Of a stretch of DNA of 34,300 nt, positions 1 to 34,300 are shown piece after piece. Both the position numbers and the translations under genes were made by a program. The DNA lies in contig CAMKGM010000033.1 in NCBI GenBank assembly GCA_946412245.1, positions 1-34,300 of the forward strand, in the 5' to 3' direction. Origin of the DNA: an uncultured Bacteroidales bacterium (GTDB lineage: Bacteria; Bacteroidota; Bacteroidia; Bacteroidales; Muribaculaceae). Position 1 is the stretch's first letter; each line of letters begins with the position of its first letter. The notes beneath the pieces are model-generated. The model was not told the DNA's origin, ran no database searches, and saw only the letters and a list, made by a program, of their open reading frames with translations.

Positions 1-393
1 GGTAAGATGCACCCCGTTGACAGTAACGAAATCTCGTTCCGTCTGGCAGCCCGCAACGCCTTCAGCATGGCGTTCCGCGAAGCTAACCCCAAGGTGCTCG
101 AGCCTATCTACGATGTTGAAGTCATCATGCCCGCCGAGTGCATGGGTGATGTGATGAGTGACCTCCAGGGCCGTCGCGCCATCATCATGGGTATGAACGA
201 AGCCAGCGGCATGCAGCAAATCAATGCCAAGGTGCCTCTGAAAGAGATGTCAAGCTACTCAACCGCTCTGAGCTCTATCACCGGTGGCCGCGCATCGTTC
301 ACCATGAAGTTCGCTTCTTACGAACTCGTTCCCGGCGATGTTCAGGAGAAACTGCTCAAGGAGTACGAAGAAAGCAAGCAAGACGAAGAGTAA
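1..393 (+). CDS. Elongation factor G, C-terminal fragment (5' end outside window)
   Basis: The reading frame is open from base 1 and ends with TAA at 391-393, so only the last 130 residues are present. They match the end of domain IV and domain V of EF-G: the segments DSNEISFRLAA, LEPIYDVEV, GDVMSDLQGRR and GRASFTMKF are family hallmarks. EF-G is the cytoplasmic translocase of translation. The gene is followed at once by a terminator and not by rpsJ or other str-operon genes, which in Bacteroidetes usually flank the housekeeping fusA. I therefore suspect the second EF-G paralogue (EF-G2 type), but the G domain that would decide this lies outside the window. The tail is acidic (EESKQDEE). EF-G identity is very likely; the paralogue assignment is tentative. 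Confidence 0.93.
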   Translation, partial: GKMHPVDSNEISFRLAARNAFSMAFREANPKVLEPIYDVEVIMPAECMGDVMSDLQGRRAIIMGMNEASGMQQINAKVPLKEMSSYSTALSSITGGRASFTMKFASYELVPGDVQEKLLKEYEESKQDEE

Positions 394-421
394 TCCACTC
401 CTCTGTTTTCAAATTATCAAG

Positions 422-458
422 CAACCGCTCTCCCCTGCCGGAGGGCGGTTGTTTTTTT
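422..458 (+). terminator. Rho-independent terminator after the EF-G gene
   Basis: A 12-bp stem (422-433 with 440-451, one G-U pair, six-base loop) is followed directly by seven T residues at 452-458. It lies 28 bases after the EF-G stop codon and is the clearest terminator in the window. Confidence 0.93.
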
Positions 459-493
459 GACACCATACATTTCAGTTTTCAGTTATCGGAGGT

Positions 494-518
494 CTCGGAG
501 AACTCGGAGAACTCGGAA
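494..518. repeat. 9-bp tandem repeat, about 2.8 copies
   Basis: The unit CTCGGAGAA occurs at 494-502 and 503-511, then partially at 512-518. A degenerate relative (TCGGAGGT) sits just upstream at 486-493. No function is apparent. Confidence 0.8.
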
Positions 519-600
519 TGGCTGACAGCAATGCTGTGAGAAGGATGCTAAGAATGGCAATGAGCGTGGGTGTGCGGCAAAGATAGTGATTTGTTTGGAC

Positions 601-694
601 GTGCTGCGCACTTAAAATTTCCGGGCTAACGCCCTAAAATTATGAAAGTAAAAATTAAAATGGCCATCGCCATTAAAATTCCGGCGATAGCCGG
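601..694. repeat. Cluster of small perfect palindromes in AT-rich linkers
   Basis: Four short inverted repeats follow each other: GTGC/GCAC at 601-611, GGGC/GCCC at 623-634, ATGGC/GCCAT at 660-673 and CCGGC/GCCGG at 681-694, each with a loop of three or four bases. The last three are separated by TTAAAATT-like sequence. The regular layout suggests a dispersed intergenic repeat element and not a terminator, since no T tract follows. Confidence 0.5.
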
Positions 695-758
695 TAGAAC
701 TTAATGCGAATTTGGCAAATTAAGCGAATTTTTATTATATTTATTGAGAAAGATTCTT

Positions 759-766
759 TAAATTTG
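759..766 (+). promoter_or_regulatory. Bacteroidetes -7 element upstream of the plug-domain lipoprotein
   Basis: TAAATTTG matches the Bacteroidetes -7 consensus TAnnTTTG and lies 33 bases before the ATG at 800. No good TTTG is found 20 bases upstream, so the -33 part is weak. Confidence 0.4.
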
Positions 767-799
767 CATTCGGAATTTCCATATTCAAAACACTTTGCT

Positions 800-1219
800 A
801 TGAAAACGATTCTCCACATAACCGCATTCTTGTGCTCAGCACTGCTCATCACCTCCTGCACGACCACAAAGGGCACAAATCTCAAGTCCTACAATAGCGT
901 GACGCAAGCGATTGAAGGGAACTTTAACGGTGTTCAGTTCAACAGTGCCTCAAGCAATCCGGAGAAACCGCCGACGATGCTCATACGCGGAATCGGCTCG
1001 ATCAATGCCGGTACCGACCCCCTATATGTGGTTGACGGTATACCCTACGACGGCCCCATCAACATGATTAACCCAAACGACATTGAGTCAATCAGAGTGC
1101 TGAAGGATCCGAATGAAACCATCATCTACGGATTCCGCGGAGCCAATGGAGTCGTACTGATTCAGACCAAGGGTAGCGCGTCTAAACCCTACGGCGAACA
1201 GGGCAAGAAAAAGAAATGA
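800..1219 (+). CDS. Small lipoprotein consisting of a TonB-dependent-receptor plug-like domain
   Basis: This is a 139-residue protein. The frame is open further upstream, but I chose the ATG at 800 because it begins a clean lipoprotein signal: a lysine, a hydrophobic run, then LITSC with the lipidated Cys at residue 20. Residues about 60-124 resemble the plug of SusC/RagA-type receptors: LIRGIGSIN, DPLYVVDGIP, the INPNDIESIRVLKD segment, and YGFRGANGVVLIQTK. There is no TonB box, no carboxypeptidase-like domain and no beta-barrel, so it cannot be a transporter alone. It ends in a lysine-rich tail. It is probably membrane-anchored in the periplasm or outer membrane. Such stand-alone plugs occur in Bacteroidetes, but I know no settled function. 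It is monocistronic, with its own -7 element and a hairpin just after the stop. Confidence 0.85.
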   Translation: MKTILHITAFLCSALLITSCTTTKGTNLKSYNSVTQAIEGNFNGVQFNSASSNPEKPPTMLIRGIGSINAGTDPLYVVDGIPYDGPINMINPNDIESIRVLKDPNETIIYGFRGANGVVLIQTKGSASKPYGEQGKKKK

Positions 1220-1246
1220 ATGCCTCCCACAGTGAGCAGGAGGCAT
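1220..1246. terminator. Hairpin between convergent genes, probable bidirectional terminator
   Basis: An 8-bp perfect stem (1220-1227 with 1239-1246, 11-base loop) starts right after the stop of the plug lipoprotein and lies 58 bases beyond the end of the convergent DUF1015 gene. A T-rich run follows only when read on the minus strand (bases 1206-1216 are A-rich on plus). Termination is therefore better supported for the minus-strand operon. Confidence 0.55.
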
Positions 1247-1303
1247 CCATAGTATGATTTAGGATATTGTATTTCAAGTTCCTAAAGTGCTAAGCACTTG
1301 GCT

Positions 1304-2548
1304 TTAGCTCAGTTTGTGAATAATCAAACCTGAACGCAGTTTGGGTTCAAACCAAGTGGCCTTGGGAGGCATGATATTGCCGGTGTCGGCAATATTGATA
1401 ATCTGGTGCATGGTCACAGGATAGAGGGCCAACGCCATCTTCATCTCACCCGAGTCAACACGATTCTTGAGTTCGCCCAAGCCGCGGATGCCGCCTACAA
1501 AGTCAATTCGCTTGTCGGTGCGCAGGTCGACGATGCCCAGGATGTCGCGCAGAATGTAGTCAGACGAAATCTTGACATCGAGCACGCCGATGGGATCGTT
1601 GTCGTCGTATGTCCCTTCCTTAGCGGTCAGCGAATACCACTTGCCGCCAAGATAGAGCGAGAAGTTGTGGAGCCGGTTGGGACGATACTCATCAGCACCT
1701 TTCTCCTCTACAGTGAAGTGCTCGGCAATCTTGTCGAGGAACTGCTGCTCGGTGAGTCCGTTCAAATCCTTCACCACACGGTTGTAGTCCATCACCTTGA
1801 GGTGAGACTCGGGGAAGCACACTGCCAAGAGGTAGTTATACTCCTCAGTGCCATTGTGATTGGGGTCGGCCTGAGCCTTTTCCTCACCCACATGAGCAGC
1901 GGCGGCGGTGCGGTGGTGACCGTCGGCGATATAGAGATAAGGAATAGCGTCGAATGCAGCAGTAATCGCATCGACAGTCTCCTTGTCATTGATGCACCAC
2001 AGCGTGTGGCCAATGCCGTCTTCAGACACAAAGTCATATTCAGGCTCGGTTGCCTTGGTGCGGTTGATGATATCTTCGAGCGTTTTGTTGTCGGGGAATG
2101 CGAGGAACACCGGCTCAATATTGGCATTGTTCACGCGAATGTGCTGCATGCGGTCAGCCTCTTTCTCACGACGAGTGAGCTCATGCTTCTTGATGTTGCC
2201 GTTGATGTAGTCCCACACGCTGGCGGCAACCACGATACCGTACTGAGTGCGGCCGTCCATGGTTTGAGCGTAGATGTAGTAGTTATCCTCTTTATCCTGC
2301 ACGAGCCAGCCGTTTTTCTGGAATTTAGCGAAATTCTCAACGGCCTTATCATACACGCGCGGATCGTTCTCCTCAATGGGGAAATCGAAGTCAATCTCAG
2401 GTTTAATAATGTGATACAGAGACTTCTCGTTGTCGCCTGCCTCTTGTCTTGCTTCTTCTGAAGAAAGCACGTCGTAAGGTTTAGAAGCAACTTGCTCAAC
2501 AAACTGTTTCGGTGGTCTCACACCTTTGAATGGTTTTACTTTTGCCAT
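1304..2548 (-). CDS. DUF1015 family protein
   Basis: This 414-residue protein has the length and signature of the DUF1015 family. It opens with the typical start VKPFKGVRPP and carries YIADGHHRTAAA, with the DGHHR motif at residues 209-213, plus TLWCINDKE and the late DFVGGIRGLGEL segment. No signal peptide or membrane segment is visible, so it should be cytoplasmic. DGHHR recalls the motif of ParB/sulfiredoxin-fold nucleotide enzymes such as the archaeal free-serine kinase SerK. In other Bacteroidetes, DUF1015 genes often sit beside serA/serC. A link to serine metabolism is thus plausible but not shown here. It is the third gene of a fur-purA-DUF1015 operon, 28 bases after purA. Confidence 0.88.
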   Translation of the reverse strand: MAKVKPFKGVRPPKQFVEQVASKPYDVLSSEEARQEAGDNEKSLYHIIKPEIDFDFPIEENDPRVYDKAVENFAKFQKNGWLVQDKEDNYYIYAQTMDGRTQYGIVVAASVWDYINGNIKKHELTRREKEADRMQHIRVNNANIEPVFLAFPDNKTLEDIINRTKATEPEYDFVSEDGIGHTLWCINDKETVDAITAAFDAIPYLYIADGHHRTAAAAHVGEEKAQADPNHNGTEEYNYLLAVCFPESHLKVMDYNRVVKDLNGLTEQQFLDKIAEHFTVEEKGADEYRPNRLHNFSLYLGGKWYSLTAKEGTYDDNDPIGVLDVKISSDYILRDILGIVDLRTDKRIDFVGGIRGLGELKNRVDSGEMKMALALYPVTMHQIINIADTGNIMPPKATWFEPKLRSGLIIHKLS

Positions 2549-2576
2549 GATAATTAGTAATTTAGTTGTTAAAAAT

Positions 2577-3854
2577 TTATGATAAATGTGCGTTATTTCT
2601 TATGATTGTCTGCTCACGGTCAGGGCCAACCGACACAATAGTGATGGGCACGCCCAGGCGCGATTCCAGATAATGGATATAGTCAACAAATGCCTTTGGG
2701 AACTGATCTTCAGCGGTTATGTGCGTCAGGTCGGTTTTCCAACCGGGCAACTCGGTGAAGACAGGTTTCACGTTGCCGCCCATATTAAAGGGCACATCGT
2801 GAGTCAACACACCGTCGACCTCATAGGCGTCACAGGCCTTCACCACATCCATGCCGTCGAGCACATCGCTCTTCATCATGATGAGTTGGGTCACGCCATT
2901 GAGCATAATGGTGTAGCGCAAAGCGACCAGGTCAATCCACCCACAGCGTCGCTCACGACCGGTCACGGCTCCATATTCATGACCGATGTTTCTGATCATG
3001 CTACCCGTCTCGTCGAACAACTCGGTAGGGAACGGGCCACTGCCCACACGCGTGCAGTAAGCCTTGAAGATACCGTAGACTTCACCAATGCGCGACGGAG
3101 CCAGGCCCAGACCGGTGCAAGCGCCCGCACACACGGTGTTTGACGATGTGACAAACGGATAGGAGCCAAAATCAATGTCAAGCAACGAGCCTTGTGCGCC
3201 TTCACACAGCACACGCTTGCCCGCTTGCAGCGAATTATTGACATAGTACTCGCTGTCAATCAGCTCAAATTGCTTCAAGTATTCAACAGCCTCAAGCCAT
3301 CGCTGCTCGGCCTCTTGAATATCAGCTTCCATGCCGCAGGCCTTGAGCAACGCCAAATGACGGCGTTTAGCCTTGGCATAAGCCTCATCGAGATTTTGAA
3401 GCAAATCCCCTACCCTGACTCCGTCACGACTCACCTTGTCGGTATAAGTAGGACCGATGCCCTTTCCGGTAGTTCCGATTTTCGCATCACCTTTGAGACG
3501 CTCATAGGCGGCATCAAGCAAGCGGTGAGTGGGCAATATCACATGAGCCTTCTTTGAGATTTTGAGTACTTGTTTCAGCGCGACTCCGCTCTTTTCCAGT
3601 TCCTCAGCTTCTTCTTTGAACAGCACAGGGTCAAGAACCACACCATTGCCTATCACATTCACTTGGCCTTGCTGAAAAATGCCCGACGGAATGGAACGAA
3701 GCACAAAGTGCTTACCTTCAAACTCCAAAGTGTGACCGGCATTTGGTCCTCCCTGGAAGCGTGCCACTATATCATAGTGAGGTGTCAAGACATCAACAAT
3801 CTTGCCTTTACCTTCATCGCCCCACTGCAGTCCTAAAAGTACGTCAGCTTTCAT
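2577..3854 (-). CDS. purA: Adenylosuccinate synthetase
   Basis: PurA joins IMP and aspartate with GTP hydrolysis to form adenylosuccinate, the first committed step from IMP to AMP. The 425-residue protein has the N-terminal GLQWGDEGKGK loop with catalytic Asp13, the NAGHT motif with catalytic His41, and the IGTTGKGIGPTY, CEGAQGSLLDIDFGSYPFVTSS and VTGRERRCGW segments of the family. Its length is normal and all key residues are present. It starts 32 bases after the Fur-like gene and is followed after 28 bases by the DUF1015 gene, so the three are probably cotranscribed from the promoter at 4371-4402. Having a Fur-family regulator lead a purine gene suggests that the regulator may control it, but no experiment is implied. 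Confidence 0.98.
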   Translation of the reverse strand: MKADVLLGLQWGDEGKGKIVDVLTPHYDIVARFQGGPNAGHTLEFEGKHFVLRSIPSGIFQQGQVNVIGNGVVLDPVLFKEEAEELEKSGVALKQVLKISKKAHVILPTHRLLDAAYERLKGDAKIGTTGKGIGPTYTDKVSRDGVRVGDLLQNLDEAYAKAKRRHLALLKACGMEADIQEAEQRWLEAVEYLKQFELIDSEYYVNNSLQAGKRVLCEGAQGSLLDIDFGSYPFVTSSNTVCAGACTGLGLAPSRIGEVYGIFKAYCTRVGSGPFPTELFDETGSMIRNIGHEYGAVTGRERRCGWIDLVALRYTIMLNGVTQLIMMKSDVLDGMDVVKACDAYEVDGVLTHDVPFNMGGNVKPVFTELPGWKTDLTHITAEDQFPKAFVDYIHYLESRLGVPITIVSVGPDREQTIIRNNAHLS

Positions 3855-3886
3855 CTAATTATTAATATTATATAACTTTAGTCGTT

Positions 3887-4351
3887 TTATGTTCGTTTGC
3901 GTTTTTTCTGTTTGCGTGCACAATTGTTACAAATGCCATAAACGCACATCGAGAAGTGCGATGTGTGGAAAGCCGTGTAGGTGCGGGCATTCATGTAGGC
4001 CGACAATTCATAGTCCTTGACTTCCTTGCATTTGCCGCAACTCGTGCACATGAGGTAAGTATAGCTCACATTGCTGATTCGCTCATACTTCATTTGCACA
4101 CCATCAAGAAACAACTTGCGCAAGATACCCGCCTTGATGAGCAATTCCACGGTGTTGTAGACTGTAGCCCGACTCACGTGGTAAGCATCATTCTCCAACT
4201 CACCGTTGAGTTGCTCTATGGTGAATGTGTGTGGCAAGGACAGAATCTTGTCAAGAATAGCAAAGCGTTCAGGGGTTTTGCGAAAAGCCCCTTCTTCAAG
4301 GTAATGTGTGAATTTCTTGATTATCGCGTTATTGCTAAATTGTTCAGTCAT
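3887..4351 (-). CDS. Fur-family transcriptional regulator with a reduced metal-sensing site
   Basis: The 154-residue protein has the Fur layout: a winged-helix DNA-binding region with the recognition segment HVSRATVYNTVELL (58-71), then a dimerisation domain. The structural zinc site is intact (C102-x2-C105 and C141-x2-C144). The histidine-rich strand of classical Fur (HHHDH before the first CxxC) is replaced by SYTYLM, so regulatory metal ligands are missing. His41, His129 and His132 remain. The tail is unusually basic (ARKQKKRKRT). It is the first gene of the operon with purA and DUF1015. A good promoter lies directly upstream and carries a palindrome over its -33 element, consistent with autoregulation. 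Fur-family membership is certain; the sensed signal is unknown. Confidence 0.92.
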   Translation of the reverse strand: MTEQFSNNAIIKKFTHYLEEGAFRKTPERFAILDKILSLPHTFTIEQLNGELENDAYHVSRATVYNTVELLIKAGILRKLFLDGVQMKYERISNVSYTYLMCTSCGKCKEVKDYELSAYMNARTYTAFHTSHFSMCVYGICNNCARKQKKRKRT

Positions 4352-4370
4352 CTCTTGTGTTGTGGTGTCA

Positions 4371-4402
4371 CAAAGTTAGCACCTTTCCACAAATATCTCA
4401 AA
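4371..4402 (-). promoter_or_regulatory. Promoter of the fur-purA-DUF1015 operon
   Basis: Read on the minus strand, TTTG (4402-4399) is followed by 20 bases and TAACTTTG (4378-4371), an exact match to the Bacteroidetes -33/-7 pattern. Transcription would begin around 4363-4366, giving a leader of only about 12-15 bases. Confidence 0.7.
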
Positions 4403-4411
4403 TTTTTGTGG
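4387..4411. promoter_or_regulatory. Inverted repeat over the -33 element, candidate operator
   Basis: CCACAAA (4387-4393) and TTTGTGG (4405-4411) form a perfect 7-bp inverted repeat with an 11-base centre that contains the -33 element of the fur operon promoter. Its size and position fit a dimeric repressor site, possibly for the Fur-like protein itself. Confidence 0.45.
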
Positions 4412-4512
4412 CATTATTTCTGATTTTTAGCACTTCACAACAAGAAAGCCGGGGCTAACACCAAGTCAGTCCCGACTCAAATATCCTAAAATTGGGGTTT
4501 TAATCAAGTGTA

Positions 4513-5418
4513 TTAGAACATCTTCTCAGGGTAAACACCATCCCTATGCAGTTGGGCGAACTTGGCCACCACTCCTTCTCGGTCAGCGCTGTAAGTAACG
4601 CCAAACCACTTGGATTCAGTAGTGAGAACCTTCACTGAGGCCTCGCCACGCTCCACAAGCTCATTAACCAGTGAGGGAATGTAGAACTCAGCCTTAGGTT
4701 TGTCAATGTTCTCGCGCAGGAAACGCACAAAGAAGTCCTCGCTATAAGCGAAATAGTCGGGAGTAAATCCCCAGAAGTTCATTGACACGGGAGTTGCCGG
4801 TTCAAGAATCTGTTTGTTGCCATTCTCGTCGACAAACGAGATTTTGTGTTCCTCATCATAACCAATGCTGGTGCGTTCAACAATCGACGAAAGGAATTCG
4901 CCCTTAGTCTCGCACACGCCGCGCGATACAGTGCCGCTCTCGCTCATGGTGTTGCCCACCTTGAAGCCTACCATGGAGTAATGCCTTGTGCTATCGGGCG
5001 CAAGCGATTGCAACTCGCGAGCCATCACCTCAAAACTGTTGCGACCATAAAAGTCGTCACTGTTGATAATGGCAAACGGCTCGTGAATCACGTTCTTGCC
5101 CATCATCACAGCATGGTTTGTGCCCCAGGGTTTCGTGCGCTCAGGAGGACAAGTGAATCCCTCGGGAAGGTCATTAACCGACTGGAAAACCACCTCGGTG
5201 GGAATGTGATTCTCATACTTCGACAGAATTTTTTCTCTGAACTCAGCCTCAAAGTCTTTGCGAATGACAAAGACCACTTTGCCGAATCCGCTCTTGATGG
5301 CATCATATATCGAATAGTCCATGATGGTCTCGCCATGAGGGCCAAGTCCATCGAGTTGCTTCAATCCGCCATAACGGCTGCCCATGCCTGCAGCCAATAC
5401 AAATAGTGTGGGTTTCAT
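4513..5418 (-). CDS. Sugar-1-phosphate nucleotidyltransferase family protein
   Basis: The 301-residue protein has the nucleotidyltransferase fold of the GlmU/RmlA type. The N-terminal loop is LAAGMGSRYGGLKQL (G11, G13, R15, K20), followed by a conserved INSDDFYGR segment that holds the metal-binding Asp, and NFWGF later. It should transfer a nucleotidyl group from an NTP to a sugar phosphate in the cytoplasm; the substrate cannot be read directly. It lies 44 bases after galK in the same direction, which suggests galactose-1-phosphate as substrate, to give UDP-galactose. That would be a pyrophosphorylase route replacing GalT, for which no gene appears nearby. Alternatives are glucose-1-phosphate or another hexose phosphate. 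The fold is certain; the substrate is inferred. Confidence 0.88.
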   Translation of the reverse strand: MKPTLFVLAAGMGSRYGGLKQLDGLGPHGETIMDYSIYDAIKSGFGKVVFVIRKDFEAEFREKILSKYENHIPTEVVFQSVNDLPEGFTCPPERTKPWGTNHAVMMGKNVIHEPFAIINSDDFYGRNSFEVMARELQSLAPDSTRHYSMVGFKVGNTMSESGTVSRGVCETKGEFLSSIVERTSIGYDEEHKISFVDENGNKQILEPATPVSMNFWGFTPDYFAYSEDFFVRFLRENIDKPKAEFYIPSLVNELVERGEASVKVLTTESKWFGVTYSADREGVVAKFAQLHRDGVYPEKMF

Positions 5419-5462
5419 TGTTGATTATAGTTGTTAATCATTGAATTAAAGGAAAAATAAAA

Positions 5463-6596
5463 TCAATCGCATCGACGGGCGCCATCGCTAATAACCACAT
5501 CAATAACAACGGGTTCATGACCATACTTGGCATTGAACTTTTCACGAGCCACGGCAACAAAGTGATCGTAGAGATCCTCCTTGACCAGATTGATAGTGCA
5601 TCCGCCAAAGCCGCCACCCATGATGCGCGAACCTGTGACGCCACATTCCTTGGCTATGTCATTGAGATAGTCAAGTTCTTCACAGCTCACCTCATAATCG
5701 CGCGACAAGCCATAGTGAGTCTCATACATACGCTCACCCACTGTTTCGTAGTCGCCACGTTCCAGTGCATCGCACACGTCGAGCACACGCTGCTTTTCGC
5801 CAATCACATATTTGGCACGCTTGTAGTCTTCCTCGCCTATTTCATCACGTTTTGCATCGAGCATCTCCATGGTGGCATCGCGCAGTGTTTCAACGCCAAG
5901 CATGTGGGCAACGCGCTCACAAGAGGCACGGCGCTTGTTGTAAGGCGAATCGACCAATTCATGTTTCACTTTAGAGTTGAGCAAAACCAAGCGATAACCT
6001 TGTGGGTCAAACGGGAAATACTCATATTCAAGTGAACGGCAGTCAAGGCGCATCAGGCAATTCTTCTTTCCGAACACAGAGGCAAACTGATCCATGATGC
6101 CGCAATTCACACCGCAATAGTTATGCTCGGTGCTCTGCCCTATCTTGGCCAGTTCAAACTTGTCAATCTTGTTCTCGTTGAACATATCGTTCATGGCAAA
6201 TGCAAAGCATGACTCCAGCGCAGCTGAAGATGACAAACCGGCTCCCAGAGGCACATTGCCGGCGAACACAGTATCAAATCCTTTCACGGTGAAACCGCGC
6301 TTGATAACCTCACGGCACACGCCAAAGATGTAGCGAGCCCATTGCTGCTGAGGAGCTTCATCCTCCTGCAAGCCAAATTCGCTATACTCCTTCAAGTCGG
6401 CTGAGTAAACGCGCACCTTGTCGGTTCCGTTCACGTTGATAGCAGCCATGATATACTTGTCAATTGCGCCGGGGAAGACAAATCCGCCATTGTAGTCGGT
6501 ATGCTCGCCTATCAAGTTAATGCGGCCCGATGACGCATAGAACACAGGCGTAGTACCGAACCGCTCACTGAACAATGCTAAAAGTTTCTCTTTCAT
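5463..6596 (-). CDS. galK: Galactokinase
   Basis: GalK phosphorylates galactose at C1 using ATP. The 377-residue protein carries the galactokinase signature GRINLIGEHTDYNGG (24-38), the GHMP ATP-binding motif PLGAGLSSSAALE (116-128), the catalytic Asp in CGIMDQFAS (D169), and the C-terminal GSRIMGGGFGG motif. Its length is standard. It starts 35 bases after trxA and is followed after 44 bases by the nucleotidyltransferase, so the two sugar genes are probably translated from one message. A 7-bp hairpin (6611-6617 with 6627-6633) lies between trxA and galK but has no T tract. I see no galT, galE or galactose transporter in the window. Confidence 0.97.
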   Translation of the reverse strand: MKEKLLALFSERFGTTPVFYASSGRINLIGEHTDYNGGFVFPGAIDKYIMAAINVNGTDKVRVYSADLKEYSEFGLQEDEAPQQQWARYIFGVCREVIKRGFTVKGFDTVFAGNVPLGAGLSSSAALESCFAFAMNDMFNENKIDKFELAKIGQSTEHNYCGVNCGIMDQFASVFGKKNCLMRLDCRSLEYEYFPFDPQGYRLVLLNSKVKHELVDSPYNKRRASCERVAHMLGVETLRDATMEMLDAKRDEIGEEDYKRAKYVIGEKQRVLDVCDALERGDYETVGERMYETHYGLSRDYEVSCEELDYLNDIAKECGVTGSRIMGGGFGGCTINLVKEDLYDHFVAVAREKFNAKYGHEPVVIDVVISDGARRCD

Positions 6597-6631
6597 TGTT
6601 AATAGTTCTTAATCTATGTTTTTAATATAGA

Positions 6632-6946
6632 TTATAGCAACGCATTGATTTTCTCAGCAAGAATTTCTTTAGTTGTTGAGCCAACGTGACGATCAAACAA
6701 TTTGCCGTCTTTGAAGAAAAGGATTGTGGGAATGTTGCGAATGTTGTACTCGGCCAGCAAATCTGCACCCTCGTCGACATCATATTTGCCAATGAGCACT
6801 TTGCCCTCATATTCCTGTGCAAGTTCCTCAACAATAGGTGAAATGTGCTTACATGGACCGCACCATTGAGCCCAAAAATCAATCACTACGGGTTTTCCCG
6901 ATTCAATTTCTTGTCTTACATTAGTGTCGTCAAAAATAAAAGCCAT
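6632..6946 (-). CDS. trxA: Thioredoxin
   Basis: This 104-residue protein is a complete single-domain thioredoxin. It has the WCGPC redox motif at 28-32, the buried Asp of VIDFWAQ (D23), the cis-proline segment NIPTILFF and the typical end. It has no signal peptide, so it is a cytoplasmic disulfide reductase that hands electrons to enzymes such as ribonucleotide reductase. It lies 96 bases after dnaE, an arrangement common in Bacteroidetes, and has its own -7 element at 6991-6998. It may be transcribed both from this site and by readthrough from dnaE. Confidence 0.97.
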   Translation of the reverse strand: MAFIFDDTNVRQEIESGKPVVIDFWAQWCGPCKHISPIVEELAQEYEGKVLIGKYDVDEGADLLAEYNIRNIPTILFFKDGKLFDRHVGSTTKEILAEKINALL

Positions 6947-6990
6947 ATCTGTGTATATTAAAAAAGATTTTTTAGAAAATTTTTCAGTTG

Positions 6991-6998
6991 CAAAGTTA
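6991..6998 (-). promoter_or_regulatory. Bacteroidetes -7 element upstream of trxA
   Basis: On the minus strand TAACTTTG (6998-6991) matches TAnnTTTG exactly and lies 44 bases before the trxA ATG. No TTTG occurs at the usual 20-base spacing, so the -33 half is weak. Confidence 0.42.
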
Positions 6999-7042
6999 AT
7001 ATAAAATATTTCAAAACTATCTATTTCAAGATAATTTTATTT

Positions 7043-10000
7043 TTAAAAGTTTACCTTATATGAGAAGCCCAACTCATCGAGCAGCTCCATCAGTTGCTTG
7101 TTAAGTGCAATGGTATAGGACGATTGCAAGTCAACATATGACGTTTGTTCATCATTTACAACTCTGAAGAAAAGCGCGCAGTTGTTCACCTCTGACTTCT
7201 TACCGACAGCACTCTTGAGCACTTGAATCGCCCCCAAGTCACTTTCATGCAATTGAATTCGAATGCGGTCAACGAGCTTGCCTTTCACATCGTTAAGAGA
7301 AATGATGTTGATAATGTCCATATTGATTTGATCATTATATCGGTTCTTCGAGAATTTTCCGGTGACCATAATGGGCGTTCCGACCAAGCCGAAATTTCTG
7401 AAACTTGTGAAGTTGGAGCGGAAGAGCATCAACTCATAACTGCCTGAATAATCTTCAATCGTGATTTTACCAAACTGCTGGTCGCCTTTTTTGGTGTATC
7501 GCTCTTCGTAGCCGGTAACGATACCGCCAAAACGGAACTCCGTGTCAAGTTCAGGAGATTTGTTCTTTAAATCGTCGAGTGAGATGTTACATCCATACTT
7601 TATCTCCATGAAGTATGGGTCAAGCGGATGGGCCGACAAATACATACCGACGAGCTCGCGTTCTCGACGCAGACGCTCCATATTGGGCCATTTCTCGGCT
7701 TTAGGGATGGCAGGTTTCTCAATGAGGGTATCCATTATGTCACCAAAGAGAGAGTTGCTTTGCTTCATTTTATCGTTCTGATAATTCTGACCATACCTAA
7801 CGAGGACTTCAGAGAACACCTCGTCACGCTTATTGGTAGACAAGAAATCTTCACGATTTATCTCCTCAAAGCAGTCAAATGCTCCGGCCAATGCGAAGGA
7901 CTCAAGTGCACGACGATTACAAGAGGACAAGTTCACACGCTCCACAAAGTCGTAGATATCCTTGAAGGGCCCGTTAGCATTGCGCTCGTCAATAATCGCA
8001 TCGACGGCATTTGCTCCGACTCCCTTGATGCCACCCAGCCCGAATCGGATGTCTCCTTGCTTGTTAGCACTGAATGACTTGGAACTCTCATTGATATCCG
8101 GACCCTTGACCTTGATGCCCATTGACTTACACTCGTCCATGAACTTTGAGAGTTTGTCCACATCGTTCAAGTTGCGGCTAAGCACCGCGGCCATGTATTC
8201 CGATGGATAATTGGCCTTGAGATACGCCGTCTGATAGGCAACCCAACTGTAGCATGTGGCATGGCTCTTGTTAAAAGCATAGGAGGCGAACTTTTTCCAG
8301 TCTTCCCAAATCTTGCTCAGCACCTTGCGGTCATGGCCATTCTTCTCACCACCTTCATAGAAGAGACCTTCAAGATGGTTCATCTTTTCAATCTGCTTCT
8401 TACCCATTGCTTTGCGCAATGTGTCGCTTTGGCCACGCGTAAATCCCGCAAGCTGGCGCGACAAGAGCATCACTTGCTCTTGATAGACGGTGATGCCATA
8501 AGTGTCTTTCAGATACTGCTCCATGCAGGGGATATCGTACACAATGGGCGTTTGGCCATGCTTGCGTGAGATGAATTGGGGAATGTAATCCATAGGTCCC
8601 GGACGATAGAGCGCATTCATTGCAATCAGGTCCTCGAAGGTACTTGGCTGCAGCTCAATCAGGTAACGCTGCATTCCCGGAGACTCAAACTGGAAGGTAC
8701 CGGTTGTCTTTCCCTCACAGTATAACTTATAGGTCGCGGCATCATCAAGCGGAATTGCCTCTATATCCAAATCAATGCCCTTGGTCAGCTTGATGTTTTC
8801 AAGAGCCTCCTTGATGATGGACAGGGTTTTTAAGCCCAAGAAGTCCATCTTGATGAGTCCCGTGGATTCAATCACACTGCCTTCATACTGTGTCACAATC
8901 AGTTTTGTTCCATCTTTGTCGGTGGCTGTGCTCACCGGCACTCTGTCGGTAATGTCGTCACGACCAATGATTACACCACATGCGTGAACGCCGGTGTTGC
9001 GCACATTGCCTTCAAGCTTCTCGGCATATCTGATGGTCTCACCCACACGCGGGTCTTCGTTGTTCAGTTCCTTGGCAAAATCGGGGAAAGCCTCAAGACA
9101 GTTCTTAATGCTGATTTTCATGCTCTTGCCGTTCTTTTGCGGCATTTCACCGGGTTTTGAGGGAATGAACTTGGCCAGACGGTTGCTCTCGGCCACCGAC
9201 AAATCTTCGACGCGCGCCACATCTTTGATGGCCATCTTAGCGGCCATGGTGCCATAGGTGATAATATGGGCCACTTTCTCGGCACCATATTTCTCGGTCA
9301 CATATTTTAATATGACAGCACGGCCATCATCGTCAAAGTCCACATCAATATCGGGCAAGGAGATGCGGTCAGGATTCAAGAAACGCTCAAACAGCAGGTC
9401 ATATTTGATAGGGTCAATCTTAGTGATACCCAAGCAATAAGCCACTGCCGATCCGGCGGCTGAACCTCGGCCCGGACCCACCGACACGCCAAGCGATGGT
9501 GCCACCCTAATGTAGTCCTGCACAATTAAGAAATAACCCGGAAAACCCATCTTCTTGATTGTGTCAAGCTCAAAGTCGAGTCGCTCCCGGTGCTCATCAT
9601 CCAAGTCCGGCCACACCTTCTTGGCTCCCTCATAAACCAGGTAGCGCAAGTAGTCGTCTTCGTTGTCAAATCCGTCGGGCAAGGGAAAATCGGGCAAAAT
9701 GGGCGCATGGTCAATGCTGTAGAACTCCACCTTGTCGAGAATCTCATTAGTGTTCTGCAAGGCTTCGGGCAAATCGCCAAACACCTCGTTCATCTCTTCT
9801 TGAGTCTTGAACCATTCCTGCTTGGTATAGCTCATGCCCGAATTCTCCTCGTTAATCTTTTTGCCCGTGTTCACACATATCAGTCGCTCATGGGCATCGG
9901 CATCGTCTTCGTTAGTGAAGTGCGAGTCGTTAGAACAAATGAACTTGATGCCTTCTTCGCGGGCTATCTTTAACAGTTCGGCATTCACTTCCTGCTGCTT

Positions 10001-10687
10001 GAAAAAGGTCTCGTGATTGGCACGCGGAACGGTTGCCTTGTGGCGCTGCAGTTCCAGATAGTAGTCCTCGCCAAACACACGCTTGAACCAGCGCACCACC
10101 TCTCGGGCACCATTCAGGTCGCCACGCATGATGTGTTGTGGCACTTCACCACCCAGACAAGCCGAGCAGCAAATGATGCCTTCGTTATATTTCTCGAGGT
10201 CGGCCTTGTCGGTTCGGGGATGCCAGTAGAAACCATCAATCCATGCACGCGAAACAATCTTGATAAGGTTCTTGTAGCCTTGATAATTCTTGGCAAGCAA
10301 TATCAGGTGATAGCCTTTGTCGTTCTTGTCCGATTGGTCTTCTTTGCTCTTTCTTGCGACATAGGCCTCACAGCCAAAGATGGGTTTGAAACGCGAGGCC
10401 TCGACCTGCGCTATCTCGTTTTCAAGCGACTCACGAGCAGCGGCATCGGCATCATCGCCAAGCTCCTTGAGTTGCTTTTTCAATTCTTTAATCTTTTTAT
10501 TCTTGTCGCCATTTATCTTCTCGGTATAGTCAAAGAACTCCTTGATGCCGAACATATTGCCGTGGTCGGTGAGCGCCACGCCACGCATGCCGTTATCTAT
10601 GGCCTTGTCAACGATGCTCTTGATGGTCGACTGGCCGTCAAGAATGGAATATTGCGAGTGTACGTGAAGGTGAACAAAGGGTATCAT
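7043..10687 (-). CDS. dnaE: DNA polymerase III subunit alpha
   Basis: This is the replicative polymerase catalytic subunit, 1214 residues long. Domains in order are: an N-terminal PHP domain (HLHVH at 6-10, TDHGNMFGIKEF at 40-51), the polymerase core with GPGRGSA (405-411) and the catalytic PDIDVDF (445-451), the fingers and thumb with YRPGPMDYIP and TYGITVYQEQVM, then a helix-hairpin-helix region and an OB-fold region near the C terminus (FRFGGIVTGYEERYTKKG). It is the DnaE1 type because the PHP domain leads and no exonuclease insert is present. The PHP domain contains a charged insert at about residues 57-98 that E. coli DnaE lacks. Upstream I see only a weak promoter candidate (TAACTTTA at 10739-10732, minus strand). 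trxA follows. Confidence 0.98.
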   Translation of the reverse strand: MIPFVHLHVHSQYSILDGQSTIKSIVDKAIDNGMRGVALTDHGNMFGIKEFFDYTEKINGDKNKKIKELKKQLKELGDDADAAARESLENEIAQVEASRFKPIFGCEAYVARKSKEDQSDKNDKGYHLILLAKNYQGYKNLIKIVSRAWIDGFYWHPRTDKADLEKYNEGIICCSACLGGEVPQHIMRGDLNGAREVVRWFKRVFGEDYYLELQRHKATVPRANHETFFKQQEVNAELLKIAREEGIKFICSNDSHFTNEDDADAHERLICVNTGKKINEENSGMSYTKQEWFKTQEEMNEVFGDLPEALQNTNEILDKVEFYSIDHAPILPDFPLPDGFDNEDDYLRYLVYEGAKKVWPDLDDEHRERLDFELDTIKKMGFPGYFLIVQDYIRVAPSLGVSVGPGRGSAAGSAVAYCLGITKIDPIKYDLLFERFLNPDRISLPDIDVDFDDDGRAVILKYVTEKYGAEKVAHIITYGTMAAKMAIKDVARVEDLSVAESNRLAKFIPSKPGEMPQKNGKSMKISIKNCLEAFPDFAKELNNEDPRVGETIRYAEKLEGNVRNTGVHACGVIIGRDDITDRVPVSTATDKDGTKLIVTQYEGSVIESTGLIKMDFLGLKTLSIIKEALENIKLTKGIDLDIEAIPLDDAATYKLYCEGKTTGTFQFESPGMQRYLIELQPSTFEDLIAMNALYRPGPMDYIPQFISRKHGQTPIVYDIPCMEQYLKDTYGITVYQEQVMLLSRQLAGFTRGQSDTLRKAMGKKQIEKMNHLEGLFYEGGEKNGHDRKVLSKIWEDWKKFASYAFNKSHATCYSWVAYQTAYLKANYPSEYMAAVLSRNLNDVDKLSKFMDECKSMGIKVKGPDINESSKSFSANKQGDIRFGLGGIKGVGANAVDAIIDERNANGPFKDIYDFVERVNLSSCNRRALESFALAGAFDCFEEINREDFLSTNKRDEVFSEVLVRYGQNYQNDKMKQSNSLFGDIMDTLIEKPAIPKAEKWPNMERLRRERELVGMYLSAHPLDPYFMEIKYGCNISLDDLKNKSPELDTEFRFGGIVTGYEERYTKKGDQQFGKITIEDYSGSYELMLFRSNFTSFRNFGLVGTPIMVTGKFSKNRYNDQINMDIINIISLNDVKGKLVDRIRIQLHESDLGAIQVLKSAVGKKSEVNNCALFFRVVNDEQTSYVDLQSSYTIALNKQLMELLDELGFSYKVNF

Positions 10688-10800
10688 ATATTATCTTTCT
10701 TATTAACGATTGAGGGTTTCGGTTTGGTGTGTAAAGTTACGACAAATCTCACAGATTGGCTCAGATTTTTCAGGGAAGTTATTAACAATATTGTTTTTTT

Positions 10801-10838
10801 AAACAAGAAAGGCACTGCCGTCGCAACGCGGCAATGCC
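10801..10838 (-). terminator. Terminator of the polysaccharide operon
   Basis: On the minus strand a 10-bp stem (10838-10829 with 10820-10811, one U-G pair, eight-base loop) is followed by TTTCTTGTTT (10810-10801). It lies 27 bases past the stop of the last operon gene and separates the polysaccharide cluster from dnaE. Confidence 0.82.
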
Positions 10839-10865
10839 CCTGTTCGCTTTTTGGGAAACTTAATT

Positions 10866-11393
10866 TTATCTGTATCTAATAATCTTGGCGGGATTTCCAC
10901 CCACAATCGCATAGTCTGGCACATCATGTGTCACAACTGATCCGGCCCCAATAATGGCACCATTGCCTATTCGCTTACATCCTGCTAAAACCGTGACATT
11001 GAAGCCTACCCAAACATTATTGCCAATCTCCAACGAAGTTTTGCCAATATTTCCTTGTTGGCCGATGGGGGTGTTTCTATCTTCAAATTTATGTCCACCA
11101 CCCATTATCAGCATATTTGCGCTCAGCATACAGTAATTTCCAACCTTCAACGAGGAATTGCGCAGCTGAAAACCACTTCGCACACCCACATAATCTCCCA
11201 TGTTCACTTCATTAAAACCAAAAAATGCCCTACGATCAACATGGCCACCTTTACCAAACGAGTTCAACATCCGCCTCGCTAAAAATGTGCGAATCCAGGT
11301 CGAAATGTTGCCAAACACAGGATTTTCCTTTTTAGGCAAATAAAATGCAAAAGAATAATATACGAAATAAGCAATCTTTCTTGAAAACTTCAT
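10866..11393 (-). CDS. Left-handed beta-helix acyltransferase (last gene of the polysaccharide operon)
   Basis: This 175-residue protein belongs to the hexapeptide-repeat O-acetyltransferases (LbetaH fold, maltose-acetyltransferase/WcaF-like). The repeats run from about residue 70 to the end, with [32 protein letters not shown] and the family ending [15 protein letters not shown] chose the ATG at 11393 because it falls 20 bases after the stop of the upstream gene, whereas the longer open frame would run well into that gene. The N-terminal [11 protein letters not shown] may form an amphipathic or membrane-touching helix. It probably acetylates a sugar of the exopolysaccharide in the cytoplasm. 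The donor and acceptor cannot be read from sequence. Confidence 0.9.
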
Positions 11394-11413
11394 AAGATTA
11401 ACTTTTGATGGTT

Positions 11414-12118
11414 TTACAATTTCTTCGTTGCGAGCCACCAAGCATATTTCACAAGGTGAATTTGACGCTTGATGCGTTTGGGCTGTTTCACCAGTCGATA
11501 GGCGAATTCCAAATTGTGATCGACCCACCACTTGGGCGCACGGAGCACATGACCTGTATACACATCGAAACTGCCACCAAGCCCTTGATAGATGGCATCA
11601 CCATGTAATTTCTGCATCTGTTCCATGAGCAGTTCCTGTTTGGGAGAGCCCATGGCCACAAACACCACGTCAGGTTTCTTCTGTGCAATCTCATCCAGTA
11701 ATGCCTGCTTTTCATCATCGCTCTTGATATATCCGTTGCGATAGCCCGCTATCTTAATATCAGGATAATCACCCTTCAGTTTTGCGACAGTCTCGTCTAT
11801 CACCTCCTGCTTGCCACCAACCAAGTAGAAAGATTTCTCAGCATGAAGATGCTCAACAATTTTCAGCCACAACTCGCAACCGGGTATCTTGCAAGCATTT
11901 TTATAGCCTTTCTGTTGCAGAGCCTTCATAGCACCCATACCGTCGCAATAGCCAATGTTGCGGTTTATCAGTGCACGGGTCTCGTCGGTGGCATGCAAGA
12001 TTTTTTCAGCGTTAATTGCCACCAAAATTCCTTTATGCGTGTCAACGTATTGAATCAACTCAGTCACTGACTCAAAGGGCATCACGCCCACCCCGTTAAG
12101 CATCACTTTCTCTTTCAT
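11414..12118 (-). CDS. WecG/TagA/CpsF-family glycosyltransferase
   Basis: The 234-residue protein has the GT26 family hallmarks: [10 protein letters not shown] (35-43), YCDGMGAM (57-64), where the Asp matches the proposed catalytic base of Tag[10 protein letters not shown] (154-162) and [18 protein letters not shown] (181-198). GT26 enzymes transfer ManNAc (TagA) or ManNAcA (WecG) to GlcNAc on an undecaprenyl carrier at the membrane face. With a WecC-type dehydrogenase in the same operon, UDP-ManNAcA is the likely donor here. A GTG lies two codons upstream at 12124, but the ATG at 12118 is preferred. The C-terminal basic and aromatic segment ([16 protein letters not shown]) fits membrane association. 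Confidence 0.92.
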
Positions 12119-12226
12119 AATCACTTAGTTTTTCATGAAACTCAATCAGATTTAAAAACTTGCAATGAATTACTGCAATACCATCAAATAGTCCGTATTT
12201 GCTTGATATAAATCGCCGGGTTGAGT

Positions 12227-13138
12227 TTATTCCCAACGTTGAGGCAGGCGTGGTGCCAACGAGAGGTCAATCAAATCGCCAAGCATAAGATGTGTTTCAT
12301 CCTTATAGTCGCCATCCATCCCTGGAGTGAATGTCATCTCACCAAATATCACCTTGCCGTCAATATTATATAAATCCACTCTCACAAAGGGGAATCCTAC
12401 CGATAAAGCCTTGGCAACCTCTATCATCTTGTCAAAGTTTTTGGGTTTAGGTAACTCTGTGAGTTTCAGGTTAGGATTGTTCTCGTTAAACAATTCGGGA
12501 TGAGACTTCCAGTCCATATCATAGAGATTGCGGTCGGCCAAATGTGTCCCTTCTCGACGATTGGCAAACATACTCACGAACCGTGGCACACCATTAAAGC
12601 AATAGAATTTATAATCAGTTAACGACACTGTGGGATCACCATCTTGAATCAGCAACTTTTCAGCAATAATGCAGGGAGTAATGAGCATGTAATGCGGCTG
12701 ACCGGTGAGATTTCCCAAGCGTAACTTGAGCCAACGATCAAGCTTGCGGTTGGTTTCTTCTATGTTCAACTTTGACTTGTCGCGTACAATCACATTTGAG
12801 GCACATCCATTATTGGTTTTCAGAATAAACTGCTCAGGCAGATTTGCATAATCTATTTCTGCTGTCGTATTGTAAACGCCATAAAGTTCATTAAGTATGT
12901 CCTCGCCCCACATTTGTTTCACATAGTCGCGTACCGCATATTTATCGGCTAGCCGCCCCCACTTGCTCATATCGCAATTACAAACCATCCAAAAGATTTT
13001 TTCGTACCATGTCTTTGGATTCTTTAAATCGGGGAAACGATGGTAGTTATTATAATAACGGGCACGAATAACCGACTTCTTGAAACGTCCAATCAACTTG
13101 TTCAAAGGATTGGCCATGTGGTAATATTTCTCGTTCAT
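12227..13138 (-). CDS. TupA-like ATP-grasp family protein
   Basis: This 303-residue protein matches the ATPgrasp_TupA group: NPKTWYEKIFW near the N terminus, ADKYAVRDYV, EQFILKTNNGCASN (the ATP-binding Lys region), IIAEKLLI, DYKFYCFNG, and the metal-binding end RVDLYNIDGKVIFGEMTFTPG. ATP-grasp enzymes form amide or similar bonds through an acyl phosphate. TupA itself is linked to teichuronopeptide, a uronic acid and amino acid polymer. The neighbouring opine-dehydrogenase-family gene and the UDP-ManNAcA dehydrogenase suggest that this enzyme couples an amino compound to a uronic acid of the polysaccharide. Family assignment is strong; the substrate is inferred. About 108 bases separate it from the WecG-type gene. 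Confidence 0.87.
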   Translation of the reverse strand: MNEKYYHMANPLNKLIGRFKKSVIRARYYNNYHRFPDLKNPKTWYEKIFWMVCNCDMSKWGRLADKYAVRDYVKQMWGEDILNELYGVYNTTAEIDYANLPEQFILKTNNGCASNVIVRDKSKLNIEETNRKLDRWLKLRLGNLTGQPHYMLITPCIIAEKLLIQDGDPTVSLTDYKFYCFNGVPRFVSMFANRREGTHLADRNLYDMDWKSHPELFNENNPNLKLTELPKPKNFDKMIEVAKALSVGFPFVRVDLYNIDGKVIFGEMTFTPGMDGDYKDETHLMLGDLIDLSLAPRLPQRWE

Positions 13139-13174
13139 AATGCTACAATTTATTTACTGAAATTTTGATTAAAA

Positions 13175-14377
13175 TTAATCGACGCAATCTTTGATTGAGT
13201 TGAAACCATACACGCTTGGTATGCCACATTTAAAAGGCGCAGATAAGTCTTTACTATCAAGTAGCAAATTATTATCACTATCTATAAAATGTTCTCCACG
13301 GACAAGTTGAGCCCATTGAAGAATATCATCGATTGTAGGAGTCTTGATGCCCAATTGCTCAGCCATCCATTTGGCTATCATGTTGCCATAGTAAATGTCA
13401 TCCAAGAAGAACCGATGGTTTCTGTCCAACTCCCACAATCCATCGTTGTTTTCCACAACTGGCGTTCCGATTGAAACTAATGTCTGAGAGTTAACAAACG
13501 ACTCTTTCACATCAGTGTTATGCGATTGATAAGAGAATCGCTCCAATGCCAAGTAATCGAGCATATAGCTAAAGTCTTTCTCGGGACAGAGTCTCATAAT
13601 AGCATTTCTGATACAGGTGTAATCGGCATCGAGGTCAGCCAATAGCTGTGCCGACACATCATCATAGTCGCGATAAAACCACGGAACGTCTTCTTTATTT
13701 TTCCACGTTGGCCCATTGACTTTATAGAGTCCCAGGCAACGTGAAGTGTGTATGATTTGATTATCAACCGACAATGTCAATGAGATGAAGTTATCACTTT
13801 GAACAACTTGGCCCTTTCCAAACCACTTGAAACATATTTTTTCAAGCAATTCTTCGTTCACCTGATTGAAATAATGATTGGGATAAACGGCCGCATAATT
13901 GACACTCTTACACCCGTACGTCACTCCTTTATGTCCATATTCAATGATTCGGCAAATCCACGGAATTAACCCAAAAGCAAAAGTCACCAAATTGTTGAGG
14001 TGAAACTCTTTTTTAATCTCATCAACCATCCAGTTCCATCCACCTTGGCCATAAATTGTACCTACGAAAACTGTCTTGTTTTGATTCAGATACGGGGCGA
14101 TTTCATGCAATGCCACTCTGTACTTGTGAACCGGCATACAGAACACCACATAGTCGGCATCAGTGAACAACTCGGCCGGATTATTTGATGCTTTTTTTAT
14201 ACTGCCGTCATAATAGCCAAGCACTTTTCCTGAAGGATCATGCCATTCAAGCTCTATATTTGAGGCCCATTGTTGTGGACGTGACGTATAAATTGAGACC
14301 TCAAAACCGGAATTATTTAATAGGGGTATCAACGTGTGAGCACTACTGCCCCCCCCACATACAACTAGTTTCTTCAT
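13175..14377 (-). CDS. Octopine/opine dehydrogenase family protein
   Basis: The 400-residue protein has an N-terminal NAD(P)-binding Rossmann loop, VVCGGGSSAHTL (5-16), and a C-terminal octopine-dehydrogenase domain. His210 (in DNQIIHTSRCLG), Arg322 and Asp327 (in HRFFLDDIYYG) keep the same relative spacing as the catalytic His212, Arg324 and Asp329 that I recall for scallop octopine dehydrogenase. Such enzymes reductively condense an alpha-keto acid with an amino acid. The placement between a TupA-type ATP-grasp gene and an acyltransferase inside a polysaccharide operon implies the product is a surface-polymer substituent and not a fermentation end product. Codons 8-10 are GGG GGG GGC, giving a G8 tract that could slip. 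Family assignment is good; the substrates are unknown. Confidence 0.87.
   Translation of the reverse strand: MKKLVVCGGGSSAHTLIPLLNNSGFEVSIYTSRPQQWASNIELEWHDPSGKVLGYYDGSIKKASNNPAELFTDADYVVFCMPVHKYRVALHEIAPYLNQNKTVFVGTIYGQGGWNWMVDEIKKEFHLNNLVTFAFGLIPWICRIIEYGHKGVTYGCKSVNYAAVYPNHYFNQVNEELLEKICFKWFGKGQVVQSDNFISLTLSVDNQIIHTSRCLGLYKVNGPTWKNKEDVPWFYRDYDDVSAQLLADLDADYTCIRNAIMRLCPEKDFSYMLDYLALERFSYQSHNTDVKESFVNSQTLVSIGTPVVENNDGLWELDRNHRFFLDDIYYGNMIAKWMAEQLGIKTPTIDDILQWAQLVRGEHFIDSDNNLLLDSKDLSAPFKCGIPSVYGFNSIKDCVD
14349..14356 (-). repeat. G8 homopolymer at the start of the opine dehydrogenase gene
   Basis: Eight consecutive C residues on the plus strand (G8 on the coding strand) encode the glycines of the Rossmann loop, 21 bases after the ATG. 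Loss or gain of one base would frameshift the gene near its start. Confidence 0.85.
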
Positions 14378-14418
14378 TATAGTACTATCGTTTTGAAAAT
14401 ATTGTATTATAGATTGAT

Positions 14419-14868
14419 TTAATTGTCATTGGTTTGCGTATCGTCTTTAACCAGATGTCCAAATCGGCCGGTTTTGATACCTGTTTTTATTATTTTTGCA
14501 GGATTGCCTGCCACGATACAATGACTCGGTACATCTTTTGTCACCACAGCACCGGCACCCACTATCACTTCGTCGCCAATAGTGACGCCTGGCATAATAA
14601 TGGCATTCACACCGATAAAGCAACGCTTACCAATCTTTGTGTTAAGCCTGCCGGTGAGGCGTGCAAAGTCATGAGCCAAAACTGTGACTCCTGATGCCAA
14701 ATAGCTCTCATCGTCAATAAAAATGCCTTTGGGGGCTGCCTTATCTAAATAAACCCGCCACGAAACCCTGGCGGTTTTTGAAATATGCATTCCCTTGACA
14801 CGACGAAGGTAAGCACCACGCAGGTCAACAATCACACCGCGAATTCGTGTTCTCAACTGTAATCTCAT
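14419..14868 (-). CDS. Hexapeptide-repeat acyltransferase
   Basis: The 149-residue protein is a short LbetaH acyltransferase of the serine-acetyltransferase/WcaF-like group. The motifs are [52 protein letters not shown] and [10 protein letters not shown]. It should acetylate a sugar precursor or repeat unit using acetyl-CoA in the cytoplasm. The N terminus is arginine-rich and has no signal. It lies ten bases after the GT4 gene and 41 bases before the opine dehydrogenase gene. With the gene at 10866-11393 the operon has two acyltransferases, which fits a polymer carrying more than one acyl group. The exact target is unknown. Confidence 0.89.
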
Positions 14869-14878
14869 AGTGTGCGAT

Positions 14879-15949
14879 TTATTTCAGTAACTCCGAATAT
14901 ATTTCTGTTAGTTTATTTGAAACTGAGCTCGGAAAATACTTGTTAACTCTTTCGAAAGATTGCTCGCCCATAGACTTAACAAGCATTTTGTCATCAATCA
15001 AGCAATTAATTCTTTTTATAAACTCACTGCCATTGCCCGGCTCAACCAAGAATCCATTAACTCCGTCACTAATAACCGATGGGATGCCCCCTACCGGTGT
15101 TGAGATAACAGGCAGTCGGTAAGACATGGCCTCAAGTATTGAAATCGGTAAGCCTTCAGTATAAGATGGCAAGACAAGCGCATCGCTGAGGCACAAGAGA
15201 TTATGTTTGGCTTCACTGTCAACCCACCCCTCATATTTAACAATATCTTGCAAACCCTTATCATATATTTCATTCTTGAGTCGTGACACCATTCCATTAC
15301 CTGCTATGTGAAACTGAAGTATTCCATGCAATTGCTCTTCGTTGTCGCCAATTGCTTGCAAGAGGTCAAAAACACCTTTTTCTTCATTTATCAAGCCTAA
15401 GAACAAGAGGTGAAATTTCTTATCGTTTTGTTTCTTCTCAAAAGATTGTGGCTCAGGAATCACATTAGGGACGACTGAAACATTGTCACATTGCAGGTCA
15501 TTTTGAAACCAATCTTGCCACTCATCTGACAATACAACAATTCTATCACACTTATTCAGTGCTTTCTTTACATAAGTTTCGTTCCCGCTACTATAATATG
15601 TCTTAAAACCACCACCATGAATGTGCATGATAATCTTCTTGTTAAATAATCGGGCAATGCTCACAAACCAAGAAGAGCGCTTGAAACTGAAATTAGAAGC
15701 CGTGTGAATGTGAATAATCTTAACTTGTCTTTTGAAAGTAAGAGTTATAACAAATTGAAGTAATGAAGCAATTAACCTGTATATTTTCTTTAAGCGATTC
15801 CCATCACAAGAGTTTGCAATAAAACGAAACTCATTTTCAGGAAAAATGTATTTGCTATAATTGTATATAGTTTGAGCTATCCCACCTTTTGGCGGTAAAT
15901 ACTCGGGGCCTATAGTTACAATCGCATTTGCAGTTCTTAAAGGTATCAT
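14879..15949 (-). CDS. Glycosyltransferase family 4
   Basis: This 356-residue protein has the GT-B fold of family GT4. The N-terminal donor/acceptor half opens with a glycine-rich [14 protein letters not shown] segment, and [10 protein letters not shown] follows. The C-terminal half has [17 protein letters not shown] and the [11 protein letters not shown] (from about residue 265) that carries the E-x7-E motif of retaining GT4 enzymes. It probably adds one sugar of the repeat unit at the cytoplasmic membrane face. Its ATG directly abuts the stop codon of the preceding polymerase-like gene, so translation is probably coupled. The sugar specificity cannot be read from sequence. Confidence 0.93.
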
Positions 15950-17299
15950 TTAACGATAATTAAAGACAACAATCAGCGCTATTGCCAACAAGAAATAGAG
16001 TTTATCCCATTTTAAAATGTGTCGTTCTTCTCGCCAACAAATCAATCCGTAGACGGCTAAAATAATTGTGAATGGCATGTGCGGCCACTGATAGCGATCG
16101 TGTTGTGCAAACAAGGTAAATAATAACATTACTGTGTTAAGAAGGTAAAATAAGAAAACACCAATTAATTCATAATGCTTATTTTTGAATGCGCCATAAA
16201 TGCCATATATAAAAAAGAACGAGTAAAAGACCTTGCAGAACGACGAGAAACTATATAAGGTGATATAATTCTGCTTAACGAGTTCCTCTGCCACCAAATT
16301 GGGAAAAGGTCCCACCACTGAAGCCAAATAATTCAAAGCATAAATTAAAGAACCGCTTCTTTTTGCTTTATCATCTGCTATCTCTTGCAAGAAGTCATAA
16401 CTATATCCATGTTGCAGAGCTAACTCGTCAATTGTTTGATAAGCATAAATCATTGCTAATATTGCAAGAAATATGATGAAGACATAAATATAACGCTTAA
16501 CCAGTGGGAATTTTAAAGCCACAACATATCCTAGAACACACAGTAGCATATAGAACACCGATGTTCTGAACAACAGCAATGGCAAAGAAAAAATGATAGC
16601 AAGGATTAGATCTTTCGACAAGACACTTTTGTGAACCCTCATTATATAATATATGGCCATAATAATAAACATGACCATAAAGTTCTCCTTTAATCCAACA
16701 GAAGCAGTATATACCCCATATAATTCTGTACCCCAAAAGAATGCTATGAAACAAGAAGATTCTTTCTCAAAAAACAAGTTAGACAACTTATAGAGAAAAT
16801 AACAAGATATAACAACGGCTATAACATTAAACAATACAAGTAGTTGCACTCCCATTTCAGGATCTCCTGACAAAGAATACACCAAATACACAATAATGTT
16901 AAATCCCATATCATCAACTTGACCCACATTTGATTCCAAATACCTTATAAAACCTACAAAAGATAAATCAATATGCGACCCATTCCTGTGATAAAACATG
17001 GCATCCTGAGGGTCATAACCTAACGGATTATCAAAATAATCTATATTAAAGAAACGCAGGCCAAAGCAACATACTAGTTGGAAAATAATGATAATCAACA
17101 GTGTTTTCGAAATAGAGCGCCTTTCATATAGCAATGAGAAGAACACTATCATCACCATTCCCAGCATCTGCATCACCACTATAGGCAAGTCTGGCACCTT
17201 ATTTTTCATTGCGAAAAAGAAGATGGCATAGAATAGTAAATAATATATGGCAGCAAGTCTAAAGAACCTCCGTGTTTCCCAAGTGCTGAGCAAATTCAT
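15950..17299 (-). CDS. Multi-spanning membrane protein, probable O-antigen/EPS polymerase (Wzy-like)
   Basis: The 449-residue protein is strongly hydrophobic, with roughly ten to twelve predicted membrane segments. A larger extracytoplasmic stretch near residues 85-115 includes PLGYDPQDAMFYHRNGSHI. Such a layout fits Wzy polymerases, which are recognised by topology more than by motif. It could also be a GT-C-type transferase. It lies between the GT32 and GT4 genes and abuts the latter with no gap. A second polymerase-like gene (19371-20522) is in the same operon, so one of the two may have another role. The gene is very AT-rich compared with the flanking housekeeping genes, as is usual for polymerases. 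Confidence 0.75.
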   Translation of the reverse strand: MNLLSTWETRRFFRLAAIYYLLFYAIFFFAMKNKVPDLPIVVMQMLGMVMIVFFSLLYERRSISKTLLIIIIFQLVCCFGLRFFNIDYFDNPLGYDPQDAMFYHRNGSHIDLSFVGFIRYLESNVGQVDDMGFNIIVYLVYSLSGDPEMGVQLLVLFNVIAVVISCYFLYKLSNLFFEKESSCFIAFFWGTELYGVYTASVGLKENFMVMFIIMAIYYIMRVHKSVLSKDLILAIIFSLPLLLFRTSVFYMLLCVLGYVVALKFPLVKRYIYVFIIFLAILAMIYAYQTIDELALQHGYSYDFLQEIADDKAKRSGSLIYALNYLASVVGPFPNLVAEELVKQNYITLYSFSSFCKVFYSFFFIYGIYGAFKNKHYELIGVFLFYLLNTVMLLFTLFAQHDRYQWPHMPFTIILAVYGLICWREERHILKWDKLYFLLAIALIVVFNYR

Positions 17300-17337
17300 A
17301 TACTTTAGAACTTAAGTTAGAAATGTATGGAAAAAGA

Positions 17338-18063
17338 CTATCTCCGTCCACAAATAAACCTCTTTAACTGCACTAGTCTATAGGTTATGGAAGAACCTAA
17401 AAAACGAACCAAGCGCTTTTTAAATCTTGTCTTCGGACTTGTCCAAGAGCCGGCATAATAATGAATGCAAACTGTATTATCAGTTTTCTTTAACACATAG
17501 CCATTATGATCAATTGGACAGAAATAATCTTTGGGGTAAAAAGTAACAAATCCCGGGAAATCTTGATAAGTATTGTTCTGTTTAAGTCCATACGCCAACA
17601 TAAATTCAGTAATGACTGCAACATTTGTTGTCATATCCATTTCACCATCTTTATTAATGAAATGTCGACCATTGTAATAATCCAAATTCAATTTTGCCCA
17701 TTCACCGCCTTTTTCACTAGCCATCACACCTGTTGGCACTTCTGTTTCACTCTCAAATCCGGAGAACGCGACATGATGAAGGAATGGATTATATGAACTG
17801 ATTACCTCAACATCGGTATCCATATAAATTCCACCTTCGTGGTAAAGCGCATAAAGACGAACCACATCAGTCACAAAAGCATACTTCTTGTTATCGTATG
17901 CCTCTCGAACATATGGATACATATCAAGGTCAAAGTTATCTTCATTCCACTCCTTGATTTCATAATCAGGAAGATACTTCCTCCAAGACTCAATGCATTT
18001 TTGAGCCAACTTGGGCAAAGGGTTATGACCAAACCAACAATAATGTATAACTTTGGGTATCAT
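17338..18063 (-). CDS. GT32-type glycosyltransferase with DXD motif
   Basis: This 241-residue protein has the features of the glycosyltransferase sugar-binding DXD family (GT32, Och1/capsular type). It starts with IPKVIHYCWFGHNPLP, has the WNEDNFDLD segment, then FVTDVVRLYALYHEGGIYMDTDVE with the metal-binding D82-T83-D84. It ends with a basic region (TRFKKRLVRF) that may contact the membrane. It should add one sugar to the growing repeat unit in the cytoplasm. It follows the flippase gene after five bases and precedes the polymerase-like gene by 38 bases. Donor sugar unknown. Confidence 0.91.
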   Translation of the reverse strand: MIPKVIHYCWFGHNPLPKLAQKCIESWRKYLPDYEIKEWNEDNFDLDMYPYVREAYDNKKYAFVTDVVRLYALYHEGGIYMDTDVEVISSYNPFLHHVAFSGFESETEVPTGVMASEKGGEWAKLNLDYYNGRHFINKDGEMDMTTNVAVITEFMLAYGLKQNNTYQDFPGFVTFYPKDYFCPIDHNGYVLKKTDNTVCIHYYAGSWTSPKTRFKKRLVRFLGSSITYRLVQLKRFICGRR

Positions 18064-18068
18064 AATAT

Positions 18069-19367
18069 CTAAATTTTAATTATCTTGAGATAAGTATACT
18101 GTATCGCGCCATATACAATGTAACCAATAAGGACACCAAATGCAACACCTGATACTTGATATCCCATTTGTACAAAGATATAAGCCAATATAATGGTGGT
18201 AAAAGACCATATTACACTCATGCCAAGCCAAATCCACATCTTGGCCAAACTTGAAATTGATATTCCCAATACAGTCGAGATTGACGTGAAAATGGTTGAA
18301 AAAGCTAAGATGATTAATGGCTGAGAATCATTGAATCCTTTACCATATAAACTCATAATATAATTACTCAGAATAAATATCACAATCGACAATGTGGTAG
18401 TTATGATGACATTTATTAGAATATTGGTGTGTAGAACTTTCCAAAACCTACGTTTCTCATTCTTTTCAAGACTCGACATGATGGGTAAAATGATGTTACT
18501 GATTGTAGCGGGAATAAACAACAAAATGAGTTTCCACTGATCGGCTACATCATAAATGGCTAATTCTCCATAACCCGATGAACGCGCCAAAATTGTTCGT
18601 AAAATCCAAAATGTGGGTCCGGCCAACAAGGTAGATAATGCAGCTGGTAAAGTATAACTGAAAAGCAACTTCAAATCGCTTCGCCTGAAATGTGACAGTT
18701 TCACATCTACGTTATGGGCCTTAAAGTCTCTATTGATTAGCCATTTATTGAAAATCGCCTTCAACATAAATCCACTTCCATACCCTATAACGGCACCCAA
18801 TATTCCATAATAATAACCCATCACCACCATACCGACAGCCTCAAACACACTGCACAATAAATTACTGAATGCTATTGACTTGAAGCTTTCAAATCCCGCC
18901 AATGTGGCATCTTGCGCGGTGTTTAAGATGGTAAACAAGAGTACCAAAGATGAAACTTTGATGGGCACAGTCAAGTCTACCGCATGAAGAACATTGACTG
19001 CAAGCGTCTCGGCAAACAAAAATACCAACAGAGAAACAATGATTGCAAAAAGCAACGCAAAGCCATTGGTCAGCAAATAAATAGAGCTAATGTGATCTTT
19101 TTCAGTCTTTCTATACTCCGCAATGAATTTCGTCGCGGTGACACCCAAACCAAAACTACCAAGCACAACAAACATGCCTAAGGTAGACTTGACCATTCCG
19201 AATTTTCCATAATCCTCTTTTCCTAAAATGTGCGCGCAAACAATGCCGGCAATCAACACCAGCAGCTTAGATATGGTGGAACCTAATAATGACCAAAAAG
19301 CACCCGACGCCATTCGACGGGCTATATCTGAATTCTTATATTTTTCAACAATTGATTTGATTCCCAT
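18069..19367 (-). CDS. Polysaccharide flippase (Wzx-like)
   Basis: The 432-residue protein has about twelve membrane segments and the family pattern of polysaccharide transport proteins (MOP superfamily). It opens with ARRMASGAFWSLLGSTISKLL and has YGKFGMVKSTLGMFVVLG and LAGFESFKSIAFSN, all common in Wzx proteins. It should move the undecaprenyl-linked repeat unit across the inner membrane for polymerisation. It is flanked at three and five bases by the EpsG-like and GT32 genes, so the genes are tightly coupled. Confidence 0.93.
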   Translation of the reverse strand: MGIKSIVEKYKNSDIARRMASGAFWSLLGSTISKLLVLIAGIVCAHILGKEDYGKFGMVKSTLGMFVVLGSFGLGVTATKFIAEYRKTEKDHISSIYLLTNGFALLFAIIVSLLVFLFAETLAVNVLHAVDLTVPIKVSSLVLLFTILNTAQDATLAGFESFKSIAFSNLLCSVFEAVGMVVMGYYYGILGAVIGYGSGFMLKAIFNKWLINRDFKAHNVDVKLSHFRRSDLKLLFSYTLPAALSTLLAGPTFWILRTILARSSGYGELAIYDVADQWKLILLFIPATISNIILPIMSSLEKNEKRRFWKVLHTNILINVIITTTLSIVIFILSNYIMSLYGKGFNDSQPLIILAFSTIFTSISTVLGISISSLAKMWIWLGMSVIWSFTTIILAYIFVQMGYQVSGVAFGVLIGYIVYGAIQYTYLKIIKI

Positions 19368-19370
19368 TCA

Positions 19371-20522
19371 TTAAAATATGAAATGGTAAAACAATGACTG
19401 CTGAGACACTTCACTAGCCGACACCTTTATAATATCTATTATAGTATATGAGCAAGGTATTAGACAACATACAGTCGCTTTAAGATATTGTTTCGTAGCA
19501 ATCAGGTAAGTGACACAGTAGGCTATCATAATAACAATAAATATATAAAGGTATTCCACTGGCCTTAGCATGGAGTGATGCGTGTTCATCATTATATTTT
19601 CATAACATGTACCGACGAAGGCAAGCAAAAAGAAAATGGGTAACAACTTGTCACTTTTAAAATAGCTTTTAACCTGCGGATAAAAATAGATGAAAATAAA
19701 TGATGACAACAAAGATATCAAATGCAAAGGCCCCCAACCGATATTTCGGAACTGGCCATGAATGACATCAACCAAGTGATGGCCATACTTATGATATCCG
19801 ATGAAGTCCAAAAAGTCAGGCACGAAACCGAGCAACCTAAACCAAATGGGCCAAATGCCCAAAATGACACATGCCACAAATATTATAAGTAGTACTTTAG
19901 GGGATTTTGGGTTGACTTTTATGAATGGCAGGAAATAAAACACGATGAGCAACCATGCCGACTTATGAATTGTGATTGCCAGTAGAGTTAACAAAAAATA
20001 AGGGATAAACTTACGTTGCTCAATGAGTGGAATCATTGCAACCAGCATCATCGAGATGGTCCACTGACGCATGAATGTCAGGTAATTAAAACCATAAGGG
20101 CCTAAGATAAGAATCATTCCCACCCACGGCAACAGATGTTTGTGATGACGCAAGCCAAAGTAAAGTGCAAAGGCCTGAATTAAACCCCAAAAGCCAAAAT
20201 AAAATGCGAAATGAAGACCTGATGCTGCAAATAGCCTTGTAATCCAGTAAAAGCCTATTTCCAGGTCAACTCTGGCAAATTCTCCTGTTTCTCTAACATG
20301 CTGAAATTGTTTCAAATACATATCGTAGTCACTGCCAGTCTGGAATCTGAGACCCATCATTAGCGTGACCACTATAATTGAAACAACAATCTCCCAACTC
20401 CAAAATGGGAGTTCAGCGTCGGGCTTTAATAATTTGAGTTGACTTTCTCGCCGATTAAGATGCCACCCAAGAAAAAAGAGAATTAAAGAAACACCAATAT
20501 ATACCAGCAGACTTTGAATCAT
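19371..20522 (-). CDS. EpsG-family membrane protein, probable polysaccharide polymerase
   Basis: This hydrophobic protein of 383 residues has about ten membrane segments. The segment GLRFQTGSDYDMYLKQF is typical of EpsG/Wzy-like proteins, in which a conserved Arg and a G-x-DY-x-x-Y motif lie after the first membrane helices. I start it at the ATG at 20522; the frame can be read from a TTG at 20531, but nothing favours that. It lies 15 bases after wecC and three bases before the flippase. It probably polymerises repeat units on the periplasmic side. A second polymerase-like gene sits at 15950-17299. Confidence 0.85.
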   Translation of the reverse strand: MIQSLLVYIGVSLILFFLGWHLNRRESQLKLLKPDAELPFWSWEIVVSIIVVTLMMGLRFQTGSDYDMYLKQFQHVRETGEFARVDLEIGFYWITRLFAASGLHFAFYFGFWGLIQAFALYFGLRHHKHLLPWVGMILILGPYGFNYLTFMRQWTISMMLVAMIPLIEQRKFIPYFLLTLLAITIHKSAWLLIVFYFLPFIKVNPKSPKVLLIIFVACVILGIWPIWFRLLGFVPDFLDFIGYHKYGHHLVDVIHGQFRNIGWGPLHLISLLSSFIFIYFYPQVKSYFKSDKLLPIFFLLAFVGTCYENIMMNTHHSMLRPVEYLYIFIVIMIAYCVTYLIATKQYLKATVCCLIPCSYTIIDIIKVSASEVSQQSLFYHFIF

Positions 20523-20537
20523 GGAAAGCAAATACTT

Positions 20538-21749
20538 TTATCTACCCTTAAAGATGCCGCAGAGGTCAATAATCACCTTATCGTCACGCCAGGGCAGGGT
20601 CTTGAATTGGTCATGAGCTGTTAAGAATACGATAATGTCGGCTTTTTCGTATGCGACTTGATAATCGGTCAATTTAAACACCTTGTGGGCTTTCAGGTTG
20701 GGTTCAACCACCATGATATCGGCATTATTGCAACCCTGCATCACATCGGTTGTAATGCGCTTGGCCGGTGACTCGCGCAAGTCATCAATATTGGGTTTGA
20801 AAGCCAATCCCATCATGGCAACCACAGGCTTGCGGTGATGATCAAGTTCAAACTTAATCATTGCATTCTTAACCTTCTCGGCACTCCATTTAGCCTTATA
20901 GTTGTTGATTTCTCGTGCTGCTGCAATGATTTTGGCCTGTTCAGGAAAAGCGGCCGTAATGAAATAAGGATCAACAGCAATGCAGTGCCCGCCCACGCCA
21001 CAACCGGGTTGCAGGATGTTGACGCGAGGATGCTTGTTTGCGAGTGCTATCAGTTCCCAAACATCAATCCCGGCTTTATCGCAAATGATTGACAACTCAT
21101 TAGCGAACGCAATCTGGACATCACGGCTTGAGTTCTCGGTCAGCTTGCACATCTCGGCCGTGCGGGCATTGGTCTTGTGCAGCTGGCCTTTCACAAACTG
21201 CGAATAGAAGGCAACAGCCTTGTCGGTCGACGCGCTGTCAATGCCACCTATCACTCGGTCATTATGAATCAACTCATAGATAATATTGCCGGGCAACACC
21301 CGTTCAGGACAGTACGCAATGTAAATCTTTCCTTTCAACTCAGGCCGCTCCGCGAAAATGATGTCGGCCATTTGCTCGGTAGTGCCTATTGGAGAAGTGG
21401 ATTCGATGACAAAGAGGTCACCCTCTTTCAGATACGGAATCACATTGCGAGTCGCAGTTTCGACATACGACACATCCGGTTCATGATTTCCCTTAAAAGG
21501 AGTAGGCACCACAATCAGATACACATCGCTCTGCTGAGGTTTTATGTCGGCATGCAACTTGCCCGCCGACACCATTTCCTGCAGCATCTCTTGCAATCCC
21601 GGCTCTACGATGTGAAGTTCACCGGCGTTAGTTCTTTCTACAATTGACCGGTTGACATCAACGCCAAGCACATCCATGTTGCCATATTTTGCCGCCATGA
21701 TTGCGGTAGGCAAGCCTATATATCCGAGTCCTATAAAACAAACTTTCAT
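20538..21749 (-). CDS. wecC: UDP-N-acetyl-D-mannosamine dehydrogenase (WecC-type nucleotide sugar dehydrogenase)
   Basis: The 403-residue enzyme should oxidise UDP-ManNAc with two NAD to UDP-ManNAcA, a uronic acid donor. It shows the N-terminal NAD loop FIGLGYIGLPTA, the central ESTSPIGTTE and ENSSRDVQIAFANEL segments, and the catalytic Cys256 in CGVGGHCIAVDPYF. The sequence around ICDKAGIDVWELIALANKHPRVN matches WecC and not UDP-glucose dehydrogenase. The partner epimerase gene wecB is not in this window and would have to be elsewhere. UDP-ManNAcA is a fitting donor for the WecG/TagA-type transferase in the same operon, and its carboxyl group could carry an amide substituent. Confidence 0.92.
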   Translation of the reverse strand: MKVCFIGLGYIGLPTAIMAAKYGNMDVLGVDVNRSIVERTNAGELHIVEPGLQEMLQEMVSAGKLHADIKPQQSDVYLIVVPTPFKGNHEPDVSYVETATRNVIPYLKEGDLFVIESTSPIGTTEQMADIIFAERPELKGKIYIAYCPERVLPGNIIYELIHNDRVIGGIDSASTDKAVAFYSQFVKGQLHKTNARTAEMCKLTENSSRDVQIAFANELSIICDKAGIDVWELIALANKHPRVNILQPGCGVGGHCIAVDPYFITAAFPEQAKIIAAAREINNYKAKWSAEKVKNAMIKFELDHHRKPVVAMMGLAFKPNIDDLRESPAKRITTDVMQGCNNADIMVVEPNLKAHKVFKLTDYQVAYEKADIIVFLTAHDQFKTLPWRDDKVIIDLCGIFKGR

Positions 21750-21781
21750 TTTGGTCTTAAAATTAAATTAATAAATGTAGA

Positions 21782-24202
21782 TTAAGATTTCTTTTGATTG
21801 CCGTAACCATAGCCGTAGCCATAGCCGTAACCATAGCCATAACGACGGTAACCATAGCCATTCGATTCGTCGGAGGTTCCGTTCAGTATCAGCACCAGTT
21901 TGTTGTAACGGCCATCTTCGTAGTTGCGTTGCAACTCATTGAGCATATTCTTGTCAAACAGACCGGAACGCACAACGAACACGGTCATATCGCAGAACTT
22001 GTTCACAATAGTGGCATCAGCCACAATCTCGATGGGCGGGCAGTCAATAAATATGTAGTCATACCTTTCGCGCATTTCTTGAAGCATTCCCTCCAAGCGG
22101 TCGCTAAAGAGCAACTCAGTGGGATTGGGAGGAATTGTACCCACAGGCATCACATCAAGATACTCGTTGAGTTCACCTTTCACCATCACGTCGTCTAAGT
22201 TGTCATAGTGTTCGCTCAAGTAATCTGACACACCCTTTGTGGGACTTTTGACAAACGTTGACATGGAGGCCTTGCGCAAATCAAGGTCAATGAGCAGCAC
22301 CCTCTTTTTCTTAATGGCAAAACTCAATGCCAAGTTAGTTGAGATGAAGGTCTTACCTGAACCGGCATTGGCTGATGTGAACATGATAATCTTTGAAGCA
22401 CCTTCCTTGCCTGAAATAAATTCCAAATTCGTACGCACCACACGGAACGCCTCGTTAATCACATTGCCACTCTTTTCCTTGACCACAATTTCTCGTACGT
22501 CCTTACGTCTATTAAACAAGGCAAGAATGCCACGATGTTTCTTGTAAGACAACGGAATCTCGCCAATGAACGGAACCGTCACACCTTCAAGGTCTCGACG
22601 TGACCTCACTGCAGTGTCAAAGCTGTTCATGATTAACAAGATAATGAGTGGAATCAGTATGCCCAGCAACAACGCAACAAGCATCACATTGAATTTGACC
22701 GGTTTCGAGGGTTTCATGCTTCCTGATGGCGGATTCAAAAGCTTGGTGTTATAGGCGGTAAATGCCTTTGACAACTGATTCTCTTCGCGCTTCTGGAGAA
22801 GGAATACATATAATTGCTCTTTCACTTTCTGTTGGCGTTCAACGCTCAACAAATCTTTTGCCTGTGTAGGATTTGAAGCAATCTGCTGACGCGTTTGGCT
22901 CTCAGTTCCCTGCAATGAACTGATGCGCTCGTTCAGCACCGCAGTTGTATTATCAATGGCTGCAGTGATGGCATTCTTGGTTGCAATCAGTTCCTGGTCA
23001 AGATCTTGCACCAACGGATTTGAGGGGTTACTGTTAGCCAACAGATTATTCCTCCTGATGACCTTTTCATTGTAGTCCGCAATCTGCTGAGCCACTGAGG
23101 GGTTGTCAATTCCTGAATTTGCGGGCAGTACACTAAAGTCCTTACCGGTATTCCCTAATTGACGCCTAATGTACTTGGCCATATAGAGTTGATTCTTCAA
23201 ATCAAGTAACTGACTTGACGTATTTTCAGAGCGTGCCATATAAACACTTGAAGCCGCTTGCACGTCAGGCACCATGTGCTGACTCTTATATGATGATATA
23301 TTCTCATCAACATTGCCCAGTTCACGCTCTATTTGCCGCAATTCTTCGTCAATGAAGTTTGAGGTACTGATTGCTTGTTGATTAATGTCTTCAATCCATT
23401 TCTCATTATAGACCACAAACAGGTTATTCAGCACGTCCTCAGCTCGCTCCGGAGAGACGTCGTCAAACCGCAAATCCACCACTGAAGCTTTCTCGTCGCT
23501 TTGATCAACGCGTAGCCTTGACGAATAAGATTTTGAAACACCACTATAACCACCGCGAGTCACATAGATTTTCTTGTCAAATTTGCCTATGTAATTGTTA
23601 GTTGGAGCAATCATCAGTTTGCCAATAGGGGTTTGAACCACAGTTCCCAACTTCGAGGTTATCGGTTTCGATGATTTCTCTGCGCCTTGCAAATAAAAGT
23701 CGCTCAGTTGCACCTTGCTGTCATCCAACAGTTTCATTATGAACGAAGCGCTCTGCTCAGGCTTCACATCCAGGAAATTGACAGTCACAGGCAGTGTGCT
23801 TCCATAAAGCACTTCCTTATGAAATGCGCCATCAATTTCATAGTTTACATCCAGATGCAGTTTCTTGACCACATCTATCATATAAGTAGGAGACTTGAGC
23901 GTAATCATCTCGTTATGCAGATTCATTCTGCTATTCTTTGCACCCATTGACGAAAACTGACCAAAGTCTCGAGATATAGACTGATTCTTATCATCGTCAC
24001 GTATCAGCAACGAAGCTTGACGCGTGTATACAGGTTGTGTCATCGTGATATACATCACGCCTAACGACAACGCAATCAGCAACGATATCAGAAACCAATA
24101 CCAATTCTTGACACACAAGTACAAGAGATCTTGGAAATTGATTCCTTCATCATTTGACTGCTGATTATTCGCTTTTGAATTATTATATGATTCTTCTGCC
24201 AT
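21782..24202 (-). CDS. wzc: Polysaccharide co-polymerase and tyrosine autokinase (Wzc-type)
   Basis: The 806-residue inner-membrane protein combines a Wzz chain-length domain with a cytoplasmic BY-kinase. The N-terminal membrane helix follows NWYWFLISLL. A long periplasmic coiled-coil region follows, then a second helix (MLVALLLGILIPLIILLIM). The kinase has Walker A SANAGSGKT (about 610-618), Walker A' LLIDLDLRKA (about 636-645) and Walker B IFIDCPP. The C terminus is a Tyr-Gly tail of about 20 residues with many tyrosines, the usual autophosphorylation cluster, encoded by hexanucleotide repeats. It controls chain length and works with Wza in export. No Wzb phosphatase gene is seen in the operon. 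The gene lies ten bases after wza. Confidence 0.96.
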   Translation of the reverse strand: MAEESYNNSKANNQQSNDEGINFQDLLYLCVKNWYWFLISLLIALSLGVMYITMTQPVYTRQASLLIRDDDKNQSISRDFGQFSSMGAKNSRMNLHNEMITLKSPTYMIDVVKKLHLDVNYEIDGAFHKEVLYGSTLPVTVNFLDVKPEQSASFIMKLLDDSKVQLSDFYLQGAEKSSKPITSKLGTVVQTPIGKLMIAPTNNYIGKFDKKIYVTRGGYSGVSKSYSSRLRVDQSDEKASVVDLRFDDVSPERAEDVLNNLFVVYNEKWIEDINQQAISTSNFIDEELRQIERELGNVDENISSYKSQHMVPDVQAASSVYMARSENTSSQLLDLKNQLYMAKYIRRQLGNTGKDFSVLPANSGIDNPSVAQQIADYNEKVIRRNNLLANSNPSNPLVQDLDQELIATKNAITAAIDNTTAVLNERISSLQGTESQTRQQIASNPTQAKDLLSVERQQKVKEQLYVFLLQKREENQLSKAFTAYNTKLLNPPSGSMKPSKPVKFNVMLVALLLGILIPLIILLIMNSFDTAVRSRRDLEGVTVPFIGEIPLSYKKHRGILALFNRRKDVREIVVKEKSGNVINEAFRVVRTNLEFISGKEGASKIIMFTSANAGSGKTFISTNLALSFAIKKKRVLLIDLDLRKASMSTFVKSPTKGVSDYLSEHYDNLDDVMVKGELNEYLDVMPVGTIPPNPTELLFSDRLEGMLQEMRERYDYIFIDCPPIEIVADATIVNKFCDMTVFVVRSGLFDKNMLNELQRNYEDGRYNKLVLILNGTSDESNGYGYRRYGYGYGYGYGYGYGNQKKS
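21801..21842 (-). repeat. Seven hexanucleotide repeats encoding the Tyr-Gly tail of Wzc
   Basis: Seven near-identical hexamers of the form CCATAG/CCGTAA (plus strand) lie head to tail just before the wzc stop codon. Each encodes one Tyr-Gly pair, so slippage would change tail length without a frameshift. Confidence 0.85.
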
Positions 24203-24211
24203 AGCTCTATT

Positions 24212-25006
24212 TTACTTTACAATCAATACTATAATTGTTGTGAGCAGCGATGCCGCCGATATCCACAAAGCCGGAGTCAAGAAAGAGTTTCCTAATGCCG
24301 AAGCCTCGCGCGCTTTCTTTTCATTGGGCTCAACGTAGACAATGTCGTTCTGCTGCAGGTAGAATACCGGCGATGTGTAAAGACTATTGGCATCAGTCAA
24401 GTTCACTCGATAAGACTTCTGTTGGCCGTTTTCCAGTCGCATCACTAGCACATTCTCGCGCACACCAAAAATTGTCAAGTCGCCGGCACGGCTCAATGCG
24501 TCAAGAATCGAAACTTGGTCATGGTCAATAATGAAACGACCTGGCGACTTCACCTCACCCATCACTGAGAAATACATATCCAAAAAATCGACGGTCACTT
24601 GAGGATCTTTCAGTTCTCCTCGCTGAATTAAGGTGTTCTTAATAAAATTACCCACTTCGCTACGAGTCATCCCTGAAACATGCAAACTGCCCAAAATCGG
24701 AAAATCTATGCATCCATCGGGATTCACTGTGTAGTTTGCCACAGTTGAGGTCGACAATCCTTGTCCGGATGTGGCCGAACGGTAGTGCCCAACAACCGGC
24801 AAATTGAATAAATAAGCCAACTCAGGGTTCTTACTGCTCACCAAAATTGACAGTTTATCACCGGGTTGCAACCTGACAATGCGGTTGTCGGTAATCGACT
24901 TGCTTTCTCCGTCTTTCACATCTTGGAAATAGCTCACCTTAGGTGTCTCACACGATACCATGAGCAGACCCGCCGCCACGGCAATCATTAAATGTTTAAA
25001 TTTCAT
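24212..25006 (-). CDS. wza: Polysaccharide export outer-membrane lipoprotein (Wza-type)
   Basis: The 264-residue protein starts with a lipoprotein signal (lysine-containing start, hydrophobic run, MVSC with the Cys at residue 19). The Poly_export segment follows with VRLQPGDKLSILVSSKNPEL, VNPDGCIDFPILGSLHVSG, then a SLBB-like region with MGEVKSPGRF and LDALSRAGDL, and NDIVYVEPNEKKA. The C terminus ends in a hydrophobic helix (PALWISAASLLTTIIVLIV), as in Wza-type outer-membrane channels. It would form the outer-membrane exit for the polymer. It overlaps the WecA-like gene by four bases (ATGA) and is followed by wzc. Confidence 0.95.
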   Translation of the reverse strand: MKFKHLMIAVAAGLLMVSCETPKVSYFQDVKDGESKSITDNRIVRLQPGDKLSILVSSKNPELAYLFNLPVVGHYRSATSGQGLSTSTVANYTVNPDGCIDFPILGSLHVSGMTRSEVGNFIKNTLIQRGELKDPQVTVDFLDMYFSVMGEVKSPGRFIIDHDQVSILDALSRAGDLTIFGVRENVLVMRLENGQQKSYRVNLTDANSLYTSPVFYLQQNDIVYVEPNEKKAREASALGNSFLTPALWISAASLLTTIIVLIVK

Positions 25007-26103
25007 TTTTTATGTCTTTTGATTTTTAATTGTCTTGATATTATCATCATAATCAGTATCCATAAAATCAGCTCACAATTGAATACTAAATTTATGTTAA
25101 AATGCAATGACAGGAAAAACGATGAAACAATCATCAATACCGACAAAGACAACATTACCAGCAATGTCTTGCGCTGATTCTGGTCAAATATTTCAAGTAG
25201 CATGTGATGCACATGACTCTTGTCGGCTAAGAACGGGCTGCGATGCTGATACAGACGAACAAACACCACACGCACCACATCAAAACACGGGACCAAAAGC
25301 GGCGAAAACACCAACACGAATGGTGTGATCCCCGTATCAATAACACTTTGCGATGAATTCAATGCTATACCTATATAGCCTAACATGAATCCTAATACAA
25401 GCGATCCCGTATCGCCCATAAACAATTTTTTGTGTTTCTCTTGTTTCCCGAAAATGTTAAACGACATAAATGCCGAAACGGCACCAAGCATGACTATTGA
25501 AATCAATGCAAACCAATACTCGCCACAGCACAACGAAACTATCGCATGGGTTATGAGGCAAATCGCACACAAACCGCTGGCTAAGCCATCAATGCCGTCT
25601 ATGAAATTAATCGCATTTGTAATCAATAAGATGGCAAATATGGTCAAAACATAGCCTGCCCACATGGGAAGCTCGAAGTTCATGCCAAATAAGCCATACA
25701 AATGATTGAGCCATGTCCCGGAAAAACACAAAAGCAAGCCGGCAGCAATCTGAGCCAAGAACTTCGTTCTGTAACGTAACCCCTTCAGGTCATCATACAA
25801 ACCAAATGCAAACAATATCGTTGCACCACACAACACCGGTGCGACATCGTCATCATGAGTTCTGAACAGAGACATATCAATGTGGTCAGTAACTCTTGCC
25901 ACAAACCATACCAAAGTCACCGTCACTAAAGACGACAGATATATTGCCACACCGCCAAGTCTGGGTATTCTGCCCTTGTGTATTTTTCTTTCTTCTACAG
26001 TATCAAACAACGAGTACTTATAAGCAATTGAGAGCGTGAACAATATCACACACACTGCCAAAGCGGCACTAATCAAATATGATATGATGTAGATGAATGT
26101 CAT
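25003..26103 (-). CDS. Undecaprenyl-phosphate sugar-1-phosphate transferase (WecA/MraY family)
   Basis: This 366-residue polytopic protein belongs to the glycosyltransferase 4 membrane family. It has the short loop HKGRIPRLGG, the Asp pair GLYDDLKGL, the NAINFIDGIDGLASG motif and FMGDTGSLVLGF, which are the metal and nucleotide sites of WecA. It should start the repeat unit by placing GlcNAc-1-P, or a related HexNAc-1-P, on undecaprenyl phosphate. Its start overlaps the stop of the UpxY gene by four bases (ATGA) and its stop overlaps the wza start in the same way, so translation is coupled. WecA specificity for GlcNAc is likely but not proved. Confidence 0.94.
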   Translation of the reverse strand: MTFIYIISYLISAALAVCVILFTLSIAYKYSLFDTVEERKIHKGRIPRLGGVAIYLSSLVTVTLVWFVARVTDHIDMSLFRTHDDDVAPVLCGATILFAFGLYDDLKGLRYRTKFLAQIAAGLLLCFSGTWLNHLYGLFGMNFELPMWAGYVLTIFAILLITNAINFIDGIDGLASGLCAICLITHAIVSLCCGEYWFALISIVMLGAVSAFMSFNIFGKQEKHKKLFMGDTGSLVLGFMLGYIGIALNSSQSVIDTGITPFVLVFSPLLVPCFDVVRVVFVRLYQHRSPFLADKSHVHHMLLEIFDQNQRKTLLVMLSLSVLMIVSSFFLSLHFNINLVFNCELILWILIMMIISRQLKIKRHKK

Positions 26104-26663
26104 GGGTCTAAAACTTCAATAAAGTCTGAACTGATTGTAGCCATTGCTACCGATATCACATTCTGTATCTGAACCACTACGCGCTTGCTTCGTTTGCCTT
26201 CTATCTTGACAAACAGTCCTTCAATTCCATCAAAAGCACCTCCATGAATGCGCACCCTCGCTCCCTTTGACACATTCACCTCCTCCGGTTTCAGATACAC
26301 TAAAGACTCATCATAGTTATTAGTCACTGCAATGAAGTCTCTCATCTGACCATCTGGTACAATAATAGGCACATTCTTTCCGTCTTCACGACAGGTCATG
26401 TACTGGAGATGCGGAACTTGGGTTTTGAAATCTTGAATGAACGACTTGGTAGTGTGTACAAAAATCAAATTATGGACTACCGGTTCCAAGACACGAATTC
26501 TCTTACCGACACGTGACGTTTTCAAACGATAATGCATCGGTATGTATGTTTCTATAGACAGCGCGTCAAGCTGCGCCTTTACACTTAGCTCGCGCTTGTA
26601 GGTTACCCTCATTGCAAACCATTGAAGGGCTTCTACAGAGATATTTTCAGTGTCTTTGGTCAA
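26100..26663 (-). CDS. UpxY-family transcription antiterminator (NusG-like)
   Basis: The 187-residue protein has an N-terminal NGN domain (WFAMRVTYKRELSVKAQLDA, then YIPMHYRLK) and a C-terminal KOW motif (VSKGARVRIHGGAFDGIEGLF). UpxY proteins are specialised NusG paralogues that ride RNA polymerase through long capsule operons. It is the first gene of the operon here. The frame can begin only after a TAG at 26669-26667, and the first plausible start is TTG at 26663. The first ATG is residue 18 and would cut through the first strand of the NGN domain, so TTG is preferred. No UpxZ partner gene follows; the WecA-like gene comes next with a four-base overlap. Confidence 0.9.
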   Translation of the reverse strand: MTKDTENISVEALQWFAMRVTYKRELSVKAQLDALSIETYIPMHYRLKTSRVGKRIRVLEPVVHNLIFVHTTKSFIQDFKTQVPHLQYMTCREDGKNVPIIVPDGQMRDFIAVTNNYDESLVYLKPEEVNVSKGARVRIHGGAFDGIEGLFVKIEGKRSKRVVVQIQNVISVAMATISSDFIEVLDP

Positions 26664-26705
26664 AGTCTAACTTATACTTTAAATGTTGGTTTATAACTTT
26701 GGGGC

Positions 26706-26731
26706 TTTGAGATGCACACAACGCACTCAAA
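26706..26731 (-). promoter_or_regulatory. Leader hairpin upstream of upxY
   Basis: A 9-bp stem (six pairs 26731-26726 with 26711-26706, three pairs 26725-26723 with 26715-26713, one bulged base at 26712, seven-base loop) lies in the untranslated leader, 43 bases before the TTG start. No T tract follows, so it is more likely a pause or antiterminator-recruitment element than a terminator. Confidence 0.45.
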
Positions 26732-26801
26732 ATCAAAAACATAGAAACAATGTCATTTATTTAGCACCGAAAATCAAATATTCGTTGCCCAAATAAACGC
26801 A

Positions 26802-26833
26802 CAAATTTAATGAAAAAAAATTGACTACACAAT
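26802..26833 (-). promoter_or_regulatory. Promoter of the exopolysaccharide operon
   Basis: On the minus strand ATTG (26833-26830), a 20-base spacer and TAAATTTG (26809-26802) fit the Bacteroidetes pattern with one mismatch in the -33 element. The transcript would have a leader of about 130 bases that contains the hairpin at 26706-26731. Confidence 0.55.
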
Positions 26834-26902
26834 AAAAACTATTGCAAATTGGGATAAATAACCACAATCTATAGAAAATAGTAATATATAATATTATAGA
26901 AA

Positions 26903-28810
26903 TTAGTCTAACGGAATGGGGTTCTTATATGTGTCATCATCTAAATGAAGCAAAAGCCCTTCATCGACCAAAAACGATACCGAAGCCAACACTTCATCTC
27001 CGGGAAACGACAATGTTTCCATAAAATCCTTCAACCTGCGAGGTTTAACCTGAGCCATATAAAGCACTCCCTGATGAACATCTTCCATTGTGTGTCCTTC
27101 ACGCTTTCTCCTATCAATGCACACATCACAATGGCCACAGTCACCTCCTTTCTCTTCAAAATACCGCAGCAGCATCTTCTCTCGACATGTAGTTGAAGTC
27201 GTAGCATACTCAATCACAGCGTTAACCCTGTGCTCCATCCGTTCTTTCATCTCTTCATATACCGACTTTGGCAACTTCACATATCGCGCTTCTTCTCGTG
27301 ATGTGGTATAAAGAATATAGGGAGTTCGCTTTCTTGGAACATAATGTAGCAAGTGCAACTTACTCATCTCAATAAGTGCCTCATACACATCATTCTCAGA
27401 CACACCAAAGTGATAGGCAATTACTGCCTCATTAATAAAAACATAGTCGGCAAAAAGGCCTGAATAAGTCCTCAACAAGGCCTGAAGCACGCGGTCGGCT
27501 TGCGGATGCTCACAATGATATTCATACAATTCATTCTTGTTAACCAGTATCATCACCCTTGATTGAGTCTCAATCTCCTCAATAAACTCAATGTATCCCG
27601 CACGAGTTAGCAACTGTAGCGCATTGTGCGTTGGCAATACCGGTAGTTTAAAAGTTTGACAAAACAGATTGAAATTAAAATCATAAAGCTTTTCGTAGCC
27701 ATCTCCAACAGCGACTTCCAGGAAATTCCCTACCCTCTCATACACTTTAGCGATAAACGACTTTTCAGGGAATGATTCCGTCACATGTCTATGCAAGACA
27801 CTTTTGTCAGAGTGGGTCGTAAGAGCCACTACCCACGACCGGTTGCCATCGCGGCCCGCCCTACCCGCTTCTTGATAATACTCCTCAAGAGAATTGGGCA
27901 AATCATAATGAATCACCAACCGCACGTCGGGTTTGTCAATCCCCATACCGAACGCGTTAGTCGCTACCATTACGCGCAAGTCTCCACTTTTCCACTTGTT
28001 CTGCTTATCTTCCTTATCTTCAACTATCAAACCTGCATGATAAAAATCAGCGCTTATGCCGTTGCGCGACAACTCGTCTGCAATTTGCTTCGTTCGCTTG
28101 CGACTCCGCACATACACGATAGCCGACCCTCTGACTGAGTTCAAAATATGCACCAGCTCCGCCATTTTGTCTTCAGAGTATCTCACCACATACGACAAAT
28201 TTTTCCTGGCGAAGCTCTTCTTAAAGGTCTTATAACCGCTCTTGAATTCCAGTTTATTGACAATATCGGCCATTACCTGACCGGTGGCTGTTGCAGTCAA
28301 GGCCAGCACGGGAACCGAAGGAAAAAATTTCCTTATTGACGCAATCTTTAAAAATGAAGGCCTGAAGTCATAACCCCATTGCGAGATACAGTGAGCCTCA
28401 TCAACAACAATTAGATTTACAGGCATCTTGCGCAATTGAGCCACAAATGACTCTGACGACAATCGCTCAGGTGAAACATACAGAAATTTGAATTTTCCAT
28501 ACATGCACTTCTCAAGCGTTTTACGTTGTTCGGCATAGGACAAGCCGGCATGCAGATAAGTTGCCTTTATCTTGCGAGACAGCAAATTATCAACCTGATC
28601 TTTCATCAGCGAAATAATGGGTGTCACAACAATAGCAAGGCCTTCAAGCAGCATTTCAGGAACCTGAAACGTGATAGACTTGCCACCGCCTGTGGGCATC
28701 AACGCCAATGTGTCATTGCCGGCAAGAACACTTTCAATCACTTCTTGCTGGAGAGGCCTGAACGCTTGATAACCCCAGTATTTCTTTAATATTTCATGAG
28801 TGCTCTCCAT
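26903..28810 (-). CDS. recQ: RecQ-family ATP-dependent DNA helicase
   Basis: This 635-residue superfamily 2 helicase unwinds DNA 3' to 5' in repair and recombination. Motifs in order are FRPLQQEVIESVL (motif 0), MPTGGGKS (38-45, Walker A), VVDEAHCISQWGYDFRP (DEAH at 137-140 and the RecQ aromatic loop), LALTATAT, then the second helicase domain with ATNAFGMGIDKPDVR and YYQEAGRAGRDG. The zinc-binding cysteines follow (CREKMLLRYF and CGHCDVC). After a short RQC-like region it ends without a clear HRDC domain. The start overlaps the end of recJ by 17 bases, so the two repair genes are one transcript. Confidence 0.95.
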   Translation of the reverse strand: MESTHEILKKYWGYQAFRPLQQEVIESVLAGNDTLALMPTGGGKSITFQVPEMLLEGLAIVVTPIISLMKDQVDNLLSRKIKATYLHAGLSYAEQRKTLEKCMYGKFKFLYVSPERLSSESFVAQLRKMPVNLIVVDEAHCISQWGYDFRPSFLKIASIRKFFPSVPVLALTATATGQVMADIVNKLEFKSGYKTFKKSFARKNLSYVVRYSEDKMAELVHILNSVRGSAIVYVRSRKRTKQIADELSRNGISADFYHAGLIVEDKEDKQNKWKSGDLRVMVATNAFGMGIDKPDVRLVIHYDLPNSLEEYYQEAGRAGRDGNRSWVVALTTHSDKSVLHRHVTESFPEKSFIAKVYERVGNFLEVAVGDGYEKLYDFNFNLFCQTFKLPVLPTHNALQLLTRAGYIEFIEEIETQSRVMILVNKNELYEYHCEHPQADRVLQALLRTYSGLFADYVFINEAVIAYHFGVSENDVYEALIEMSKLHLLHYVPRKRTPYILYTTSREEARYVKLPKSVYEEMKERMEHRVNAVIEYATTSTTCREKMLLRYFEEKGGDCGHCDVCIDRRKREGHTMEDVHQGVLYMAQVKPRRLKDFMETLSFPGDEVLASVSFLVDEGLLLHLDDDTYKNPIPLD

Positions 28811-30551
28811 CGGTCACATCATCATGTATGTTAATCCCCTTGATGAGTAACTGAATGGACGTTGTGTTACGATGTCGGTTTTCCTCAATCGTGTAACAAA
28901 TGTCAAATGGTTTGCCCTCCTTGATGTAGTCGTAATACTGACTCATATTGAATGCGATGCAATTCATCACTTTGTCCGACTTGCCATCAACAACCTCAAG
29001 CTTGATATGCTCCAGTTTCTTTCCGACCAATTTGCTCGTTCCGGCATCTCGCACATTAAGGGTCATGAAAACGGGCTTCACATTCTCGGGACCGAACGGA
29101 TTGAACATTCGCATATACTTCATCAAGTCGTGGTTTATCTCATCGAATGTCAACTCACAGTCTATATCCAATTGCGGCGTAACCTGCTCGGTTTGAATGT
29201 GCGATTCTACATAGGCACTTAATCGTTTCCTGAATTCAGGAATATTTTCCTCTTTCAATGACAGTCCCACCGCATTTGTGTGACCGCCAAAGTTCTCAAG
29301 AAGGTCTCGACACGACTTGATAGCCGAGTACACATCAAATCCACGCACTGAACGCGATGAACCGATTGCTATGCCATCACTATCATAAGTCAACACCACC
29401 GATGGCCTGAAATAAAGTTCGGCTAATCGAGATGCAACGATGCCTATAATTCCTTTATGCCAACTTCGGTCATAAATGACAATCGGCTTCTTCTCCCCTA
29501 TTTGTTCGCGGTGATTCTCGATAATGATATTTGCTTCCTCTGTAATCTGACGGTCAAGCTCTTTGCGGTCCTTGTTATATTGATCTATACGCTTGCCTAT
29601 TTCATAAGCCTCACTCGGCTTCTTCGTCACCAACAGCTCCACTGACTCCAGACCTGACTCCATGCGCCCTGAAGCATTGATGCGTGGCCCTATCTTGAAG
29701 ATTATATCACTAATCGTCAGCTCCTTACGGTTTAATCCGCACAGTTTGATAATATTCCTGAAACCGACATTGGGATTTGAGTTCAAACGGCGCAATCCAT
29801 AATACGCCATAATGCGGTTCTCACCCACTATCGGAACTATATCGGCCGCTATACTCACCACCAGCAAATCAAGCAAGCCTTCTAAATCATATAGATTATT
29901 AATTCCGTTACTCTTCGCAAATGCCTGCATGAACTTGAAGCCAACGCCACAGCCCGACAACTCCTTGAATGGATACGGGTCATCTTTCTGCTTCGGGTTC
30001 AGTATCGCCACAGCATCGGGCAAGGTGTCATCAGGTACATGGTGGTCGCACACAATGAAGTCTATGCCCTGCTGCTTGGCATAGGCAATTTCCTCTATTG
30101 CCTTAATACCGCAGTCAAGCACAATAATCAATCGCACGCCTTGCGACACAGCATAGTCAATGCTTTGCAAAGATATACCATAACCCTCATCGTCACGAGT
30201 GGGTACATAGTATATCACATTCGAATAAAAATTTCTCAGGTATCGGTAAACCAGTGCCACGGCAGTTGTGCCGTCTACATCATAGTCGCCATATACCATG
30301 ATTTTCTCTTTCGCCCCTAAAGCCATATTTAGCCTTGCAACAGCCTTGTCCATGTCCCGCATCAGGAATGGATCGTGCATTTGGCTTAACGAGGGATAAA
30401 AGAATTGCATGGCATCTTCCATGCTCTTTATACCTCGTTGAACCAAAAGCCGCGCAATAGCCGGACAGCTCGAGAACTTCTCGTTCACGAGCTGCGCCTC
30501 TATAGCGCGTTGTTCGGTTGTAAGGGGTAAGTAATTCCATTTACTTATCAT
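28794..30551 (-). CDS. recJ: Single-stranded-DNA-specific exonuclease RecJ
   Basis: RecJ degrades single-stranded DNA 5' to 3' in recombination and mismatch repair. The 585-residue protein has the DHH phosphoesterase motifs: VYGDYDVDGTTA (D89, D91, D93), LDCG (D146), CDHHVPD (D169-H170-H171), then the DHHA1 domain with SSRSVRGFDVYSAI and FGGHTNAVGLSL, and an OB-like C-terminal domain. All metal-binding residues are present and the length is normal. It leads the recJ-recQ pair; its last codons overlap recQ by 17 bases. The upstream 310 bases are non-coding and contain only a weak promoter candidate. Confidence 0.96.
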   Translation of the reverse strand: MISKWNYLPLTTEQRAIEAQLVNEKFSSCPAIARLLVQRGIKSMEDAMQFFYPSLSQMHDPFLMRDMDKAVARLNMALGAKEKIMVYGDYDVDGTTAVALVYRYLRNFYSNVIYYVPTRDDEGYGISLQSIDYAVSQGVRLIIVLDCGIKAIEEIAYAKQQGIDFIVCDHHVPDDTLPDAVAILNPKQKDDPYPFKELSGCGVGFKFMQAFAKSNGINNLYDLEGLLDLLVVSIAADIVPIVGENRIMAYYGLRRLNSNPNVGFRNIIKLCGLNRKELTISDIIFKIGPRINASGRMESGLESVELLVTKKPSEAYEIGKRIDQYNKDRKELDRQITEEANIIIENHREQIGEKKPIVIYDRSWHKGIIGIVASRLAELYFRPSVVLTYDSDGIAIGSSRSVRGFDVYSAIKSCRDLLENFGGHTNAVGLSLKEENIPEFRKRLSAYVESHIQTEQVTPQLDIDCELTFDEINHDLMKYMRMFNPFGPENVKPVFMTLNVRDAGTSKLVGKKLEHIKLEVVDGKSDKVMNCIAFNMSQYYDYIKEGKPFDICYTIEENRHRNTTSIQLLIKGINIHDDVTDGEHS

Positions 30552-30863
30552 TTATGTTGTTATTTTATTGGCATTGGGGCCGGCCACACTCGCTTGTGTG
30601 ACTCTCGTGTGCTCTGAAAGCACTTTGGGGCACAATCAGCATGTGCCTTTTCAAGACACCTTATCATGGACATTGACAACTTTACTTAACCATAGTCGCC
30701 AACTCCAAACGGCATCACAACAATTTGCGAATCAACTGATTAAATGACCCTCTGCCTTTTCTTTCCCGACAAAAGAATTCTATTAATCAACTTGAATCTC
30801 ACAAATTTTACGCAAAAATAATGCTTTTCAATGAAAAATGCAAGAAATTTAGTTAAATCTTCT
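30552..30863. other. Non-coding region between recJ and the MscS gene
   Basis: These 312 bases contain no credible gene. Two small perfect hairpins occur at 30585-30600 (CACAC/GTGTG) and 30609-30623 (GTGCT/AGCAC) in a locally GC-richer patch that would be part of the recJ leader. A weak promoter candidate is at 30813-30844. A weak A/T-rich hairpin near 30824-30840 might end the MscS transcript, but no strong terminator is seen. Confidence 0.5.
30813..30844 (-). promoter_or_regulatory. Weak promoter candidate for recJ-recQ
   Basis: On the minus strand CTTG (30844-30841), 20 bases and TATTTTTG (30820-30813) match the Bacteroidetes pattern with one mismatch. It would give an unusually long leader of about 255 bases, so the real start may lie closer to recJ. 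Confidence 0.27.
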
Positions 30864-31994
30864 TTAATTATTTCTTAAACCCACCGAATCAGCCTTTATA
30901 TTCACATCCATTTGAGGGAATGGGAAATGAACGCCATTTTTGGGCAATTCTTTATAAATTGACTCATATGTCTGATACAGCACATTCCAGTAATCCTTGT
31001 TCTTTGACCATGCACGAACCACCAGAACAACAGCACTGTCGCCCAGCGTCTCCACTGCCACATAGGGCGTGCAATCCTTTCGCGGAATTCGTTTTTTAAG
31101 TTCTGTTTCCTGCTCGGCTTTCCACGACTCAACTTTTGTCTTCAACCTCTTGCCACAGAAAATCCGCTGCCACCAATTCCGTTTTTTCGTTGATTGCTCC
31201 TCACTGGTCACTACTGCCTGTTCATGCGCTTCCTCAGCAATAAATTTCTTAACAATTCTCTTATCATTATTCAATATTGACAATATCACTCGGCGAGCCA
31301 CATCCACGTCATCACCATATGATATGGACACGCGCCACTCAATTCGATGATGGCTCTCTGCCGAGAAATTATTAATTGTGCCCGTCGACAAACCGCCATT
31401 AGGTATCACTATCCGCTCATTATTATATGTGATAATGATTGTGTGAAATATCTGTATCTCTTTCACATGGCCCTTAAACTCGCCAAACTCAATATAATCA
31501 CCTACCTTATAAGGTTTTAACAAGAGTATCAACACTCCTCCGGCAAAATTTTGCAACGTACCGCTCAATGCCATACCTATCGCCACTCCCGCCGAGGCAA
31601 ATATCGCGATAAACGAACTTGTTTCTATCCCAAGCACACCTATCACCGTAACAATAAGCAGGAACATGAGCGTGATTTTCAGAAAACTCAGCAGGAACGT
31701 TCCCAACGACTTGTCCACGTCGCGCTTGATCAATATCTTGCGCAACAACGAATGGACGCGCTTGATAATGAATTTACCGATATAGAATACAGCTATTGCC
31801 GCAACTATCCTTATGCCTAAGTTCACTGCCTGAGTGCTCACTGTTTGCAACACTTCGGCCCACTCTATATTCTTCAGTTCGTCCGATATTTTTTCCGGCG
31901 TCATCACTTGCAAGGTTGAGTCGGTTGCGGCTTTCACATTATTTGCCACCTTCAATATCGTGTCTTGAACTGCTGCAGGTACTTCAAGTAACAT
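30864..31994 (-). CDS. MscS-family mechanosensitive ion channel
   Basis: The 376-residue inner-membrane protein has membrane helices at about 61-78, 100-121 and the pore helix at 126-160. The pore helix has the glycine and alanine pattern ASAGVAIGMALSGTLQNFAGGV. The beta domain follows (KPYKVGDYIEF, VIPNGGLSTGTINNFS), then an alpha/beta domain ending in FPFPQMDV. Such channels release solutes when membrane tension rises. Between residues about 251 and 306 there is a charged insert that normal MscS proteins of this size lack; the usual sequence resumes at DCTPYVAVETLGDSAV. The gene diverges from the TPR gene and has a good promoter at 32064-32095. Confidence 0.94.
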   Translation of the reverse strand: MLLEVPAAVQDTILKVANNVKAATDSTLQVMTPEKISDELKNIEWAEVLQTVSTQAVNLGIRIVAAIAVFYIGKFIIKRVHSLLRKILIKRDVDKSLGTFLLSFLKITLMFLLIVTVIGVLGIETSSFIAIFASAGVAIGMALSGTLQNFAGGVLILLLKPYKVGDYIEFGEFKGHVKEIQIFHTIIITYNNERIVIPNGGLSTGTINNFSAESHHRIEWRVSISYGDDVDVARRVILSILNNDKRIVKKFIAEEAHEQAVVTSEEQSTKKRNWWQRIFCGKRLKTKVESWKAEQETELKKRIPRKDCTPYVAVETLGDSAVVLVVRAWSKNKDYWNVLYQTYESIYKELPKNGVHFPFPQMDVNIKADSVGLRNN

Positions 31995-32063
31995 ATTATC
32001 AATTAAATAATTACACTTAACACCGATTGACGCAACAACATCGCATCGGGTCTAAATTCTTGA

Positions 32064-32095
32064 CAAAATTAACTAAATATCGTAAATTCAGCAAA
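32064..32095 (-). promoter_or_regulatory. Promoter of the MscS gene
   Basis: On the minus strand TTTG (32095-32092), exactly 20 bases and TAATTTTG (32071-32064) match the Bacteroidetes consensus fully. It gives a leader of about 60-65 bases before the ATG at 31994. Confidence 0.65.
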
Positions 32096-32114
32096 CAATC
32101 AGGCTTTTAATCAT

Positions 32115-32122
32115 TAACTTTG
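32115..32122 (+). promoter_or_regulatory. -7 element of the TPR gene
   Basis: TAACTTTG matches TAnnTTTG and lies within the shared word TCATTAACTTTGC, which recurs at the next gene's promoter (33113-33125). The -33 position has no TTTG. Transcription near 32129 would favour the ATG at 32146 over that at 32134. Confidence 0.5.
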
Positions 32123-32145
32123 CAATCACAACTATGGTTTTACAC

Positions 32146-33081
32146 ATGAAACGTTTCGCATTTTTAATCGCTTGCTCCATTGTTTTCACCTTCGTTAGCT
32201 CACATGCGCAGGTCATCACCTCTATTGGAGAGCAAAACCTGAAAATCCCAAAAACCGACAAGATAGAAAACAAACCGCAAAAACCGGCAAACGACAATCT
32301 TCCTCAAATCGACACAACATCAGTTTACTTTGCCCTGCTCGATTCAGCACAACTTTACATCAGCAAAAAGAGTTGGAGTAAAGCTGAAAGGTTTATACAT
32401 CAAGCCATTGTTAGTGAACCATCTAACGCCAACAATTCCTTATTACTCTCAAACTTGGCAACCATTCAGCGAAAGCAAGGCAGACTCAACGAGGCGCTAA
32501 AAAACTACAACATGGCACTCGACATGACACCTAATGCCGTAACCCTACTGATGAATAGGGCTTCTCTACTTGTTCAACTCGACAGTCTCACAGCCGCAAG
32601 CAATGACTACCAACGAGTTATCCAACTCGACCCGCTTCAAGAGGAGGCCAGATACAACCATGGCATGATTGCCCTTGAACAGCATGACATCAACACCGCA
32701 AAAGCCGACTTTGAAGACTTGCTTCGATACAACCCTAACTCGCTGTTAGCCAACGAAGGATTGGCAATGTTAAACAAGGCTTCAGGCAATTACGACAAGG
32801 CCATCCAGTACTATTCTAAAGTCATAAAAACCGCACCCACTCTCTCCCTTTTCTGTAACCGCGCCGAGTGCTACATGATGACTCGACATCTCAACGAGGC
32901 AATGACCGACATCAACAACGCTTTAAGCATAGACCCGAGCGACGGATACATCTACCTGCTCAGGGCGCGACTCAACAAATTGAGGTACGAAAATAACGCC
33001 GCAAAACGCGACTTACAGCTCGCTATAGAACACGGCATTGACCCCTCTATTGCTAAAGATTTTGTTCAACTTGAAAAATAA
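32146..33081 (+). CDS. Secreted or periplasmic TPR-repeat protein
   Basis: This protein of 311 residues starts with a signal peptide (MKRFAFLIACSIVFTF, probable cleavage after SSHA at residue 21). A short linker rich in Lys and Pro follows, then about six tetratricopeptide repeats from residue 60 to 295, with the typical pattern seen in NEALKNYNMALDMTP, NYDKAIQYYSKVIKTAP and NEAMTDINNALSIDP. TPR proteins serve as scaffolds for protein contacts; no catalytic domain is present and the partner is unknown. I chose the ATG at 32146 because it gives a clean signal peptide and a short leader after the -7 element; an in-frame ATG at 32134 adds four residues. The next gene follows after 48 bases with its own promoter. 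Confidence 0.88.
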   Translation: MKRFAFLIACSIVFTFVSSHAQVITSIGEQNLKIPKTDKIENKPQKPANDNLPQIDTTSVYFALLDSAQLYISKKSWSKAERFIHQAIVSEPSNANNSLLLSNLATIQRKQGRLNEALKNYNMALDMTPNAVTLLMNRASLLVQLDSLTAASNDYQRVIQLDPLQEEARYNHGMIALEQHDINTAKADFEDLLRYNPNSLLANEGLAMLNKASGNYDKAIQYYSKVIKTAPTLSLFCNRAECYMMTRHLNEAMTDINNALSIDPSDGYIYLLRARLNKLRYENNAAKRDLQLAIEHGIDPSIAKDFVQLEK

Positions 33082-33092
33082 ACTTGATTTTG

Positions 33093-33124
33093 TTTGGTCA
33101 TTATTCAAAAAGTCATTAACTTTG
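33093..33124 (+). promoter_or_regulatory. Promoter giving a leaderless or nearly leaderless transcript
   Basis: TTTG (33093-33096), exactly 20 bases and TAACTTTG (33117-33124) match the Bacteroidetes consensus fully. The ATG of the next gene begins at 33130, only five bases after the -7 element, where transcription itself should begin. Confidence 0.72.
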
Positions 33125-33129
33125 CTCTG

Positions 33130-34101
33130 ATGATTTCAATAACCGAACATATCGAGTATCTCATGACGCAGCACGACTGCGTCGTTATTCCGCAGTGGGG
33201 AGCCCTCATTGCACATTACAAGCCTGCGCAGTTCTACAGCGCAAGTTCCACCATTGCGAAACCGAAACGCGTCATTGCCTTCAACCCATCGGTCAACCAC
33301 AACGACGGATTGCTGGCCAACTCACTGGTGCGACGCCACAATATATCCTATGACCAGGCAATCAAAACCATCTCTGACAGCGTCTCTCTTTTCAAGCGAC
33401 AGCTCAATAACGGGCTTGAACTGCCTTTTGGACACATCGGATTTTTCAGCCTCAACGAGAGCGGAAACATTGAGTTCACACCTTTTAGTTCACACAGTTC
33501 AAACGACCAGTTCTTTGGACTTAAGAGTCTGTCCTTTAGGGTTCTTGACGCATTTAAATCGGTTACGGATTCTCACGAAATCAATCGTGCTCAAGCACAA
33601 AGAGCCACTCAGGCCACAAGCCAACAAGCGACCGGAAACCGCAACTTGTTCATCCATCGTGCACTACAAGTGGCCGCATCTATCGCCATCATCCTTGGCA
33701 TCGTCTTTGTAGCGTCCACCCCTATCGCCGTAGACCATTCCCAACAGAATATGGCGACTATGAATATTCCTGCAGTTAAAAGCCCATCGGCCAATCAAGA
33801 GACTGCAATCGCTTCAGCGCCAAGTCAAAGCGCTCCTTCTCAGGATAATACAACAACCAATGAACCTATTGCTACCCAAACCACTCCAAGTGATAACGGC
33901 AAGTACTATCTGGTAATTTCCACTTTCACCTCACAGGCCAAGGCGCAGCAATACATTCAGCAACACCCTGATATTCAGAGCACAGCTCGCATCTGGAAAA
34001 AAGGCAAACAATTCCGCATTTACACAAAACGTAGCGACGACTACAATGCCCTCTATCACGAGGCTGCTCAACTGCCCAACAGCTGGGTCACCGCTGATTA
34101 A
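33130..34101 (+). CDS. HU-CCDC81-like domain protein with transmembrane helix and SPOR domain
   Basis: The 323-residue protein has two parts joined by a single membrane helix. Residues 1-140 resemble the two tandem CCDC81-type bacterial HU domains (DCVVIPQWGALIAHY, FNPSVNHNDGLLANSL, LPFGHIGFFSLNESGNIEF). The helix is at about 180-196. A Ser/Thr/Gln-rich linker (200-256) follows, and a C-terminal SPOR domain (258-320) that in other proteins binds denuded peptidoglycan glycans. The layout predicts a cytoplasmic HU-like domain and a periplasmic wall-binding domain. I start it at 33130 because the promoter is directly upstream; the frame is open to 33094 but that would overlap the promoter. A terminator follows at 34131. 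Confidence 0.9.
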   Translation: MISITEHIEYLMTQHDCVVIPQWGALIAHYKPAQFYSASSTIAKPKRVIAFNPSVNHNDGLLANSLVRRHNISYDQAIKTISDSVSLFKRQLNNGLELPFGHIGFFSLNESGNIEFTPFSSHSSNDQFFGLKSLSFRVLDAFKSVTDSHEINRAQAQRATQATSQQATGNRNLFIHRALQVAASIAIILGIVFVASTPIAVDHSQQNMATMNIPAVKSPSANQETAIASAPSQSAPSQDNTTTNEPIATQTTPSDNGKYYLVISTFTSQAKAQQYIQQHPDIQSTARIWKKGKQFRIYTKRSDDYNALYHEAAQLPNSWVTAD

Positions 34102-34130
34102 AGCTACTCTAACATCCTAATCCCCAACTT

Positions 34131-34174
34131 CCAAATTTCTAATGACTCATAACATTAGAAACTTGGTTTTGTTT
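34131..34174 (+). terminator. Terminator after the HU-SPOR gene
   Basis: A stem of nine perfect pairs (34136-34144 with 34153-34161) extended by four more after one mismatch (34131-34134 with 34163-34166), eight-base loop, is followed by TTTTGTTT. Confidence 0.75.
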
Positions 34175-34247
34175 GATTTGTGAGAAAAACACAAAACAGG
34201 TGAGAAGCATGAATCGTTTGGAAAATATGGAAAATATTTTTGAATTT

Positions 34248-34300
34248 GTAGAGTGGCTTGGTGCGTTGTTGTAGAGTGGCATGGCGCGTTGTTGTAGAGT
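34248..34300 (+). repeat. 23-bp tandem repeat running off the window end
   Basis: Units at 34248-34270 and 34271-34293 start with GTAGAGTGGC and end with GCGTTGTT, differing at two positions. A third unit begins at 34294 and is cut by the window end. There are no spacers, so it is a minisatellite-like array and not a CRISPR. Confidence 0.85.

Follow-up and report, generated by a model that had tools for sequence, protein, structure and literature searches.

What does a homologue of opine dehydrogenase do inside a polysaccharide operon, and does it work together with the ligase gene beside it? This question is raised by the window, a stretch of 34,300 nucleotides of an uncultured Bacteroidales bacterium that belongs to a 3.17-Mb assembly of 138 contigs, 98% complete. 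The initial annotation had placed the two genes within a Wzx/Wzy/Wzc/Wza operon together with a WecC-type dehydrogenase, and this was borne out by profile matches to the surrounding ORFs, all on the minus strand. The operon is headed by a NusG-family gene (26100–26663), possibly a UpxY-like locus-specific antiterminator, which is followed in the order of transcription by genes for a WecA/MraY-family initiating transferase (25003–26103; PF00953), a Wza-like export protein (24212–25006; PF02563), a Wzc-like chain-length determinant/tyrosine autokinase (21782–24202), a WecC-type UDP-N-acetylmannosamine dehydrogenase (20538–21749; 515.5 bits against an NCBIfam equivalog cut-off of 459), an EpsG-type Wzy polymerase (19371–20531; PF14897), a Wzx-like flippase (18069–19367; PF01943), a DXD-type glycosyltransferase (17338–18063; PF04488), a PMT_2-like protein (15950–17299) and a GT4-type glycosyltransferase (14879–15949). 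A hexapeptide acyltransferase-like gene (14419–14868) lies directly upstream of the opine dehydrogenase homologue (13175–14377; 400 aa; PF02317), after which come the TupA-like ATP-grasp ligase (12227–13138; 303 aa; PF14305) and, directly downstream of it, a WecG/TagA/CpsF-family glycosyltransferase (11414–12124; PF03808), a candidate ManNAc(A) transferase. The last gene encodes a second hexapeptide acyltransferase-like protein (10866–11318, the scanned part of a GTG-started frame at 10866–11531 whose start is provisional), past which a terminator-like stem of 13 pairs was found at 10841–10808. The dehydrogenase and ligase genes share a strand and are separated by a 36-bp gap in which no terminator-like stem was detected; the promoter-like and terminator-like counts in this region were close to the shuffled expectation. 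The whole assembly gave one PF02317 match and one PF14305 match, which are this neighbouring pair.

The assignment of the first protein to the octopine dehydrogenase family is real, as PF02317 (Octopine_DH) was matched with 75.9 bits against a Pfam gathering cut-off of 30. Its best match among PDB sequences was the octopine dehydrogenase of the scallop Pecten maximus (E 1.8e-24; PDB 3c7a, 3c7d, 3iqd), with which it shares full-length homology and 28% identity over 371 aligned positions of the HMMER alignment. The two-domain opine dehydrogenase fold is also predicted for it by a structural model with a mean pLDDT of 82.7, for which the top 12 VIA rows were all opine dehydrogenases. H210, R322 and D327, which had been described as keeping the spacing of the catalytic residues, are spaced identically to H212, R324 and D329 of the Pecten enzyme, where we take Asp329 to be the aspartate of the dyad. 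By alignment, the His-Asp catalytic dyad and the NADH-sensing Arg are hence present, and Q111 and C142 align with Q118 and C148 of octopine dehydrogenase. These five residues are invariant across 21 aligned sequences, window included, whose members are 69–83% identical to the window protein, a range in which invariance by itself is weak evidence.

A study of octopine dehydrogenase describes contacts made by the His-Asp dyad, the Arg sensor, Glu142, Trp278 and Cys148, of which the Glu142 side chain touches the guanidinium group of arginine (PMC2924402). Unlike the Pecten enzyme, the window protein has Gly136 at the position of Glu142, a glycine that is invariant in the 21 aligned sequences, and the HMMER alignment places Trp278 opposite a gap; an active-site tryptophan is described elsewhere as conserved in opine dehydrogenases (PMC10787698). 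The location of the gene within a polysaccharide operon is a further difference. Octopine itself is an unlikely product because the guanidinium-binding Glu142 is replaced, and with this glycine the protein would fall outside octopine dehydrogenase in the narrow sense of an enzyme acting on L-arginine. Judged from the aligned residues, it is most likely an opine dehydrogenase that acts on an amine other than arginine. We consider it improbable that it is instead a keto-acid or related reductase, supplying a hydroxy acid that the ligase attaches. A second, shorter gene of the dehydrogenase family (341–374 aa) was observed six genes away in the same locus in three of the related loci described below (L004, L023 and L029).

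The neighbouring protein was confirmed as a TupA-like ATP-grasp enzyme, with 143.2 bits for PF14305 (ATPgrasp_TupA) against a gathering cut-off of 25. It had no NCBIfam match, and no ATP-grasp match was found for it among PDB sequences. An alignment with 23 homologues, 27–54% identical to the window protein, contained 25 invariant columns, including K66, K107, D255 and E267, which we assign as probable ATP or Mg ligands. Two known systems resemble it by description, in that each has a TupA-like protein in a surface-polymer pathway. In Campylobacter jejuni, the TupA-like C-terminal domain of Cj1438 (Cj1438C) is reported to amidate glucuronic acid of the capsule using ATP and serinol-P or ethanolamine-P (PMC11800379). 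Unlike this domain, the window ligase stands alone as a 303-residue protein, is paired with an opine dehydrogenase, and is proposed to use an opine product in place of those amines. The other is the TupA of the Bacillus halodurans teichuronopeptide, which is tied to a polyglutamate/polyglucuronate polymer (PMC8153356).

Structures of bacterial O-antigens decorated with carboxyethyl amino acids are known, and carboxyethyl-lysine polymers occur in Proteus and Shewanella. The precedent in Providencia that the initial annotation had named, a carboxyethyl-lysine amide, is found in a review: N-epsilon-(1-carboxyethyl)lysine is linked to galacturonic acid in P. rustigianii O14, and Qui4N occurs as an alanopine derivative in P. 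alcalifaciens O35 (PMC10609480). Both are O-antigen structures in Providencia and represent the kinds of decoration predicted here from the genes. With the first of them as a guide, the dehydrogenase would form an opine-like amino acid by reductive condensation between an amino group and a 2-keto acid, which is probably pyruvate. The TupA-type enzyme would spend ATP on activating a sugar carboxylate and join it by an amide to the free amine of this product, and the uronic acid so decorated would be part of the polymer that the operon assembles and exports. Since an amide-forming ligase requires a free amine, the opine would most likely derive from a diamine or diamino acid, for example lysine, with only one of the nitrogens used in its formation, as in P. 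rustigianii O14. The keto acid, the amine and the sugar carboxyl are assigned by homology and precedent as a reasoned prediction.

The ligase may alternatively activate the carboxylate of the opine itself and acylate an amino sugar, a product of the kind represented by the alanopine derivative of Qui4N. Both activations are chemically precedented, by analogy with these systems. Pairing of the dehydrogenase with PaaK-like AMP ligases at seven related loci and a DegT-type aminotransferase at one (L015) are in line with activation of the opine, while in the window the scanned operon ORFs include a uronate dehydrogenase and no aminotransferase, and the TupA-like precedent activates the sugar carboxyl. 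Activation of the uronate is favoured on account of this precedent and the WecC gene, and we regard activation of the opine as unlikely.

For uronate activation, the acceptor in this genome would most likely be ManNAcA, as the operon contains both WecC and the WecG-family transferase. The WecC-type dehydrogenase is by its profile match a likely source of UDP-ManNAcA; WecB, which is needed for UDP-ManNAc, is encoded elsewhere in the assembly, outside the operon. We examined the related loci for similar genes, using the clade of 35 loci defined below. A UDP-sugar dehydrogenase was present in 13 of the 35 clade segments and at 10 of the 18 TupA loci, was not seen in the other 8 of these 18 segments, and adjoins the TupA gene in four loci (L002, L015, L018 and L032). 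An NCBIfam scan of the window and seven of the other twelve UDP-sugar dehydrogenases gave as best models WecC-type for the window and L011, TviB-like for L015, L022 and L025, and Ugd-like for L002, L014 and L019, with the equivalog cut-off passed by the WecC-type proteins only. Differences of this kind among the dehydrogenases would fit a ligase adapted to a uronic acid that varies; genes for such dehydrogenases are also common in glycan loci.

Whether the two genes belong together was evaluated from the neighbourhoods of relatives of the dehydrogenase, of which 80 were kept of 89 found. The dehydrogenase ORF of L051 was unrecovered and this locus is absent from the later counts, while three incomplete relatives (L069, L080 and L081) were excluded from the tree and retained in the neighbour counts. 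The window falls in one supported clade of the dehydrogenase tree, consisting of 35 loci. The carboxylate-activating ligases counted were of the TupA, ATPgrasp_ST, PylC-like, LysX/RimK-like and PaaK-like types; TupA was the family named in advance, and the remaining families were picked after viewing the neighbourhoods. The expected number was obtained by moving the dehydrogenase among the slots within eight genes. A ligase was immediately adjacent in 32 of the 35 loci (6.2 expected; P 5e-24) and in 16 of 18 at 80% dereplication (3.2 expected; P 7e-12), where these and the following P values treat loci as independent and dereplication at 80–95% removes relatedness just partly. Under a strict rule, requiring the same strand and an HMM E of 1e-20 or better, the counts were 30/35 (6.0 expected; P 2e-21) and, dereplicated, 15/18 (3.1 expected; P 5e-11). 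TupA alone adjoined the dehydrogenase in 17 of the 18 clade loci having a TupA within eight genes when the opposite-strand case of L028 was included, and in 16 of 17 when the strict rule was applied (P 2e-13; 7/8 after dereplication, P 1e-5). The adjacency of ATPgrasp_ST alone was not significant at 80–90% dereplication (2/6 at 80%, P 0.25). As a control for an enrichment that merely mirrors loci rich in ligases, nine gene clusters from the same loci were counted with the dehydrogenase removed beforehand. Of 113 cases, 36 had a ligase as neighbour, a proportion inflated because the genes flanking the removed dehydrogenase become ligase neighbours.

Five clade loci had no adjacent ligase under the strict rule. 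L005 and L008 are short contigs; in L007 the TupA gene lies three genes from the dehydrogenase; in L028 it is downstream on the opposite strand; and in L077 the adjacent PylC-like match is weak (E 3.8e-11), with a stronger one two genes away. The adjacent ATPgrasp_ST of L024 is divided between two ORFs. TupA is upstream of the dehydrogenase in 14 loci and downstream in the window and L014. The AMP ligases paired with the dehydrogenase at seven clade loci are identified by a profile match to PaaK-like acid-activating ligases.

Outside the clade, a recognised adjacent ligase was found in only 14 of 45 relatives, some of them on short contigs, and all of these ligases were LysX-like; the remaining relatives suggest that the dehydrogenase lineage also does other work. 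A cultured marine relative, Pseudoalteromonas luteoviolacea (L076), has the dehydrogenase together with a LysX-like ligase. Many of the relatives without a recognised adjacent ligase come from marine Bacteroidales and other phyla (L038–L047 and L049–L057). The dehydrogenase and a LysX-like ATP-grasp gene form an apparent pair, 74–266 bp apart, in L033, L034, L036, L037 and L048, which are mostly MAGs labelled Zixiibacteriota and whose other neighbours are outside the shared gene clusters; this pair may make a small molecule.

The initial annotation had proposed that the two families should co-occur, and this holds for the locus, as the strict TupA count shows, and hardly for the genome as a whole. 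In a sample of 297 genomes from the bacterial family to which the window belongs, 53 matched PF02317, 82 matched PF14305 and 17 matched both, so that TupA is only slightly commoner in PF02317-positive genomes (17/53) than overall (82/297). The strand cases, the weak-hit cases and this missing enrichment at the genome level slightly reduce our confidence in uronate activation with an opine. A further explanation is that the genes are independent, with the dehydrogenase engaged in redox or opine metabolism and TupA adding a different amine, for instance serinol or an amino acid. Independence would suit the finding that 31 of the 45 relatives beyond the clade have no recognised adjacent ligase, as well as the 12 of 17 sampled family genomes with both domains in which these are not within 1.5 kb of each other. 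It is countered by the other 5 of these 17, in which the distance between the domains is no more than 1.5 kb (random expectation, 0.03), by the 16 of 17 clade loci where a nearby TupA directly adjoins the dehydrogenase on the same strand, and by the exchange of ligase type described below; we consider that there is little chance of its being right.

Three of these five genomes carry a different PF02317 subfamily, and two of them have TupA on both sides. We examined 20 PF02317 regions, taken from 60 match rows in 53 of the 297 genomes; three regions (L129, L135 and L136) were chosen for a nearby TupA, and the remaining 17 came from the best-scoring rows. In the three chosen regions TupA adjoins the PF02317 gene (3/3). 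A second PF02317 group (L117–L124) has a PylC-like ATP-grasp gene directly upstream in 8/8 loci. The PylC-like protein of L118, the one copy scanned, also matches the C-terminal domain of L-amino-acid ligases, and a protein of 615–668 aa comes next in seven of the eight loci, of which the L118 copy gave no Pfam match. In a third group, an adjacent ligase was seen in 0/9 loci, one of which has a PylC-like match five genes away. With these nine loci, the idea that an adjacent ligase is a property of every PF02317 gene in the family was rejected. In five of them (L126, L128, L131, L132 and L134), a protein of 602–612 aa adjoins or lies near the PF02317 gene; that of L134, the only one put through a Pfam scan, is a fusion of a nucleotidyltransferase with an aminotransferase. 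The third group might convert an aminoalkyl compound into an opine.

The exchange of partners was traced on trees of both proteins. The 77-row dehydrogenase tree, which was built quickly and has several long branches, requires a minimum of 10 changes of ligase type among the rows with a paired ligase when the ATPgrasp_ST-plus-LysX-like combination of L025 is taken as a separate state, and of 20 if 'none' is counted as a state. The window TupA shares 54% identity with a general TupA (P0122) and only 27–39% with 12 TupAs that were aligned from 11 further dehydrogenase loci. In a tree built from 81 TupAs, the state of adjacency to the dehydrogenase changes at least 5 times; 60 of 120 listed database proteins were used for this tree, which is biased in that these are the nearest relatives of the window TupA. 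Over the clade as a whole, the dehydrogenase seems to be the partner that stays the same, with the ligase and the uronic acid varying. Joint action of the two genes on a surface polymer is well supported by recurrent adjacency together with partner exchange. We think it fairly probable that one gene of the pair makes an opine and that the other, an exchangeable ligase, couples this opine through an amide to a uronic acid, which here may be ManNAcA.

Within the open-licence PMC literature, no paper was found that joins octopine dehydrogenase with O-antigen, opine dehydrogenase with both O-antigen and carboxyethyl groups, or opine dehydrogenase with ATP-grasp. Opine-decorated glycans as such are already known; what is new is the pairing of the two genes and the interchangeable nature of the ligase. 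A broader proposal, for which the case is nearly balanced and which we put forward tentatively, is that Bacteroidales have a modular cassette for decorating glycans, whose fixed core is a single opine dehydrogenase lineage. This lineage would make one characteristic opine, and at least five ligase families would have been recruited to it, each joining the opine to a different uronic or amino sugar. If this is true, Bacteroidales would widely carry opine-decorated surface glycans that have gone unrecognised; the surface glycans of these bacteria are relevant to host and phage recognition. If the reading of the pair is right, it would be a natural system that joins one opine to different sugars through exchangeable ligases, and would serve as a genetic signature for opine-decorated glycans, predicting them in many uncultured Bacteroidales.
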